Assembly: GCF_011006175.1 (NCBI RefSeq)
Contig: NZ_CP048795.1
Location: 1,232,491-1,296,490, forward strand
DNA from: Hydrogenobacter sp. T-8
GTDB lineage: Bacteria > Aquificota > Aquificia > Aquificales > Aquificaceae
Length of the DNA: 64,000 bases
Reading direction: 5' to 3'
In this document: positions 1-64,000 of the stretch, piece after piece
How positions within the stretch are numbered: the stretch's first letter is position 1
Layout of the letters: every line of letters begins with the position of its first letter
Notes under the pieces: generated by a model
Told to the model about the DNA's origin: nothing
Databases searched by the model: none
The model's input: only the letters and a program-made list of their open reading frames with translations
Position numbers and translations under genes: made by a program

Positions 1-380
1 CCTATGCTTACAGGTAGCCCCTTGTTTTTCCTTCCACGAACCGTATCGTAGTATAGTATGCATGAGCCTTCACATTGCCTTTCTTGAGGACATATCCTTC
101 CGCATATGGAGGGAAAGGGGTCTGTTTCTACTATCTTTTTGTAAGCTCCAAGAAGGTCTCCTTCTGTTATCTTCCTTATAAAGCCTGGTATATCCACATT
201 TATAGGACAACCCTTTATACACCTTTGGTCCGCATCCTTGCAAAAGAGACATCTTTGTGCTTCGTCGAGGGCAAGGCTTACCGAGTAGCCAAAGGCGTAT
301 TCTCTAAAGGTCTTTACCCTCTCTGAGGGTGGCATGAGTGGCTCTGGGTTTCTATCCTCGTATCTTATACGCTTTGCCAT
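1..380 (-). CDS. gltD: Glutamate synthase small subunit / NfnB-like flavoprotein, N-terminal part (runs off the window)
   Basis: Reading the minus strand from the ATG at 378-380 gives 126 open codons to the window edge. The visible part is the N-terminal Fe-S domain of the GltD/NfnB/SudA family: one cysteine cluster at residues 44-58 (CLFCK then CIKGCP) and a second near residues 93-106 (CGRICP then CEGSC). In this family the domain carries [4Fe-4S] clusters and passes electrons between an FAD/NADPH domain and a partner subunit or substrate. The flavin domain lies outside the window, so GltD proper cannot be told from NfnB or a homotetrameric GltA. A TATAAT reads on this strand at 390-395, nine bases before the ATG, and there is no Shine-Dalgarno. 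Confidence 0.8.
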   Translation of the reverse strand, partial: MAKRIRYEDRNPEPLMPPSERVKTFREYAFGYSVSLALDEAQRCLFCKDADQRCIKGCPINVDIPGFIRKITEGDLLGAYKKIVETDPFPSICGRICPQERQCEGSCILYYDTVRGRKNKGLPVSI

Positions 381-438
381 AGGTAAATAATTATATGCAT
401 AAAGGCTGAAACTTGGTGAGAGCTCTTGCAGACACCCC

Positions 439-467
439 TTGACAAATGAAAAAAGTTTGCATATAAT
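439..467 (+). promoter_or_regulatory. Consensus sigma-70 promoter of rubrerythrin
   Basis: TTGACA at 439-444 and TATAAT at 462-467 are separated by 17 bp: both hexamers match the housekeeping consensus in all six positions with ideal spacing. Transcription would begin near 474, leaving a leader of about 28 nt that contains the AAAGGAGG Shine-Dalgarno at 487-494 before the ATG at 503. This suggests strong, probably constitutive expression of the rubrerythrin operon. Confidence 0.85.
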
Positions 468-502
468 ATGTATAACCAAAAACCTTAAAGGAGGTGTTAA
501 CC

Positions 503-934
503 ATGAGCAAGAGCCTGCAAGGCACAAAGACCCTTGAGAACCTAAAGCATGCCTTTGCCGGGGAATCCCAGGCAAACAGAAGGTATCTCTACTTTGCCAG
601 AAAGGCGGACATTGAAGGCTATCCAGACATAGCCAACATCTTCAGAGAGACCGCAGAGGGTGAAACTGGCCACGCTTTCGGACACATTGAGTTTATGGAA
701 AAATACGGCGGTGGAGACCCAGCCACCAACATGCCCATAGGGACCATGGAGCAGAACCTTGAGGCGGCCATAGCTGGAGAGACCTACGAATACACAGAGA
801 TGTATCCTGGCTTTGCAAGAGTGGCGAGAGAAGAAGGCTTTGACGACATAGCGGAGTGGTTTGAGACCCTTGCAAGGGCAGAAAAGTCCCATGCAGGAAG
901 GTTCCAGAAGGCTTTAGAGTCTCTGAAGGGATAA
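503..934 (+). CDS. Rubrerythrin-like diiron protein without rubredoxin domain (sulerythrin type)
   Basis: A 143-residue ferritin-like four-helix protein. Diiron ligands are visible: Glu21, the ExxH motif at 54-57, Glu93/Glu96 and a second ExxH at 127-130. The C-terminal rubredoxin Fe(Cys)4 domain of classical rubrerythrin is absent; the chain stops just after the second helix pair, as in sulerythrin. Family members reduce hydrogen peroxide in the cytoplasm using external electrons. I prefer ATG 503 over the in-frame GTG at 494 because an AAAGGAGG at 487-494 is correctly spaced only for 503. The next gene, an Fe-S/CCG protein, follows after 57 bp and is a plausible electron-transfer partner. 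Confidence 0.93.
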
Positions 935-945
935 TCCTTCACTTA

Positions 946-963
946 TGGGGGCTTTGCCCCCCC
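946..963 (+). other. Short GC hairpin between rubrerythrin and the Fe-S protein gene
   Basis: GGGGGC-TTT-GCCCCC forms a compact stem with a three-base loop directly after the rubrerythrin stop. It is not followed by a T tract, so it is not a convincing intrinsic terminator. It may stabilise the 3' end of the abundant rubrerythrin message or attenuate read-through into the next gene. Confidence 0.4.
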
Positions 964-991
964 CTCCTTAAAGACATAAAAGGAGTATGTC

Positions 992-2281
992 ATGCAAGAG
1001 CTTGCCCTTGGTGGAGTAAAGGATTTTGAATTCAACATTAAAGACCCCAACTTTCTCAACGAAGAGGCTCTGTGGGAAGAGGCAAAAAGGGTCTACTCCA
1101 AATGTAAAGACTGTAGGATGTGTGTCACCTACTGTCCATCTTTTCCAGCCCTTTTTGATGCAGTGGACAGACATGAGGATGACCTGCAAAAGCTCTCAAA
1201 AGAAGAGCTTGCCCTTCCCTTAGAGCTTTGTTTTCACTGTAAGCAGTGCTACTTTAAATGTCCCTACACACCACCCCACGAGTGGAGGATAGACTTCCCT
1301 CACCTTTCTCTGAGGTATAAGGTTTGGAAGTTTAAAAACAAGGGTGCAAAGCTCACAGACAAACTCATGCTAAATACAGACCTTGTGGGCAAGCTCTCCG
1401 TGCCCTTTGCCCCGGTGGTAAACAAAGTAAATAACATACCCACCTTCAGAGTGGTTATGGAAGGGCTTATGGGCGTTGACAGAAGGGCAAAACTGCCACC
1501 CATAAACTCAGAGACTTTTGTAAGCTGGTTTAAGAAGAACAGAAAACCCGTAAGGGGAGAAAACGGCAAGGTGGCACTATTTTACACATGTCTTCTCAAC
1601 TACAACTACCTTGAGCGGGGCAAAGCCCTTCTTAAGGTTTTTGAGAAAAATGACATATACGTGGAGATTCCGGAACAGCAGTGCTGTGGCATACCCTTTT
1701 TTGACATTGGCGATATAGCATCTGCCACAGAAAAGGCAAGGTTTAATGTGCAAAGGCTTAAGCCCTATGTGGATGCGGGTTTTGACATAGTGGTCCCTGT
1801 GCCTACCTGTGCCTTGCAGATAAAGTATGAATATCCCTTGCTACTACCTGACGACCCAGATGTGAAGGCAGTTTCAGAAAGGGTCTACGATGTGCATGAG
1901 TATCTTTTTAGGCTACATCAGGAAAAGAGGTTCAACAGGGACTTTAAGGTTTCTATGGGAAGTATAGCATACCATATACCCTGCCACCTTAAGTCTCTCA
2001 ATGTGGGATACAGAGCCTTGGCTCTTATGAGGCTTATACCCAACACAAAGGTTCAGCTAATAGAGAGATGCTCAGGGCATGACGGGACCTTTGGGGTGAG
2101 AAAGGAAACCTTTGACATGTCCATAAAAGTCGGCTCAAAGCTCTTTGAGGACATGAAAAACTCTGGTGCGGACCTCTATGTGTCAGACTGTCCTCTATCT
2201 GGAAATCATATAGAGCTAATGACGGGCAAAAGGGTTTACCATCCCCTTGAAGTGCTTGCCATGGCATATGGTGAGGACTAA
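992..2281 (+). CDS. GlpC-like (Fe-S)-binding protein with two 4Fe-4S motifs and CCG domains
   Basis: A 429-residue protein of the GlpC/HdrD/glycolate-oxidase Fe-S subunit type. Two ferredoxin motifs are seen at Cys38-41-44-48 and Cys80-83-86-90. Two cysteine-rich CCG domains follow: CCG at 231-233, and a C-terminal PCH plus ERCSG (about 336 and 372). CCG domains bind Fe-S or noncanonical cubane clusters and move electrons between flavoproteins and quinones or disulfides. ATG 992 is preceded by AAAGGAG at 978-984. Adjacency to rubrerythrin is recurrent in microaerophiles as I recall, and suggests a role in supplying electrons for peroxide reduction, but no flavoprotein partner is present here, so the substrate is unknown. 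Confidence 0.85.
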   Translation: MQELALGGVKDFEFNIKDPNFLNEEALWEEAKRVYSKCKDCRMCVTYCPSFPALFDAVDRHEDDLQKLSKEELALPLELCFHCKQCYFKCPYTPPHEWRIDFPHLSLRYKVWKFKNKGAKLTDKLMLNTDLVGKLSVPFAPVVNKVNNIPTFRVVMEGLMGVDRRAKLPPINSETFVSWFKKNRKPVRGENGKVALFYTCLLNYNYLERGKALLKVFEKNDIYVEIPEQQCCGIPFFDIGDIASATEKARFNVQRLKPYVDAGFDIVVPVPTCALQIKYEYPLLLPDDPDVKAVSERVYDVHEYLFRLHQEKRFNRDFKVSMGSIAYHIPCHLKSLNVGYRALALMRLIPNTKVQLIERCSGHDGTFGVRKETFDMSIKVGSKLFEDMKNSGADLYVSDCPLSGNHIELMTGKRVYHPLEVLAMAYGED

Positions 2282-2290
2282 GATTTCTCT

Positions 2291-2653
2291 GTGGAGGGTA
2301 GAAGATACCTTGAGCTGATAGGTAAGGCTATAGAGAAGGCTTTGGACAGGGAATGCCTTGTGGTTTTCTTTGGTTCTATCCTAAGGCAGGATTTTGGCAG
2401 AGGTTCGGATATAGATGTGGCGGTCTTCTGCTCAAAACCTCTTAAGGGTCACGAATATGGTCGTATACTCTCTGAGTTTGAAAAGCTCCCCATCCTTAGA
2501 GATATAGACCTTGTGGACCTGTGGTGTGTAAATTCGCCAGAGTTTCTGAGTAAAATACTTGAGGAGGGTTTCATTTGGAAAAGCTCAGAAGGGCTTATGA
2601 ATCTTTTGAAAGAGCGTTTAGAAGATTTGAGGAGGTTAGAAACCAAAGCCTGA
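2291..2653 (+). CDS. MNT-type minimal nucleotidyltransferase (MntA-like antitoxin)
   Basis: A 120-residue protein with the minimal nucleotidyltransferase signature GS-x10-DxD: Gly28-Ser29 then Asp40 and Asp42, with a likely third carboxylate in the strand around residue 73. Family members paired with a HEPN protein act as antitoxins; MntA AMPylates a tyrosine of HepT to silence its RNase. Start is GTG 2291, ten bases after the preceding stop in the same frame, without a clear Shine-Dalgarno. The gene overlaps the downstream HEPN gene by 79 bp in another frame, so its last ~26 residues are constrained by that overlap. Confidence 0.85.
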   Translation: MEGRRYLELIGKAIEKALDRECLVVFFGSILRQDFGRGSDIDVAVFCSKPLKGHEYGRILSEFEKLPILRDIDLVDLWCVNSPEFLSKILEEGFIWKSSEGLMNLLKERLEDLRRLETKA

Positions 2654-2976
2654 TGAGTTTTTTCAGCGAGGAGTTCTACACGGAGGTGGTAGTAAAACGC
2701 TTTGAGTATACCTACGAATCACTCTGGAAGCTCACAAGGGAGTTCCTAAGGTCAAGGGGCTTAGAGTGCTACTCTCCGAGGTCTTGTTTTTTAGAGCTTC
2801 TTAAGGAAGGGCTTGTTTCTCACTCACAGGAGCAACTTCTGAGCGAGCTTATACAGATAAGGGATAGACTTGTTCATGTTTACGATGAGGAGGAAGCCAG
2901 AAGGCTCAGGGAAAGAGTGCTAAAGGAGGACATACACAACCTTTTTGCTGAGCTTCTGCTCAAGCTAAAGCCATGA
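2575..2976 (+). CDS. HEPN-domain protein (HI0074/HepT-like), partner of the MNT protein
   Basis: A 133-residue all-helical protein of the nucleotidyltransferase-substrate-binding HEPN class. The catalytic HEPN motif is RX4HXY at Arg96, His101 and Tyr103; in HepT this Arg/His pair gives RNase activity and the Tyr is the residue AMPylated by MntA. The N-terminus resembles the HI0074 start, which supports ATG 2575 inside the MNT gene. The stop overlaps the selB start as ATGA (2973-2976), so this pair is translationally coupled to the selenocysteine genes. RNase activity is inferred from the motif, not shown. Confidence 0.85.
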   Translation: MEKLRRAYESFERAFRRFEEVRNQSLMSFFSEEFYTEVVVKRFEYTYESLWKLTREFLRSRGLECYSPRSCFLELLKEGLVSHSQEQLLSELIQIRDRLVHVYDEEEARRLRERVLKEDIHNLFAELLLKLKP

Positions 2977-4694
2977 GATACTTTCCTTTGGGTGTTGCAG
3001 GGCATGTGGACCACGGGAAGACAAGCCTTGTGAAAGCCCTTACCTCCATAGACACGGACAGGCTACCAGAGAAAAAAAGAAGGGGCATGAGCATAGACAT
3101 AGGTTTTGCCTTTTTGGACTTTCCCGAGAGGGCTTTGCGAGTGGAGGTGATAGACCTACCGGGGCATGAGAGGTTTATAAAGAACGCCATATGCGGGCTT
3201 GCTCCCGTGTGGGGGCTTTTGCTGGTAGTGGACGCAGGAGAGGGGGTTATGCCTCAGACGGTAGAACACTTAAGGCTTGCAAAGAGTTTTGGTATAGAGG
3301 AGGTCCTCCTTGCTCTTACAAAGGTTGACAGGGTAGACGCAGACACGGTAGAGCTTGCAAAGGAGGAGGCTCTACAAAGTCTAAGGGAAGAGGGTATTGA
3401 GGTCTACGGGGTTTTCCCCGTGTCTGCCCTAACTGGCTACGGGGTTGAGGGTCTAAGGGTAAGCATTGGGGCCTACGCCCAAGAGAGGCTTAGGAGCAGG
3501 GAAGATGAGCTTTTCAGGTTTTTTGTGGACTCTGCCTTTAGCGTGAAGGGGTATGGGACGGTGGTGAGGGGCAGTTGTGTCTCTGGAAGGCTAAGGGAGG
3601 GTGATAGGTTGACCCTTGAACCTCTTGGAAAGGTGTGCAGGGTGAGGAGCATGCAAAACCACGGGGTTTTTGTAAAGGAGGGTAAGGCAGGCGAAAGGCT
3701 TGCCATAAACATCCCTGAGTTGGAGCCAGAGGAGATAGAAAGGGGCTATTTCTTGGTCAAGGGCATAAGGTCCTCCAGCAGGCTTATAGTTACGCTTGAA
3801 GGAAAAGCCCCAAAGGGCATGGGCTTTCTCTTTCTTGGCATGCGCGAAGTATCTTTTACGCATGCACACATACAAGAAGACATATACTTCCTTAGGCTTT
3901 CTGAGCCTGTGCCTGCGGTGAGGGATGACAGGGGTCCGGTGTTGAGCTCCTCGGGGGAGTTTATAGGCTCATACCGTGTGCTTCATCCCATGCCACTAAG
4001 AGCCTCCAAGAAGTTCATAAGGGAGAGGCTTGGCTTGCTCCTGGAGAGCCCAGAGGAATACTTACTCCTTGAGAGGGGAAAAAGGGGGCTAAGCCTTGAG
4101 GAGCTCTTTTCCTTTTATGGCAGGGCGGTGCAACCGCCAAGGTATCCAAAGGCAGGAAACCATTTTTACCATCCAGAGCTTCTCCTAAGCCTGTCTCAAA
4201 AGACTGTGGAGCTTGTCTCCTCAAGGGGTGGTGCCCTTCCTCTCGCGGAGCTTCTTTCCAAGCTAAGAGTGCCTCAGGAGCTTTTGAGCCTTTTATTGGA
4301 AGATGCGAAGGATATAAGGGTGGTCGAAGGCTATGTGCTGGACACCAAAAGGGCAAACCTACAAGAACTTGAGGGCTACAGGAAGTTAATGGGGCTTTTA
4401 CAAGAGGGCATAAAGGAGGAAAGAGAGCTCCAAGCCTACAAAGAGCATCTCTCTCTGGCGGTAAGAAGGGGCGTGGTATACAGCCTTGGGGATTATCTTT
4501 ACATATCAAAGGCTATGTTTGAGGATTATGTGAACAAACTAAGAACCCTTGGAAAAGAGTTCACACTGCAGGAGGCAAAGTCCCTCCTTGGGCTTAGCAG
4601 GAAGTATCTTATCCCTCTTTTGGAGCATATGGACAGGCTGGGTATAACAAGAAGAGAAGGAGAAAGGAGGGTATTTGTGAAATGGATGCCTTGA
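2973..4694 (+). CDS. selB: Selenocysteine-specific elongation factor SelB
   Basis: A 573-residue GTPase (E. coli SelB is 614). G1 is at residues 10-17 (GHVDHGKT), G3 at 61-65 (DLPGH) and the TKVD base-recognition motif near 116. EF-Tu-like domains II/III follow, then a C-terminal half matching the winged-helix repeats that bind the SECIS hairpin. SelB brings Sec-tRNA to in-frame UGA codons. ATG 2973 overlaps the HEPN stop by 4 bp, and the 3' end overlaps selA by 13 bp. Its presence implies that the genome encodes selenoproteins, though I found none in this window. Confidence 0.97.
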   Translation: MRYFPLGVAGHVDHGKTSLVKALTSIDTDRLPEKKRRGMSIDIGFAFLDFPERALRVEVIDLPGHERFIKNAICGLAPVWGLLLVVDAGEGVMPQTVEHLRLAKSFGIEEVLLALTKVDRVDADTVELAKEEALQSLREEGIEVYGVFPVSALTGYGVEGLRVSIGAYAQERLRSREDELFRFFVDSAFSVKGYGTVVRGSCVSGRLREGDRLTLEPLGKVCRVRSMQNHGVFVKEGKAGERLAINIPELEPEEIERGYFLVKGIRSSSRLIVTLEGKAPKGMGFLFLGMREVSFTHAHIQEDIYFLRLSEPVPAVRDDRGPVLSSSGEFIGSYRVLHPMPLRASKKFIRERLGLLLESPEEYLLLERGKRGLSLEELFSFYGRAVQPPRYPKAGNHFYHPELLLSLSQKTVELVSSRGGALPLAELLSKLRVPQELLSLLLEDAKDIRVVEGYVLDTKRANLQELEGYRKLMGLLQEGIKEERELQAYKEHLSLAVRRGVVYSLGDYLYISKAMFEDYVNKLRTLGKEFTLQEAKSLLGLSRKYLIPLLEHMDRLGITRREGERRVFVKWMP

Positions 4695-6019
4695 GGCACA
4701 TACCACAGGTTTCAAAGCTACTACAAGATTTCAAGGACTATCCACAGGAGCTGGCAAAGAGGGCAATAAGGGAAGTGTTAGAGCAAGTCCGGAAGGAGAT
4801 AAGGGAGGGCAGGAGAAAAAGCCTTGAAGACCTAAAGGACCTCATAGAGAGAAGGATAAAGGAACTATTTAGCACAAGCCTAAGAAGGGTTATAAACGCC
4901 ACAGGCGTGGTGATAAACACGAACCTTGGTAGGTCTCCCCTTGCACGAGAGGTGGCGGACTTCATAAGAGAGATAGCCATAGGCTACTCAAACCTTGAGT
5001 ATGACCTTGAGAAGGGAGGAAGAGGCTCAAGACTAAGTCATGTGGAAGGGCTTTTGAAAGACCTCACCGGTGCGGAGGGGGTTCATGTGGTAAACAACAA
5101 CGCAGGAGCGGTCTACCTTGTTTTGAACACCTTAGCCTTTGGCAAGGAAGTGGTAGTCTCAAGGGGCGAGCTTGTGGAGATTGGCGGGAGCTTTCGCATT
5201 CCAGATATTATGAGGGCGTCGGGTGCAAGGCTTGTGGAGGTGGGCACCACCAACAGGACAAGGCTCTCGGACTACGAGAGAGCCATAAGCTCGGAGACTG
5301 TGCTTCTTATGAAGGTGCATAGGAGCAACTTCTACATGGAGGGCTTTGTGGAAGAGGTCCAGCCAGAGGACCTACTAAGGCTGGGGCTTCCCCTTTATTA
5401 CGACATGGGGAGCGGTAGCCTTCTGAACCTGAGGGAACTGGGTATAAGAACGCAAGAGCCAAGTTTTGTAGAGGGTATAAAGAGGGGTATTCATATACTC
5501 TCTGGCAGTGGAGATAAGCTCCTTGGTGGACCTCAAGCGGGTATAATCTTGGGGAAAAGAGAATTCATTGAAAAGATAAAGAAAAACCCCATGAGTAGGG
5601 CTCTTCGCATTGACAAGCTCACCCTTGCGGGGCTTGAGATGACCTTGAGGTTATACATAAGAGGAGACTATGAGAAAATACCCACCCTTCGCATGCTTTT
5701 GCAGAAACCCGAGGAGATAAAAAGGAGAGCCCTAAGGCTCTCAAGAAAGCTCAGGTCGTTGGAAGGGTTTGAGATAAGGTTGGTCAGGGAAGTTTCTCGT
5801 TGCGGTGGCGGTGCCCTGCCAGAGCTGAGCTTAGAAACCTACTGTCTTGGTCTTAGGCATAAAGGTTTAAGCCCAGTGGAGCTGGAGAAAAAACTCAGGA
5901 ACTCAGACCCATCCATTATAGCAAGGATAAAAGATGACATGGTGCTTTTGGATATGAGAACTGTGGAGGACAGGGACCTGACGGATATTTTGAAGGCTTT
6001 AAAGCTCTTGGAGGTTTGA
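4682..6019 (+). CDS. selA: L-seryl-tRNA(Sec) selenium transferase SelA
   Basis: A 445-residue PLP enzyme converting seryl-tRNA(Sec) to selenocysteinyl-tRNA(Sec) with selenophosphate. The PLP lysine is Lys279 in the SGSGDKLLGGPQ motif; the NATGVVINTNLGRSPL block at 72-87 is also diagnostic. It forms a ring-shaped decamer in known bacteria. The start lies inside selB, and the siroheme gene begins directly after its stop, so it is the centre of a long co-directional operon. selC and selD are not in the window. Confidence 0.97.
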   Translation: MDALRHIPQVSKLLQDFKDYPQELAKRAIREVLEQVRKEIREGRRKSLEDLKDLIERRIKELFSTSLRRVINATGVVINTNLGRSPLAREVADFIREIAIGYSNLEYDLEKGGRGSRLSHVEGLLKDLTGAEGVHVVNNNAGAVYLVLNTLAFGKEVVVSRGELVEIGGSFRIPDIMRASGARLVEVGTTNRTRLSDYERAISSETVLLMKVHRSNFYMEGFVEEVQPEDLLRLGLPLYYDMGSGSLLNLRELGIRTQEPSFVEGIKRGIHILSGSGDKLLGGPQAGIILGKREFIEKIKKNPMSRALRIDKLTLAGLEMTLRLYIRGDYEKIPTLRMLLQKPEEIKRRALRLSRKLRSLEGFEIRLVREVSRCGGGALPELSLETYCLGLRHKGLSPVELEKKLRNSDPSIIARIKDDMVLLDMRTVEDRDLTDILKALKLLEV

Positions 6020-6020
6020 T

Positions 6021-6578
6021 ATGCCATACTTTCCTATGTTTGTAAACCTTGAAGGCAAAAGGGTGGTAGTGGTAGGTGGTGGTAAGGTGGCAAGCAGGAA
6101 GGTGGAAAAACTCCTACCCTTTGAGCCGAGGATTAGAGTTATAGCACCCCAAATTACACACTACATCCATAGCCTTGCAAAGGAAGGAAAAATAGAGCTT
6201 TTAAAAAGAAGGGTAAGGCTCAAGGACTTAAAGGACGCTTTTATGGTTATAGTGGCTGTGAATGACCTGAGGCTTCAGAAAAAGATATATGGCTTTTGCG
6301 TAAAAATGGGAATACACTGCAATGCGGTAGACAGCCCAGATTTTTGCACCTTCCTATTTCCAGCCCTTGTGGTAAGGGGTAACCTTGTTATAGGGGTATC
6401 CACATCAGGCAAGGCACCAGCCTTGTCCGCAGGTATAAGAGAGTTTATTGAAAATAGACTTCCGGAGGGTGTTGAGGAACTTCTTTCGGAGCTTGAAAAC
6501 TTGAGACGGACTGTACCAGAAGGCAAAGAAAGACAGGAAAAGCTAATAAGGCTCGTAAGGCATAAGCTTGGCTTATAA
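6021..6578 (+). CDS. Precorrin-2 dehydrogenase / sirohydrochlorin ferrochelatase (Met8 / CysG N-terminal type)
   Basis: A 185-residue protein with the N-terminal Rossmann motif VVGGGKVASRK at residues 18-27 and the following CysG_N dimerisation region (NAVDSPDFCTFLFPA). It makes siroheme from precorrin-2 by NAD-dependent oxidation and iron insertion; the SAM methyltransferase part of full CysG is absent, as in Met8 and SirC. A GGAGG at 6010-6014 serves ATG 6021, one base after the selA stop. Siroheme is the cofactor of sulfite reductase, which fits the adjacent cysteine synthase. Confidence 0.9.
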   Translation: MPYFPMFVNLEGKRVVVVGGGKVASRKVEKLLPFEPRIRVIAPQITHYIHSLAKEGKIELLKRRVRLKDLKDAFMVIVAVNDLRLQKKIYGFCVKMGIHCNAVDSPDFCTFLFPALVVRGNLVIGVSTSGKAPALSAGIREFIENRLPEGVEELLSELENLRRTVPEGKERQEKLIRLVRHKLGL

Positions 6579-6585
6579 TCTTTCT

Positions 6586-7530
6586 GTGTGGGTTTTGGGT
6601 CAGCACGACGAACCTTACAGAAGGCTTAGAAACTCTATCCTCAATCTTGTGGGCAACACGCCTCTTGTGAGGCTCAGAAAAATCATTCCACCGGGGGTTT
6701 CTCCAAAGGTGGAGATATACGCCAAGTTGGAAAGTTTCAATCCAGGTGGTTCTGTAAAGGACAGACCAGCCCTTAGTATGTTTCTGGACGCTATGGAAAG
6801 GGGACTTCTCAAAGAGGGCAAGGTGGTTATAGATGCCACCTCTGGAAACACGGGCATAGCCCTTGCCATGGTGGGTGCTTGTCTTGGTGTGCCTGTGGAG
6901 CTTGCCATGCCCGCCAACGTGAGCGAAGAGAGAAAAAGAATAATAAAAGCCTACGGTGCAAAGGTCTACTTTACAGACCCTTTGGAGGGCACGGACGGTG
7001 CCATACTCTTTGTGAGGGACAAGGTGAGCAAAGAGCCAGAGAAATACCTCTACCTTGACCAGTATAACAACCCTGCCAACTGGAAGGCACACTTTTATTC
7101 TACGGGCATTGAGGTATGGAACCAAACGGGGGGAAGGATTACGCACCTTGTGGCAGGCATAGGCACGGGCGGGACCATCATGGGCACGGGAAGAAGGCTA
7201 AAGGTATACAATCCAGAGGTTCAGATAATCGGCGTCCAGCCTGCCTATCCCTTTCATGGAATAGAAGGGCTAAAGCACATTGAAAGCTCTATAAAGCCCG
7301 GCATTTTTGACGAAACCTTTCTGGACAGGACCATATTCGTAGAGACAGAACCCGCCTATGAGATGACCAAAAGGCTTGCCAGAGAGGAGGGCATACTTGC
7401 AGGTCAATCCTGTGGTGCAGCACTGCACGCAGCCCTCCAGCTGGCTAAGGAGCTGGAAGAGGGCGTTATAGTGGTTATCTTCCCCGATGGCGGGGAGAAG
7501 TATCTTACCACCGCACCCTATAGAGATTGA
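6586..7530 (+). CDS. Cysteine synthase (O-acetylserine sulfhydrylase, CysK/CysM family)
   Basis: A 314-residue PLP enzyme making cysteine from O-acetylserine and sulfide, or thiosulfate for CysM types. The PLP lysine is Lys58 in NPGGSVKDR, and the substrate loop TSGNTG and the GTGGT phosphate-binding motif are both seen. The frame is open from a TTG at 6568, but GTG 6586 is chosen because TATAAT lies at 6574-6579 exactly six bases before it and no Shine-Dalgarno supports the longer form. About 18 residues precede the usual SILNLVGNTPLV start; these look genuine (charged, not signal-like). The choice between CysK and CysM is not settled by sequence reading. Confidence 0.92.
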   Translation: MWVLGQHDEPYRRLRNSILNLVGNTPLVRLRKIIPPGVSPKVEIYAKLESFNPGGSVKDRPALSMFLDAMERGLLKEGKVVIDATSGNTGIALAMVGACLGVPVELAMPANVSEERKRIIKAYGAKVYFTDPLEGTDGAILFVRDKVSKEPEKYLYLDQYNNPANWKAHFYSTGIEVWNQTGGRITHLVAGIGTGGTIMGTGRRLKVYNPEVQIIGVQPAYPFHGIEGLKHIESSIKPGIFDETFLDRTIFVETEPAYEMTKRLAREEGILAGQSCGAALHAALQLAKELEEGVIVVIFPDGGEKYLTTAPYRD

Positions 7531-7544
7531 TTTAAAATATTTTC

Positions 7545-9848
7545 ATGAAAGTTCCCTTCTCTTGGCTTTCAGAGTTCATAGATGTAGAGGGGCTTGAGCC
7601 TCAAAGGGTAGCAGAGGAGCTTACCCTGAAAAGCGTCGAGACCACCCTAAGCAGGTGGGATATGGACCTTGACGGTGTAGTCTCTGCAAGGGTGGTGGAG
7701 AAAAAACCCCACCCCACAAGAAACCTCTATGTGTACAAAGCTCAGGTGGGCGAGGGTCATTTTCTTCAGGTGGTATCTGCGGATGCAAAAGTGCAAGAGG
7801 ATCAATGGGTCTTGCTAGCCCTTCCAAACGCCAAGGTGGGTAGCATGTGCATAACCCAGAGGGATTTTGATGGAGTGGTATCTCAGGGTATGTTTCTGTC
7901 TGCCAAGGAGCTGGGGCTTGAAGACCACTCTGAGGGCGTGCTTACCTTTGAGGAAGAGCTAAAGCCGGGCTTGTCCGCCTATGACCTTCTTGGCTTTGGA
8001 GAACACATACTTGAGATAGAGCCCACCCCCAACAGAGGAGACCTCCTCTCGGTGAAGGGTCTTGCGAGGGAGATATGTGCCATAATGGGAGTAAGCAAAA
8101 AGGAGAGGCAATACCCAGCCTTTGAAGACTTTGGGGATATGGACATAAGGCTTGAGTCTCCAGACTGCAGGAGATACCGGGGGGCGGTCATAGAGGGCAT
8201 AAGGGTAAAGGGCTCACCCCTTTGGCTCAGAAGGAGGCTCTGGCAGTGTGGTATAAGGACCATAAACAATGTAGTGGACATAACCAACTATGTGATGCTT
8301 CTTGAGGGTCAGCCCCTGCATGCCTTTGACCTCAAAAAGTTAAGGCTTCCCCTTTTTGTGAGGGATGCAAGGGAGGGCGAGAGGATAACCACTCTTATGG
8401 GAAGTGAGAAGGAGCTGAGCTCTAAAAACCTTCTCATAGCGGACGCAGAAAAGCCCCTTGCCATAGCGGGAGTGGTAGGCGGTCTTGAAAGCTCTGTAAA
8501 GGAAGACACAGAAAGCATACTCCTTGAGTCCGCCTACTTTGACCCATACAGGATAAGGAGGTCTGCAAAATCCTTGAGCCTTCAGACGGACAGCTCCTAC
8601 AGGTTTGAAAGGAACGTGGATATAGAAGGGGTAAAGACCGCACAGAACCTTGCAATAAAACTACTTCTTGACCTGGCGGGCGGCACTCTTATCGCCTTGA
8701 GGGATGTTTATTCAAATCCCTACGAGCCTAGAAAAGTATTCCTTAGCCTTGAGAAGTTCAGGAGATACTCAGGCAAAGACTTTGACAGGCAAAAGGTTTC
8801 ACAAGCCCTAAGTGCCCTTGATATTCCCCATGAGGTCATGAGATGTGGTGTGGAAGTTTTTATTCCATCCCATAGGAGCTTTGATATGCAGGGAGATGTA
8901 GACCTAATAGAGGAGCTTCTAAGGGTTGAAGGATACACGCAGGTTGGCTCACCAATCCTAAAAGCTCCATCCAGACCCTCACAGATGGAAAGTATAGTAG
9001 ACAAACTTAGAAACTTTATGGTGAGTAGGGGCTTTTCTGAGGTGATAACCTTCTCCTTTGAAGATGCGGAGCTTTATGAGCTTTTGTCTTTGCCTCTTCC
9101 CCAGTTGGAGATCCTGAACCCTCTTAACAAAAGCCAAAGGTTTATGAGAACTTCCCTCCTGCCCTCTCTACTGAGAGTATGTCTTGATAACATAAGAAAC
9201 TACAACTACAGCATGGCTATCTTTGAGGTGGGTAAAGTCTTCCTCCAAGAAGAGGAGTTAAGGCTTGGCTTTCTTATGACTGGCTACAGAAGGCTCTTCC
9301 CAGAGGAGGAATATACACCCTACCATGGGCTGGCTCTTGTTCAGGATATTTTGAGAAACTATACAGAAGAATATAGATCAGAGCCATCTGCTATGCCTTT
9401 CTTGCATCCCAGGGTGCAGAGGGCTTTCTACGATGGAGAAGAGGAGTTGGGATATTTTGGTCTTCTCAATCCTGCCCTTCAGGATAGGCTTGGTTTTAGG
9501 CATAGGACTATTGTAGGTGAGCTAAGGCTGAGCCTTCTTAAGGAGAGAACTAAGAGCTACAGACCCATAGCCCAATATCCGCCTGTGATAAGGGACCTCA
9601 CCCTGCTTATGGACAAAGAGGTAAGTCTGGATAAATTAATATTCCATATCAGGAAAAAAGAGCTGGTGGAAGACATGAAGGTTTTTAGCCTCTATACAGA
9701 CCCAAAATTTGGGGAAGGCAAGAAGAGCGTTAGCTTTAGGCTGACCTTTAGAAGTAAGGAAGGCACCCTTTCTGACCAGCAAGTTAACAAGCTTGTGGAA
9801 GAGATAGTGGCTGAGCTGGAAGAGAAGTTTGGGGCAAAGCTCAGATAA
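7545..9848 (+). CDS. pheT: Phenylalanine-tRNA ligase beta subunit
   Basis: A 767-residue protein beginning MKVPFSWLSEFID. It has the EMAP/OB tRNA-binding region around residues 40-150, the B3/B4 editing domain, B5 (residues ~400-470), the catalytic-like core, and the C-terminal ferredoxin-fold anticodon-binding domain (RPIAQYPPVIRDLTLL). With PheS it charges tRNA-Phe; pheS is not in the window. No Shine-Dalgarno precedes ATG 7545, but a TAAAAT box sits at 7533-7538, six bases before it. In A. aeolicus the 6S RNA start site maps inside pheT, so the 3' end here may hold that promoter. Confidence 0.97.
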   Translation: MKVPFSWLSEFIDVEGLEPQRVAEELTLKSVETTLSRWDMDLDGVVSARVVEKKPHPTRNLYVYKAQVGEGHFLQVVSADAKVQEDQWVLLALPNAKVGSMCITQRDFDGVVSQGMFLSAKELGLEDHSEGVLTFEEELKPGLSAYDLLGFGEHILEIEPTPNRGDLLSVKGLAREICAIMGVSKKERQYPAFEDFGDMDIRLESPDCRRYRGAVIEGIRVKGSPLWLRRRLWQCGIRTINNVVDITNYVMLLEGQPLHAFDLKKLRLPLFVRDAREGERITTLMGSEKELSSKNLLIADAEKPLAIAGVVGGLESSVKEDTESILLESAYFDPYRIRRSAKSLSLQTDSSYRFERNVDIEGVKTAQNLAIKLLLDLAGGTLIALRDVYSNPYEPRKVFLSLEKFRRYSGKDFDRQKVSQALSALDIPHEVMRCGVEVFIPSHRSFDMQGDVDLIEELLRVEGYTQVGSPILKAPSRPSQMESIVDKLRNFMVSRGFSEVITFSFEDAELYELLSLPLPQLEILNPLNKSQRFMRTSLLPSLLRVCLDNIRNYNYSMAIFEVGKVFLQEEELRLGFLMTGYRRLFPEEEYTPYHGLALVQDILRNYTEEYRSEPSAMPFLHPRVQRAFYDGEEELGYFGLLNPALQDRLGFRHRTIVGELRLSLLKERTKSYRPIAQYPPVIRDLTLLMDKEVSLDKLIFHIRKKELVEDMKVFSLYTDPKFGEGKKSVSFRLTFRSKEGTLSDQQVNKLVEEIVAELEEKFGAKLR

Positions 9849-9850
9849 AA

Positions 9851-10007
9851 CCTGCCCTGTGCGTGGTGAAGGAGTTTATATTGGGGTCCACATGGTGAGG
9901 CAATAGGGAGCCCGGTCTCCGGAAGAGCCAAAGAGGCTTTCCGGGAGGGCACCCACCTAAGGCTCTTGGGGCCCACCGAAGGCTCCTTCCTCCACGGCAT
10001 GGGCGGG
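9851..10007 (+). ncRNA. ssrS: 6S RNA (SsrS), RNA polymerase regulator
   Basis: The region folds into one long rod. Its closing stem pairs 9851-9866 with 9992-10007 with minor bulges. A second stem pairs 9868-9874 with 9983-9989, followed by a large central region and an apical GC hairpin (about 9910-9929 with 9935-9950). Length (~157 nt), rod shape with a central bulge, and position between pheT and ygfA match the published A. aeolicus 6S RNA (about 150 nt, immediately upstream of ygfA, transcript starting inside pheT). 6S RNA mimics an open promoter and sequesters sigma-70 polymerase. Ends are approximate. SRP RNA was considered, but the GGAA-loop motif is missing. Confidence 0.82.
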
Positions 10008-10022
10008 TATTTCTTGCCTTCC

Positions 10023-10038
10023 CCTCCTGAAAAGGAGG
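10023..10038 (+). promoter_or_regulatory. Hairpin sequestering the ygfA Shine-Dalgarno
   Basis: CCTCCT-GAAA-AGGAGG is a perfect 6-bp stem capped by a GNRA-type loop, and its 3' arm is the Shine-Dalgarno of the cyclo-ligase gene (ATG 10045). When folded, it would block ribosome access. It lies 15 nt after the 6S RNA, so it could also bound the processed RNA. Confidence 0.65.
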
Positions 10039-10044
10039 CGGAAG

Positions 10045-10614
10045 ATGAAAGTGTTTGCTAAGAAGGATATAAGAAGAAGGATTATACAGAAAAGAGAAGG
10101 TCTAACAGAGGAAGAAAGAGAAAGGCTGTCAGAAGGCATAGTAAAAAATCTCTTAAGTCTCAGGTCCCTATGGGACGCGGATACCCTTCTTATGTTTTGC
10201 CCTCATAAGGGAGAGCCTAATATTACGCCTCTCTTTTCTTGGGTTCTACAGAGGGGTAAGAGTCTCTTGCTTCCAAGGGTAGAGGGGAAAGACCTAAAGC
10301 TAATAAGGGTTGAGGACAATACCAGCCTTAGCCCCGGTGCTTTTTGTATACTTGAACCCTCTGGAGGTGAGGAGGTAAGACCAGAGGAGGTAGACTTATC
10401 CCTTGTCCCAGGGGTAGCCTTTGACAGGGAGGGATACCGCATAGGCTACGGCAAGGGATACTACGATAGGCTTTTGGGGAGACTAGGGGGGCTAAAGGTG
10501 GGAGTTTGCTATGAGTTTCAGGTCCTAGAGGAGGTGCCAAGGGATGACTGGGATATGCCTGTTGACCTTGTGGTCACGGAGGAAAAAATCTATCAAGGAG
10601 GTAAGGAAAGATGA
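10045..10614 (+). CDS. ygfA: 5-formyltetrahydrofolate cyclo-ligase
   Basis: A 189-residue protein converting 5-formyl-THF to 5,10-methenyl-THF with ATP. The KKDIRRRIIQKRE start, the LLLPRV core and the C-terminal YRIGYGKGYYDRLL motif at about 132-145 are diagnostic. It follows 6S RNA, a linkage conserved in proteobacteria and Aquifex, and may be read from the ssrS transcript. The start codon has an AGGAGG that is buried in a hairpin. The 3' end overlaps the RNase Y start by 4 bp. Confidence 0.95.
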   Translation: MKVFAKKDIRRRIIQKREGLTEEERERLSEGIVKNLLSLRSLWDADTLLMFCPHKGEPNITPLFSWVLQRGKSLLLPRVEGKDLKLIRVEDNTSLSPGAFCILEPSGGEEVRPEEVDLSLVPGVAFDREGYRIGYGKGYYDRLLGRLGGLKVGVCYEFQVLEEVPRDDWDMPVDLVVTEEKIYQGGKER

Positions 10615-12344
10615 GTATGGAAGTGCTTGTTGTGGCTTTTTTAGCTTTGGCTATAGGAGGTATCGTAGGCTTTATCCTCTCAAGGAGAGGGACGAGCACC
10701 TCACCTGTCATGGAGATTACGGTAGACCTTGAGGAAAAGAGGAAAGAAGCGGAGCTCATAGTTTCAAAGGCTAAGGAAGAGGCTCAGGAGATACTAAGGA
10801 AGGCTCATGAAGAGGCAAGAGAGGTCAAGCTAAGCTCTGAAAGAGAGGCGGAGAAGATAGTAAGACTTGCCCAAGAAGAGGCGGACAGGCTAAGGGCAAC
10901 CCTCAAAGAGGAAACGGAAAAGATAAGAAGAGACCTTGACAGGAAAAGCAGAGAAATGGAAGAATACCTTGCAGAGAGGAAGCAAGAGATCCAAAGGTTA
11001 GAGCAAACCCTCCAGCACCGTGAAGCCAACTTAGATAGAAGGGTTCAAGCCCTTGAAAGGCGAGAGGAAGAGCTATACAGAAGGGAAAAGGAAATAAGGG
11101 AGATGGAAAGGCAAATAGACCAGGCACAAAGAGAACTACAGGCTAAGCTCAAGGAGTTGGAAGAAAAGGAAAAAGAGATAGAAGCCCTTAGGCACAGGGA
11201 GATTCTTGAACTTCAAAGGATTGCCAGTATGACCCTTGAAGAAGCCAGAATGGAGCTTTTAAGGAAGGTGGAAGAAGAGGCAAAAATAGAAGCCATAAGA
11301 TTAGCTAAGCGTATAGAGGAGGAGGCAAGGGAAAGGGCGGAGTTTGAGGCGAAGAAGGTGATAACCACCGCAGTGCAGAGGCTCTCCTCTGAGATAGCCA
11401 TCAACTACACCACGACCACCGTGGAGCTTCCCAGCAATGAGTTCAAGGGCAGGATAATAGGAAGAGAAGGAAGGAACATAAGAACCTTTGAATTACTCAC
11501 AGGTGTGGACCTTATAATTGATGACACCCCAGATATAGTCACCATTTCCTCCTTTGACCCCATGAGGAGGGAGCTTGCAAAGGATGCCCTTGAGAGGCTC
11601 ATAGAGGATGGAAGGATACACCCTGCCAGGATAGAAGAGGTGGTGGCAGAGGTCAAGAAGGAGATGGACGAGAAGATTAGGAAGATGGGAGAAGAAACCT
11701 GCATGGAGCTTGGGCTATATGACATAAACCCCGGTCTTTACTATTACATAGGCAAGCTCTACTACAGGACGAGCTACTCGCAGAACGTGCTTTTACACTC
11801 AAAGGAAGTTGCCTACCTTGCTGGGATGATGGCGGAGGAGCTTGGGCTGGATGCCAAAATGGCAAGGAGGGCTGGGCTTTTGCATGACATTGGCAAGGCT
11901 ATCTCCCACGAGCTTGGAGGCTCTCACACAGACATAGGCATAGAGCTTTGCAAACGTTATGGAGAGCCAGACCCAGTCCTAAATGCCATAAAGGCTCACC
12001 ACAACGAGGAGCCAGTAAGATATCCAGAGGTAGCCCTTGTATGCGCAGCGGATGCCCTCTCTGCGGCAAGACCAGGGGCAAGGAGGGAAAGCCTGGAGGC
12101 ATATCTCAAAAGACTTGAAAAGTTAGAGGAGATAGTCAAATCTTTCAAGGGTGTGCAGAACGCCTATGCGGTGCAGGCAGGAAGAGAGGTAAGGGTCATA
12201 GTTAGCCCCGAGGAGATAAGCGACGAGGAAGCCTACATGCTTTCCAAAAACATAGCAAGGAAGATAGAGGAAGAGATGCAGTTCCCCGGACAGATAAAGG
12301 TGGTAGTCATAAGGGAGACAAGGCATGTGGAATACGCCAAGTAA
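10611..12344 (+). CDS. rny: Ribonuclease Y
   Basis: A 577-residue membrane-anchored endoribonuclease initiating mRNA decay. Domains in order: one N-terminal transmembrane helix (residues ~4-22), a long charged coiled coil (~40-250), a KH RNA-binding domain with [12 protein letters not shown] around 280, and an HD domain with the LLHDIGKA motif near 424. The start overlaps the preceding stop as ATGA. It replaces RNase E as the decay initiator in many bacteria without that enzyme. Neighbouring 6S and ygfA suggest an RNA-related cluster, although linkage may be incidental. Confidence 0.97.
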
Positions 12345-14865
12345 TGAAGACCTGACCCCCATGCTCTCCCAATACCACCACTTTAAAAAGCTCTACAGAG
12401 ACTGTTTGCTCTTTTTCCGTCTTGGAGATTTCTACGAGCTTTTTTACGAAGATGCGGAGCTGGGGTCAAGGGAGCTGGGGCTTGTGCTTACCTCAAGACC
12501 CGCTGGCAAAGGAAGGGAAAGGATTCCCATGTGTGGTGTGCCATATCATTCCGCAAGCTCTTATATTTCAAAACTGGTTTCTAAGGGCTATAAAGTAGCC
12601 ATATGCGAGCAGGTGGAGGACGCCTCTCAGGCTAAAGGTCTTGTGAAGAGGGATGTCATAAGGGTTATAACCCCAGGAACCTACTTTGAAAGGGAAAACT
12701 GTGGGCTTGCCAGTCTTTTAAAAAAGGGAAACCTCTATCTTTGTGCCTACCTAAACCCAGCAACAGGGGAGTTTTTGGGGGGCACTTTTGACCATACTGG
12801 CACAAGGGAGTTTATTCTTAAATTTTCTCCAAAGGAACTTCTAATTCCTCAGAACCTTTCTTTTGATATAAAGGAGCTTGACCTGTTTGTAAACACTGTA
12901 GAAGAAGACTACTTTTATGAGGGTCTTAGGGTGATCCTTGAGGATATGAAGCTCTACAGTGCCAAAGGGCTCGGCTTTGAAAGAGAAGAGGAGCTTTTGC
13001 CTTTTGGGGGGTTATACCTTTACCTTAAGAGCACACAGAAATCCTTTCTGCCCTTTGTGGAAAAACCAAAACGGTATATGGGAGAAGGCTATGTTGGTAT
13101 AGACTACAGAACAAGAAGGGGGCTGGAGCTTTTGGAGTCTTACGAGGGCTCAGAAAATTATTCTCTCTTTGGAGTTATAAACAGAACGCTAACTGGCATG
13201 GGAAGAAGAAGGCTCAGGTTTCACATACTACACCCCTTTAGGGAGAAAAGTGCCATCCAAAAGGTGCAGTCCGCAGTGCAAGAGCTTATGGAAAAAAGAC
13301 AGCTCTTAGAAACCCTAAGGCAGGAGCTAAAAAACATGCCAGACCTTGAAAGGCTTGTAAGTAGGATAAGTGGTGGCATCTCTACTCCAAAAGACCTCTT
13401 GCAGGTAAGGAGGGCTCTTGAGTCTTTAGAAAGGATAAAGGAACTTCTCAAGGACACCTCTTCAACCGCACTTAGAGAAGTCTACGAAGGGCTACTTGAA
13501 CTTATTGACCTAAGAGAGGATATAGAAAAAACCCTTGTGGATGACCCACCTTTGCATGTAAAGGAGGGAGGTCTTATAAGGGATGGCGTAGACCCAGAAC
13601 TTGACCAACTTCGCTACTATAGAGACAACGCCCAAAGCCTAATAGACCAATATGAGGCAAAGCTAAGAAAAGAAACAGGCATTCAAAGTCTTAAGATAGG
13701 CTTTAACCGTGTTATGGGCTACTACATAGAGGTAACCAAGCCAAACCTCAGGTATGTGCCTTCACACTTCCGCAGGCGTCAAACCCTTTCAAATGCAGAA
13801 AGGTTCACCACAGACTATTTACAGGAGCTTGAGGAAAAGATCCTTTCCGCTCAGAGCAAAATAAACAACCTTGAGTATGAGCTCTTTATGGCTTTGAGAG
13901 AGAGGGTTATAAAGAGACTTGAGGAACTGGCTCACAATGCAAGGCTTATCGGCTGGCTTGACTATCTTCAGTCCTTGTCAAGCATCGCTTTGGAAAAGGG
14001 ATGGATAAAACCTCAGCTAACGGAGGAGAAAGTCTTACACATACAAGAGGGCAGGCATCCAGTTATAGAAGAGTTTGTAAAGGCTTACTGTCCAAACGAT
14101 ACCCACATGGATGAGAAGAACTTCCTTTTCATCATAACTGGTCCAAATATGGCAGGAAAGTCCAGCTACATAAGACAGACCGCAATCCTTACCCTTTTGG
14201 CTCACATGGGATCTTTTCTTCCCTGTAAGTCCGCAAAGATTGGTCTTGTCTCTTCTATTCATGCACGCATTGGCTCTGGAGATATTCTGGCACTTGGAGT
14301 TTCTACCTTTATGAACGAGATGCTTGAGGTTTCCAGCATACTCCACAATGCAGATGAAAAAAGCCTTATAGTTCTTGATGAAGTAGGAAGGGGGACATCT
14401 ACCTATGATGGTATAGCTATAAGCAGGGCTATAGTGGAATACATCTTAGAGAACATAAAGGCGAGAACCCTTATAGCAACCCACTATTTGGAGCTTACGG
14501 AGATAAACAAAGAGGGTGTAAAGAACTACCATATGGCGGTAAGTAAAGAAGGGGAGGAGATAAATTTCTTGTATCTTCTAAGACCTGGTAGGGCAGAGGG
14601 GAGCTTTGGCGTAAGGGTGGCAAAAAAGGCAGGACTGCCAGAGAAGGTCATAGAAAGGGCAAAGAGTATACTGTTAGAGCTGGAGGCTTCAAAGACCTTG
14701 CCCGTGTTAGAAAGGGTATATGAAGAGAGCCAAAGAGAAGAAGAGAAACAACTTTTAGAAGAGCTTTTAGAACTTGACATTGCAAACCTAACACCCTTGC
14801 AAGCACTTATAAAACTGGCGGAGCTAAAAGAAAAAGTAGTTAGCTTGAGAAAAACGAGAGCCTAA
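12325..14865 (+). CDS. mutS: DNA mismatch repair protein MutS
   Basis: An 846-residue MutS1-type protein. The mismatch-recognition F-x-E motif is present as GDFYELF near residue 36, the Walker [10 protein letters not shown] at about 611, Walker [11 protein letters not shown] near 686 and the C-terminal helix-turn-helix. ATG 12325 overlaps rny by 20 bp and is preferred because LTPMLSQY needs upstream residues, as in other MutS proteins; an alternative ATG at 12361 has no ribosome site. It recognises mispairs and recruits MutL. Confidence 0.97.
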
Positions 14866-14891
14866 GAAGGAATATGAGCTTTTGAATTAGG

Positions 14892-15845
14892 TTATGAAAT
14901 TTTCAGCTCAGTAGCTAAAACCTGCATGAAATCCTCAGAAGCAGAAACCAACTTCTTGGCTAAAGACCTCAGAAAGTCCACATCTTTTATTTCCCTTATC
15001 CTATTTGCTATCTCCTCAGGCACATAGCCAAGTTTAGCCTCAATTATGGCTACAACCATATCCTGTGCGGACTTTAAAAGACCCTTTTCAATACCAATAA
15101 TTTCACCCTCTTGAAACCCAATTTGCTTACCCTTTTCAATACCAATAACCTCCCCCTCTTGAAACCCAATATGTTTACCTTCCTCAAGACCAAGCCTATA
15201 AAGAATATCCTTTCTCAACTTTCTCTTTGGCAGTTTTATATCCTCAGGTCTAACCACTATAGGCATGTGCCTAACCTCCTCTGTGAGTCTTATCCTTAAG
15301 TTAGGTCTCAGTTCTGTCAGCGTCAAGGCTTTCAATAGATAGTCCTTTCTCTCTTCTTCGTTCATGCCTTCCATAGTCTTTATGAGTTTCTCTATCAGAT
15401 ATGCCTCATCCTCTACCTTACACAAACATGCCAATAGCCTATCCATAGGGTCTGGGCTTTCCAAAAGCACTCTGCAGTCTATCTGCCTTATGTCAATCAT
15501 CTCATAGCTAAAGGTAAGGTTCCTAAGCTTTAGTCTTGACTTCATTCTTAGCTTTCTGTTTCCCACATACACAAGAAGTTGTTTTATAGGATTACTTGGA
15601 TATCTCTCCCATATGGCAAGGTAATAGCGTAGCATTCTGAAGGGCATGTTATTGTCGTTAAAGGACTGGAACTCTATATGCAGTATGCTTTCGTCCTCAA
15701 GCCTTGCTAAAAAGTCTACTCTTAGCTCTGTGGAAGGAAAGTTTGTGGGTAGCAGTTCCTTTATGGGTGCTGGTGCAAGTATCTTGCTAAGCCTTTGTGG
15801 GATTTCTTCAAATATGTCTTTTAGGGCTATGTCTTTTGAAGACAC
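14892..15845 (-). CDS. Rpn-family PD-(D/E)XK nuclease (recombination-promoting nuclease / transposase-like)
   Basis: A 317-residue protein on the strand opposite its neighbours. The nuclease core is Asp44 ... Glu58-x-Gln60 (VDFLARL then IHIEFQ) within the Rpn/YhgA-like fold. Near residues 222-255 a 16-residue unit with pattern GKxIGFQEGExIGIEK occurs twice in tandem, encoded by 48-bp direct repeats starting at 15081 and 15129. Rpn proteins are DNA endonucleases scattered through genomes in mobile fashion. Start is GTG 15845 with no Shine-Dalgarno; TATAAT on the minus strand at 15852-15857 is six bases upstream, implying a leaderless message. No terminal inverted repeats are seen. Confidence 0.8.
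   Translation of the reverse strand: MSSKDIALKDIFEEIPQRLSKILAPAPIKELLPTNFPSTELRVDFLARLEDESILHIEFQSFNDNNMPFRMLRYYLAIWERYPSNPIKQLLVYVGNRKLRMKSRLKLRNLTFSYEMIDIRQIDCRVLLESPDPMDRLLACLCKVEDEAYLIEKLIKTMEGMNEEERKDYLLKALTLTELRPNLRIRLTEEVRHMPIVVRPEDIKLPKRKLRKDILYRLGLEEGKHIGFQEGEVIGIEKGKQIGFQEGEIIGIEKGLLKSAQDMVVAIIEAKLGYVPEEIANRIREIKDVDFLRSLAKKLVSASEDFMQVLATELKIS
15081..15176 (-). repeat. 48-bp tandem direct repeat inside the Rpn gene
   Basis: Two near-identical copies of a 48-bp unit start at 15081 and 15129. They encode a 16-residue Gly/Glu-rich repeat. Differences fall mostly at third codon positions. Such repeats near the C-terminus are typical of Rpn/DUF4351-like proteins and can expand or contract by slippage. 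Confidence 0.85.
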
Positions 15846-15888
15846 AAGCAGATTATAGCATATGTATTTTAGGAGTTGAGTTAAAATA

Positions 15889-17490
15889 ATGGGTTTAATG
15901 AAGAAAGTATTAATCCTTGGCAGTGGACCAAATCGTATAGGTCAAGGTATAGAGTTTGACTATGCATGCGTCCATGCGGTTTTTGCCCTAAGAGAACAAG
16001 GCATAAAGACCATAATGGTAAATTGCAACCCAGAGACAGTTTCCACTGATTATGACACTGCGGATACGCTTTACTTTGAGCCAGTGGTTTTGGAAAACGT
16101 GCTTGAGGTCATAAGAAGAGAAAAGCCTGATGGAGTCTTTCTTCAGTTTGGTGGTCAAACGCCTCTTAAACTCTCCCTTCCTCTCAAGAACCTTGGTATA
16201 AACATACTGGGAACTCCTCCAGAAAGCATAGATATGGCAGAGGATAGGGAGCTCTTTAAAAAGCTCATTGACACCCTTGGCATAAAGCAGCCACCCAGTG
16301 GAACTGCAAGGACAAAGGAAGAAGCCATAAGAATAGCGGAAGAGCTTACCTTTCCCGTGCTTGTGAGACCTTCCTATGTGCTTGGTGGCAGAGCTATGAG
16401 AATAGTTTATGACAGGGAGGAGCTTATCCAATACCTTGAAGAGGCGGTAAGTGTGAGCTTTGAAAGACCCATACTCATAGACAAGTATCTTTCTGACAGC
16501 ATAGAGGTGGACGTGGACGCCATAGGAGATGGCAAGGATTATCTCATAGGAGCGGTGATGGAGCATATAGAGGAGGCGGGTGTCCACTCAGGAGACAGTG
16601 CGGCAAGCATACCACCATACACTCTCTCAAAGGAAGTGGTAGAAGAAATAAAAAGACAGTCCAAGCTTATAGCGAAGGCTCTAAAGGTGAAAGGGCTTGT
16701 GAACCTTCAGTTTGCAGTAAAGGATGGTGAGGTCTACGTGCTTGAGGTTAACCCAAGGGCCTCAAGGACAGTGCCCTTCGTAAGCAAAACCATAGGCTAC
16801 CCCTTGGCAAAGCTGTCAGCCCTTATAGGCGTTGGTAAAAGTCTAAAGGAACTTGTCCCTGAGGTTTTTGAAAGACTTGAAGGAGGCAAAGCCCACCTTG
16901 CCAGCGACTTTATGCCTTCTGACAAGAGGATATACTCTGTCAAAGAGGTAGTCTTTCCCTGGAGCAGATTTCCAGAAGAAGACCCTGTGCTTGGTCCGGA
17001 GATGAAAAGCACAGGAGAGGTTATGGGTATTGCAGAAGACTTTGGTCTTGCCTACTACAAGGCACAGCTTTCCGCTGGTAGCAGGCTACCCTTAGAGGGC
17101 AAAGTTTTCCTTAGTGTTGCGGACAGGGACAAACCAAAGGTGGTAGACCTTACAAAAGGTTTTCTTGAACTGGGTTTTGAGGTCTATGCCACTGGAGGGA
17201 CATACAAATTTCTAAAAGAAAGAGAGCTGAATGTAAAGCATGTGCTAAAGGTCTCTGAGGGAAGACCCAACGTGGTGGACATGATAAAAAACCAAGAAAT
17301 ACAGCTCATCATAAACACGCCAACGGGCAGAAAAGAGAGGAGCGACGCCTACCACATTAGGAGGTCTGCCATTCAGTATGGCATCCCCTACACAACCACT
17401 ATAAGAGGCGGATATGCTATGCTTGAAGCCATAAGAAGCTACATAAAGCACGGCGGTAGACTGAAGGTTTACGCCCTTCAGGACCTATGA
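15889..17490 (+). CDS. carB: Carbamoyl-phosphate synthase large subunit, C-terminal half (split CarB)
   Basis: A 533-residue protein corresponding to the second half of CarB: an ATP-grasp carbamate-kinase module (LILGSGPNRIGQGIEFDY, later EVNPRASRTVPF) followed by the C-terminal MGS-like allosteric domain (YATGGTYKFL, INTPTGRKERSDAYHIRR). Full-length CarB is about 1070 residues, so the N-terminal carbamoyl-phosphate half must be encoded elsewhere, as known for Aquifex. ATG 15889 is chosen with AGGAG at 15871-15875; ATG 15898 is the alternative. It supplies carbamoyl phosphate for arginine and pyrimidine synthesis. Confidence 0.93.
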   Translation: MGLMKKVLILGSGPNRIGQGIEFDYACVHAVFALREQGIKTIMVNCNPETVSTDYDTADTLYFEPVVLENVLEVIRREKPDGVFLQFGGQTPLKLSLPLKNLGINILGTPPESIDMAEDRELFKKLIDTLGIKQPPSGTARTKEEAIRIAEELTFPVLVRPSYVLGGRAMRIVYDREELIQYLEEAVSVSFERPILIDKYLSDSIEVDVDAIGDGKDYLIGAVMEHIEEAGVHSGDSAASIPPYTLSKEVVEEIKRQSKLIAKALKVKGLVNLQFAVKDGEVYVLEVNPRASRTVPFVSKTIGYPLAKLSALIGVGKSLKELVPEVFERLEGGKAHLASDFMPSDKRIYSVKEVVFPWSRFPEEDPVLGPEMKSTGEVMGIAEDFGLAYYKAQLSAGSRLPLEGKVFLSVADRDKPKVVDLTKGFLELGFEVYATGGTYKFLKERELNVKHVLKVSEGRPNVVDMIKNQEIQLIINTPTGRKERSDAYHIRRSAIQYGIPYTTTIRGGYAMLEAIRSYIKHGGRLKVYALQDL

Positions 17491-18011
17491 AGATAGTGCT
17501 CACAGGGGAGCCAGGTATAGGAAAAACCACATTCATAAAAAAGCTGGCAAAGGCTTTAGGGGACAAAGTCATAGGCTTTTGGACAGAAGAGGTAAGAGAC
17601 CCAAAGACAAAAAAACGCACAGGCTTTAAGGTGGTCTCTACAGAGGGCAAGAGCCTTCTTTTTGCCAGCAAAACCTTTACTTCAAAGCATCTCGTGGGCT
17701 CTTATGGTGTAAATGTGCAAAGGTTTGAAGGTGTGGCTCTTCCAATTCTTGAAAAGGCTTTGCAAGAGGACAAGGTGGTGCTTGTGGATGAAGTAGGCAA
17801 GATGGAGCTTTTCTCAAAGCCCTTTAGAGACTTGATAAGAGAGCTTATTCATGACACAAGAAAAGATATGGTGATAACAATCCCCATAAGGGATGTGCAT
17901 CCTCTCGTTGCAGAGATAAGAAGACTTAAGGGAGCAGTTCTTTTGGAGATAAACAAGGAGAACAGGGATGGGCTCTTAGAAGATATTCTGAACCTTCTTG
18001 ACAGGGTTTGA
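17487..18011 (+). CDS. THEP1-type nucleoside-triphosphatase
   Basis: A 174-residue P-loop NTPase: Walker A GEPGIGKTT at residues 7-15 and Walker B VLVDEVGKMELF near 93-104, with a terminal domain typical of the AaTHEP1/MTH538 family. Members hydrolyse ATP and GTP slowly; the cellular role is unknown. The start overlaps the carB stop as ATGA. No obvious functional partner lies beside it. Confidence 0.9.
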   Translation: MKIVLTGEPGIGKTTFIKKLAKALGDKVIGFWTEEVRDPKTKKRTGFKVVSTEGKSLLFASKTFTSKHLVGSYGVNVQRFEGVALPILEKALQEDKVVLVDEVGKMELFSKPFRDLIRELIHDTRKDMVITIPIRDVHPLVAEIRRLKGAVLLEINKENRDGLLEDILNLLDRV

Positions 18012-18033
18012 CCTTTTGGGGTATAGTTTTACC

Positions 18034-18048
18034 TGCCCCTCTGGGGCA
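18034..18048 (+). other. Hairpin immediately before a Shine-Dalgarno
   Basis: TGCCCC-TCT-GGGGCA is a perfect 6-bp stem ending one base before AAGGAGGG, which serves ATG 18062. There is no T tract, so it is probably a 5' leader structure of the small exported protein rather than a terminator of the THEP1 gene. Confidence 0.45.
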
Positions 18049-18061
18049 AAGGAGGGTTGCT

Positions 18062-18358
18062 ATGAGAAAATTTTTCTTCTTATGTGCTATTCTTTCAGCA
18101 CTTAGCCTTTCCGTGCCCACAGACCTGTCTTTTGCAAATACGCAAACGAAAAAACAGGTGGTGCAGGGAAAGGCTAAGCAGGTAAAGAAGAAGAGCTTAG
18201 CCACGAATAAGGGTTCAAAGAAAACCTTAGTAAAAGGTAAGTCAAACACTAAAAAAGTCGTTTACAAGAGACCTCGTTATGCCAGCAATGTTAACCAACC
18301 CAAAGAGGGTGAACTTCTTAAATTAGAGGGTATGATAAAAGACCTAAATGAACAGTGA
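18062..18358 (+). CDS. Small exported lysine-rich protein, function unknown
   Basis: A 98-residue protein. Residues 1-25 form a signal peptide (MRKFFFLCAILSALSLS... with a cleavable region around FANT). The mature chain is strongly basic: many Lys, few acidic residues until the C-terminal EGELLKLEGMIKDLNEQ helix. I chose ATG 18062 because AAGGAGGG sits at 18049-18056; the frame is open further upstream but that extension would destroy the signal peptide. I recognise no family. It overlaps the LOG-family gene by 11 bp, so the two are probably co-translated. Could be a periplasmic nucleic-acid- or polyanion-binding protein, but this is a guess. Confidence 0.65.
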   Translation: MRKFFFLCAILSALSLSVPTDLSFANTQTKKQVVQGKAKQVKKKSLATNKGSKKTLVKGKSNTKKVVYKRPRYASNVNQPKEGELLKLEGMIKDLNEQ

Positions 18359-19097
18359 AGAGATACGTCTCATAGAAGAGCTTAAGATAAGGCAGGGTGA
18401 CACGTGGCGTGTGCTTAAGATAATGAGTGAGTTTGTCCAAGGTTTTGACGCTCTGTCTTCCGTCGGTCCTGCCATAACTTTTTTTGGAAGTTCAAGGCTT
18501 GATGAAACAGACCCTTACTACAAGAAGGCTTATAGGACCGCCTTTATGCTTGGAAGCCTTGGCTTTCATATAGTTACCGGTGGAGGTCCGGGCATAATGG
18601 AGGCTGCAAACAGAGGAGGAAAGGACGCAGGAACCCTCTCCGTTGGTCTAAACATTCAAATACCCACAGAGCAGGTGCCAAACCCTTATCAAAACATCTC
18701 TTTAAATTTTGACTACTTCTTTGTAAGGAAGGTGATGCTCCTGAGGTATTCTACCGCCTACCTTATATTCCCTGGTGGTTTTGGAACTCTTGATGAGCTT
18801 TTTGAAGCTCTGACTTTAATACAAACAGGCAAAAGCCCCCGATTTCCTATAATCCTCTTTGGCTCTGAATACTGGAAGCCCCTTCTTGACTTTATGAAAA
18901 ACACTATGGTGTCCTACCGCACTATAGACCAAAGGGATATAGACCTTATATCCCTATGCGACAGTCCAGAGGAAGCGGTTGAGCTTATAATAGAGGAGAT
19001 GACCGCCCTCTACAGAAGGCTTGAAAAGGAAGAGCCCTTCAATCCAATGTTTGAAAGGTTAAGGACCATACTTTCTGGAGCAGGTGTTTTGTCATGA
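18348..19097 (+). CDS. LOG-family protein (TIGR00730, nucleotide phosphoribohydrolase-like)
   Basis: A 249-residue Rossmann-fold protein with the LOG motifs: GGGPGIMEAANRG near residue 80 and PGGFGTLDE near 142-150. Characterised members cleave the N-glycosidic bond of nucleoside monophosphates (AMP or cytokinin ribotides); older annotation as lysine decarboxylase is incorrect. ATG 18348 overlaps the exported-protein gene, and its stop overlaps sbcD by 4 bp, placing it in the sbcDC operon. A role in nucleotide salvage is plausible. Confidence 0.88.
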   Translation: MNSEEIRLIEELKIRQGDTWRVLKIMSEFVQGFDALSSVGPAITFFGSSRLDETDPYYKKAYRTAFMLGSLGFHIVTGGGPGIMEAANRGGKDAGTLSVGLNIQIPTEQVPNPYQNISLNFDYFFVRKVMLLRYSTAYLIFPGGFGTLDELFEALTLIQTGKSPRFPIILFGSEYWKPLLDFMKNTMVSYRTIDQRDIDLISLCDSPEEAVELIIEEMTALYRRLEKEEPFNPMFERLRTILSGAGVLS

Positions 19098-20245
19098 GAA
19101 TTCTACATATAGCGGACCTTCATGCAGGTAAAAGACTATACGACAGGATAGGCAGAAATGAAGACCTCTTGTATGCCCTTGAGCAGATAAAAAACATATG
19201 CAAAGAAGAGAGGGTAGACATTCTTTTGATAGCGGGAGATGTCTTTGACAAGAGAAACCCTGACTTTGAATCTCAGGGGTTGATAATGGAATTCCTCACA
19301 GAAATGAACGCCCTTGGACTGCATATACTGCTTATAGCAGGAAACCACGACAGCTACGACTTTATGAAGATATACAAAAACCTGAGGAAACTTGCGAACA
19401 TTCATGTCTTTGATAGACCTTCTGCAAACCTCAAGGAATCCATATTTCAATACGAACAATTAAAGGTTGCCTGCCTTCCCTATCCCGATGAGAGGGTCCT
19501 GACTCACTTTGACGAAGAAAGGCAAAGAAGCTATGCGGAAAAAGTAGCGAATTACATGAGAGCCCTTGCACATGAAGTAGAAGACTCACGCTATAGGGTT
19601 CTTGTTGCCCACATGATGGTAGACAGAGCCCAAATAGCTGGCAGTGAACTCCAGTCAAGCGTAAGCCCCTACTATGCGATAAAGGCAGAGACAATCCCAG
19701 ATACCTTTCAGTATGTAGCTTTAGGGCATGTTCACAGAAATCAAAGGATAGAAGGCATAGCCCCCAAGGTCTATTATTCGGGCAGTCCTTACCAGATAGA
19801 TTTTTCAGAAAAGGGCATGGATAAGTTTGTAAACTTGGTGGTGCTTGAGGATGGCATGGCAAAGGTAGAACCTATAAGGCTTGACCTTAAGAGACAGCTT
19901 GTGGAGATAAGATTGAAGGAGGGAGAAGATATACAAAAATCTCTTGAACCACTGGCTAAGGAAAACCTACTGGTAAGGGTTGTCATGGAGGTAAAAATGT
20001 CAGACCCCTTTTTCCAGCAAAAGAGAGATGCTGTTTTTAGAATCCTTGGCGATAGACTGGCAAGGCTTGAAATAGAACCTGTAGGAACTTTTCAAGAGAC
20101 AAAGGCGGAGACTGGCAAGATGGACTTGCTTAGCTTGTATGAGGACTTTCATAGGTTCAAATACAGGTCAGAACCCTCTGAAGACCTAAAGGCTTTACTT
20201 CAAAAACTTATAGACAAAGTTAGCCATGAGACCCATAAGGCTTGA
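19094..20245 (+). CDS. sbcD: DNA repair exonuclease SbcD (Mre11 family)
   Basis: A 383-residue calcineurin-like phosphoesterase. Metal-binding motifs: DLHAGKR at about 8, GDVFDKRNP near 50, GNHDSYD near 83, and the later GHVHRNQ. With SbcC it opens hairpins and processes double-strand break ends in the cytoplasm. It starts at an ATGA overlap and overlaps sbcC by 20 bp, the usual tight coupling of this pair. Confidence 0.96.
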   Translation: MRILHIADLHAGKRLYDRIGRNEDLLYALEQIKNICKEERVDILLIAGDVFDKRNPDFESQGLIMEFLTEMNALGLHILLIAGNHDSYDFMKIYKNLRKLANIHVFDRPSANLKESIFQYEQLKVACLPYPDERVLTHFDEERQRSYAEKVANYMRALAHEVEDSRYRVLVAHMMVDRAQIAGSELQSSVSPYYAIKAETIPDTFQYVALGHVHRNQRIEGIAPKVYYSGSPYQIDFSEKGMDKFVNLVVLEDGMAKVEPIRLDLKRQLVEIRLKEGEDIQKSLEPLAKENLLVRVVMEVKMSDPFFQQKRDAVFRILGDRLARLEIEPVGTFQETKAETGKMDLLSLYEDFHRFKYRSEPSEDLKALLQKLIDKVSHETHKA

Positions 20246-23200
20246 GCTTGAAAACTTCACCGTCTACAGAGGAAAGCACAGTATTGATTTTTCACCTCTT
20301 AGCTTTTTTGTCATAAAGGGCAAAACTGGTGCAGGAAAGACAAGCCTTATTGATGCCATATGCTACGCTTTGTATGGAAAAGTTCCAAGATACGGAGGAG
20401 AAAAAGCCCATGCACACCTTGTCTCCAAAGGTCAAAAGTTTATGCAAGTGTCCTTGGAGTTTTCTGTAAAGGGAAAAAGATACAAAATAGAAAGAGAATA
20501 TTCAGAAGGTAGAAGGAAAAGCCATTCAGAGTTTAGGTTCTACGAAGAAGGGAAACCCAAGCCTTTTAGAGAAAGGGAATTAGAAGACTATCTCAAAAAT
20601 GTGCTTAGGCTTGACTATGGTATTTTTACAAAGGTTATATTGCTACCTCAAAACCAGTTTGATAGGTTTTTAAAGCCACAAAATCAAAGGGAAAGAAGAG
20701 AAATACTCAATTCCTTGCTTGGATTTTCTGAGCTTATTTCCTCACTAAAAGACTTAGTGGGAGAAGAGTATAAACATCTCACTGGCAAGCTTCAGCTTAT
20801 GCAACAGAGATTTGAGCAGATGGCTCATATAACTCCAGAACTTATACTTCAAAAGGAGAAAGAACTTGAGAGGGTGGAAAAAGAATATAAGGAGCTTTCA
20901 GAAGAGGCATCCAAACTAACAGACCTACTTCTAAGGTGTAAGGAACGGGACAGCCTTTTGCAGGAATACAAAAAAACATTGGAAAACTTAAACAATTTAT
21001 CCCTTCAAGAAGAAGACATAGCAAGCAAAAAACAACTTCTTGAGACCGCCCTTGAAATACTTCCTTACCTTCCAAAGGTAGAACAGTATGAGAACCTTCT
21101 TTTGCAAGAAGAAAATCTCAAAGAAGAGAAAAAGAAAAAAGAGCTTGACCTAAAAAAGCATTATGACGAAAGGGAGCTTGCGGAGCAGGAGTTTAAAAGG
21201 ATAGAAGGAGAGTTTAAAAACCTTGAGTTATACCACAATAAACGAATTGAGATAAGCCAAACCTTACAGCTTATTGAGCAATATTTAAGTTTCAAAAAAG
21301 ACTTAGAGAAGATAGAGGGAGATATACAGCGTTTAGAGGAGCAAAAAAACCTTTACGAAACACAGTTAAAGGAGCTAAGGGAAAGGTCTCGCAAAGGTTA
21401 TGAGAAGATAAGAGAGGTGGAGCAAGCCATACAAAAACTTGAGGAAGAGGGTATAGAGCAAGAGTTTATTCAATCTCAGAGGATAAAGGAGCAGGTGGAG
21501 AAGTTGAGTGAATTGAAGAGGGAGCAGGAACAGGTCAAAAAACAGGTAGAAATACTTGAAAAAGACCTAAAAGGCAAGGAGGAGGAGCTAAACAAAGCAC
21601 TAAAAGAAAAGGAGAAACTGGAGCATGCCATAGAAGAAATAGAAAGAGAGATATATAACCTTAGGAACTTTTTAGAAAAAGAGGGTGAACTACTTCAGGA
21701 GAGCTTTAGGCTTAAGGAACAGCTAAGTAAAGCTTTGGAACTCAAGCAGGTAAGCGAAGAGAAAGCTATGCATAAACAAAAATTGCAAGAGCTGGAGAAA
21801 AACCTAAGCCTTATGGAAGAAGAGTTGGAAAAGCTAAAAGAAAGAAGGCTTGAGGTGTATGCCTTTGAGATAAGGTCAAGTTTGAAGGAAGGAGACATAT
21901 GTCCCGTATGCGGTCATAGATTGGAGCATATAGAATTTGAAGGAAAGGGAGAAGACATCGCAAGTCTAATTAGAAGACAAGAAGAATTAGAAAGAGCTAT
22001 AAATGGTCTTAGGTCTGAGCTTTTTGAAAGGCAAGCCAAGTTCTCCCTTTTGGAAAATAAGGAAAAGGAATTGCAAGAATCACTGCATGGACTTTCCACA
22101 GAGGATATTCACAGAAAACTCTCTGAGGTAGAGGACATTCTAAAGGAAATTGAGGAAAAAAAGAGGCTTTTAAAGGACAAGGAGCAAACCTTAAGAGACC
22201 TCAAGACCAAACAATCTGAACTATCCAACTTTATAGACAACCTAAGGTCCGAAGAAGGCAGAATAAGAGAGGAGTTTCTCTCAAAGAACTCTATCCTTGA
22301 GAGGCTTATAGAAGAAATAGACTCCTTAGTTAAGTCTTTGGGAGAACCTTTGGATGTGGTGCTTGAAAAGGTCAAAGAAGTAGAAAAGGCGTATGAGGAG
22401 CTTAAGTTGTTGAGGGAAAGGGAAAGGAAGTTTAAACAGAGGTTTGATGAGATACAAAAAGAGCTTATGGAAAAGGAAAAGAAGTATGCGGAGCTTGAAG
22501 AGAGGTTAAAGGGATTAGCAGAGCAGAAGAGGTCTTTGGAAGAAAAACTTATGGACTTAGGCGGTAGGGTTATAAAAGCTACCGGAGAAAGCCCCTCTGA
22601 ACTCTTAGCACACAAGCTAAAAAAACAAAACCAAGAGTTGGAAAGAAGGATAAGGGAAGTGCAGGAGAACTACCAAAAGACCCTCTCCTACTTGCAAAGA
22701 TTGAGAGAGCAAGAAACGAGGCTTACTTCGGATATTCAAAACATAGAAAGGATGCTTTATCAATTGCAGACTCAAAAACAAAGCATGGCAAGTGAGATAT
22801 ACTTTCTCCAAGAGAAGTTTGGTAGTTTGCAAAACCTCAAAAGATATGCTTTGAGTCAAGAGCAAATAAGGGAGCTTCAACAAGAGATAGAAGAATATAA
22901 CAGAGAAAGGCATAATCTTGAAAATAGACTAAAGGAGCTTGAGGTAAAACTTCAAAGCCTAAGAGAACTTCCTGAAACCTTTCAGGTTGAAGAGGAATTA
23001 AAGAACTTAAATGCATCTATTGAGGAAAACAGAAGACTGCACGGAAGTCTCCACAGCGATATAGAAAAGCTAAAGAAAGACCTTTCCGAGAAACAACGTT
23101 TGGAAAAGGAACTTTCTGAGCTTCGCATGAACTTGAGTCTTTACGAAAGGCTAAGGAACGACCTTGTAGACAATCAATTTCCAGAGTATGTGAGCCAGCT

Positions 23201-23621
23201 TATGCTAAAAAGGATTATTGATAGGGCAAGTTATTACCTTTTTAAATTCACTACGGGACTTTTTACCTTTGACCTACTTGAGGGAGACCTACATGTATAT
23301 GACCACTCTACTGGATATCACAGGGTTGTTTCCAGTTTGAGCGGTGGTGAGACCTTTTTGGCGAGCCTTTCTCTTGCCTTTGCGGTTGCGGACATACTTT
23401 CCCAAAATGCACCTCTTGAAAGTCTTTTCATAGATGAGGGCTTTGGTTCTTTAGATAGGGAAACAAGAGATTCCCTTTCTGAGTTTTTTGATATGATAAG
23501 GCAGTCCACAGACAGGCTTGTGGGAGTTATAACCCACGTGGAAGACATAGCGGAAAAGTTTAGTCAAAGAATAGAAGTGGAAAAAAGGGACGGCTACGCA
23601 AGGCTTAAGGTCATATATTAA
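20226..23621 (+). CDS. sbcC: DNA repair ATPase SbcC (Rad50 family)
   Basis: An 1131-residue SMC-like ATPase. The N-terminal Walker A is GKTGAGKTSL near residue 35; two very long Glu/Lys-rich coiled coils flank a zinc hook CPVC at about 559-562; the C-terminal signature SSLSGGETF is near 1040 and Walker B FIDEGFGSLD near 1070. It dimerises through the zinc hook to tether DNA ends for SbcD. Start ATG 20226 lies inside sbcD. Confidence 0.97.
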   Translation: MRPIRLELENFTVYRGKHSIDFSPLSFFVIKGKTGAGKTSLIDAICYALYGKVPRYGGEKAHAHLVSKGQKFMQVSLEFSVKGKRYKIEREYSEGRRKSHSEFRFYEEGKPKPFRERELEDYLKNVLRLDYGIFTKVILLPQNQFDRFLKPQNQRERREILNSLLGFSELISSLKDLVGEEYKHLTGKLQLMQQRFEQMAHITPELILQKEKELERVEKEYKELSEEASKLTDLLLRCKERDSLLQEYKKTLENLNNLSLQEEDIASKKQLLETALEILPYLPKVEQYENLLLQEENLKEEKKKKELDLKKHYDERELAEQEFKRIEGEFKNLELYHNKRIEISQTLQLIEQYLSFKKDLEKIEGDIQRLEEQKNLYETQLKELRERSRKGYEKIREVEQAIQKLEEEGIEQEFIQSQRIKEQVEKLSELKREQEQVKKQVEILEKDLKGKEEELNKALKEKEKLEHAIEEIEREIYNLRNFLEKEGELLQESFRLKEQLSKALELKQVSEEKAMHKQKLQELEKNLSLMEEELEKLKERRLEVYAFEIRSSLKEGDICPVCGHRLEHIEFEGKGEDIASLIRRQEELERAINGLRSELFERQAKFSLLENKEKELQESLHGLSTEDIHRKLSEVEDILKEIEEKKRLLKDKEQTLRDLKTKQSELSNFIDNLRSEEGRIREEFLSKNSILERLIEEIDSLVKSLGEPLDVVLEKVKEVEKAYEELKLLRERERKFKQRFDEIQKELMEKEKKYAELEERLKGLAEQKRSLEEKLMDLGGRVIKATGESPSELLAHKLKKQNQELERRIREVQENYQKTLSYLQRLREQETRLTSDIQNIERMLYQLQTQKQSMASEIYFLQEKFGSLQNLKRYALSQEQIRELQQEIEEYNRERHNLENRLKELEVKLQSLRELPETFQVEEELKNLNASIEENRRLHGSLHSDIEKLKKDLSEKQRLEKELSELRMNLSLYERLRNDLVDNQFPEYVSQLMLKRIIDRASYYLFKFTTGLFTFDLLEGDLHVYDHSTGYHRVVSSLSGGETFLASLSLAFAVADILSQNAPLESLFIDEGFGSLDRETRDSLSEFFDMIRQSTDRLVGVITHVEDIAEKFSQRIEVEKRDGYARLKVIY

Positions 23622-23626
23622 TACTC

Positions 23627-24115
23627 ATGAGAACCATAAGCAAAGAAGAGCTTAAAGCACTCTATCGCAAGGACTTTCCACTTTGGGCGGAGATAAACCA
23701 CGAGCTTTTGAAGGAGAAACTCTACGACCTTGTGGACTGGGAAAACCTCTTGGAGGAAATAGAAGATATGGCACGGTCTGATTTGAAGACTTGTATAAGT
23801 CAATTGGCAAGGATATTGGAGCATCTCTACAAGTGGGATAACTTCAGAAACCTCGCTGGTGGAGAAACTGCAGGAAGAGGCTGGATAAAAAGTGTAAACA
23901 ATGCAAGAAGGGAAATATTGGCAATGTTTGATGTTTATCCAAGTTTGAGGAATAAATTGCCTAACGAAGTTAGCACTGCATGGAAGTTTGCAAAGAGGAA
24001 GCTTGAAAACTGGCTTGAAGATAATGACTACAATCCGGAAGACTTTTATATTCCAGAGGAATGTCCCTATACTTACGAGGAGGCTATGACAAGGGACTTG
24101 AGAAAGGAGCTATGA
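23627..24115 (+). CDS. DUF29 domain protein
   Basis: A 162-residue soluble, helical protein of the DUF29 family, recognised from the N-terminal segment DFPLWAEINHELLKE and the ENLLEEIEDMARSD helix followed by LARILEHLYKW. DUF29 proteins are common in cyanobacteria and thermophiles, often as dispersed paralogues; no function is established. ATG 23627 follows the sbcC stop by five bases, with a TATATT just upstream but no Shine-Dalgarno. The stop overlaps the next gene as ATGA. Confidence 0.8.
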   Translation: MRTISKEELKALYRKDFPLWAEINHELLKEKLYDLVDWENLLEEIEDMARSDLKTCISQLARILEHLYKWDNFRNLAGGETAGRGWIKSVNNARREILAMFDVYPSLRNKLPNEVSTAWKFAKRKLENWLEDNDYNPEDFYIPEECPYTYEEAMTRDLRKEL

Positions 24116-25401
24116 GGATATTTTTATTACTTTTGGAGGTGTTTTTTATGGCGACAATGGTTTTTGCTGGAGAGCTAAGGACTTATAAGCTTCCTAACGG
24201 TGCAAAGTTAGTGGTAAATAAGAGAGAGGATACAGAAGCGGTAGCCTTGCATGTGTGGTTCAAGGTTGGCTCTGCCTACGAGGACTATCAGCAAAAGGGT
24301 ATGGCTCACTTTTTGGAGCATATGCTCTTTAACGGCTCGGAGAAGTATCCATACGGACAGATAGACTACATTATAGAAAGTCTTGGTGGAAACCTTAACG
24401 CCGGCACTTCAAAGGATTATACCTTTTACCACATAACTATAGCAAAGCCTTATTGGAAACAAGCCCTTGAAGTGCTCTATCAGTTAACTCAAAAGCCTCT
24501 GCTCTTGGAAAACATGGTGGAAAAGGAAAAGCCCATTGTTATAGAGGAGCTAAGGCGTGGAAAGGACAATCCTACTACAGTCCTGTGGGAAGAGTTTGAA
24601 AAGGTCTTTTACAAAGTCTCTCCATACAGACATCCTATTATAGGCTACGAGGAAACCATTCAGAAGTTTACAAGAGACATGCTCCTTGAGTTTTACCACA
24701 ACTTTTACCAGCCAAGGAACATGTTTGTGGTGGTGGTGGGATATGTGGAGCCGGAGGAGGTCTACAAGGAAGTGTTGGAAACCTTTGGAAAAGAAGAAGG
24801 TAAGCCTGTGCCAAAGGTGGAGATATTGCCAGAGCCAGAGCAGTTGGAAAGTCGCTCAAAGACCATAAGGGACAAAAGAGTGGAAAGGACATACTGGCTC
24901 ATAGGTTGGAGAGCTCCTGCCATAGGCACGAAGGAATACTATGCCCTTGCAGTGCTTGACCAAATATTGGGAAATGGTAGGACTTCTCTCTTTTATAGGG
25001 AATTAAGGGAAAAGGGTCTTGTTTACAGCGTATCTACAGGAGACTTTGGAAAACCAAGGGATAACCTATTTTTCATTTACGCTACCTTGGACCAAGAGAA
25101 ATTGGAGGAAGTAAAGGCAAGGGTCTTTGAGCTTATGAGGTCTCTCAAAGAAACTTTGACAGAAGATGAGGTTCAAAAGGCAAAGGAAAGGCTCATAAAT
25201 TCAGAAGCCTTTGCCCTTGAGAGGGTAGAAAGGGATGCCTTTTATATTGGTTATTCTCTTACCGTTGTAGGTCTGCTGGACTATTACAAATACTTTGACA
25301 ACAACATAAGAAGCGTGCGTCGTGAGGATGTGTTAAGGGTTCTTGAGAAATATATCCTTAGCAAGCCTTACAGTGAAGTTATTATGGTGCCAGAGAGATG
25401 A
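24112..25401 (+). CDS. M16-family zinc peptidase, catalytically complete, exported
   Basis: A 429-residue protein with an N-terminal signal peptide (MRIFLLLLEVFFMATMVFAG). The inverted zinc motif HFLEH (HxxEH) is at about 66-70, with the distal Glu of an EELRRG segment as third ligand. ATG 24112 overlaps the DUF29 stop; the frame stays open upstream to 24061 but that would bury the signal peptide. M16B peptidases degrade unfolded or oligopeptide substrates in the periplasm. The next gene is its likely inactive partner subunit. Confidence 0.9.
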   Translation: MRIFLLLLEVFFMATMVFAGELRTYKLPNGAKLVVNKREDTEAVALHVWFKVGSAYEDYQQKGMAHFLEHMLFNGSEKYPYGQIDYIIESLGGNLNAGTSKDYTFYHITIAKPYWKQALEVLYQLTQKPLLLENMVEKEKPIVIEELRRGKDNPTTVLWEEFEKVFYKVSPYRHPIIGYEETIQKFTRDMLLEFYHNFYQPRNMFVVVVGYVEPEEVYKEVLETFGKEEGKPVPKVEILPEPEQLESRSKTIRDKRVERTYWLIGWRAPAIGTKEYYALAVLDQILGNGRTSLFYRELREKGLVYSVSTGDFGKPRDNLFFIYATLDQEKLEEVKARVFELMRSLKETLTEDEVQKAKERLINSEAFALERVERDAFYIGYSLTVVGLLDYYKYFDNNIRSVRREDVLRVLEKYILSKPYSEVIMVPER

Positions 25402-26651
25402 GGTTTATAATACTTTTGCTTTTTTTACTTAGCCTTTCCTTTGGAGGTGCAAGGGTGCAGGAACACATTTTGGAAAATGGAGTAAAGCTGATAACAAAGG
25501 AAACAAGGGGAAGAGGTATAGTCTCTGGTGTGATATTTATAAGGTCTGGGACGCATGGGGAGAAAAGGAGAGGGCTTACGAACCTTACCGCCTTGCTCCT
25601 TACAAAAGGCACAAAGACCTATAGCTCTTACCAGATAGCAAGCACCTTTGAGGACTATGGAGGTAGCGTATACGCCTCTGCCAGCGATGATTATGTGGAG
25701 ATAGGCTTTTCCACTAAGGTGGAGGGTCTAAAGGAGGGTCTAAGAGTCATAAGGAGTATGCTCCTTGAGCCACTCTTTTCTGAAGAAGACCTTGAGAGGG
25801 AAAGACGAAACGTGCTACAGGCTATAAGGGCGAGAAGAGAAAGGGGGCAAGAGCTTGCGGTGGACGCTCTGCGAAGAATTACCTACAAGGGTTCTAACTA
25901 CGAGGTTTTTCCTCTTGGTCTTGAGGAAGATGTAAAGGCTATAAGCAGGGAAGATGTGATAAATAGGTGGCAGGAAATACTGCGTTCTAAAAATGTGGTG
26001 GTAAGTCTTGTGGGAGATTTTAAGACAGAGCAGGTTTTACCTATGCTTAGAGAGGTTTTTTCTGAAATTCCCGAGGGAGAGTATCCACTAAATCCTGTGG
26101 ATGTGCCTATGAGGGAAGACCTATTAGAAAGGGTGAAAAGACCGGGCTCTCAAGCTACGGTGCTTTGTGCCTTTGACGCTCCTGAGTTTAAGGGAAGAGA
26201 ATACTTTGCCTTTAAGGTGTTGGATGCTGTGCTTGGAGATGGTATGACCTCAAAGCTCTTTAAGGAACTAAGAGAAAAAAGGGGCTACGCCTATGCGGTC
26301 TATTCCACATATCCCACTCGCCTTTCCTCTCCAAGGCTAATAGCCTATATAGGCACTTCTCCTGAGAAAAAGGAAGATGCTCTTAGAGACTTGATGGAAG
26401 TGATAAAGAATAGTGAAATAACGCCAGAGGATGTGGAGCTTGCCAAAAACAAGATAGTGGGAGACTTTCTATTGGCTCGCCAAACAAGGGCAAGACAGGC
26501 ATGGTATTTAGGCTTTTTTGAGGTAATGGGCTTTGGCTGGAAGATGGACTCAGAGTATGTGGACAAAATAAGGTCAGTGAGTTTTGAAGAGGTGCAAGCC
26601 TTAAGAGAAAAATACCTTAAAATACATCACTGTGTGGTGGTGGAACCCTAA
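25398..26651 (+). CDS. M16-family peptidase-like protein lacking the zinc motif (partner subunit)
   Basis: A 417-residue exported protein (signal peptide MRFIILLLFLLSLSFGGA). It has the M16 fold, including the C-terminal LREKRGYAYAV substrate-binding region, but the HxxEH position reads LTNLTALLL, so zinc ligands are missing. In M16 heterodimers one subunit carries the metal and the other supplies an Arg/Tyr pair; the RGYAY motif here fits that second role. The ATGA overlap with the active gene supports a 1:1 complex. Confidence 0.88.
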   Translation: MRFIILLLFLLSLSFGGARVQEHILENGVKLITKETRGRGIVSGVIFIRSGTHGEKRRGLTNLTALLLTKGTKTYSSYQIASTFEDYGGSVYASASDDYVEIGFSTKVEGLKEGLRVIRSMLLEPLFSEEDLERERRNVLQAIRARRERGQELAVDALRRITYKGSNYEVFPLGLEEDVKAISREDVINRWQEILRSKNVVVSLVGDFKTEQVLPMLREVFSEIPEGEYPLNPVDVPMREDLLERVKRPGSQATVLCAFDAPEFKGREYFAFKVLDAVLGDGMTSKLFKELREKRGYAYAVYSTYPTRLSSPRLIAYIGTSPEKKEDALRDLMEVIKNSEITPEDVELAKNKIVGDFLLARQTRARQAWYLGFFEVMGFGWKMDSEYVDKIRSVSFEEVQALREKYLKIHHCVVVEP

Positions 26652-26950
26652 TGGGAGACTTTACAAAGGCTGGACTTGACAAGGGAGACCTGCAAAAGGA
26701 GTTGGAGCATGTTTTAATATCTGCAAAAATGCTCTACAGAACCTACTTGGCAGGCATAGAAGACCTCACAGAAGAAGAGCTTAGCTACGACCTTATAGAA
26801 TACAAAGACCAGCTTGAGAGGGTAATCATTCCCTTAGTCAAAAGGGCGGAAGCGGAAGGGGATGTAAAGCTTGTGGATATGGCTTACGAAATTAGATACA
26901 CCTACGAGAAGCTCTTAGAGCTCATTCAACAGAAGCTAAAAACCTCTTGA
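26651..26950 (+). CDS. Small helical protein of unknown function
   Basis: A 99-residue acidic, soluble and probably all-helical protein (LEHVLISAKMLYRTY, then EYKDQLERVIIPLVKRAEAEGD). Start ATG 26651 overlaps the previous stop as TAATG, so it is translationally coupled to the M16 pair. Its last 29 bp overlap the 3' end of fliA on the other strand. I do not recognise a family; the heptad-like pattern suggests a helical bundle or coiled coil. Confidence 0.65.
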   Translation: MGDFTKAGLDKGDLQKELEHVLISAKMLYRTYLAGIEDLTEEELSYDLIEYKDQLERVIIPLVKRAEAEGDVKLVDMAYEIRYTYEKLLELIQQKLKTS

Positions 26951-27608
26951 GCTTTTCTATGGCATTAGCCTTTATTTGAGAAACCCTTGCCATAGATACG
27001 CCTAAAAGCCCTGCCACCTCTTTTAGTGGTAACTCCTCGTAATAGAGAAGCTGTAAGACCAACTTTTCTCTGTAGTCAAGAGTCTCTATAGCCTTAAGCA
27101 GTTTTTCTCTGAGGTCTTTTCTAATTACTGCCTCTTCTGGTCCTTCTTCTGTGCTTTCAAAAAGCTCCTCGTAGCTCCTACCCTCTTGAAAAAGTTCATC
27201 CAGGCTCATAAGATAAGAAAAGCTTATTGCCTGAAGGTCTTCTCTAAGCCTTTCTGGGCTCTCACCAAGATATTCCGCCAGCTCCTCATCGCTTACTTCA
27301 CCGCCCTTTTCCATACTGAGCTTATCAATAGCTTGCCTTATCATCTTTTCTTTAGACCTAAGGCTCCTGCTTACAAAATCAAGACTTCTCAAGTAGTCGT
27401 ATATAGCTCCCTTTATACGGAGCCTGAGGTAAGCGGTAGGGTTTTTGCTTTTGTCTAACTTTGGCAGAGACTCCACAAGAGCCAGAACTCCATATCCTAT
27501 TAAGTCTCTTACATCCACAGAGGCAGGTAGGTGTCTGTGTATGCGGTAGGCTATCTGCTGAACTAAGGGCAGGTAAGAAAGCACAAGCTCTTTCTCTTCT
27601 GCGGTCAT
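26922..27608 (-). CDS. fliA: RNA polymerase sigma factor FliA (sigma-28)
   Basis: A 228-residue sigma-70-family factor of group 3. Region 2 (YLPLVQQIAYRIHRHLP, then DLIGYGVLALVESL), region 3 and the C-terminal region 4 helix-turn-helix (LKEVAGLLGVSMARVSQIKANAIEKL) are all present. FliA directs late flagellar and chemotaxis promoters. On the minus strand a TAAAAT at 27615-27620 sits six bases before ATG 27608 and there is no Shine-Dalgarno, suggesting a leaderless message. No flagellar genes are adjacent. Confidence 0.93.
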   Translation of the reverse strand: MTAEEKELVLSYLPLVQQIAYRIHRHLPASVDVRDLIGYGVLALVESLPKLDKSKNPTAYLRLRIKGAIYDYLRSLDFVSRSLRSKEKMIRQAIDKLSMEKGGEVSDEELAEYLGESPERLREDLQAISFSYLMSLDELFQEGRSYEELFESTEEGPEEAVIRKDLREKLLKAIETLDYREKLVLQLLYYEELPLKEVAGLLGVSMARVSQIKANAIEKLKRFLASVE

Positions 27609-27653
27609 GGAAATATTTTAGCGGTTATGAGCTCTATCAGTGCATGGTAAGAA

Positions 27654-27675
27654 TTTAAGTATACATTTACTTAAA
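27654..27675. promoter_or_regulatory. 22-bp palindrome upstream of the hemerythrin gene (putative operator)
   Basis: TTTAAGTA-N6-TACTTAAA is a perfect 8-bp inverted repeat with a 6-bp spacer. It ends five bases before the AGGAGG at 27681-27686 that serves ATG 27696. The symmetry and half-site spacing fit a dimeric helix-turn-helix regulator such as a Crp/Fnr relative, although the half-site is not a canonical FNR or CRP sequence. Confidence 0.5.
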
Positions 27676-27695
27676 AACTTAGGAGGTATTTAGGC

Positions 27696-28088
27696 ATGCT
27701 TGAACTTAAAGATCTTCCAAAGGTTGCCAACGAGCTTTTTAACGCCCTGCACGAGGATGAACTACAGCTGATAAGGGAGCTATACATCTCCTGTGAGAAG
27801 GACAATCTTGAAGAGGTGGACAGGTTAATGGATATGCTCCTCTACGATGTGGAAGACCATTTCTCAACGGAAGAGGAACTTATGAGGGAGGCGGAGTTCT
27901 TTGCCTATCCTATGCACAAAGCTGAGCATGACAGCATGAGGAAAGAAATAAAAGAGCTTTACAGTAGCTGGAAGTCTGGAAGAAATACAAAAGATATCAT
28001 GCACTTTCTAAAAGAGAGGCTCATACCATGGCTCCTGCTCCACATATCGCGTTGGGATTCAGTTACCGCTATGCATATAGGAGACTAA
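27696..28088 (+). CDS. Bacteriohemerythrin-type oxygen-binding protein
   Basis: A 130-residue four-helix protein with all seven diiron ligands of hemerythrin: His19, His55 and Glu59 (HxxxE), His74 and His78 (HxxxH), His116 and Asp121 (HxxxxD). Such proteins bind O2 or NO reversibly in the cytoplasm and act in oxygen delivery or sensing in microaerophiles. AGGAGG at 27681-27686 precedes ATG 27696. A 22-bp palindrome upstream suggests regulated expression. The last 30 bp overlap the 3' end of the CPBP gene on the other strand. Confidence 0.92.
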   Translation: MLELKDLPKVANELFNALHEDELQLIRELYISCEKDNLEEVDRLMDMLLYDVEDHFSTEEELMREAEFFAYPMHKAEHDSMRKEIKELYSSWKSGRNTKDIMHFLKERLIPWLLLHISRWDSVTAMHIGD

Positions 28089-28430
28089 GAAGCCCAGCCA
28101 TAGTATGTTGCTTGCAAGGTGCAAAAGGCTTACAAAAACCAAAGAGCCAGTCCTTTGGTATGCGTAGCCGTAAAGCAAAGAGGGCAAAAAGGTAAGCACA
28201 GACCAAAGGTCTGTGTAGAGTATCACATGAGGCACCGTAAAGAGAACTGAGACGTTTAGGTTTGACAGCCTCTGCATAAGGTATGCCCTAAAGAACAACT
28301 CTTCTGCAAAAGCCTGAAGGCTAAGGCTCATAAAGTTTTGAGGATGTAAAACATAAAGCAAAGGTAGTGCCAAAAGGCTTAAGTTCCATGGACTTTTTAC
28401 TCCAAACCTCTCTGAAGGTAGAAAGACCAA
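28059..28430 (-). CDS. Short CPBP (CAAX-like) intramembrane protease
   Basis: A 123-residue membrane protein containing all CPBP motifs: EE-x3-R at 43-48, F-x3-H at 64-68 and H-x3-N at 104-108, with membrane segments between. CPBP proteins usually exceed 200 residues with several upstream helices; here only one hydrophobic segment precedes the core, and an in-frame stop lies three codons upstream of the TTG start at 28430. It may be a genuine minimal form or an N-terminally truncated gene. Convergent with hemerythrin. Confidence 0.7.
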   Translation of the reverse strand: MVFLPSERFGVKSPWNLSLLALPLLYVLHPQNFMSLSLQAFAEELFFRAYLMQRLSNLNVSVLFTVPHVILYTDLWSVLTFLPSLLYGYAYQRTGSLVFVSLLHLASNILWLGFLVSYMHSGN

Positions 28431-28543
28431 TAGTTTTCAACCCCTCAGACCCATTAAAATCTAAAATAAACGGTCAGCTCTCTGGTGGTGGCATGAGCTT
28501 TAGCCTATCTGGCACCTTAGAGAGACTACAGCTTAGGAGGTAG
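28388..28543 (+). CDS. Possible 51-residue ORF upstream of a second small ORF
   Basis: ATG 28388 opens 51 codons ending at TAG 28541. The product has a beta-like segment (LKVERPIVFNPSDPL, then INGQLSGGGMSFSLSGTLE) ending in basic residues. The next ORF starts five bases after its stop, with its AGGAGG inside the last codons here, a typical coupled arrangement. No good ribosome site precedes the ATG, and its first 43 bp overlap the CPBP gene on the opposite strand. It could instead be the 3' remnant of a longer gene. Confidence 0.4.
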   Translation: MDFLLQTSLKVERPIVFNPSDPLKSKINGQLSGGGMSFSLSGTLERLQLRR

Positions 28544-28547
28544 AGGC

Positions 28548-28724
28548 ATGGAAGTAAAGCTACTTGTAAACGGAAAAGAGGTAAGACTAAAGGACTTTCC
28601 TCAAAGGGTGCTTTATAATCTCATTGAGGGTTATGTGAAAAGCCTAAACCTCCAAGAAGAGCCGAGGCAAGTAGAGGTTCATGTTAGGCTCAAAGAGGAC
28701 CATAGTAGAGACACTAACCTTTGA
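28548..28724 (+). CDS. Small protein of 58 residues preceding the pseudouridine synthase
   Basis: ATG 28548 follows an AGGAGG at 28535-28540 with good spacing and opens 58 codons to TGA 28724. The product starts MEVKLLVNGKEVRL, has a mixed helix region (VLYNLIEGYVKSLN) and is acidic-basic balanced, like a compact soluble domain. It overlaps the pseudouridine synthase gene by 44 bp in another frame, implying coupling. No family recognised. Confidence 0.65.
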   Translation: MEVKLLVNGKEVRLKDFPQRVLYNLIEGYVKSLNLQEEPRQVEVHVRLKEDHSRDTNL

Positions 28725-29661
28725 GGTAGCAGAGGAACAAGAGGGTCTTAGGCTTGACCAGTTTCTCTCTCAGGCTTACCCCGACTTTTCAAGGAGCTAC
28801 CACCAAAGGCTCATAGAAGAGGGCTATGTGCTTGTGGATGGTCTTGAGATAAGAAAGCCTTCAAAGAGGCTAAAAAGGGCAAGCCAAATAACCCTGCTTA
28901 TTCCAGAGCCAGAGCCTCTTGAGGTGCTCCCAGAAAACATCCCCATTGACATAGTCTACGAAGACCAGCATATTCTCGTGCTTATAAAACCCTGCGGTCT
29001 TGTGGTGCACCCATCCCCGGGATACACCTCTGGAACGCTTGTGAACGCACTTCTTTATCATGTTAAAAGCCTCTCCTCCATAGGTGGTGTGGAAAGACCG
29101 GGCATAGTCCACCGGCTTGACAAGAACACCATGGGACTTATGGTGGTGGCAAAGACCGACATGGCACACAGAAGTCTCGCAGAGCAGTTTAAAGAAAGAA
29201 AAGTGGAAAAACTATACAAAGCCTTAGTAAAGGGCATTCCAAACTGGAGCTACAAGCTCATAGAAGCACCCATAGGAAGACACACAGAAGACAGAAAGAA
29301 GTTCACCATAAGAGAAGAGGGCAAGCCAGCCAAGAGCGAAGTCTGGCTTTTAAGAACCTTTCCCCGTCAAAGCATAAGCCTGCTTAAGGTAAAAATACAC
29401 ACAGGCAGGACACACCAAATAAGAGTGCACCTGTCTCATCTTGGCTTTCCCATCTTGGGAGACACCACCTATGGCTTTAAGAGAAGCTCCGTAGACAAAA
29501 GGCTACTTCAGACCCTTGGCGGTTGCCACATGCTCCTTAGCTATCATCTCTCCTTTGAGCATCCCCAAACAGGGCAAAAGCTCACCTTTGAAATACAAGA
29601 GCCAGAACCCTTCAAAAGCACCTTAGCCCTCATAGAAAAGCTTGAAGAAGAGCTCTCTTAG
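28681..29661 (+). CDS. rluD: RluA/RluD-family ribosomal RNA pseudouridine synthase
   Basis: A 326-residue protein with an N-terminal S4 RNA-binding domain (residues ~18-75, LDQFLSQAYPDFSRSY) and the catalytic domain with HRLDKNTMGL, whose Asp is the nucleophile, plus the later TGRTHQIRVH motif. S4 plus this layout is closest to RluD, which modifies helix 69 of 23S rRNA, although RluC is possible. ATG 28681 lies within the preceding 58-residue ORF; a GAGG is 6 bases upstream. Confidence 0.9.
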   Translation: MLGSKRTIVETLTFEVAEEQEGLRLDQFLSQAYPDFSRSYHQRLIEEGYVLVDGLEIRKPSKRLKRASQITLLIPEPEPLEVLPENIPIDIVYEDQHILVLIKPCGLVVHPSPGYTSGTLVNALLYHVKSLSSIGGVERPGIVHRLDKNTMGLMVVAKTDMAHRSLAEQFKERKVEKLYKALVKGIPNWSYKLIEAPIGRHTEDRKKFTIREEGKPAKSEVWLLRTFPRQSISLLKVKIHTGRTHQIRVHLSHLGFPILGDTTYGFKRSSVDKRLLQTLGGCHMLLSYHLSFEHPQTGQKLTFEIQEPEPFKSTLALIEKLEEELS

Positions 29662-30723
29662 TCTTTGCACCGCACCCTCTCCACCAAGAACCTGCCTTAG
29701 CCTCTTAAACTCAAGCCTTTGGCTTTCCTTCCAATCCTCCTTCAGCTCCGAAAAAAACCTACACAAAGCCTCTGGACTTTTTTGAACCATCTCGGGCACC
29801 ACATCCCTCTGGAGTATAAGGTTTGTGAGGGCTATGTTTTTTACCTTAACAAGAAGCCTTCCGAGAAGATAGGTTATGGGACTTACCCTATAAAAGACCA
29901 CATGAGGAGAGTCCAAAAGGCTTGCCTCAAGCTCCGCAGTGCCACTGGCAAGAAGCGTAAAATCCGCATAAGCCATAGTGTTGTAAGAAGCCCTATCCAA
30001 GTCCTTGTTGGTTATGACCCTTATTGGAAAACCTGCAAACTCCCTCTCTAAGAAATCCCTAAAAGCCTCAAAGGTAGGAACAACCATAGGCTTTTCCACC
30101 CTCAGACATCTTAGCACCTCCTTCAGATAAGGCACATGCCTTTTTATCTCACTCCAACGACTTCCCGGAAGCAAAGCCACATAGTCCTCAAAGCCAAGAA
30201 AACTCTTCATAGCCTCCCTGCTTAGGCTTGGCTTTGCCAAATCCACAAGAGGATGCCCCACAAAATGCACCCTAAAGCCATCCCTTGCGTATTTTCTGTA
30301 AAAGTCCACCTCAAAGGGAAGTATCACAACAAGATGGTCTACAAGCTCCGATATTAGCCTTGCCCTGCCCTCCTTCCAAGCCCAAACCTGTGGAGAGATA
30401 AAGTAGATAATTTTTCTCACCTTCCCCTTAGCCCTCTTGAGAAGTGGCAAATTAAAGGCAGGAGCATCACACAAAAGGAGCACATCCACCTCAGGAAGAA
30501 GAGCCTCTATCTGTCTCCAAAGCCTGTAGACCTTTGGAATTTTTGGAAGAGCCTCCACAATACCCACTACAGAAAGCTCCTCTATGCGTGCCACACTTTT
30601 AAAGCCCAAAGACTCTAACCTCTCATCGGTTATGCCAATAAACTCCACACCCCCAAAGTCCTTGAAAATCTCATAAACATAGTTGCTTGCAGACCTCTCC
30701 CCCAGAGAAACAAAGACCCTCAT
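29623..30723 (-). CDS. lpxB: Lipid-A-disaccharide synthase
   Basis: A 366-residue GT19 glycosyltransferase joining UDP-2,3-diacyl-glucosamine and lipid X in lipid A synthesis at the inner membrane. Seen motifs: SLGERSASNYVYEI near the start, the CDAPAFNLPLL and YFISPQVWAWKEGR block around 84-117, and VALLPGSRWSEI near 184. It proves an LPS-bearing outer membrane. The 3' end overlaps the pseudouridine synthase on the other strand by 39 bp, and the 5' end overlaps the 138-residue gene by 4 bp. Confidence 0.95.
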   Translation of the reverse strand: MRVFVSLGERSASNYVYEIFKDFGGVEFIGITDERLESLGFKSVARIEELSVVGIVEALPKIPKVYRLWRQIEALLPEVDVLLLCDAPAFNLPLLKRAKGKVRKIIYFISPQVWAWKEGRARLISELVDHLVVILPFEVDFYRKYARDGFRVHFVGHPLVDLAKPSLSREAMKSFLGFEDYVALLPGSRWSEIKRHVPYLKEVLRCLRVEKPMVVPTFEAFRDFLEREFAGFPIRVITNKDLDRASYNTMAYADFTLLASGTAELEASLLDSPHVVFYRVSPITYLLGRLLVKVKNIALTNLILQRDVVPEMVQKSPEALCRFFSELKEDWKESQRLEFKRLRQVLGGEGAVQRLRELFFKLFYEG

Positions 30724-31136
30724 TCAACCTTTGCAAAAGCTCCAAAGAGCCCTTCACCCTTCCTCTCTATCCTAACCCTCACACCCTCCAACCTCACAAA
30801 AAAGGCATAGGAAACCTCCACCCTACCAGAGCTCCTCACACTTACATACCTCTCCGCCCAGCAGTCCTCCAAGGCATTCCTAAAGGTCGCCTTCAAATAA
30901 GCCCCATCATGATGCTCCATAATCTCTGTGTAGACCACCTCCATGTAGTTATTCTCCTCCACCGCAGACCTCCACAAGCCCTCAAGCCCATCCTCAGAAA
31001 CCTCAAAGGACACACCAAACTCCAAATCCTCTGGGTCCATGCCCTCAAGATACTCCTCTACCTTTGTCCTCAACACACCACAAAGCTCCCTTACCTTATC
31101 AAGCGAGGTCTGTCTGTAGGTTTCGTCTATAGGCAT
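30720..31136 (-). CDS. Conserved-looking protein of unknown function, coupled to lpxB
   Basis: A 138-residue soluble protein with no signal peptide. The N-terminal half is acidic and helical (VRELCGVLRTKVEEYLEGMD), the second half beta-rich (YVSVRSSGRVEVSYAFFVRLEGVRVRIERK). It overlaps lpxB as ATGA, so the two are translated together. TATCAT on the minus strand at 31143-31148 is six bases before ATG 31136. I recognise no family; a role tied to LpxB or membrane surface is only inferred from position. Confidence 0.7.
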   Translation of the reverse strand: MPIDETYRQTSLDKVRELCGVLRTKVEEYLEGMDPEDLEFGVSFEVSEDGLEGLWRSAVEENNYMEVVYTEIMEHHDGAYLKATFRNALEDCWAERYVSVRSSGRVEVSYAFFVRLEGVRVRIERKGEGLFGAFAKVE

Positions 31137-31200
31137 AGAATTATGATAACATTAAAAAGCATATAGTGTCGTAGTAAAATCGTATTACAGGTAAAAGCTT

Positions 31201-32514
31201 ATGCAAGAGGCTAAATATTCTATCAATTATGTAGTTAGGCTACTTTTCAAAACATCTTCTATTAATGTTGCTTCTAGGATATTTGGATATTTAAGAACAT
31301 TTTCTATAGCAATTTTGTTAGGATTTTCCTTGGATACGGATGCAGTCTTCCTTGCCCTTTCCATAATAGGATTATTTATTTTATTCTCTGAGTCTTTTGA
31401 TACCGTTGGAGTTTCAAAGCTAGTAAGGTTATTTGAACAAGATAAAGAAAAATTTAAGATATTTGTTACAAATCTTTTTACACTTATTATACTTCTGTCT
31501 ATCATAAACGTGTTTTTTGTAATTATATTGGTTTCTATATTACCATATGTAAGATTCATACCAAAGGAAATATCTATGTATGAGCCATTCAAACTTTCAA
31601 TGTTTATTTTCTCTTTATACTCTGCTTTAAATTTCATATTTACTTTTTTTGGAAGTCTTACAAGAATAAGAAAACATTTTGTCTTATATTTCTTTGCAGA
31701 GTTTGTTTTTTATTTTTTCAATTTTGTTCTGACAACATTAGGATTAATGTATATTAAAAGCTATGTGATAATTCCAATATCTTTCCTAATCTCCTTATTC
31801 CTTGCAACTTTAATACTTATGCTTAAGAATCTATCTTATTTGGATTTTTCTGGTCTTAGTCTAAATTATATCAAAAAAGAGCTTAAATATATATTAAATG
31901 ACTTCATAAGTGTATCATCCGCTTATGGAGCTTTCTATCTTTATACACTTGTAGATAAGTTTTTTGCAATCCACGTCGGAGAAAAAGCCCTATCTGCTCT
32001 TAATTATGGCTTTCTATTAGCAACTTCTGTGTGGAATATTTTAAGATTTGAAAGGATAGCTATTATAAACTTGGCAGAAAATTTGCAAAACTACAAAGCT
32101 TTTACGATTTTACTAAAAAACTATATTAAAATGCTAATTTTAATTTCTATCCCCTTTTCAATTATATTCTATGCATTACCTTATTACATAGTTAAGTTGC
32201 TATTTGGGTATGGAGCCTTTAGTTTAGAAGATATTTTATTGACATCAGAAGCGTTAAAGTATTATTCTTTTTCACTACCATTTACCATACTTTGGCCATT
32301 GGTTTTTAGAGCTATGATAGTTTCTAATCTTAGGCGTGCTGTTTTCGTTTTATCTATTTTTACTATACTCTTAAATATAATTACAAATTACATTTTTGTA
32401 TTTATGCTTAGCTTAGGTATAAAGGGTATATGCATTGCTACCTTTATATCCTATGTGGTTTTAGTTGGAGGAGGGCTTTCTGTTATAATAGTAAATGGGA
32501 GAAAGGAAAAATGA
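31201..32514 (+). CDS. Polysaccharide flippase, MurJ/MviN-like (MOP superfamily)
   Basis: A 437-residue protein with about 12 hydrophobic segments and the MurJ-like N-terminus (VASRIFGYLRTFSIAILLG, TDAVFLAL). It is shorter than MurJ (~510). In this setting it probably flips undecaprenyl-linked oligosaccharide (Wzx role) rather than lipid II. It opens an AT-rich block: the line 31681-31740 has 14 G/C in 60 bases, against about 28 in 60 inside lpxB. The stop overlaps the next gene as ATGA. Confidence 0.82.
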   Translation: MQEAKYSINYVVRLLFKTSSINVASRIFGYLRTFSIAILLGFSLDTDAVFLALSIIGLFILFSESFDTVGVSKLVRLFEQDKEKFKIFVTNLFTLIILLSIINVFFVIILVSILPYVRFIPKEISMYEPFKLSMFIFSLYSALNFIFTFFGSLTRIRKHFVLYFFAEFVFYFFNFVLTTLGLMYIKSYVIIPISFLISLFLATLILMLKNLSYLDFSGLSLNYIKKELKYILNDFISVSSAYGAFYLYTLVDKFFAIHVGEKALSALNYGFLLATSVWNILRFERIAIINLAENLQNYKAFTILLKNYIKMLILISIPFSIIFYALPYYIVKLLFGYGAFSLEDILLTSEALKYYSFSLPFTILWPLVFRAMIVSNLRRAVFVLSIFTILLNIITNYIFVFMLSLGIKGICIATFISYVVLVGGGLSVIIVNGRKEK

Positions 32515-33770
32515 TTTTTCTCTTCCTATTTCTACTTAGTTGCATCATATTTTGGTGGATGCCTTATTTCATAAATATTCACGTGGGTATAGATAGAGAA
32601 ATAAGTCAGTATACTTTTCTCGTATCTTTATTCAATTTTCTATTCTTTTCAATAGGTTATATAACTTTATACTTTTCTCTGAAGAATATCCGTTTTAGAC
32701 CGTTGTTTTTTAGAGATTACAGTCTAAGAAAACTTTCTGAGTTTGCTGAAAATCTTTTGGTTCTTATAACACCTATATGTTTAATTTTTGCAATAACCTT
32801 TTTTTTCATGAGATTAGGTTATAAATACGGCGAAGGTCCTTATATGCCATTTATATTTCAGGTGTTCTTTTACTTACAAATATTTCTATACTTTGTATAT
32901 GCAACTACAATAGGCACTAATAACTATAAACAAAGAAAGTTTATATTGTTAACTATATTTTTTATTTTAACTCGTTTCATAGTATCTTTACAATGGGGCA
33001 GGCTCTTTTTAGCTTATTCTATAGTTCCACTTTTTATACTACTACTTGCAAGAGGAATAATAAGACTCACTTTCAAAAATATAGTTGTTGCACTTGGTTT
33101 GTTTTTCGTTTTATTGTTTGCTATACCATTTTTTAGAGGGGATTTTTCTAAAATTCAGGGGGACAGTATATTTGTTGAAATCGGTTATTTGCTAGCTTTT
33201 GGTGGTCCAATTAGTCTTTTTGATGAATATAAGGATTTTTCTTATGAAGAAATTGCTAAAGCTGTAGGTATAGATGATAGATGTAATCCTTTGCTTATTT
33301 CTCTTACTGCTTGGCTAATTCCATATAAATATCTTGGTATTTGCACTCTTGATATATGGCAAGCAGAGGGTCGTCCTGCTACGCTTGATAGAATTTTTGC
33401 TATGTTAGAATTGGGTCCAAAAACTGCTTACGAAACGCTTTATGGTCCGGGTTCTGTATATTTCATAGAGCTTTACTTTGCCTTTGGTGAAAATCTTTTC
33501 ATAGTTTATTTAATGTCTGCTTTGTTAGGAGGACTTTCTGCGTTTGCTTATACAAGGCTGAGATATAAGACTTTATTTGGAGTTGCATACTTAGAGATTT
33601 TACTTAAAGTATTGTTTGCGACAAGGTCTAATTTTGGACAGATATTTGAGAAAGCTATTCCTTTTGCTTTTGGTGTTATAATTATACTATTACTGATAAG
33701 TACTGATAAGCTTAATAAATTTCTTAAGGAGGTTGGTCATTGTCCAGCGAAATCCGCAAAGTGCTTATAA
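32511..33770 (+). CDS. O-antigen/oligosaccharide polymerase-like membrane protein (Wzy-type)
   Basis: A 419-residue protein with about 11 membrane helices and one large extracytoplasmic loop, the Wzy pattern. The C-terminal segment GPGSVYFIELYFAFGENLFIVYLM resembles oligosaccharide repeat-unit polymerases. ATG 32511 overlaps the previous stop; an upstream in-frame start at 32430 would lie within the flippase gene. Position between flippase and glycosyltransferases supports the call; Wzy proteins are too divergent for certainty. Confidence 0.72.
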   Translation: MIFLFLFLLSCIIFWWMPYFINIHVGIDREISQYTFLVSLFNFLFFSIGYITLYFSLKNIRFRPLFFRDYSLRKLSEFAENLLVLITPICLIFAITFFFMRLGYKYGEGPYMPFIFQVFFYLQIFLYFVYATTIGTNNYKQRKFILLTIFFILTRFIVSLQWGRLFLAYSIVPLFILLLARGIIRLTFKNIVVALGLFFVLLFAIPFFRGDFSKIQGDSIFVEIGYLLAFGGPISLFDEYKDFSYEEIAKAVGIDDRCNPLLISLTAWLIPYKYLGICTLDIWQAEGRPATLDRIFAMLELGPKTAYETLYGPGSVYFIELYFAFGENLFIVYLMSALLGGLSAFAYTRLRYKTLFGVAYLEILLKVLFATRSNFGQIFEKAIPFAFGVIIILLLISTDKLNKFLKEVGHCPAKSAKCL

Positions 33771-34717
33771 CAACCAGTTCTAATGTTGGAGGAGTAAGGT
33801 TTGTTATGGAATCTTTATATTATGGTTTTAGTAAACTAGGCATAGAAAGTGAACTTGTAAACTTAAACAATTTAATTGCTAATGGTAAAAGATTAAAAGA
33901 ATTGAGGGATACAAATATTTTAAAAATATTGAACCTTCATGCATTGTTTATTTCCCCTTTATGTAAGAACTGTATAAGTGTAGCACATGGCTTTCCAAGA
34001 AAGGATACATATAAACTTCATAGATATTTAGGTATATTATCTGCTTATATGTTGGCATCTAAGTTTTCAAAGTTTATAGCGATTTCAGAATTCACAAAAA
34101 TGATTGTAGAGAGTATAATGGGCATAAAGATGTATGGAGTAATACATAGTCCCATACCACACGATTTTGCAGATTTGATATATTCTGGATATGATAGGCA
34201 AGACAAAAAGAAATACATAACTTACGTAGGAAGATTTCATCCTGACAAAAAAATAGATATATTTATAAATCCTCTTAAAGAGCTACTTAAACAATATACA
34301 GATTATAAGGTGTTAATAGTAGGTTATGGTCCATTGAAGGAAAAAATACAGAATTTGATTGGTGAAGACGATAGATTTATGATTATAGATAAACCAAGCA
34401 GAAACAAAATAAAAGATATACTTCTTAAAAGTAAAGTATTCTTCTCTGGAAATCCTTTTGAAAATTTTGGAATTACGTATCTCGAAGCTTTAGCTTGTGG
34501 TTGTAATTTGGTAATGCCTAATTTTGGCGGTGGAATAGAAATAGCACCAGAATATATAGGTAAAAGGATATTCACATACTATTTACCTGTTACTGATGAA
34601 AGGATATATGAAGCCTTAAAGAAAGCCTTAGTTTCTGAAAATATTCAAATAGACCTAAGTGAATATTTACCAGAAAGAGTAGCTATGAAGTATCTGGAGG
34701 TGGCAAAAAATGGATAA
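33740..34717 (+). CDS. Glycosyltransferase family 4 protein
   Basis: A 325-residue GT-B enzyme. Motifs: N-terminal TTSSNVGGVRFVMESL, central YVGRFHPDKKIDIF (donor domain), and the retaining GT4 signature NPFENFGITYLEALACG near 238-254. Start is TTG 33740 with AAGGAGG at 33727-33733. It overlaps the polymerase by 31 bp. Probably adds a sugar to the undecaprenyl-linked repeat unit; donor and acceptor cannot be told. Confidence 0.85.
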   Translation: MSSEIRKVLITTSSNVGGVRFVMESLYYGFSKLGIESELVNLNNLIANGKRLKELRDTNILKILNLHALFISPLCKNCISVAHGFPRKDTYKLHRYLGILSAYMLASKFSKFIAISEFTKMIVESIMGIKMYGVIHSPIPHDFADLIYSGYDRQDKKKYITYVGRFHPDKKIDIFINPLKELLKQYTDYKVLIVGYGPLKEKIQNLIGEDDRFMIIDKPSRNKIKDILLKSKVFFSGNPFENFGITYLEALACGCNLVMPNFGGGIEIAPEYIGKRIFTYYLPVTDERIYEALKKALVSENIQIDLSEYLPERVAMKYLEVAKNG

Positions 34718-35537
34718 GAAGCCTAAAGTAAGCGTAGTAATGGCTTGTTATAGGGAACCTTTGGAGTATGTAAAAACAGCTGTAGACTCAATCCTAAATC
34801 AAACTTATAAAGATTTTGAGTTTCTTGTTATATTGAACGATGCAAATAATAGAGAATTGTACGATTTTTTACAAGATTTATCCAAAAGAGACAATAGAGT
34901 TAAGCTGTTTATATCAAATTTTAATCTTGGAATAGCTTCCAGATTTATATACGCGGACCTTTATGCAAAAGGAGATTATATAGCTATAATGGATGCAGAT
35001 GATATTGCATTTCCTGACAGAATTGAAAAACAGGTTGAAATACTTGAAAAAAATATTGCAGATGTGGTAAGTGGTTGGATAGAAGAGTTTGATGATGAGA
35101 ATAAAGATAATGTAGTAATAGGTATTAGGAAAGTTCCAGAAAAACATGAGGACATTTTAAAATTTGCAAAAAGAAGAAATCCAATTAATGATCCAACTAC
35201 TATGTTTAAAAGGCAGTGCCTCTATGCTTTAAAAGGGATGAGTATATTAAACCATTTCGGTCTAGAATATATGATTTGGGTAAAATTGATGAAGGAAGGA
35301 TGTAGATTTTATAATATTCAAGAACCAATATTAAGGTTTAGATTTAATCGTAGAACATACATGAGACGGAGAGGATTAGGTATATTTTGCGAAGAGCTAA
35401 AGGTGTTAAAATTTATGAAAGATATAAATTTCTTAAACAAGGAAGAGTATTATTTTAATCTTTTTGCAAGATTTACTGCAAGAGTTTTACTCTCACCTTT
35501 TATACCCTATATATATGCTATTCTAAGGAGGCGTTAA
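34710..35537 (+). CDS. Glycosyltransferase family 2 protein
   Basis: A 275-residue GT-A enzyme. It starts with the nucleotide-binding VSVVMACYREPLEYVKTAVDSILNQ, has the metal-binding DADD near 95-98 and an acceptor loop around NPINDPTTMFKR. GT2 enzymes are inverting and use UDP- or dTDP-sugars. It overlaps the GT4 gene by 8 bp and is followed directly by the Wzz gene. It probably assembles part of the surface polysaccharide. Confidence 0.88.
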   Translation: MDKKPKVSVVMACYREPLEYVKTAVDSILNQTYKDFEFLVILNDANNRELYDFLQDLSKRDNRVKLFISNFNLGIASRFIYADLYAKGDYIAIMDADDIAFPDRIEKQVEILEKNIADVVSGWIEEFDDENKDNVVIGIRKVPEKHEDILKFAKRRNPINDPTTMFKRQCLYALKGMSILNHFGLEYMIWVKLMKEGCRFYNIQEPILRFRFNRRTYMRRRGLGIFCEELKVLKFMKDINFLNKEEYYFNLFARFTARVLLSPFIPYIYAILRRR

Positions 35538-36305
35538 ATGGAAAAAGAAAAAATACACTCTGTGAACGATGATGAAGTGGATCTGTATCAACTTATATCT
35601 ATCATATGGCGAAGGAGAAATATTGCGGTTATGACCTTTCTTGTGTCTACCATTTTGGGCACTACAATAGCCTTTCTTTTACCTAATATCTATCAAGCAA
35701 GAGCTACTATACACTTGAATGTTGATTTATGGAAATATTATTTAGAGGAAGTAATTTCAAGCATCTCTCAAAATGAAAAGTTGTCTGTAATAGTACAATC
35801 TGATACTAAAAGTTCTAAAACTCAGGAACTAACACAATTTTTAGTATCCGCACTAAATGGATATGAATCTAGATTGAGAATTGCAAGAGAGCTGAAGGAA
35901 AAATATGGATTAGACTTAAATCTAAGTGATAGAAAAGATTTGGATAGAATTTATACTGTTCGCTTGGACAAAAATGGGGTGAACATAGTGTTAATCTCTG
36001 AAATGAAGGATAGAAAAATTGCTGAAGCCACAATAAAACTACTTATTGAGGAGCTTGATAGGAAGGCTAAGGAGTTTATATACGCATACTGTAGAAATGC
36101 TTATAAGGTGTGTGAAGAACACTATAGTATAGTTTTTGTAGAAGAGCCCTTTTCCTTTGATAAACCGGTAAAACCAAAGAGGGGTCTCATTATATCTGCA
36201 TCAGCAATTTCTGGTCTTCTGCTTGGAATATTTTTAGCCTTCCTTTGGGAAGGATTGGCTCGGAGAAGGGATGAACTTAAAGCTAAGTCTAATCTTTCGA
36301 TGTAG
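35538..36305 (+). CDS. Chain-length determinant protein (Wzz family)
   Basis: A 255-residue protein with two membrane helices, at about 30-50 and 220-240, flanking a periplasmic helical domain; the second is preceded by the Wzz signature [17 protein letters not shown]. It regulates the length of polymer made by a Wzy polymerase. AAGGAGG at 35525-35531 serves ATG 35538, one base after the GT2 stop. No C-terminal tyrosine-kinase domain. Converges with the WecA-like gene, overlapping by 17 bp. Confidence 0.88.
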
Positions 36306-37386
36306 CCCATTGTGGCATCTTTTTACGAAGCAGTCTAAAGTATAAAAACACATAAAAAGAAGCATATAAGACAAAGCATAGGGCAAGCATAGGGCTTGAA
36401 GAGTGAAAGACAATTGCAGGAATTAGTGCAATTAGGTTGATAATCCACATAAATGTAGATGTGAGAGGGTTTCTGAATGGATGTTTTTTTGCTTTGAAAA
36501 ACTTTTTTGTGTATATTTTGTAGACAAGCATGTGTAAGTGAAGACCGTCTGGTATCATGGGAGATAGCTTTCTCAAAATGGTTTTTCTATATACAGAAAA
36601 AAGCGTCTCCACTACTGGATAGCTATTAACCATAAGGGCAAACCATGGCGATACTTGTGGATTTCTCTCTACAAGCAAGATAGAAAGAGCACCAACGAGA
36701 AAACCAATTATATAGGCACCACCGTCTCCTAAGAATATAAGACCATAAGGATAGTTAAGCACAAAGAAGCCTATTATGGCAGAAACTATAAGGAGAGAAA
36801 CATACAGGAGAGTTAGGTCATTGTGTTTGTAAGCTACGTAAGCTATGGCTAAAAGGTTTAGCACTGCGGTCATGCTGGCAAGCCCATTAAAGCCGTCTAT
36901 TATGTTGTAGGCATTTACAAGACCTGCAAGGGCTATGGCGGTAAAGAGCAAAGAGAATACCTGCAGGGTAAAAAGATAGTCCACGTAAGGAATATCTACC
37001 TTTGAGACAGAAGAGCCAGTAAGGAATACAAAGGAAAGACCAGAGAGGAAAATTATGGCAAGTCTTTTTTTGGGGCTTAGGCTTTTGGTGAGGTCCTCTA
37101 TTATGCCTGCAAGAAGGGCAGGCAGGGAGCTAAGGATTAAGAGGGCAAAAAGAGGAAAGAGGCTTTTATCTTTGAAAAATACAAGCGGTAGTGCAAGGCA
37201 TAGGGATAGGAATATGGCAAGTCCACCAAGTCTTGGCGTGGGTTTTTGATGGAAGGTTTGGGGTCCTATGTGCAAGTGGTCGGTTATAAAAGTCCTTATC
37301 TTGTTAGAGAGCAAGACTATGCCAAGGTTAATGAAAAGCGAAACTAAGAAGGCAAAAACTAAGATTAATAGTTTTGACTCTTGCAC
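36289..37386 (-). CDS. WecA/MraY-family polyprenyl-phosphate sugar-1-phosphate transferase
   Basis: A 365-residue polytopic protein. Family motifs: PTPRLGG near 49-55, [15 protein letters not shown] near 159-173 (catalytic Asp region) and [11 protein letters not shown] near 219-229. It loads a sugar-1-phosphate (GlcNAc-1-P for WecA) on undecaprenyl phosphate, the first step of O-antigen-type synthesis. Base composition is closer to the rest of the window than to the AT-rich genes it faces, so it may be the ancestral initiating enzyme for the island. MraY is less likely: the length and motif [10 protein letters not shown] fit WecA/TagO. Confidence 0.87.
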
Positions 37387-37399
37387 ATCAATCCCTCCC

Positions 37400-38428
37400 T
37401 CATACTTTCAACACCACCTTTCCAAAATGCCTTGATTCTTCTAAATACCTGTGAGCCTCCTGAGCCTCTTCCAGTGGAAAGACCTTGTCCACAACAGGCT
37501 TTAAAAGACCTCTTTCAAAAAGCTCCGTTATCTTAAAGAGGTCTGCCCTTGGACCCATATAAACGCCAAGTAGCTCTATTTCACGCACAAAGATATATCT
37601 TATGTCTATCTGTGTCTGTGAGCCTGTGGTAGTGCCAAAAAAGACCAACTTTCCACCTCTTTTTAGACACTCCACGCTTTTCCAAAAGGTTTGCGTTCCC
37701 ACATGGTCTACCACTATGTCTACTCCTTCCTTAAAAAGCTCTCTGACCCTTTTGACCACATCCTCTTGGTAGTGGTTTATGACCATATCCGCACCAAGCT
37801 CAAGGCATCTTTTGGCTTTCTCCTCTGAGCCTGCGGTGGCTATAACAAAAGCTCCAAAGAGTTTTGCAAGCTGGATGCCTGCCACTCCCACACCAGAGGA
37901 GCCTCCCCATATGAGCACTCTGTGGTAAGGCTTTATGTGGGCTTTGTTAACCAGAGCGTTCCACACAGTCAAAAAGGTAAGAGGATAGCTACTTGCCTCT
38001 TCAAAGCTGAGGTTCTTTGGCTTTTTTATCACATTCCTTGCTGGGACGCTTATATACTGGGCGTAGCCTCCCTTTGACCTAAGACCTATAATGTCGTAAT
38101 GCCTGCAGTGATTGTCCTGACCTGACTGACACTCATAACACACACCACAGGAAAGCCCCGGCGCCACCACCACCTCATCACCCTCTTTTATGTCCCTTAC
38201 AAGACTTCCCACCTTTTCCACCACCCCGCTTATGTCTGAGCCAAGTATGTGAGGGAGCTCTGGCTTTATGGCAAGTGCTCCAGTTCTTACCCATATGTCA
38301 AGGTGGTTTAGGGCTACCGCCTTAACCCTTATGAGAACCTCGTCCTCTTTTATCTGAGGCTTGGGAAAGTCCTCCACAAGCCTTAGGTTCTCCACTCCAC
38401 CAAAGTTTTCAAGAATAACCGCTCTCAT
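37400..38428 (-). CDS. Zinc-containing MDR alcohol dehydrogenase-like / quinone oxidoreductase
   Basis: A 342-residue medium-chain dehydrogenase. The structural-zinc lobe is intact (CGVCYECQSGQDNHC at about 95-109), and the NAD(P) motif GGSSGVGVAGIQLAKLFGA is near 175. However, the catalytic-zinc positions of alcohol dehydrogenases read NHLDI and GSDISG instead of CH and GHE, so the catalytic zinc is probably missing. It may reduce enones or quinones; the substrate is unknown. TATAAT on the minus strand at 38438-38443 lies nine bases before the start. Divergent from hisD. Confidence 0.82.
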   Translation of the reverse strand: MRAVILENFGGVENLRLVEDFPKPQIKEDEVLIRVKAVALNHLDIWVRTGALAIKPELPHILGSDISGVVEKVGSLVRDIKEGDEVVVAPGLSCGVCYECQSGQDNHCRHYDIIGLRSKGGYAQYISVPARNVIKKPKNLSFEEASSYPLTFLTVWNALVNKAHIKPYHRVLIWGGSSGVGVAGIQLAKLFGAFVIATAGSEEKAKRCLELGADMVINHYQEDVVKRVRELFKEGVDIVVDHVGTQTFWKSVECLKRGGKLVFFGTTTGSQTQIDIRYIFVREIELLGVYMGPRADLFKITELFERGLLKPVVDKVFPLEEAQEAHRYLEESRHFGKVVLKV

Positions 38429-38445
38429 GTTATGCTTATTATACT

Positions 38446-39726
38446 ATGCGTATAGAGGATTTGAGAAACTCCGCTTGGAGGTTTAACGAGAGGCTAAACT
38501 TTGTAAAAAACAGAGGGCAGGTGCTTACAGAGGAATACGAGCATGTGGTAAAGGAGATAATCCAAAGAGTCCAAAAAGAGGGTGATAAGGCTATCATAGA
38601 ATACACAAAGAGGTTTGATGGTCTTGAGCTCACTTCTGAGACTATGGAAGTCCCTTACGAGGAGCTTGAGAGGGCTTATAACGAGATAGAGGAAGATGTA
38701 AGGTCCGCCCTTGAGGTAGCCCATGAGAGGATAAGGAGGTTTCACGAAAGGCAGTTGGAGAGGAGCTTTTTCACAGAAGAGGAGGGTATTGTCCTTGGCA
38801 ATAGGGTCTTACCCCTTGAGAGGGTGGGTATATATGTGCCTGGTGGGAAGGCGGCATATCCCTCTACGGTGTTAATGAACGCAGTGCCTGCGGTGGTGGC
38901 GGGTGTGGAAGAGGTTATTATGGTTTCTCCAAAGCCTAACCCCTATACCCTTGCCTCCGCCTTTATAGCAGGTGTAAGCAGGGTATACCAGATTGGTGGT
39001 GCTCAAGCTGTCGCAGGGCTTGCCTTTGGAACGGAAACCCTCCCCAAGGTAGATAAGATAGTAGGTCCTGGAAACATATTCGTAGCCCTTGCCAAAAAGC
39101 TCCTTTACGGCGTGGTGGACATAGACATGATAGCGGGACCCTCTGAGATACTCATAATAGCGGACGGTAGTGTAGACCCCAAGTGGACTGCCTCTGACCT
39201 TCTCTCTCAGGCGGAGCACGACGAGCTGGCGGGAGCTTTTATGATAACCACCGACGAAGAATACGCAAGGGAGGTCTCCCAATGGGTGGAAAAGCTCCTT
39301 GAGGACTTTCCAAGAAGGGAGATAGCCCAGAAGTCCATAGAGAGGTTTGGAACCATATTCCTTGTGGAAGACCTATACAAAGCCTGTGAGGTAGCAAACT
39401 ACATAGCACCAGAGCATCTTGAAGTGCTTACAGAAGAGCCTTTTGCTCTGCTCCCTTACATAAAGCATGCGGGTGCGGTTTTTCTTGGCAAGTATGCAAC
39501 AGAGCCTCTGGGAGATTATGTGCTTGGACCAAACCACACCCTACCCACAGGAGGGACTGCGAGGTTCTTCTCACCTCTTGGAGTCTATCACTTTCTAAAG
39601 AAAAGCTCTGTGATATACCTTTCTAAGGAGGGTTTTGAAAGGGTGGCGGACTATGCGGAAAGCATAGCAAAGGCGGAAGGGCTCTTTGCCCACTACTATG
39701 CGGTTAGAGTAAGGAGGGAGCCATGA
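38446..39726 (+). CDS. hisD: Histidinol dehydrogenase
   Basis: A 426-residue enzyme oxidising histidinol to histidine in two NAD-dependent steps. Seen are the VGIYVPGGKAAYPSTVLMNA block near 127-146, the GPGN segment, the DLLSQAEHDELA zinc/catalytic region and the EHLEVLTEEPF catalytic Glu-His. It starts 17 bp from the divergent MDR gene and overlaps the next gene as ATGA. Other his genes are not adjacent (hisB is at 61942-62520), so the pathway is dispersed. Confidence 0.96.
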   Translation: MRIEDLRNSAWRFNERLNFVKNRGQVLTEEYEHVVKEIIQRVQKEGDKAIIEYTKRFDGLELTSETMEVPYEELERAYNEIEEDVRSALEVAHERIRRFHERQLERSFFTEEEGIVLGNRVLPLERVGIYVPGGKAAYPSTVLMNAVPAVVAGVEEVIMVSPKPNPYTLASAFIAGVSRVYQIGGAQAVAGLAFGTETLPKVDKIVGPGNIFVALAKKLLYGVVDIDMIAGPSEILIIADGSVDPKWTASDLLSQAEHDELAGAFMITTDEEYAREVSQWVEKLLEDFPRREIAQKSIERFGTIFLVEDLYKACEVANYIAPEHLEVLTEEPFALLPYIKHAGAVFLGKYATEPLGDYVLGPNHTLPTGGTARFFSPLGVYHFLKKSSVIYLSKEGFERVADYAESIAKAEGLFAHYYAVRVRREP

Positions 39727-40268
39727 AAAGACTGCTTTTGCTTTCCTTGCTTTTATCCTCCTGTGCTACCTTTGTCTGTCCTGAGGGAGAGGAGGTCAAA
39801 AGGACCTACTCGGAGTATAAATCCCCCAACTCCTATACCGCAGACCTTTCCCTTAGGTATGGTCTTTTGAGAATTCCCATAAGGGTCCAAAAGTCTGAGG
39901 GTAAGTTCCTCATAAGCGGTGAGGGTAGGACTGGAGAGATTTCTCTTAACAACCTGTGCGTAGCGGGTGCTTGTATAGACCTCCCTGTAAGTCCAGATGG
40001 TGTGATATTTGGCACGGTGCTAAGAGGCGATGAGAAGATGGCTTGTTCCTATTCTGGAGTTTCCTTTGAAAGGGATGATGGAGTGTTTAAGTCAAGGTAT
40101 GTTTTCAAGGATGGAAGGCTTGCCTTGGCAGAGTTTTATGACACTAAAAGGGATAGGAAACTTACCCTTAACTACCTTGAGTGGTCAAAGGAAGGCTTTG
40201 CCAGAGCCATAAGGGTTCAGACAGAAGGTATAACCCTTACCCTCACTGTGGATAGCTTAAAATTTTAG
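39723..40268 (+). CDS. Outer-membrane-type lipoprotein, function unknown
   Basis: A 181-residue lipoprotein: [14 protein letters not shown] gives a lipobox with Cys14. The mature part is beta-rich ([23 protein letters not shown], then [12 protein letters not shown]), which brings to mind LolB or DUF4292-type lipoprotein carriers, but this similarity is only by eye. Two further cysteines (around 79 and 84) may form a disulfide. Overlaps hisD by 4 bp and is followed two bases later by lgt, the enzyme that would lipidate it. Confidence 0.75.
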
Positions 40269-40270
40269 CC

Positions 40271-41083
40271 ATGTATCCCGTGCTTATAGAGATTTTTGGA
40301 ATTAAGATATACACCTACGGCGTGCTTGTAGCCCTTGGTGCCCTTATTGCTTACTGGCTGGTGCTTAGGTTTGCAAAGAAGGAAGGCATAAACCCAAACC
40401 ATGTGGAAAACACCCTTTTGCTTGCCCTCCTGCTTGGCATCCTTGGTGGAAGGCTCTCCTATGTGATAGAACATCCCGAGCATGTCCAAAGCCTTACGGA
40501 TATTCTTTCCATATGGAACGGTGGTATGGACTTCTTTGGTGGTCTTGCAGGCGGAGTGGTAGGTGCGATCATTGGCATAATAAAATATCGCCTGCCCTTT
40601 TGGAAAACCGCAGACATGGCAGTGGTTGCCCTTAGCATAGCCCACGCTATTGGAAGGCTCGGATGCACTTCTGCGGGGTGCTGTTATGGAAAGCCCTTTC
40701 CCGTTGATGGCTCTGTGCTTCCGGGTATACACTTTTCAGACAAGTTTCCCTTCTTTTATGTGGTCTTCCCTCCCGGTGCGGTAGCACCCCCCTATATGCC
40801 TCTCTATCCCACTCAGCTTATGGAGTTTATGGGTTTAATGGCTATCTTCTTAGTTCTTCTCTTCGCCTATAGGAGAAAGCCCTTTGACGGCTTTGTCTTT
40901 TCCCTTTATATGCTTCTGTATGGCGTCCTTAGGTTTTTCCTTGAGTTTTTCAGGGGTGTGACGCCTCCCATAAGTGGCATAGGTCTCACGTGGAATCAGG
41001 TAGTTGCCTTGCTTATGATAGCCACCTCTATAGCTTTAGCCCTTTGGCTCTATAGGGAGGCAAGGCATGAAAAAGTGGCTTAA
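40271..41083 (+). CDS. lgt: Prolipoprotein diacylglyceryl transferase
   Basis: A 270-residue inner-membrane enzyme with about seven helices. The Lgt signature is [16 protein letters not shown] near 129-144; upstream [13 protein letters not shown] and [14 protein letters not shown] are also typical. It transfers diacylglycerol from phosphatidylglycerol to lipobox cysteines. No Shine-Dalgarno; a TAAAAT at 40258-40263 lies seven bases before ATG 40271, within the preceding gene. Its end overlaps sppA by 17 bp. Confidence 0.94.
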
Positions 41084-41912
41084 AAGGCTTTTGCTTTTTG
41101 GCATAATAGTTATGGTGCTTGGCTTTTTGGGGTCACTTCTTTCAAGGCTTCCAGTAGGCGACAGGGTAGCGGTCATAAAGGTAAAGGGTGCCATAATTGA
41201 ACCAGATAGAATAGTTTCAAAGATACAAAAGGCAAAAGAGGACAAAAGCGTCAAAGCCCTCGTTCTCAGGGTAGACAGCCCCGGCGGTTCGGTGGGAGCC
41301 TCTCAGGAAATATACAGAGCCCTTGAGGACTTTAAAAGCTCTGGAAAACCCCTTGTGGTCTCCATGGGAAATGTGTCCGCCTCTGGAGGCTACTATATCT
41401 CCGCACCCGCAGACCTTATATTTGCCAACCCAGGGACCATAACAGGAAGTATAGGCGTGATAGTCCAACACACGGAGCTAAAGGACCTACTTGAAAAACT
41501 CGGCATAAGGACAACCGCCATAAAGACGGGAAAGTTTAAAGACACCTTGTCTCCCTTTAGAGACCTCACGCCAGAGGAGAAGGAATACCTCCAAAAGACC
41601 ATAGAGGACGCTTACGAGCAGTTTCTCCAAGCCATATTGAAATACCGTTCAAAGAAGATAAGCGAGCAAAAACTTAGAGAAATAGCGGACGGAAGGGTTT
41701 TCACGGGCAGGGTAGCCAAAGAGCTGGGTCTTGTGGATGAGCTTGGAAACCTTCAAGATGCCATAAACAGGGCAAAGCAGATGGCAGGCGTGCCAGAGGC
41801 AAGGGTCTTTTATATGGAAGACAGGAGAGGCTTTATAAGAAAGCTCATGGAAGAGGGCTTTGAAGGTTTTGGAGGAGACTATCCTCTAATGCTTTACTAT
41901 CTTATGAGATAA
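41067..41912 (+). CDS. sppA: Signal peptide peptidase SppA, short form
   Basis: A 281-residue S49 peptidase with an N-terminal membrane anchor (residues ~8-28). The nucleophile is the Ser of SASGGYYIS near residue 109, and the catalytic Lys is probably in [12 protein letters not shown] near 160. It degrades leftover signal peptides at the membrane. The half-length form is normal outside enterobacteria. Neighbouring lgt and the lipoprotein form an envelope-maturation set. Converges with the Memo gene, overlapping by 11 bp. Confidence 0.93.
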
Positions 41913-42678
41913 AGGCGTAGCCTCCGTAACCTACAACTCTTGCTGTATCTCCAGAACTATCTGCGGAAGTGCGGTAGTCTACAAGAACAGCCCTTAAGTT
42001 TTTCCTCCTTGCGTAGTCTAAAGCCCCTTCTATACCTCTTTTCCCACAGGCTTCGCATAGTTTACCCTTATCCTCATCTCCCTCCAAAATCCATGTATGA
42101 CAATGACTATCAAGTTTCCTCGCGGTCTGGTCGTCGTAATAGTGGCTAAGGTCAGAGCTTATCACAAAAAGACATTCTCCATCGCAAAAGTGTTCAATCA
42201 AAGCTCTTATATCTTCCGCCTTTACTCTTCCGTAGACCACGGGGATAAGTAGAAATTCTCCTAAGGCAAGCTGAAGAAAAGGGAGCTGGACTTCAAGGGA
42301 GTGTTCCCAGAGATGGGGTTCGTCGTAAAAAAGCTCCTTCTTTTCCTTTGCGTAACTTTCAATACTTTCCCTGTCCACAAATACCTCTCCCAATGGTGTT
42401 TCAAAGGCTTCAAAGCTTCCAAAGGAATAACCTTTAAAGTCAAAAAAGTGGGAGGGACCTATAAGAAGAACTCTCTTTATAGGCTTTCCCCTTACCAAAG
42501 TGTAAACCTTCCCCGCAGTCTTCCCAGAATACTCATATCCCGCATGTGGCACCACAAGCCCTCTCACTTCTCCCCTTAACTCTATGCTTTCTTTCATAAG
42601 TTCCTCTATGTTTTTTCTCAACCTGTTTGGTTCTGAAGGATAAAAATAACCTGCAACCGCTGGTTTTCTTACCTTCAT
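41902..42678 (-). CDS. amrB: MEMO1-family protein (AmmeMemoRadiSam system protein B)
   Basis: A 258-residue protein with the Memo start RKPAVAGYFYPSEP and the conserved VVPHAGYEYSGKTA near 53-66, HSLEVQLPFLQ near 128, and SSDLSHYYDD near 180; these His and Cys residues line a metal site related to LigB dioxygenases. ATG 42678 is chosen over a longer in-frame start because the family begins at this point and 18 bp separate it from the divergent radical SAM gene. The biological reaction is unknown. Confidence 0.88.
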   Translation of the reverse strand: MKVRKPAVAGYFYPSEPNRLRKNIEELMKESIELRGEVRGLVVPHAGYEYSGKTAGKVYTLVRGKPIKRVLLIGPSHFFDFKGYSFGSFEAFETPLGEVFVDRESIESYAKEKKELFYDEPHLWEHSLEVQLPFLQLALGEFLLIPVVYGRVKAEDIRALIEHFCDGECLFVISSDLSHYYDDQTARKLDSHCHTWILEGDEDKGKLCEACGKRGIEGALDYARRKNLRAVLVDYRTSADSSGDTARVVGYGGYAFIS

Positions 42679-42681
42679 AGA

Positions 42682-42693
42682 TTTAAATTTAAA
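42682..42693. promoter_or_regulatory. 12-bp palindrome in the 18-bp gap between memo and amrS
   Basis: TTTAAATTTAAA is a perfect palindrome filling most of the space between the divergent starts at 42678 and 42697. On each strand it supplies a -10-like TTAAAT a few bases from the start codon, so it could act as a symmetric divergent promoter core. Confidence 0.4.
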
Positions 42694-42696
42694 CCT

Positions 42697-43707
42697 GTGA
42701 GGGCTATAGCGTGGCTCAGCGAAAAAAGGAATGGGAAGATACTTTGTAAAGCCTGCTCTCAAAGATGTCTATTAGGTGAGGGAGAATATGGAAAGTGTGG
42801 AGTTAGGGTAAAAGAGGGTGATAATCTCTACCTTACTGTTTACGGTCTTGTATCCGCTATAAACGTAGACCCCATAGAGAAGAAGCCCCTTTACCACTTT
42901 CTACCATCCACGAACAGCCTTTCTATAGGCACGGTAGGTTGTAACTTTTCCTGTCAGTTCTGTCAAAACTGGGAAATCTCCCAGTATCCTAAAACGCATC
43001 ATCATGAAGTTTTTGGCAAGGAGCTAAGTCCAGAAGATATTGTGAGGCTTGCGGAGCTTTACAAAACGCCTTCCATATCTTATACCTATAACGAACCGGT
43101 TATTTTCTTTGAGTTTGCTTACGATGTGATGAAGTTGGCAAAAGAAAGGGGAATAAGAAATATATTCGTTACAAGCGGATACGAAACGGAAGAAGCCATA
43201 GATATAGCCCTTCCTTACCTTGATGCCATGAACGTAGACCTCAAGTCCTTTTCCGATGATTTCTACAGAAATATATGCGGGGCAAGGTTAAAACCAGTCT
43301 TAAGGACCATTGAATACGCCTTTAAAAAGGGTATTTGGATTGAGATAACTACCTTGCTGATACCGGGCTACAACGACACAGATGAAGAGATAAGACAAAT
43401 AGCCAGGTTTATAGCGGGGCTTTCAAAAGATATACCTTGGCATATATCTAGGTTCTTCCCCGCCTATAGGATGCTCCATGTCCCTCCTACGCCAGTAAGC
43501 AGTTTGAAAAAAGCCTATGAGATTGGCAAAGAGGAAGGTCTTAACTTTGTTTATGTGGGAAACTACTGGAACGAAGACCTTGAATCTACCTATTGTCCTA
43601 ACTGTGGTAAAAAGGTAATAGAGAGGTTTGGTTATAGCACAAGGAATCACCTGAGAGAGGGAAGGTGTCCCAATTGCGGATATCAGTTAAAGGGTGTGTG
43701 GCAATAA
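42697..43707 (+). CDS. amrS: AmmeMemoRadiSam-system radical SAM protein
   Basis: A 336-residue radical SAM enzyme. The 4Fe-4S site is CNFSCQFC near 81-88; an N-terminal CKACSQRCLLGEGEYGKCG and a C-terminal CPNCGKK ... CPNCG pair form further metal sites. It starts at GTG 42697, with no Shine-Dalgarno. The family is linked with Memo and AMMECR1 proteins; the first is encoded divergently here and the second is not in the window. Related PflA-like activity has been suggested, but the substrate is unknown. Confidence 0.9.
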   Translation: MRAIAWLSEKRNGKILCKACSQRCLLGEGEYGKCGVRVKEGDNLYLTVYGLVSAINVDPIEKKPLYHFLPSTNSLSIGTVGCNFSCQFCQNWEISQYPKTHHHEVFGKELSPEDIVRLAELYKTPSISYTYNEPVIFFEFAYDVMKLAKERGIRNIFVTSGYETEEAIDIALPYLDAMNVDLKSFSDDFYRNICGARLKPVLRTIEYAFKKGIWIEITTLLIPGYNDTDEEIRQIARFIAGLSKDIPWHISRFFPAYRMLHVPPTPVSSLKKAYEIGKEEGLNFVYVGNYWNEDLESTYCPNCGKKVIERFGYSTRNHLREGRCPNCGYQLKGVWQ

Positions 43708-43708
43708 A

Positions 43709-43782
43709 CGTGTCCGGGGGGACTTGAACCCCCGACCTTGGGTTCCGGAGACCCACGCTCTATCCAGCTGAGCTACGGACAC
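43709..43782 (-). tRNA. tRNA-Arg (anticodon CCG)
   Basis: The minus strand folds to a complete cloverleaf: 7-bp acceptor GTGTCCG/CGGACAC, D arm GCTC...GAGC, anticodon stem TGGGT/ACCCA with loop CTCCGGA giving anticodon CCG, and T arm GGGG-TTCAAGT-CCCC. The discriminator is G and the CCA tail is not encoded. It reads CGG, a rare Arg codon in these AGG/AGA-rich genes. It sits just before murC on the other strand. Confidence 0.95.
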
Positions 43783-43794
43783 TCAAGAGAATAT

Positions 43795-43823
43795 AATATA
43801 CCTATGTTTAGAGAGAGGGTCAA
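43795..43823 (-). promoter_or_regulatory. Promoter of tRNA-Arg(CCG), inside the 5' end of murC
   Basis: On the minus strand TTGACC (43818-43823) and TATATT (43795-43800) are separated by 17 bp. Initiation near 43788 would leave a 5' leader of about six bases before the mature tRNA end at 43782. The -35 element lies inside murC codons, so the two genes share their control region. Confidence 0.75.
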
Positions 43824-45162
43824 AAGTTTTCACTTCGTAGGTATAGGCGGAATAGGCATGAGCGGTATAGCCCAGATACTCCTTGAGATGGGCTATGAGG
43901 TCTCTGGCTCGGACATAAGGGAAAACAAAAACACGGAGCTTCTCAGGAAAAAGGGTGCAAGGGTCTACATAGGACATTCAGAAAAAAACTTAGAGAGGGC
44001 TCAAGTGGTGGTTTACTCCTCTGCGGTCTCTGAGGACAATCCAGAGATAAAAAAAGCCAAGTCTTTAGGCATTCCTGTTATTCCTCGTGGGGAGATGCTT
44101 GCAGAGCTCTTTAGGCTTGGGGAAGGTATAGCGGTATGCGGTTCTCATGGCAAGACCACGACCACTTCCATGATAGCCCATGCCTTTCATGAGGCGGGGT
44201 ATGACCCTACTGTCCTTATTGGGGGTGTGCTCCAGAGGTTTGGCTCTAATGCTAAACTTGGCAAGGACAAGCTAATAGTTTCTGAGGCAGATGAAAGCGA
44301 CGGGAGCTTTTTAAAGCTCTTGCCTACCGTGGCGGTGATAACCAACATAGACAAGGAACACATAGGCTTTTATAGGGATATTGAGGAGATAAGGCAGGCT
44401 TTTTTGAGGTTTGCGGATGCGGTGCCCTTTTATGGCTTTGTGGTAATTAACGCAGATGACGAAAACTGCAGGTGGGTTATAGAGAGAACCCATAGAAGGG
44501 TAATAACCTTTGGGCTAAGAGAAGGTGCCAACTATACCGCAAGAGAGCTTAGGCTCATAGAAGGAAGGTATGCCTTTGAAGTTTGGCACGAAGAGCAAAG
44601 GCTCGGTGAGGTGCATCTTGGTGTGCCGGGTAAACATAATGTCTATAATGCCCTTGCCTGTATCTCCGTCTGCCATAGTGCCGGTTTGGGCTTTGAGGAT
44701 ATAAAGAAATCCCTCGAGAGCTTTAGGAATGCGGAAAGAAGGCTTGAGCTAAAAGGATACTTTCATGGTGCACCCGTCTACGATGACTATGGGCATCACC
44801 CAACGGAGATAAAGGCTGTCTTAAGTGCGGTTAGGGACATGCATCCTGAAAGGAAAATAATTTTGGCTTTCCAGCCTCATAGGTACTCAAGAACCTTTCA
44901 CCTTTTTGAAGACTTTACACAGGTCCTTAAAGGGGCAGACCTATGCCTTGTTACGGATATATATCCTGCTGGTGAGGAGAACCTATACGGGGTGAGTGCA
45001 AAAGAGTTAGCATTAAAATCCAATGCCATATACTGCCCTACAAAGGAGGACCTCTTTGAAGCACTTGAGGAAAGGATATCTGAAGGGCACGTAGTCCTCT
45101 TTATGGGTGCGGGTAGCATATCCAAGTGGTGTGAAGAGTTTCTGGCACTCAAGAGGGCATGA
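43804..45162 (+). CDS. murC: UDP-N-acetylmuramate--L-alanine ligase
   Basis: A 452-residue Mur ligase: N-terminal FVGIGGIGMSGIA UDP-binding motif, central ATP loop GSHGKTTTTSMIA near 111-123, and the C-terminal DDYGHHPTEI and FQPHRYSRT motifs. It adds the first peptide residue to UDP-MurNAc in peptidoglycan synthesis. The frame is open upstream through the tRNA, but ATG 43804 is the family start. TATAAT at 43792-43797 is six bases before it and no Shine-Dalgarno is seen. It overlaps recJ by 4 bp. Confidence 0.96.
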   Translation: MFRERVKSFHFVGIGGIGMSGIAQILLEMGYEVSGSDIRENKNTELLRKKGARVYIGHSEKNLERAQVVVYSSAVSEDNPEIKKAKSLGIPVIPRGEMLAELFRLGEGIAVCGSHGKTTTTSMIAHAFHEAGYDPTVLIGGVLQRFGSNAKLGKDKLIVSEADESDGSFLKLLPTVAVITNIDKEHIGFYRDIEEIRQAFLRFADAVPFYGFVVINADDENCRWVIERTHRRVITFGLREGANYTARELRLIEGRYAFEVWHEEQRLGEVHLGVPGKHNVYNALACISVCHSAGLGFEDIKKSLESFRNAERRLELKGYFHGAPVYDDYGHHPTEIKAVLSAVRDMHPERKIILAFQPHRYSRTFHLFEDFTQVLKGADLCLVTDIYPAGEENLYGVSAKELALKSNAIYCPTKEDLFEALEERISEGHVVLFMGAGSISKWCEEFLALKRA

Positions 45163-46784
45163 AGGGTCTTTCTGGAAAGGAATGGGTGCTTTTGAGCAAA
45201 CTTATAAAGCCAGAGGAGGCTTTGTCTCGAAGGCTTGGAGGATTAAAGGCTCAGCTTCTTGCTAACAGGAACTTTGGGGAGGAGTTTCTTGAAAGTAGGC
45301 TCAATAAACTAATTCCACCCTTTGGTATTCCAAATATATATGAGGCAGTTGAACTCATTGGGTCTTATGTAAAAAAGGGTCGTAGGATAGTAATCTTTGG
45401 GGATTACGATGTGGATGGTATAACGGGCACCGCCATACTTTATGACCTTTTGAAAAAAGCGGGTGCAAAGGTTGTCCCCTTACTTCCCTCAAGAAAGAGA
45501 GGCTATGGGCTTACGAAGGAACTTGTCATAAAGCTAAGCAGGTATGCGGACCTTCTCATAACGGTGGATAACGGAAGCACTGCGGTAGAGGAGCTAAGCC
45601 ATGCAACCATACCCACCATTGTGCTTGACCATCATAACATAAGCGAGATTATGCCAAAGGCTCTTGTAGTAAACCCAAAGTTAGGAGAAGGAAGAGAACT
45701 AAGGGAAATATCCTCCTCCGGGCTTGCCTTTTATATGTCTGCACTCCTTAGGAAAAGTTTAGACCTTGACTTGGACGTGCGTCATTACCTCCATTTTGCC
45801 TCTATGGGGACTGTTGCAGATGTTATGCCCATGAACTTGGTAAATAGGATAATCGTCTCAAACGGCATAAGGCTTTTGAACCATGTCCTAAGGGGTGAGT
45901 TTCACGCACCGGGCATAAGGCTTTTGATGGAAAGGGCGGGCATAAGGGATGAAGTAAGCTCAAGGGACATAGCCTTTTCTTTGGCACCTCGCTTAAACGC
46001 TCCTGGTAGGGTTGCCAAGCCCTATGTTGCTCTCAAACTACTTCTTGAAAAAGATGAAGATAAGGCGAGAATGCTCGTAGAAAGGATAGACAAGCTAAAC
46101 CAACAGAGAAGACAGCTAAGCCATTTAGCCTTGGAGAAGGCTATGGAGCAGGCTATTGTTCAAAAAGAGAAGAGCGTCATTATAGTGAAACTTGAGGACT
46201 GGGCTGGTGGCGTTGCGGGCATAGTGGCAGGAAGGCTCGCAAACATGTTTACAAAACCCACAGTGGTAATATCCGTAGGCAAAGAATATTCAAGTGCATC
46301 TGTTAGAGGAACAGAGGGTATGGACGTGCATTCTGTCCTAAAAAAACTGTCCTATCTCTTCATAAAATGGGGTGGACATTCTACCGCAGCAGGCTTCACC
46401 ATAAGGACAGAAGACATACCTCACTTTGAAAGCCTTGCAAGGCTTCTTTTCTCAGAGATTACCTCAGAGGAGGGTAAGCTATACATAGACATGGACCTTC
46501 CCTTGGGCTATGTGAACCAAGAGCTTTTTGACGCTATAAGAGACCTTGAGCCTTACGGTGAAGGCTTCCCAGAACCCCTCTTTATGTCAGAACCTTTGAA
46601 CCTTAAGCCTATAGGCGATAACGGAGAGAGATTGATCTTGAAGTCGGACCGCTTTAACCTAATCTCTTGGGATAGCACTATAAACAAAAAGGTCTACGCC
46701 CTTACTTCAAGACCCAGAAGAGTAGTCTATCAGCTAGACAGGAGAAGACCCAATACACTTCTGCTTGTGGATGTGGAGGCTTAG
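45159..46784 (+). CDS. recJ: Single-stranded-DNA-specific exonuclease RecJ
   Basis: A 541-residue DHH-superfamily nuclease. Motifs: FGDYDVDGITG near 81-91, TVDNGS, VLDHHNIS near 152-158 (the DHH triad), and the DHHA1 motif WGGHSTAAGF near 404-413. It degrades single-stranded DNA 5'-3' in recombination and repair. ATG 45159 overlaps murC. The C-terminal OB domain is present (VVYQLDRR). Confidence 0.94.
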   Translation: MKGLSGKEWVLLSKLIKPEEALSRRLGGLKAQLLANRNFGEEFLESRLNKLIPPFGIPNIYEAVELIGSYVKKGRRIVIFGDYDVDGITGTAILYDLLKKAGAKVVPLLPSRKRGYGLTKELVIKLSRYADLLITVDNGSTAVEELSHATIPTIVLDHHNISEIMPKALVVNPKLGEGRELREISSSGLAFYMSALLRKSLDLDLDVRHYLHFASMGTVADVMPMNLVNRIIVSNGIRLLNHVLRGEFHAPGIRLLMERAGIRDEVSSRDIAFSLAPRLNAPGRVAKPYVALKLLLEKDEDKARMLVERIDKLNQQRRQLSHLALEKAMEQAIVQKEKSVIIVKLEDWAGGVAGIVAGRLANMFTKPTVVISVGKEYSSASVRGTEGMDVHSVLKKLSYLFIKWGGHSTAAGFTIRTEDIPHFESLARLLFSEITSEEGKLYIDMDLPLGYVNQELFDAIRDLEPYGEGFPEPLFMSEPLNLKPIGDNGERLILKSDRFNLISWDSTINKKVYALTSRPRRVVYQLDRRRPNTLLLVDVEA

Positions 46785-47276
46785 ATGGCTCTTGGAAGAG
46801 GTCATGATTTTGTAAATCTCCTTGCACTTCCTGCTTGCCTATACTTTGTCCCAAGGGAGTTCTTTCTTCCCTTTGTGGGAGGCTACCTTGTGGGGACTTT
46901 TCTTCTTTCTCCAGACCTTGACCTTCCTCGCTCAAAACCCTCCAAGAGATGGAAGACACTGAGATTTATATGGAAACCCTACCAAGCTCTTTCAAAGCAC
47001 AGAGGGACATCTCATGTTCCAATTCTTGGAACTTTTCTTAGGCTTACATACTTCTTGTTGGTGGTTATGTTTTTCTACTTTGTCCTACTTGGTGTCTCCT
47101 CTAAGTATATGCCTGAGATTAAAGAGCTTCTCCTTAGCTTTGACCCCTTTGAACTTTTCTCAAAGCTCGCCAAAAGGGAAGAGGTCTTCTACTTTGCCCT
47201 TGGCGTGGTTCTTTCTGAGGTTTTTCATGTTTCCCTTGACCTTTTGACCAGCAGGCTTAAAAGGTTTAAAATATAG
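46785..47276 (+). CDS. DUF2227 membrane-bound metal-binding protein
   Basis: A 163-residue membrane protein with conserved potential metal ligands: His7-Asp8 (GRGHDFVN), Asp44-Asp46 (SPDLDLPRS) and HRGTSHVP near 71-78, followed by two more membrane segments. This matches the DUF2227/YdjM-like putative metal-dependent hydrolases of unknown substrate. ATG 46785 follows recJ directly (no gap). Confidence 0.78.
   Translation: MALGRGHDFVNLLALPACLYFVPREFFLPFVGGYLVGTFLLSPDLDLPRSKPSKRWKTLRFIWKPYQALSKHRGTSHVPILGTFLRLTYFLLVVMFFYFVLLGVSSKYMPEIKELLLSFDPFELFSKLAKREEVFYFALGVVLSEVFHVSLDLLTSRLKRFKI
47244..47272 (+). promoter_or_regulatory. Promoter of maf (leaderless type)
   Basis: TTGACC at 47244-47249 and TAAAAT at 47267-47272 are 17 bp apart, inside the DUF2227 3' end. 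The -10 ends six bases before GTG 47279, so the predicted first transcribed base coincides with the start codon. This is the best-supported example of a leaderless arrangement in the window. Confidence 0.6.
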
Positions 47277-47278
47277 AT

Positions 47279-47833
47279 GTGAGACTTCTAATACTTGCCT
47301 CTGAATCAAAGAGGAGGGTTCAGATACTTAGTATGCTTGGCTTTAAGTTTTTGGTAGTACCTTCTTATTTGGAGGAGAAACATCATAACAAACCCATACT
47401 CACCGCAAGAAGGCTTGCCTTCAAGAAGGCTTTTACCGTTTGGAAGGACTACAAGTTTGCCACCGTTTTAGGAGCGGATACCATAGTGGTCCTCGGGAGG
47501 GAGGTCCTTGGAAAGCCAAAGGACAAAGAGGAGGCCATAGGAATGCTTCGCAAGCTCTCCGGAAAGTGGCACAGGGTTATAACGGGTGTTTCTATCATAT
47601 CTCCAAAGGGGAGGTATACCTTCCATGATACCGCATGGGTAAAATTTAGAGCTATGAGTTTGAAGGATATTGAAGAGTACGTAGAAACAGGAGAGCCTAT
47701 GGATAAGGCAGGAGCCTATGCGGTTCAAGGCATGGGTGCAAGGTTTGTGGAAAGGATTAAGGGAGACTTTTACACAGTTATGGGTCTTCCTGCAAGCAAA
47801 ACCTACGAGGTGCTTAAAAGTGTTTTGGATTAG
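47279..47833 (+). CDS. maf: Maf-family nucleotide pyrophosphatase
   Basis: A 184-residue ITPase-like protein starting LLILASESKRRVQIL, with LGADTIVVLG near 63-72, the KPKDKEEAIGML segment and the YVETGEPMDKAGAYAVQG motif near 139-156. Maf proteins hydrolyse dTTP, UTP or modified nucleotides, and have been linked to septum formation. Start is GTG 47279; the overlapping ATG at 47277 reads straight into TGA. No Shine-Dalgarno. Confidence 0.93.
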   Translation: MRLLILASESKRRVQILSMLGFKFLVVPSYLEEKHHNKPILTARRLAFKKAFTVWKDYKFATVLGADTIVVLGREVLGKPKDKEEAIGMLRKLSGKWHRVITGVSIISPKGRYTFHDTAWVKFRAMSLKDIEEYVETGEPMDKAGAYAVQGMGARFVERIKGDFYTVMGLPASKTYEVLKSVLD

Positions 47834-47939
47834 CCTGTTTATAGTGTTTTTGTGTGGCTGTTCTGCAGTGGTAAGCAGGGAGGACAGCAAAATGGACATA
47901 GGCGGTGGAATGCAGATACAGATACAGCACAGGAGGTAA
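47820..47939 (+). CDS. Small lipoprotein of 39 residues
   Basis: GTG 47820, preceded by GAGG at 47808-47811, opens a 39-codon frame. The N-terminus is hydrophobic (FWISLFIVFLCGC) with a lipobox LCGC, giving a lipidated mature peptide of about 26 residues with GGGMQIQIQ near its end. The last codons carry the AGGAGG of the next gene. It overlaps maf by 14 bp. The frame is open further upstream, but the GTG makes a proper signal sequence. Function unknown. Confidence 0.55.
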   Translation: MFWISLFIVFLCGCSAVVSREDSKMDIGGGMQIQIQHRR

Positions 47940-47942
47940 GCC

Positions 47943-48422
47943 ATGCCATTAAAAACAGGTGATAGAGCAAAGCCCTTTGAGCTTCCCGACAAGGATGGGA
48001 ACTTCTACTCCCTTGAGGACCTTCAGGGCTACAAGCTCCTTGTATTTTATAAGGTTACCTGCGGTGCCTGTCAGCTTACGTTACCCTTTGTAGAAAGGAT
48101 CCATAGATTATACGGGGACAAGGTGGCTGTGCTGGGCATAGCCCAAGACCCAGAGCATGCGGTGGAAGATTTTGCCAAAACCTACAGGCTAAGTTTTCCA
48201 CAGCTCATAGACCATCCTGACTACGGTGTCTCTGTGGACTACGATGTGCAGGTGGTGCCTACCATATTCCTGATAGACCCAGAGGGTTTCATAGAGTTTG
48301 TAAGCCACTCCTTTGTAAAGGCTGAGCTTCAGAGGCTCACAGAGAGGTTGGCTCGTATAGCCCAGGCACCCTTTGAGGACATCTTTGCAGGTCAACGCGT
48401 GCCTGAGCTAAAGCCTGGCTGA
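47943..48422 (+). CDS. Thioredoxin-fold redox protein (TlpA/AhpC-TSA type)
   Basis: A 159-residue protein with the redoxin start AKPFELPDKDG and the active site CGAC near 40-43, then the cis-Pro segment VVPTIFLIDPEG. It lacks a signal peptide, so it is probably cytoplasmic, unlike most TlpA/ResA proteins. It may be a thiol-disulfide reductase or a bacterioferritin-comigratory-like peroxidase; the CxxC favours the first. AGGAGG at 47931-47936 precedes ATG 47943. Confidence 0.85.
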   Translation: MPLKTGDRAKPFELPDKDGNFYSLEDLQGYKLLVFYKVTCGACQLTLPFVERIHRLYGDKVAVLGIAQDPEHAVEDFAKTYRLSFPQLIDHPDYGVSVDYDVQVVPTIFLIDPEGFIEFVSHSFVKAELQRLTERLARIAQAPFEDIFAGQRVPELKPG

Positions 48423-48436
48423 GGCTCAAGAAGTAG

Positions 48437-48451
48437 GCGTTAGGTTAACGC
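48437..48451 (+). other. Inverted repeat before the yggS start
   Basis: GCGTTA-GGT-TAACGC, a perfect 6-bp inverted repeat, ends one base before ATG 48453. It would fold over the position where a Shine-Dalgarno is expected; none is otherwise visible. It may be a small operator or a translation-control hairpin. Confidence 0.4.
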
Positions 48452-48452
48452 T

Positions 48453-49133
48453 ATGAGCTGTGATAGGCTAAAAGAGGTGGAAGAGAGAATTCAAAGAGCC
48501 TGCGAGCACGCAGGGAGAAGGAGAGAGGAGGTTCTACTCCTTGGAGCCTCCAAGTCTGTGCCTTCAGAAAAACTTAGGAATTTCTTCCACTGTGGTCTTA
48601 GAGCCTTTGGAGAAAACCGCGTCCAAGAGTTTTTGAAAAAATACGAAGACCTAAGAGACCTGCCCGTAGACTGGCACTTCATAGGGAGGCTCCAGAGCAA
48701 CAAGGTAAAATACATCATAGATAAAATAAGCCTTATACATTCCCTTGACAGGGAAAGCCTACTGGAAGAGATTCAAAACAGAGCGGGCAGGCTTGGAAAA
48801 GTTCAAGAGGTTCTCATAGAGGTCAATGTGGGCGGTGAGGAGACAAAGGGAGGCGTTGAGCCTGAAAATCTGAAGGAATTCTTTGAGAAATGCCTAAGGG
48901 CTAAAAATGTAAAACCTCTCGGGCTTATGTGCATACCCCCCTATAGAGAAAACCCCGAGGAGGTGCGACCCTACTTTGCACTTCTGAGAAGTTTAAGAGA
49001 CCAGTTAGAGCAAGAGTTTGGTCTCAAACTGCCTCACCTCTCCATGGGCATGTCCTACGACTTTGAGATAGCGATAGAAGAGGGGGCAACTATCGTAAGA
49101 ATTGGCACTCTACTCTTTGGAAGCCGGGTTTAA
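48453..49133 (+). CDS. yggS: YggS-family PLP-binding homeostasis protein
   Basis: A 226-residue single-domain alanine-racemase-fold protein. The PLP lysine is in LLGASKSVPSE near residue 34; VDWHFIGRLQSNKVKYI and LSMGMSYDFEIAIEEGATIVRIG are the other family blocks. It carries PLP and affects vitamin B6 and amino acid balance. The 3' end overlaps mscS on the other strand by 24 bp. Confidence 0.95.
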   Translation: MSCDRLKEVEERIQRACEHAGRRREEVLLLGASKSVPSEKLRNFFHCGLRAFGENRVQEFLKKYEDLRDLPVDWHFIGRLQSNKVKYIIDKISLIHSLDRESLLEEIQNRAGRLGKVQEVLIEVNVGGEETKGGVEPENLKEFFEKCLRAKNVKPLGLMCIPPYRENPEEVRPYFALLRSLRDQLEQEFGLKLPHLSMGMSYDFEIAIEEGATIVRIGTLLFGSRV

Positions 49134-50141
49134 ATAAACCTCCCTCACTGGGAAAGGTATCTTTATGCCCTCTTGCTCGTATCTTTTCTTTAGCCTCTTT
49201 ATAAACTCATGCCTCAGAAGGTGCTGGCTTCCGAAGTCCTTTGCTCTAAGTATCACATTAAAGTTTATAAAAAAATCTCCAAAGGCAGTAAGACGTATCA
49301 TTGGCTCAAAGTCTGGCACTCCACCTTCTACTTCTTTTTGCACCTCCCTTGCCACTTCAAGAGTAACCCTTTCTACCTTTTCTAAATCGCTGTCATAAGA
49401 AACACCAACAGGCACTATTACACTCATTTCTGGCTGAGGCATGTGGAAGTTTGTGATTATGGAAGTGGAAAGTTTAGAGTTCGGCACTATTATAAGGTTG
49501 TTTGCAGGCTGACGCAGAATTGTGTTTCTCCATGTTATGTCCTCTACAAAGCCTTCTTCACCACTTTGAAGCCTTATGTAGTCTCCTACCTTTATTTGCT
49601 TTGTTGCTAATATATGAAAGCCTGCAAAAAGGTTCTCAAGGGTATCCCTGAGAGCCAGAGCTACCGCCAAGCCACCCACACCAAGTGCAGTGAGAATAGG
49701 CGTTATGGCTACGCCGATCTTATCAAGGGCTATGAGCACTCCCACCACAAGAATAACAACACGAGAAACCTGAACCACAAGGGAAGTGGCAGGAAGGTCT
49801 TCTCTGTATCTGTTTATGTATAGTCTAAGAAAGCCACCTACCAGTCTTGATACGAAGAGCGCGAAGGAAATAATAAAAAGAACCCATAGGGCTTTATCCT
49901 TAACTAAGACGATACTCTTAGGTAGTTTTAGCTCCTCTGAAACCAGATATAAGGCGACCAGAAAGGACCAAAGGGTAGGTATATACCTAAGAGAGTCTAT
50001 TAAAACCTTATCCCAACCCCAAGGGCTCTTTTCTGATAATTTTCTTAACTTATAAAACACAAACCTCTCTACAAAGAGACCCAACGAAGGAACGAGTATA
50101 AGTATTAAAAGAAGTACACCGTAGGTTTTTAAGAGGCTCAT
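49110..50141 (-). CDS. MscS-family mechanosensitive channel
   Basis: A 343-residue protein with about five N-terminal helices; the pore helix and beta domain are recognised from LTALGVGGLAVALALRDTLENLFAGFHIL near 155-183 and VEDITWRNTILR near 208. It releases solutes on hypo-osmotic shock. A TAAAAT on the minus strand at 50149-50154 lies seven bases before ATG 50141, just past the terminator of the upstream operon, so it is probably an independent unit. Confidence 0.9.
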   Translation of the reverse strand: MSLLKTYGVLLLILILVPSLGLFVERFVFYKLRKLSEKSPWGWDKVLIDSLRYIPTLWSFLVALYLVSEELKLPKSIVLVKDKALWVLFIISFALFVSRLVGGFLRLYINRYREDLPATSLVVQVSRVVILVVGVLIALDKIGVAITPILTALGVGGLAVALALRDTLENLFAGFHILATKQIKVGDYIRLQSGEEGFVEDITWRNTILRQPANNLIIVPNSKLSTSIITNFHMPQPEMSVIVPVGVSYDSDLEKVERVTLEVAREVQKEVEGGVPDFEPMIRLTAFGDFFINFNVILRAKDFGSQHLLRHEFIKRLKKRYEQEGIKIPFPVREVYLNPASKE

Positions 50142-50162
50142 AGAGTAAATTTTAGATTAAAA

Positions 50163-50179
50163 GGCGGGCAGAGCCCGCC
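50163..50179 (-). terminator. Rho-independent terminator after the bd-like operon
   Basis: GGCGGGC-TCT-GCCCGCC (minus strand) is a perfect 7-bp GC stem with a 3-base loop, followed by TTTTAATCT. It lies 9 bases after the stop of the 442-residue membrane gene and separates it from mscS. The reverse orientation also has a short A/T tract, so it could work both ways. Confidence 0.8.
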
Positions 50180-50187
50180 AAAAACTT

Positions 50188-51516
50188 TTAGATGTAGTTC
50201 CTTGCTATGATAATAAGCCCTGTGCCAACAAAGACTATAGCCCAAAGTATCACTATAAACACAGATACTTCACCAAGATGATGTTCTGTCTCGCTTGCCT
50301 GATATACTTCACCTTTTGGTGTTCTCCCTGCCTTATAAGCCATCCACCAAGCGTAGGCGTAGAGTATAAGACCTGTCAGAGTTGTTCCTAAGAAGAGCAT
50401 TGGGCTAAGCCATTCAAGGTTCACCTTGTATTCGTATATGGAGTATCCAAAACGTACGGTAGAGGCGACCCTGAGGTATTCTCTAAAGACCGCTATAAGA
50501 AGAGTTGCCACCGTGCCAGCAACGAGAGAAGGAATTGCCATACCAATGGGGTTCTTTTGGGCTATGAATATAACACCCGCACAGAGCAGTAGTCCAAGGA
50601 CAGAAAGCCATGCAAAGATGCTACCCTTCGCGTTCCAATCTGCTGGAACGGAGAATATGTAAAGCACATGGAAGACTATCCAGCCAGCACCACCCATGAG
50701 AGCAAGCTTTGCACCAAGTTTTGCAGAAAAGTTTACATAGTCCCTTTCAAACTCTGGTCTTTTTCCAAAATACCAAGCGTATAGCATCATAAAGACGCCA
50801 ATAACGGAAATAGCAGGAAACACAAGAAAGGCAAGGTATCTGAATATGTTAAAGGCGTATATACCCCAACCAGTGTGGTTCATGGTGGTTCCGCCAGAGG
50901 TATACCACTCTACCCACTTTTCTGGATAGAGAGCCTGGTAGTTAACCACATGGATTATAAAGCCCACTAAGAGCAAGAAGATAACACCACCTATAGAAAA
51001 AAGGGTGGCAATCTGTGGTTTCATCCTTGTAAAGTATGCACCCCATATAAGATAGTAGCCGATAAGCAGGGAAACTATGAACATAATATACCAGCTTGCA
51101 GATAGGTTAGCGGATGCATACCAAAGTGGGTCGTAGATGACTTGATAAAACAGCAGAGGTGCTACTCCCAACACTATAGCCAAAGATACAGAGACCTTTG
51201 AAAGCTCAAGCATAGCCTTTGCAAGCCTTTGGTGGTTTGGGTCTTTTCTTGTAAAGCCGTATATGGCATAGAAAAGTCCACCTATGGAAGTCCAAACAAA
51301 GACTATGTGGAGAGCCCAGGTGAGCACTTGCAGTATTTGCATAACCACTGGGAAGAAAGGTGCACCTGCAGGGTCAGCCATGGCTTTTAGCATAGCGGAT
51401 ACATCCGCGAGGGACTGCCCTGCGAAGGCAAGCCTGCCACCAAGTAGCATGAGAGCCAATACACCGAGCAATAACCACCTTGTTAGGTTTTGATAGGCCA
51501 CCATGCTCATGTCCAC
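50188..51516 (-). CDS. Polytopic membrane subunit of a cytochrome bd-like oxidoreductase
   Basis: A 442-residue protein with a hydrophobic, signal-like N-terminus (residues ~13-32) and about nine membrane helices. It has no heme c motif. A segment around His70 (VLTWALHIVFVWTSIGG) looks like the heme-binding first helix of the adjacent subunit, which suggests the two are distant relatives. It starts 6 bp downstream of that gene's stop, with a GGAGG ribosome site, so the pair form one operon ending in a terminator. I cannot name its family; cytochrome bd superfamily subunit II or a second subunit-I-like chain are the likely options. Confidence 0.65.
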   Translation of the reverse strand: MDMSMVAYQNLTRWLLLGVLALMLLGGRLAFAGQSLADVSAMLKAMADPAGAPFFPVVMQILQVLTWALHIVFVWTSIGGLFYAIYGFTRKDPNHQRLAKAMLELSKVSVSLAIVLGVAPLLFYQVIYDPLWYASANLSASWYIMFIVSLLIGYYLIWGAYFTRMKPQIATLFSIGGVIFLLLVGFIIHVVNYQALYPEKWVEWYTSGGTTMNHTGWGIYAFNIFRYLAFLVFPAISVIGVFMMLYAWYFGKRPEFERDYVNFSAKLGAKLALMGGAGWIVFHVLYIFSVPADWNAKGSIFAWLSVLGLLLCAGVIFIAQKNPIGMAIPSLVAGTVATLLIAVFREYLRVASTVRFGYSIYEYKVNLEWLSPMLFLGTTLTGLILYAYAWWMAYKAGRTPKGEVYQASETEHHLGEVSVFIVILWAIVFVGTGLIIIARNYI

Positions 51517-51522
51517 ACCTCC

Positions 51523-52935
51523 TTATTTATGAGCTTGAATGCTGGAAGTTGGCACTTCTATCTTGGCGGAGACTCTGCCACCCTTTGAGACCATGTCCGC
51601 TATGTAGGCTGAAAGGGCTCGGAGCTCTTCGTCCTTACCCACAAAGTAGGGCATGTATGCGGGATGGGCTTGAGGAGTAAGGTAGTTGGAGAGGAAACCA
51701 TAAACTGCATCCTCTGAAGTCATACCTTCAAACTTTTTGGCAAAGGGTCTGAGACCAGAAGCTCCTGTCACGTTGTGGCATCCAGAGCATTGGAGTATGG
51801 CTATCGCCTTTCCTGCCATTATCTTGTTTTCGGGTGTTATGGTCTTTAGACCCTCTGGCACGAAGGGGTTAACTTTGAGAAAGCCCTTTTCTTTAATGGT
51901 ATCCACCTCAGACTTTATACCTTTGGCTGGCACGTCTCTGGCGATAATCTGGTTGACCCACACAAATTCACCAGCCACATAGGGCTTGCGGATGGTTTCC
52001 CTTATTTTCTCCTCTGGATATACACCCATGAAGAATATGAGTGCATATATGGGGTATGCGATATAGGGTCTTGCAACAGTTGGCTTTATGGAAGTGAGCA
52101 CAAAGTGTGCAAGGAGGACAAGAAGTATGCCGAATATTAGAGCGTAATACCACTTTGGCACTATTCCAGCAAGCATTATGAGGCTTCTTTCTGGTAGTGT
52201 GGAAACATACCATCCGAAGAACATAGTCCCAAAGACAAGACCACCTATACCCCAGTAGGACATGGTCTTGACTATGCTCTTGTATACGTTCTCAGGCACG
52301 TCCTTTTTCATAAGGCTTGCAATAACTATGCCGATAGTGCCCGCTATAGCAAACATGAAGGAGCTTCTCATAAGAAGGTGTGGGAAGTAGTTCTTGTTAT
52401 AAAAAGCGTCAAGGATGTTTCCTGTGGTAAACCACTTCTCATGACCCGGTGAGAGCATAAAGGAAAGGATGCCTACGATTATATACATGGTTGCCCAAGA
52501 GCCTATGGCAAAAGTCCAAGCAAGCCTTAGCCAACTCTTTTGGTCTATCCTGCCAAGGGTGTAATAGAGTATATAGACCAGCGTCACCTCAGCCACGAAC
52601 CATATCCACTCTGCAGCCCAGACCCAAACGAAGTTGTGTATAAGGGCAGATATACCTCTGGGGTTTGCCACTGTGGCGGAGAACCATATGCCAGGACCGG
52701 TTATAGAACCAGAGACATAAGAAAATACCAAGAGTGCCAACAGATACCTTTTGATGTAGTCGTAGATCTGCGGGATGTTTTCTCTATAGGCTTTTGTGGC
52801 AAGGTATGCCAGCAAAATGGAGGCACCCACTGATGTGTGGGATGCCATGACGTGAATGGTGGCGATAATGGCGATGACCGTGGCACTGCCTATGGTAGGC
52901 ACATACCACATGGGTTGAAAGCCAAGCACATCCAT
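51523..52935 (-). CDS. Cytochrome bd subunit I-like protein fused to a C-terminal cytochrome c domain
   Basis: A 470-residue protein. Residues 1-310 carry about eight membrane helices with CydA-like features: His28/His33 in helix 1, a GSITGPG segment at 76-82, Glu109 and Glu116 in AEWIWFVAE, and His186 in FPHLLMR. The Q-loop of quinol oxidases is not seen. Residues 370-450 form a mono-heme cytochrome c domain: CSGCH at 383-387 and Met428 as probable axial ligand. This fits the oxidoreductase branches of the bd superfamily that exchange electrons with cytochrome c rather than quinol. Function (O2, sulfur or nitrogen compound) is unknown. Confidence 0.75.
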   Translation of the reverse strand: MDVLGFQPMWYVPTIGSATVIAIIATIHVMASHTSVGASILLAYLATKAYRENIPQIYDYIKRYLLALLVFSYVSGSITGPGIWFSATVANPRGISALIHNFVWVWAAEWIWFVAEVTLVYILYYTLGRIDQKSWLRLAWTFAIGSWATMYIIVGILSFMLSPGHEKWFTTGNILDAFYNKNYFPHLLMRSSFMFAIAGTIGIVIASLMKKDVPENVYKSIVKTMSYWGIGGLVFGTMFFGWYVSTLPERSLIMLAGIVPKWYYALIFGILLVLLAHFVLTSIKPTVARPYIAYPIYALIFFMGVYPEEKIRETIRKPYVAGEFVWVNQIIARDVPAKGIKSEVDTIKEKGFLKVNPFVPEGLKTITPENKIMAGKAIAILQCSGCHNVTGASGLRPFAKKFEGMTSEDAVYGFLSNYLTPQAHPAYMPYFVGKDEELRALSAYIADMVSKGGRVSAKIEVPTSSIQAHK

Positions 52936-52938
52936 GTT

Positions 52939-52953
52939 CGCACCTCCTGTGCG
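52939..52953 (-). promoter_or_regulatory. Hairpin displaying the Shine-Dalgarno of the bd-like operon in its loop
   Basis: On the minus strand CGCAC-AGGAG-GTGCG forms a 5-bp stem whose loop is the Shine-Dalgarno. ATG 52935 begins three bases later. Opening or protein binding of this hairpin would set translation of the operon. Confidence 0.5.
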
Positions 52954-52956
52954 GTT

Positions 52957-52971
52957 TTAACTTGAAGTTAA
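52957..52971. promoter_or_regulatory. Perfect palindrome at the predicted transcription start of the bd-like operon
   Basis: TTAACTT-G-AAGTTAA has 7-bp arms around one base. It covers the predicted start site (near 52970) just downstream of the -10 element, the classical place for a repressor operator. Confidence 0.55.
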
Positions 52972-52976
52972 CATTT

Positions 52977-53004
52977 AATATAACATGACTTTTATCATTG
53001 TCAA
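52977..53004 (-). promoter_or_regulatory. Sigma-70 promoter of the bd-like operon
   Basis: On the minus strand TTGACA (52999-53004) and TATATT (52977-52982) are separated by 16 bp. The -35 matches in all positions and the -10 in five. It drives the two-gene bd-like operon and overlaps the control region of the divergent flavoprotein gene. Confidence 0.8.
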
Positions 53005-53060
53005 GGGTCTGAGGCTTTTTTGATAAGTTGTGCTTATAATTTCATAAAGGAGGCTTATGA

Positions 53061-54221
53061 ATGAAGAAGGTTGTGATACTTGGTGGTGGTGTAGGTGGTG
53101 TGGAGTGTGCCATACATTTGAGAAAATACCACTTTGATGTAGAGCTGGTATCTGACAGGGACTTTTTGTATATCTACCCCACATCCATATGGCTACCCAC
53201 GGGCGAGGCAAAGTTGGAAAATGTTAGTATTCCACTGAAGGATATTGCTAAGGCTCATGGCTTTAAGTTTGCAAAGGGTAAGGTGGTAAAGGTGGACGCA
53301 GAAGGCTTTGTCTTTGAAGATGGCAGGCAGGTGAGGGACTTTGACTATCTTGTGGTAGCCCTTGGACAGAGCAAGCTAAAACAGGAAGGAATAGAACACA
53401 CCTACTCCATATGCTCCTCGCCAGAAGAAACTATGAAATACAAGGAGAAACTTTGGGAACTTCTGCGGAAAGGCTCAGGCAGGTTAGCCTTTGGTTTTGG
53501 AGGAAATCCCAAGGCAAAGGAAGCAGTAAGAGGTGGTCCAGTTTTTGAACTACTTTTTAACGTAGATACGCTCCTCAGAAGACGCGGCGTAAGGAATAAC
53601 TTTGACCTTGCATTTTTTGCACCTATGCCAAGACCGGGGGAAAGACTTGGGGAGAAGGCTTTAAAGCTAATGGATTATATGTTTAAGAAGAGAAACATAA
53701 AGGTTTACACGGGCAAAAGGATAGTCAGGTTTCTACCCTATGGGATTGAGTTGGAAGATGGAACTCTTATAGAATCTAACCTTACTCTTTTTGTGTCCGG
53801 CGGAGATGGACACCCTGCTATAAAGGAAGGAAACCTACCAAAGACTGAGGCAGGATTTGTAAGGATAGACGGACATTGCAAGGTGGAGGGGTTGGAAAAG
53901 GTTTATGCCATAGGTGACTGTGCCAACATAGAAGGACCCGAGTGGAAAGCGAAACAGGGACATCTCACCGAGGCTATGGCACGCATATGTGCAAGACATA
54001 TGGCATACAAGGAAGGGCTTACTACAAAAGAACCAGAAACATACCACGAGCATATAAATATTCTCTGCTTGATGGATACGGGAGATGGCGGAGCCTTGGC
54101 TTATAGGAGCAATAGTAGAGCTTTGCTGTTGCCCATGCCCTTGTTGGGACATTGGCTTAAGAAGGCTTGGGGAATTTATTACGGACTTTCAAAACTTGGC
54201 AAAATTCCACAGATTTTATAA
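53061..54221 (+). CDS. SQR-like FAD/NAD(P)-binding oxidoreductase
   Basis: A 386-residue flavoprotein of the sulfide:quinone oxidoreductase/type II NADH dehydrogenase group: N-terminal FAD motif VVILGGGVGGVE, YPTSIWLPTGEA in place of the SQR substrate loop, and YAIGDCANIEGPEWKAKQGH near 288-306. Of the SQR catalytic cysteines, I see Cys118 and Cys347 region candidates but not the central one (GFGGNP instead of a Cys motif), so true SQR activity is uncertain. AAAGGAGG precedes ATG 53061; TATAAT at 53035-53040 is a likely -10. Divergent from the bd-like operon. Confidence 0.75.
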   Translation: MKKVVILGGGVGGVECAIHLRKYHFDVELVSDRDFLYIYPTSIWLPTGEAKLENVSIPLKDIAKAHGFKFAKGKVVKVDAEGFVFEDGRQVRDFDYLVVALGQSKLKQEGIEHTYSICSSPEETMKYKEKLWELLRKGSGRLAFGFGGNPKAKEAVRGGPVFELLFNVDTLLRRRGVRNNFDLAFFAPMPRPGERLGEKALKLMDYMFKKRNIKVYTGKRIVRFLPYGIELEDGTLIESNLTLFVSGGDGHPAIKEGNLPKTEAGFVRIDGHCKVEGLEKVYAIGDCANIEGPEWKAKQGHLTEAMARICARHMAYKEGLTTKEPETYHEHINILCLMDTGDGGALAYRSNSRALLLPMPLLGHWLKKAWGIYYGLSKLGKIPQIL

Positions 54222-54232
54222 TAGGCTTTGTT

Positions 54233-55663
54233 GTGGAGAGGCGTGCAGGCATACTGCTCCACATAAGCTCTCTTCCCTCTGACTTTGGCATAGGAGACCT
54301 TGGACCCAACGCCTACAGGTTTGTAGACCTTTTGGTGGAATCTGGTCAAAGCCTTTGGCAGGTTTTACCCCTTAGCCCCACAGAGTTGGAGCATGGAAAC
54401 TCACCCTACTACTCTTCTTCTCTCTTTGCAGGAAACCCTCTATTTATAAGCCCAGAACTTCTATACGAGGAAGGTCTGATAGACAGACGGACCCTTGAGA
54501 GCCTAAGGGTAGAGCCCTCCGATAGAGTAGACTACGAGAGGGTTTACGCCCTAAAGGCACATATGCTGGAAAAGGCTTTGGAAAACTTCAAGGAGAGCCA
54601 AGAGTTTTACCTTTTTTGCCAAGAGCAGGCATACTGGCTTGAGGACTATGTTAGATTTAACCTAATAAAGAAAAAACTTAAAAAGTCTTGGTGGGAATGG
54701 AAACAGTTGCCAGAGCTTTCAGAGAAGGAGGTTCTAAGAGAAAAGGTAGTCCAGTTTCTTTTCTTCAAGCAATGGAAGGCTTTAAGAACCTACGCCAACT
54801 CAAAGGGTGTGAGCCTTGTGGGAGACCTACCCATATACCCTGCACCAGACAGTGTGGATGTTTGGGCAAACAGAGAGATATTCAAGCTAAGAGAGGATGG
54901 ACTTCCAGAGGTGGTGGCTGGCGTGCCACCCGACTACTTTTCAAAAACGGGACAGCTTTGGGGAAACCCCGTATACAGATGGGACAGGCTAAAGGAAAGG
55001 GCTTTTGACTGGTGGCTTTTGAGAATAAGGCATGCCCTTGAGCTTTTTGACTTTGTAAGGCTTGACCACTTTAGAGGCTTTTGTGCCTTTTATCAAGTTC
55101 CCTATGGAGAAAAGACCGCAGAAAGAGGCTGGTGGGAAAAAGCAGAGGGCTATAGTCTTTTTGAAACTATAAGAAAAGAGTTTCCACACATGCCTTTTAT
55201 AGCGGAAGACCTTGGCACAATAGACCAAGAGGTTCATAGCCTAAGAGACCACTTTGGACTGCCGGGAATGAAAGTCTTAGCCTTTGCCTTCTTTGACAAA
55301 AACTCAGACCACCTGCCTCATAACCACACCTATAACTCTGTGGTCTACACCACCACCCATGACAACATGCCTATAAGAGGATGGTTCTTTGAGGAATTAA
55401 ACGAGTGGCAGAGGGCAAGGGTTTTAGACTATCTTGGATACACACCTGAGAGCATAAGCCATGCACTTGTTAGACTTGCTTACATGTCTGTGGCAAAGTA
55501 TTGCGTAATTGCTATGCAAGACCTACTTGAGCTCGGACAAGAGGCAAGGATGAACACTCCTGCCAAGCCAGAGAGCAACTGGGAGTGGAAGTTAAGGGAA
55601 ATGCCAAATAGAGAGCTTTGGGAGTGGATTGGTTTGTTGTGCGAGCTATATGGGAGGGGTTAA
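54233..55663 (+). CDS. malQ: 4-alpha-glucanotransferase (amylomaltase)
   Basis: A 476-residue GH77 enzyme transferring maltodextrin segments in glycogen or starch metabolism. Motifs: AGILLHISSLPSDFGIGDLG at the start, LVGDLPIYPAPDSVDVW near 206, FVRLDHFRGF near 273 (nucleophile Asp), FIAEDLGTID near 321 (acid/base Glu) and TTHDNMP near 374. GTG 54233 is chosen because the family begins there; upstream codons overlap the flavoprotein gene in another frame and look unrelated. Confidence 0.92.
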   Translation: MERRAGILLHISSLPSDFGIGDLGPNAYRFVDLLVESGQSLWQVLPLSPTELEHGNSPYYSSSLFAGNPLFISPELLYEEGLIDRRTLESLRVEPSDRVDYERVYALKAHMLEKALENFKESQEFYLFCQEQAYWLEDYVRFNLIKKKLKKSWWEWKQLPELSEKEVLREKVVQFLFFKQWKALRTYANSKGVSLVGDLPIYPAPDSVDVWANREIFKLREDGLPEVVAGVPPDYFSKTGQLWGNPVYRWDRLKERAFDWWLLRIRHALELFDFVRLDHFRGFCAFYQVPYGEKTAERGWWEKAEGYSLFETIRKEFPHMPFIAEDLGTIDQEVHSLRDHFGLPGMKVLAFAFFDKNSDHLPHNHTYNSVVYTTTHDNMPIRGWFFEELNEWQRARVLDYLGYTPESISHALVRLAYMSVAKYCVIAMQDLLELGQEARMNTPAKPESNWEWKLREMPNRELWEWIGLLCELYGRG

Positions 55664-55675
55664 AATTTCTACATT

Positions 55676-55948
55676 ATGCTTGAAGAAATCCAAAACAAGC
55701 TAAAGGCTTTGGGCTATGGTGGTTTCTACACGTGGTATGACCCGCCGGGGACTTATTACGACTGGCATACGCATCCGGAGGATGAGGTAAGATATGTGCT
55801 GGAGGGTGAGATAACTATAGGGACTGAGGAAGGTGTGTATCATTTAAAGGCTGGGGATATGTTAGAGGTAAGGGCGGGCACGAGGCACTGGGCAAGAACC
55901 GAAAGGGGCGTGAAGTATATCTGTGGACGTAGAAGGGTGTTAAAATAA
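55676..55948 (+). CDS. Small cupin-domain protein
   Basis: A 90-residue single-domain cupin with metal-ligand pattern H-x-H...E...H: DWHTHPEDEVRYVLEGE near 28-44 and RAGTRHWAR near 68. This resembles acireductone dioxygenase-like or mannose-isomerase-like minimal cupins; the substrate is unknown. TAAAAT at 55661-55666 is nine bases before ATG 55676; the upstream GGGAGGGG is too far to serve as a ribosome site. Confidence 0.8.
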   Translation: MLEEIQNKLKALGYGGFYTWYDPPGTYYDWHTHPEDEVRYVLEGEITIGTEEGVYHLKAGDMLEVRAGTRHWARTERGVKYICGRRRVLK

Positions 55949-55953
55949 AAGGG

Positions 55954-57606
55954 GTGAAGGGATTTGTTGAAAGGGCTATAAGGGAAAGGATAAAGGAGCT
56001 GTACTCCTTAGAGCTTGACTCTTTTAGCCTTGAGCCACCAAGGGAAGAAGGCTACGGAGACTATGCCACCAACGTAGCCTTTTTGCTCTCCAAGTTTCTT
56101 AGGAAAAACCCACAGGAGATTGCTCAAGAGCTGGCGAGCAAGCTCTCAAACCACCTAATGACTGCAGAGGCGGTCAAGGGCTTTGTAAACATAAGGCTCA
56201 GCGAGGAGTTTGTGAGGGAAGAGTTCAAAGGGCTTCTCACAAAGGGGCAAGACTACTTCTTTGAGCCTGTGGAAAAGCCTATGTATATTCAAGTGGAGTT
56301 TGTAAGTGCCAACCCTACTGGTCCTTTACATGTGGGACATGGAAGGGGTGCGGTAGTAGGCGATGTGCTTTCAAAGGTTCTCCAAAGGTTTGGACACAAG
56401 GTCCTAAGGGAGTATTACATAAACGACGCAGGCAATCAGGTCTATATGCTTGGGCTTTCTGTCCTGCTTAGATACTACGAGCTTTTTGGAAAGGAAGACC
56501 CAGGGCTAAGGGAGGTCTTTGAAAGGGAGGGCTACAAGGGCAAATACATAAAAAGGCTCGCCAAAGACTTAAGGGCTTTTTACGGAGAGGAGCTTTTAGA
56601 CCTTGAAAGGGAGAAGGCTATAGACCTTTGCAAAGAGTATGCTCACAGGAGACTTCTGGAGGATATTAAAGAGACCCTTGAGCTTTTGGCTGTGGCCTTT
56701 GATAGTTGGTTTAGCGAGAGAAGTCTTTATGAGAGGGGTCTTGTGGAGGAGGTTATGCAAAGGCTAAGGGAGAAGGGCCACCTATACGAAAGGGACGGTG
56801 CCTTGTGGTTCAAAAGCACAGATTTTGGAGATGACAAGGATAGGGTAGTTAGAAAATCCGATGGCTCTTGGACCTACTTTGCCTCAGACATAGCCTATCA
56901 TTACCAAAAGTTCCAGCGAGGCTTTGACAGGGTTATAAACCTTTGGGGTGCGGACCATCACGGATACGAAAGAAGGCTTATAGGTGCTCTAAAAGCTCTT
57001 GATGTTCCAGAAGATTGGCTGAAGGTGGAGTTTGTCCAGATGGTTAGGCTCATGAGCGGTGGTCAAGAGGTGCGTATGTCCAAAAGGACTGGCGAGTTCA
57101 TTACCCTGCAGGAGCTTATAGAAGAGGTGGGAAAGGATGCGGTAAGGTTTGTTTTTCTTACAAGGGACAGTGATACGCCTTTGGACTTTGACATAGACCT
57201 TGTAAAGAAAAACACCACAGAAAACCCCGTCTTTTATGTGCAGTATGCCCATGCAAGGATAAGGGGAGTCTTTAGAGAGGTCAAGGAAAGGTATGGCATA
57301 GACCCAGACAAGGAAGACCTAAGAGGATACCTGCATGGGCTGTCTGAAGAAGACCTTAAACTGATTAAAAGGTGTCTATATATGAAAGATACCTTTGAGG
57401 CGGTAGCCAAGACCTTCTCTCCTCACCTTATAACTTACTCGCTCCTTGAGCTTGCAAGGGAATTTCACCACTACTACAACCACCACAGAGTAATGGTAGA
57501 GGACAAAAACCTTATGCTCTTGAGACTTGCCCTCTTTAAGGGTGTGGAGATAACTCTAAGGACTGCTTTTGAATTGCTGGGAATAGAAGCTCCTGAGAGG
57601 ATGTAG
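55954..57606 (+). CDS. argS: Arginyl-tRNA synthetase
   Basis: A 550-residue class Ia synthetase: N-terminal Add-1 domain, HIGH-type motif SANPTGPLHVGHGRGAVVGD near 118-137, the KMSK equivalent RMSKRTGEF near 373, and the C-terminal DALR anticodon-binding domain. It charges all tRNA-Arg species, including the CCG isoacceptor encoded at 43709. GTG 55954 has a TAAAAT seven bases upstream (55941-55946) and no real Shine-Dalgarno. Confidence 0.96.
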   Translation: MKGFVERAIRERIKELYSLELDSFSLEPPREEGYGDYATNVAFLLSKFLRKNPQEIAQELASKLSNHLMTAEAVKGFVNIRLSEEFVREEFKGLLTKGQDYFFEPVEKPMYIQVEFVSANPTGPLHVGHGRGAVVGDVLSKVLQRFGHKVLREYYINDAGNQVYMLGLSVLLRYYELFGKEDPGLREVFEREGYKGKYIKRLAKDLRAFYGEELLDLEREKAIDLCKEYAHRRLLEDIKETLELLAVAFDSWFSERSLYERGLVEEVMQRLREKGHLYERDGALWFKSTDFGDDKDRVVRKSDGSWTYFASDIAYHYQKFQRGFDRVINLWGADHHGYERRLIGALKALDVPEDWLKVEFVQMVRLMSGGQEVRMSKRTGEFITLQELIEEVGKDAVRFVFLTRDSDTPLDFDIDLVKKNTTENPVFYVQYAHARIRGVFREVKERYGIDPDKEDLRGYLHGLSEEDLKLIKRCLYMKDTFEAVAKTFSPHLITYSLLELAREFHHYYNHHRVMVEDKNLMLLRLALFKGVEITLRTAFELLGIEAPERM

Positions 57607-58023
57607 GTTTTCTCCCTTTGCTACACTTACCGCAAGTGTATAGAGTTGGTCGTTAGAGAGAAGAAGCTCCTGTCCGTTTATCTCCATGAAATATTCAAAC
57701 ACTACTACCGCAGTTCTCTTATTGCCGTCAACAAAAGGATGGTTTTGTATGAGTTTTGAAAAAAGATTAAAGCCAAGAGAAAAAAGGTCATTTTCACCCT
57801 CGTATTCCTTTTTATTAATCACGGAGGCTATCGCAGATTCTACGAGGTTTCTATCCCTTACTCCAAAAACTCCCTTATGCTCTTGCATTATGACCCTATT
57901 AATCTCCACCACTTCCTCGGTGGTAGGTAGTATGAGCTCCTTTTCTGAGAGTTTTAGAAGAAGCTCTTTCCTGCGTTCAAGGATGTTAGAAACCCTCTTA
58001 TAAAAGAGTGGACTAAATTCCAT
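57556..58023 (-). CDS. Doc/Fic-family protein (toxin-like), without visible antitoxin
   Basis: A 155-residue protein with the Doc signature HPFVDGNKR at 95-103. Doc toxins phosphorylate EF-Tu and are normally paired with a Phd antitoxin directly upstream. Here the upstream side is only 17 bp from the divergent ugd start, so no partner exists in cis. The C-terminal 51 bp overlap argS on the other strand. An N-terminal extension of about 30 residues before the usual start might include a self-inhibitory element, but I see no clear inhibitory motif. Confidence 0.87.
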   Translation of the reverse strand: MEFSPLFYKRVSNILERRKELLLKLSEKELILPTTEEVVEINRVIMQEHKGVFGVRDRNLVESAIASVINKKEYEGENDLFSLGFNLFSKLIQNHPFVDGNKRTAVVVFEYFMEINGQELLLSNDQLYTLAVSVAKGENLHPLRSFYSQQFKSSP

Positions 58024-58040
58024 GGTTTAAAATATAAGCC

Positions 58041-59342
58041 ATGAAGCTAACTGTAGTTGGAGGAGGATACGTAGGGCTTACAACGGGCGTGTGCTTTGCA
58101 CACCTTGGGCACGAGGTTATGGTGGTGGAGAAAATCCCTCAAAAGGTGGAGCTCCTGAAGGCTGGTAAGTCACCCATTTATGAGCCGGGACTTGAGGAGC
58201 TTATGCATGAGAGTCTAAGTTCTAATAGGCTAAAATTCACCACGGACCTGAAGGAAGGGCTTGAGTTTTCTGATGTGATATTTATCTGTGTGGGGACGCC
58301 ACAAAGACCTGATGGCTCTGCGGACCTTTCACAGGTGGAAGAGGTGGCAAGGGAAACCGCAAAGCTCATGACCTCTTATAAGCTCCTCATAGAAAAGTCC
58401 ACCGTTCCAGTAAACACACACCAGCTTATAAAAAAGACAGTGCAAAGATACATAAAAAGTCCAGATATACCCTACGATGTGGCGTCAAACCCTGAGTTCC
58501 TTAGAGAAGGCTCCGCCATAGAGGATTTTCTCAAACCTGATAGGATAGTGGTGGGAGTGGAAAGCGAAAGGGCAAAGAAGATATTTGAGGAACTCTATAA
58601 AGACTTTAACTGTCCCATAATCTTTACAGACCCAGCTACCGCAGAACTTATAAAGCATGCAAGCAATTCCTTCCTTGCTATGAAAATATCCTTCATAAAC
58701 ATGGTCGCAGACCTCTGCGAAAAAACTGGTGCGGACATAAAGCTGGTTGCGGACGGTATGGGCTACGATAAACGCATAGGAAGGGATTTTCTCAATGCAG
58801 GCATAGGCTATGGAGGTTCTTGCTTTCCAAAGGATGTGAAGGCTTTTATAAGGATAGCTCAAGACTACGGGCTTGACTTTGGACTTTTGAGGGAGGTAGA
58901 CAGGATAAACCAAGAAAGACCCATAAGGTTTGTGGAGAAGGTAAAGAGGGTTCTTTGGAGCGTTAAAGACAAAAAGCTGGCGGTTTGGGGGCTTGCCTTT
59001 AAACCAAACACGGATGACATAAGAGAAGCACCATCCATAAAGATAGTGGAAATGCTACTAAGGGAGGGTGCAAAACTTTCCCTTTATGACCCCAAGGCTA
59101 TGGAGAACTTCAAACTCCTCTTTCCGGAAGGTAAGGGCATAAGCTATGCAAAAGACCCTTATAGTGCGGTAGAAAATGCGGAAGCCCTGCTTATACTTAC
59201 AGAATGGGAAGAGTTTAAAAAAGCGGACTTAAAAAGGGTAAAGAGCCTTATGGCTTTACCCATTATAGTGGATGGCAGAAATGTATACGAACCACCGGAG
59301 GTAAGGGCTTTAGGCTTTGAATACTACCCTGTGGGAAGATGA
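58041..59342 (+). CDS. ugd: UDP-glucose 6-dehydrogenase
   Basis: A 433-residue enzyme oxidising UDP-glucose to UDP-glucuronate with two NAD+. Motifs: VVGGGYVGLTTGVCFAHLGH at the start, SNPEFLREGSAIEDF near 149-163, and the catalytic cysteine in GYGGSCFPKD near 255. TAAAAT at 58028-58033 is seven bases before ATG 58041. Overlaps the next gene by 4 bp; together they give UDP-xylose-type donors for surface polysaccharide. Confidence 0.95.
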   Translation: MKLTVVGGGYVGLTTGVCFAHLGHEVMVVEKIPQKVELLKAGKSPIYEPGLEELMHESLSSNRLKFTTDLKEGLEFSDVIFICVGTPQRPDGSADLSQVEEVARETAKLMTSYKLLIEKSTVPVNTHQLIKKTVQRYIKSPDIPYDVASNPEFLREGSAIEDFLKPDRIVVGVESERAKKIFEELYKDFNCPIIFTDPATAELIKHASNSFLAMKISFINMVADLCEKTGADIKLVADGMGYDKRIGRDFLNAGIGYGGSCFPKDVKAFIRIAQDYGLDFGLLREVDRINQERPIRFVEKVKRVLWSVKDKKLAVWGLAFKPNTDDIREAPSIKIVEMLLREGAKLSLYDPKAMENFKLLFPEGKGISYAKDPYSAVENAEALLILTEWEEFKKADLKRVKSLMALPIIVDGRNVYEPPEVRALGFEYYPVGR

Positions 59343-60271
59343 GGGTTTTGATAACCGGCGTGGCAGGCTTTATAGGTTCGCATCTTGCGGAGAGGTTCTT
59401 AGAGGAAGGCTTTTATGTTATAGGCATGGACAACTTTCTCACTGGCAGTCCAGACAACATAGCCCATCTTTTTGAGAAGAAAAACTTTCGCTTTATACAC
59501 TACAACGTGGTTAACTACATATACGTAGAAGGTCCAGTGGACCTCGTAGTCCATTTAGCCTGTCCTGCCTCTCCCGTAGACTATATGAACCATCCCATAC
59601 ACACCATGAAGGTGGATTCCCTTGGCACTCTCAATACTCTGGGTTTTGCCAAGCTAAAGGGTTCAAGGTATGTCTTTGCCTCCTCTTCTGAAGTCTATGG
59701 TTCTGCACAGGTCCATCCTCAACCAGAAGACTACTGGGGATATGTAAATCCAGTGGGTCCAAGAAGCGTTTACGATGAGGCTAAGAGGTTTTCTGAAGCG
59801 TTGTGTATGGCTTATCACAGAGAACATGGACTTGATGTGAGGATTGCAAGGATATTTAACACCTACGGTCCACGTATGAGGAGAAATGACGGAAGAGTAA
59901 TACCCACTTTTATAGAGAAAGCACTTAGGGGTGAGCCACTACCCATATATGGAGATGGCTCACAGACAAGGAGCTTTTGCTACATAGATGACCTTGTGGA
60001 TGGACTTTTTAGACTATCTGTGGAAGAGGGACTCGCTGGCACGGTGGTAAACTTGGGAAATCCTGAGGAAGTTTCTATATTGGAACTTGCCCAAAAGGTT
60101 ATTGAGCTTTCCGAATCTTCCTCAAAGATTGAGTTTCTTCCGCCCAGAGATGACGACCCACCCAGAAGATGTCCAGACATAAGCAGAGCAAAGAAATTGC
60201 TGGGCTGGTTTCCTCAAATATCCTTTGAAGAGGGTCTAAAAATAACCTTTAGATGGTTTGTAGGGTTATAA
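59339..60271 (+). CDS. UDP-glucuronate decarboxylase / NAD-dependent sugar epimerase
   Basis: A 310-residue extended short-chain dehydrogenase: TGVAGFIGSHL near 6-16, the catalytic SSSEVYG...YDEAKR (Ser/Tyr/Lys), and RIFNTYGPRM near 170. The PASPVDYM loop and RRCPDISRAKKLLGW ending fit UDP-xylose synthase (UXS) rather than UDP-glucose 4-epimerase, as does its coupling with ugd. UXS converts UDP-glucuronate to UDP-xylose. Confidence 0.88.
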   Translation: MRVLITGVAGFIGSHLAERFLEEGFYVIGMDNFLTGSPDNIAHLFEKKNFRFIHYNVVNYIYVEGPVDLVVHLACPASPVDYMNHPIHTMKVDSLGTLNTLGFAKLKGSRYVFASSSEVYGSAQVHPQPEDYWGYVNPVGPRSVYDEAKRFSEALCMAYHREHGLDVRIARIFNTYGPRMRRNDGRVIPTFIEKALRGEPLPIYGDGSQTRSFCYIDDLVDGLFRLSVEEGLAGTVVNLGNPEEVSILELAQKVIELSESSSKIEFLPPRDDDPPRRCPDISRAKKLLGWFPQISFEEGLKITFRWFVGL

Positions 60272-60294
60272 TAATCTCATAAAGGAGGGTAGCT

Positions 60295-60849
60295 GTGAAA
60301 AGAGAAAGGCTTGTAATACTTCTCGGAGTGCTTGTTGCCCTTGTGTTTTTTTATCTCGGTTTGAATGAGTGGCTAAAGACCAAAGAAGAAAAGGTTCAGC
60401 CACCGCCCCTTGTAGTTAAACCTTCATCTCAGAAGAAAGAAGAGCCGCAGGCTCAACAACCTCCTGCGTCTACGAAGTTAGAACCTAAATCAGAGCCTAA
60501 GAAACAAGAAGAGAAGCAAGAAATAAAGGAAGCGCCAAAAACTAAAGAGCAAGACGTGATAGCTCAAAAGATAAAGGAGGAAAAGAAGACAGAAGCACCC
60601 CAAAAAACAAAAGAGGGTGAAAAAGTCACAAAAGTACCTTTGAAAACTTATACAGTTCAAATAGGAGCCTTTAAGAGTAAGGAAAGTGCGGAGAAGGTAG
60701 TAGAGAGGGCAAGAAAAATGGGTTATAAGGTCAACATAGTTGAAGAGGATAACTTCTATAAGGTTAGGGTTTTGGTGAAAACTGATGACATAAACAGTGA
60801 ACTAAGAAAACTGAGAGGAACCTTTGGTGGTGCTATAGTTAAGCAATGA
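60295..60849 (+). CDS. SPOR-domain membrane protein
   Basis: A 184-residue bitopic protein: a membrane helix at about 8-26, a low-complexity Lys/Glu/Pro/Gln-rich linker (30-115), and a C-terminal SPOR domain (TYTVQIGAFKSKESAEKVV from about 119). SPOR domains bind denuded glycan strands at septa. GTG 60295 has AAAGGAGGG at 60281-60289; TATAAT at 60267-60272 may be its own -10. It overlaps the next SPOR gene by 4 bp. Confidence 0.88.
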   Translation: MKRERLVILLGVLVALVFFYLGLNEWLKTKEEKVQPPPLVVKPSSQKKEEPQAQQPPASTKLEPKSEPKKQEEKQEIKEAPKTKEQDVIAQKIKEEKKTEAPQKTKEGEKVTKVPLKTYTVQIGAFKSKESAEKVVERARKMGYKVNIVEEDNFYKVRVLVKTDDINSELRKLRGTFGGAIVKQ

Positions 60850-61940
60850 GAAAATTCACATTCTTGATTTTTCTCTTTATCTTTTCCTGTGCTCCAAAGC
60901 AAGAAGATGTTTCTAAATCCCAGTGGCAGTATTTTTATGACCTTGGCATGTCCTCTTACATAGCCAAAAACTATTCAGAAGCTATAGCCAACTTCTTCAG
61001 AGCAACACAACTTGCACCACAAGAGCCAAAGGTATGGAACGCTTTGGGGCTCGCCTACATGGAGGTGCAAGAATACCAAAAGGCAGAGAGTGCCTTTCTT
61101 AGAGCCCTTCAGGTGGATAAAACATATACGGAAGCAAAGCTCAACTTAGGAGTGCTCTACTATAAACAGAAGGACTATGAGCGGGCTATAAGGGTTCTTA
61201 GGGATGTCATAGAAGACGAAGCATTTCCTCAAAAGCACATGGCTTTTTACTCCCTAGCAAAAGTCTATCAGGCTATTGATAGGAAAGAAGACTATCTTGC
61301 TAACCTCCGTAAGGCTGTTGCTTACAACCCCATGTTTATTGATGCACAATTGGAGCTTGCCCAGCTCTATGAAGGCGAGGGGGACTATGCTTCTGCCAAG
61401 GAAGTCTATCAGCGTCTTATAAACAACGGCATGGGAAACCCATCCATATACCTCAGCCTAGCTGGTGTCGAATACAAGCTTGGCGACTACACTTCTGCCA
61501 AGGAATACATAAGGAAGGTTTTAGAGGATAGACAGACCACGTCTCAATTCAAGTCTAGAGCCTATGAGCTTCTCAGTCTTGTCCTTATAGCAGAGCAGAG
61601 CAGACAGAGCACGCCGAGGCTTCTAGAGAGAGAAGAAAAGCAGCAAGAACCAGCTTCTGAAAAGAATAGGTCCAACCAAGTAAAACCCCAAGAAGCAGAA
61701 GTTCTTAAGCCAGCCATGAAATTTTACAGAATTCAGCTTGGTGCCTTTTCTTCCGCAACCTCTGCAAGGGCTTGGAGAGATAGGCTTGAGAAGGAGCTAA
61801 ATCTCAAAGATGTATCTGTCGTGGAAAGTGCGGGCATTTTTAGGGTTTTCTACGGCAGGTATGAGAGTAGAGAGGAAGCTATGAGGCAACTTGAAAAGCT
61901 TCGTAGCATGAACCTATACGGTTTTATAGTCTACGAGTAG
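60846..61940 (+). CDS. TPR-repeat lipoprotein with C-terminal SPOR domain
   Basis: A 364-residue lipoprotein: MRKFTFLIFLFIFSC ends in a lipobox with Cys15. At least five TPR units follow from about residue 27 to 250, then a Glu/Gln-rich linker and a SPOR domain (FYRIQLGAFSSATSARAW from about 292). It probably links peptidoglycan to other envelope proteins at division sites, with the preceding SPOR protein as operon partner. Ends one base before the convergent hisB stop. Confidence 0.88.
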   Translation: MRKFTFLIFLFIFSCAPKQEDVSKSQWQYFYDLGMSSYIAKNYSEAIANFFRATQLAPQEPKVWNALGLAYMEVQEYQKAESAFLRALQVDKTYTEAKLNLGVLYYKQKDYERAIRVLRDVIEDEAFPQKHMAFYSLAKVYQAIDRKEDYLANLRKAVAYNPMFIDAQLELAQLYEGEGDYASAKEVYQRLINNGMGNPSIYLSLAGVEYKLGDYTSAKEYIRKVLEDRQTTSQFKSRAYELLSLVLIAEQSRQSTPRLLEREEKQQEPASEKNRSNQVKPQEAEVLKPAMKFYRIQLGAFSSATSARAWRDRLEKELNLKDVSVVESAGIFRVFYGRYESREEAMRQLEKLRSMNLYGFIVYE

Positions 61941-61941
61941 C

Positions 61942-62520
61942 TTATAGGCTTCCCTTTGTTGAGGGTATACCTCCGCTTGTAAGGCTCACCGCCTGCCGAA
62001 GGCTCAATGCAAGACCCTTAAAGCAGGCTTCTGCCACATGGTGAAGAATTTTGCCGGAGATCACCCTTATGTGAAGGGTGCTTTTGCTTTCTAAGGCAAA
62101 TCCTTTAAAGAACTCCCATATGAGTTCAAAGTCAAACTCTGTTATCTTACCCCTTAGGTTCAAGTCTTCGTAAAAAAACAGAGGTCTTCCTGATATGTCT
62201 ACGCTTACCATGGCAAGGGCTTCGTCCATGGGCACTATAGCGTATCCGTAGCGGTTTATACCCCTTTTGTCTCCAAGGGCCTGCAGAAAAGCCATACCCA
62301 GCACTATACCCACATCCTCCACCGTGTGATGATATGAAACATGCACATCACCTTCTGCATAAAGCTCTATGTCAAACCTTGCATGCCTTGCGAGGGTTTC
62401 CACCATGTGCGTTAGAAAACCCACAGGCGTCTCTACCCTGTAGCTTCCCTCCCCATCAAGGTTCAGAAATACCTCTATCTTCGTCTCCCGTGTCTGCCGA
62501 GTAATATGTGCCTTCCTCAT
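61942..62520 (-). CDS. hisB: Imidazoleglycerol-phosphate dehydratase
   Basis: A 192-residue manganese enzyme of histidine synthesis, with paired metal motifs HHTVEDVGI near 64-72 and [12 protein letters not shown] near 161-172. The phosphatase domain of E. coli HisB is absent, as usual outside enterobacteria. ATG 62520 overlaps the holA 3' end by 65 bp, which fits the typical HisB start (R-T-x-E-T-x-I-E-V). Confidence 0.95.
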
Positions 62521-63499
62521 GTAGCATGTATTCTATCACAAATTCCCTTAGAGCTTGTGTTGGGTCTGAGTAGTAAACCTTTATGCCTATGTCTAGTAGG
62601 TAAAGGTTTCTAAGCAATAATCTAAGGTCCTCGAGGGAGTTAGCCTTGAGGTACTTCTTAAAATTCAAAACCTGGAACTTGTGTTTTACATCCACTTCAG
62701 AAAGAGCTTTTTCCATATCCCATCCTTCCTGCACTAAGGTTTTTGCGGTATATAGCTTAAGGACGTAGTTAATAAGAAGGCTAAGGACCTGAAGAGGATG
62801 TGTGCCAGACCTCAGAATAGAAGTAAGGGATTTTAGGGCTTTTTCGTAGTCCCTGAGAAACAGCCCATCCACTAGGTCAAAGATGCTAAGCTCAGGCTCT
62901 GCGAGCACCATATACTTGATGTCTTCAAGGGTTATGCTCTTTTTTCCGTAAAGTATAAGCTTGTCTGTTTCAACTTTCAATGTCATGAGCTGGTAGGAGG
63001 TAGCTTCCAAGAGATAATCAAGTGCGGAATCCTCTATGCTTATGCCTTCCTTCTGAAGTTTGTTTTTCACAAGATCCCTCACCTTTTTCTTATCAAGCCT
63101 GCCCGTGTATATGATATCCCCCAGTTTTGACAAACTTAGGAATGGCTCTTTTTGAATGTCCTTTTCACTAAGTTTATAACCCAAATAAAAAAAGACCTTT
63201 TTACCTTTTATCCTTTCAAGGTGATCAATTAGGTTCTTGTAGGTTTTTAAGTCCCTTAGAAACTCTTCAGCCCTATAGATAAACAGAGCTTCTTCCTTTG
63301 CAAACATACCTACGGTGCTTATAGCACCTACAAAGCCCTCAAGGCTCAGTTCATCGCCCCATAGAATTCTCACAGGAATTATCTCTCTTAGCTTGTCAAG
63401 AAAGTTTTTTACAAGATATTCTTCTTCTCCATATATGAGGTTTACTGCCTTTATCTGCCCCTTTCCAAGGTTTTTTTGGTATTCAAGCAGGCTTATCAC
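62456..63499 (-). CDS. holA: DNA polymerase III delta subunit
   Basis: A 347-residue clamp-loader wrench subunit: [18 protein letters not shown] at the start is the degenerate P-loop region of HolA, followed by AAA-like and C-terminal collar helices ([21 protein letters not shown]). It opens the beta clamp within the clamp loader. The start overlaps the rho stop by 4 bp, and the end overlaps hisB, so rho-holA-hisB look co-transcribed. Confidence 0.87.
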
Positions 63500-64000
63500 G
63501 AGTGCATAGCCTTTAAAAAGTCTTTGTTGGTCTTGAACTTCTTGAGTTTATCAAGGAGAAACTCCATAGCTTCTATGGCGTCCATAGTGGCTAAGAACTT
63601 CCTTAAGACCCATATCCTCTGAAGTTCCCAATCTTCAAGCAGAAGCTCCTCCTTCCTGGTGCCAGACTTCTCTATGTTTATGGCTGGGAATATCCTCCTC
63701 TCCATTAGCCTTCTGTCTAAGTGTATCTCCATGTTCCCTGTGCCCTTGAACTCTTCGTATATAACATCGTCCATCTTTGAACCAGTTTCTATAAGAGCGG
63801 TTGCTATTATTGTTAGAGAGCCACCCTCTTCTATGTTCCGTGCCGCACCGAAAAATTTTTTGGGTCTTTGAAGTGCGGTCGCCTCTATACCACCGGTCAA
63901 AACTCTACCTGTGGGTGGGGTAACTGCGTTGGCTGCCCTTCCAAAGCGGGTCATGGAGTCCAGAAGTATCACCACATCCTGCTTTAGTTCTACGAGCCTC
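63496..64000 (-). CDS. rho: Transcription termination factor Rho, C-terminal part (runs off the window)
   Basis: About 167 codons are visible, open to the window edge. They contain the Walker B segment [17 protein letters not shown], the Q-loop [25 protein letters not shown], the R-loop [13 protein letters not shown] and the C-terminal helices. Rho is a hexameric RNA helicase ending transcription. The N-terminal RNA-binding domains lie beyond 64000. Confidence 0.96.

Follow-up and report, generated by a model that had tools for sequence, protein, structure and literature searches.

A CydA-like protein with a fused cytochrome c domain and its CydA paralogue in Aquificaceae: a candidate cytochrome-c-dependent enzyme of the bd oxidase superfamily

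The CydAB quinol oxidase, as represented by the enzymes of Geobacillus (5doq) and E. coli (bd-I, 6rko), shares the CydA fold with a 470-residue membrane protein of a hot-spring bacterium, here called A, which also contains equivalents of the CydA residues H19, E99, E107, E445 and R448. These residue numbers are those of the E. coli protein. Unlike CydA, A has no Q-loop, does not conserve the b558 histidine and is fused to a cytochrome c, and its partner B is a CydA paralogue instead of a CydB. The archaeal enzyme CydAA' oxidises quinol, unlike what is proposed here for A-B. The OR-C family, reportedly defined by Murali and colleagues in 2021, is said to lack the quinol site and to carry heme c on the CydA-like subunit.

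All bd-type enzymes characterised by 2021 were quinol oxidases, and an enzyme with another donor was called for (PMC8509429). The bd superfamily is split by phylogenomics into three families, only one of which has the quinol site, according to three papers that cite Murali and colleagues (PMC8509429, PMC10839748, PMC13189123). A-B resembles archaeal CydAA' and the OR-N proteins of nitrite oxidisers (PMC10839748, PMC12342949, PMC3578206), where two CydA paralogues pair or a CydA-like protein lacks the quinol site; OR-N proteins have 14 helices and, in contrast to A, no fused heme c (PMC3578206). Three qOR features, the Q-loop, conserved b558 ligands and a CydB partner, are absent from A-B. Both the missing quinol site and the heme c on the CydA-like subunit agree with the OR-C definition given above, which PMC8509429 partially supports. 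By these features the pair fits a non-quinol, OR-C-like branch.

The locus and its CydA-like subunit

The window, a stretch of 64,000 nucleotides, is part of the complete 1.8-Mb genome of an Aquificaceae bacterium (G000), and its named relatives are labelled Hydrogenobacter, Thermocrinis or Aquificaceae. Three open reading frames (ORFs) were found with the coordinates and sizes given in the original prediction, together with two possible control sites:

50163-50179, minus strand, terminator-like hairpin of 7 G-C pairs followed by a T run, just 3' of B (consensus match)
50188-51516, minus strand, gene B, paralogue of CydA with no heme c, 442 amino acids
51523-52935, minus strand, gene A, CydA-like membrane core with C-terminal cytochrome c, 470 amino acids
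52977-53004, minus strand, promoter-like site ahead of A (TTGACA, 16 nt, TG-TATATT)
53061-54221, plus strand, SQR-like flavoprotein, 386 amino acids

A comes first and is separated from B by 6 bases. The promoter-like site matches the consensus at 11 of 12 positions, better than any other in the region, and is no more than suggestive of a real promoter; such sites are consensus matches and their total count is near chance level. With this site before A and the hairpin after B, A-B looks like a closed two-gene operon.

Single-sequence searches with A gave sub-threshold Pfam matches to PF01654 (4.6e-5) and Cytochrome_CBB3 (2.3e-5) and, against solved structures, weak cytochrome c matches only, so that a family profile and a fold comparison were needed to recognise its bd identity. 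The homologue of A at the Bacilli locus L013 exceeded the Pfam cut-off. The family profile of A (30 homologues) matched Geobacillus CydA (5doq_A, E 6.7e-13) at profile positions 10-210. An AlphaFold2 model of A was obtained with a pLDDT of 83, A and B both being modelled as single chains; its best 17 fold matches were all bd-oxidase subunits, followed by the ActC subunit of alternative complex III. A fold unrelated to CydA, which would have spoken against the original prediction, was found for neither A nor B, the models of which both match bd-oxidase subunits. Profile and predicted fold thus agree with the earlier view that A combines a CydA-like core with a heme c domain, and they identify A as a CydA homologue of the bd superfamily.

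The residues of A were compared in a joint alignment of 33 A, 32 B and 8 canonical Aquificota CydA proteins and among the 30 homologues of the profile:

52852-52854, minus strand, H28, counterpart of E. coli H19, which ligates the high-spin heme; invariant in all A (33), B (32) and canonical CydA (8) sequences
52588-52611, minus strand, E109 to E116, equivalents of E. coli E99 and E107 in the joint alignment
51982-52002, minus strand, R312-E313-x-x-R316-K-P318, equivalent of E445-x-x-R448-Q-P (GRQPW motif)
51601-51822, minus strand, cytochrome c domain, residues 372-445 (PF13442, 2.3e-5)
51775-51789, minus strand, C383-S-G-C-H387, CxxCH invariant in 30 homologues
51652-51654, minus strand, Met428, invariant in 30 homologues

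E109 is kept in all 33 A proteins and E116 in 32, and both in the eight canonical CydA proteins. R312, E313, R316 and P318 are likewise present in 33/33 A proteins, and the E, R and P of this motif in 8/8 canonical CydA. Among the 30 homologues H28, E109, E116, C383, C386, H387 and M428 are invariant and H33 occurs in 29. The five core residues originally singled out (H28, H33, E109, E116 and H186) are all present, but H186 did not hold up as a hallmark. It was aligned to the b558 ligand in the profile alignment, a register with which the joint alignment disagrees, and it is His in 12 of 30 homologues and Ser or Gln in most, so that the b558 site is not a feature of the family.

As originally noted, the Q-loop is absent: about 6 residues join helix 183-208 to helix 215-245 in the model. 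The CSGCH cytochrome c domain was also found at the C-terminus as described, and it resembles class I cytochromes c in that both its CxxCH and a Met-Pro are invariant.

The partner protein and the distribution of the pair

B is, as had been stated, a membrane protein of comparable size without heme c. The likeness noticed between the first helices of A and B extends to homology of the membrane cores, with a profile-profile probability of 99% and E 2.6e-18 over 223 columns. Against solved structures the B profile gave no match; PF01654 was matched directly by relatives of B, and the model of B matched bd-oxidase subunits, with the qOR-2 enzyme of M. smegmatis at the top. B has a signal-peptide-like start, H70, H189 and R345-E346-x-x-R349. 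The equivalent of H28 is retained as H70 (32/32) and both glutamates equivalent to E109 and E116 are lost, while the additional His (H189) and Glu (E346) occur in 16 B proteins of the joint alignment. Alignment and model identify B as a degenerate CydA paralogue.

A B gene was also detected by the family search in Hydrogenothermaceae, where it has a C-terminal CxxCH cytochrome c domain of its own, giving heme c on both subunits:

L121, 9562-10926, B with C-terminal CxxCH
L122, 6935-8293, B with C-terminal CxxCH
L124, 9834-11213, B with C-terminal CxxCH

A was found in 28 of 136 Aquificota genomes. The 23 of these that belong to the family of the window all lack canonical CydA, which two other genera possess; this exclusion coincides with genus boundaries and does not amount to an independent test. 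In the window genome canonical CydA is absent and several heme-copper oxidase-family genes are present. Outside the Aquificota, a clear A was found in 18 of 399 sampled Bacilli genomes, and plasmid copies of the pair in Methylosinus, Thermus thermophilus and Agrobacterium, which carry no more specific annotation than 'cytochrome c' or 'hypothetical protein'.

In the tree, which has long branches and an unsure deeper order, A and B each form one clade (each 100/99). The subclade of the window, comprising 16 A and 16 B rows from Aquificaceae, four Bacilli, Methylosinus and Thermus, has a support of 100/100 in both, and by this phylogeny A and B travelled together.

The flanks beyond A-B vary between genera in the Aquificota neighbourhoods. 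On the Methylosinus plasmid (L140, 8001-12943) genes for a small cytochrome c, a sensor kinase and a response regulator come after the pair, and methanobactin genes adjoin; the Agrobacterium copy also adjoins a sensor kinase and a response regulator. On Thermus plasmids (L141, 5267-6106 and 13007-13885) two ZnuA-like zinc-binding proteins and a DsrE-like gene flank the pair. Another Aquificaceae genus has a different bd-like protein of 577 amino acids (PF01654, 2.5e-19; L133 7647-9377 and L134 6901-8634), which may be OR-N-like. It adjoins genes for multiheme cytochromes c, among them one whose heme domain is of the ethylbenzene-dehydrogenase type.

Thiosulfate dehydrogenase genes upstream of the pair in Bacilli

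A diheme cytochrome c gene lies directly upstream of A in each of the five Bacilli loci nearest to A, which come from four genomes, one of them carrying two copies; four of the loci show 44-54% identity to A in the identity tables. Each locus carries a cluster of TsdA, the heme-c-fused CydA-like protein and the CydA paralogue:

L013, 6875-10617, TsdA-A-B cluster
L102, 6661-10459, TsdA-A-B cluster
L103, 7046-10962, TsdA-A-B cluster
L104, 6784-10675, TsdA-A-B cluster
L105, 1039-4366, TsdA-A-B cluster

Two of the five upstream genes were searched against solved structures and matched thiosulfate dehydrogenase at 1.7e-38 and 7.4e-46, the latter being 4wq7, and the SoxA/TsdA domain was found in 3/3 genes tested. 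With TsdA of Allochromatium (4v2k, 4wq7) they share both heme c sites (CxxCH) and the catalytic Cys, kept in all five, and they differ from it in an N-terminal anchor-like segment and in being joined to a bd-like pair. By these matches the upstream gene encodes a membrane-anchored TsdA-type thiosulfate dehydrogenase.

TsdA was not found in 15 other Bacilli neighbourhoods (one stretch just 6.7 kb), in the Aquificota neighbourhoods or plasmid loci searched, or at E 1e-3 in the window's own genome, where the sole SoxA-TsdA domain match is one 287-aa ORF, far away. The Bacilli rows cluster in the tree, in which the fifth locus was left out for A. As these loci form one clade, the TsdA association represents one persisting event and not five independent ones. 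A wider look at the order of these Bacilli, only 6 genomes in all, added no independent TsdA loci. In a literature search no description of a TsdA-bd operon was found, which does not prove it unreported. The synteny suggests a sulfur link of the pair in Bacilli, where A-B is probably fed by TsdA.

Proposed function and alternative readings

The functional proposal starts from what was observed for A-B: homology, residue conservation, pairing, Q-loop loss and TsdA synteny. We consider it likely that A-B is a membrane heterodimer of CydA-superfamily paralogues which acts as a cytochrome-c-dependent terminal O2 reductase, and we infer its heme content, donor, acceptor, proton path and coupling as follows. 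Electrons would come not from quinol but through the periplasmic heme c domain of A (His387/Met428), and would pass to a high-spin heme pair in A with H28, E109 and E313 as ligands, where O2 would be reduced with protons delivered past E109/E116. B would replace CydB as the structural partner, and the B proteins of the window's clade may hold one more heme via H70, H189 or E346. In Aquificaceae the electrons would be supplied by a soluble cytochrome c that bc1 or Sox reduces, and in Bacilli by the membrane-anchored TsdA, oxidising thiosulfate to tetrathionate.

That cytochrome c replaces quinol as donor, an idea of the original prediction, is probably correct in view of the missing Q-loop and the fused heme c domain. 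Further points consistent with an O2 reductase are the bd membership of A with its invariant CxxCH and Met, the catalytic residues kept in A with both glutamates lost in B, the paralogy and shared phylogeny of the two proteins, the TsdA that precedes the pair at each of the five nearest Bacilli loci and is missing from every other neighbourhood examined, and the small cytochrome c 3' of the pair in Methylosinus. Against it stand the lack of a TsdA in the window genome, the single event behind the Bacilli association, the heme-copper oxidase-family genes of the host and the low-spin heme ligand, which is not conserved and leaves the route from heme c to the active site unclear. Elsewhere TsdA can also run as a tetrathionate reductase (PMC6879331). 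Tentatively, and with somewhat less than an even chance of being right, TsdA-A-B in Bacilli may be a self-contained thiosulfate:O2 module in which TsdA passes electrons directly to the heme-c-fused bd-type oxidase, the Aquificaceae pair being the same enzyme with a soluble cytochrome c donor.

An unlikely alternative is that the pair uses cytochrome c electrons to reduce NO (or peroxide) and not O2, as a detoxifying enzyme. The bd-type heme pair binds both molecules, the host already has heme-copper oxidase-family genes, and in Methylosinus and Agrobacterium the pair has a sensor kinase and a response regulator as neighbours, an arrangement frequent among inducible stress systems. However, A retains every glutamate that canonical CydA is taken to use in supplying protons for O2 reduction, and among the flanking genes inspected none could be recognised as acting on NO or nitrite.

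Marginally more doubtful still is a coupling of cytochrome c and the quinone pool, complex-III-like or by reverse electron flow, without O2 reduction, as suggested for bd-like proteins of nitrite oxidisers (PMC3578206). Heme c of A might just as well take up electrons, and the fold match to ActC points the same way, but A has no Q-loop and its O2-site residues are invariant though such an enzyme would not need them.

That the divergent flavoprotein works with A-B as a single unit for sulfide oxidation is highly improbable: the flavoprotein and the pair lie start-to-start across a 125-base gap in the window and the flavoprotein has an SQR-like fold with two of the three SQR cysteine equivalents, but in the close relatives G036 and G046 A adjoins malQ with no SQR-like gene between. 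Its orthologues lie far from A-B in G038 and G057 and occur without A-B in genera g2 and g5, scattered across the Aquificaceae independently of the pair. The SQR-like ORF lacking the central cysteine is thus real, as described, and its position beside A-B, not being conserved, is no evidence of the sulfur chain it had seemed to hint at; it was rejected as a partner.

As a cytochrome-c-dependent O2 reductase, the pair would belong to a kind already known from sequence, since it fits the OR-C description given above; this OR-C-like kind is biochemically uncharacterised and A-B is a further member. The heme c fusion and the TsdA operon name a concrete donor, thiosulfate via TsdA, and concrete proteins, and so make the question of a non-quinol donor testable. 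If the proposal is true, TsdA-A-B would be the first oxidase of the bd superfamily for which a donor other than quinol can be named, and A-B provides Aquificaceae genomes without canonical CydAB with a candidate terminal oxidase that had been overlooked.
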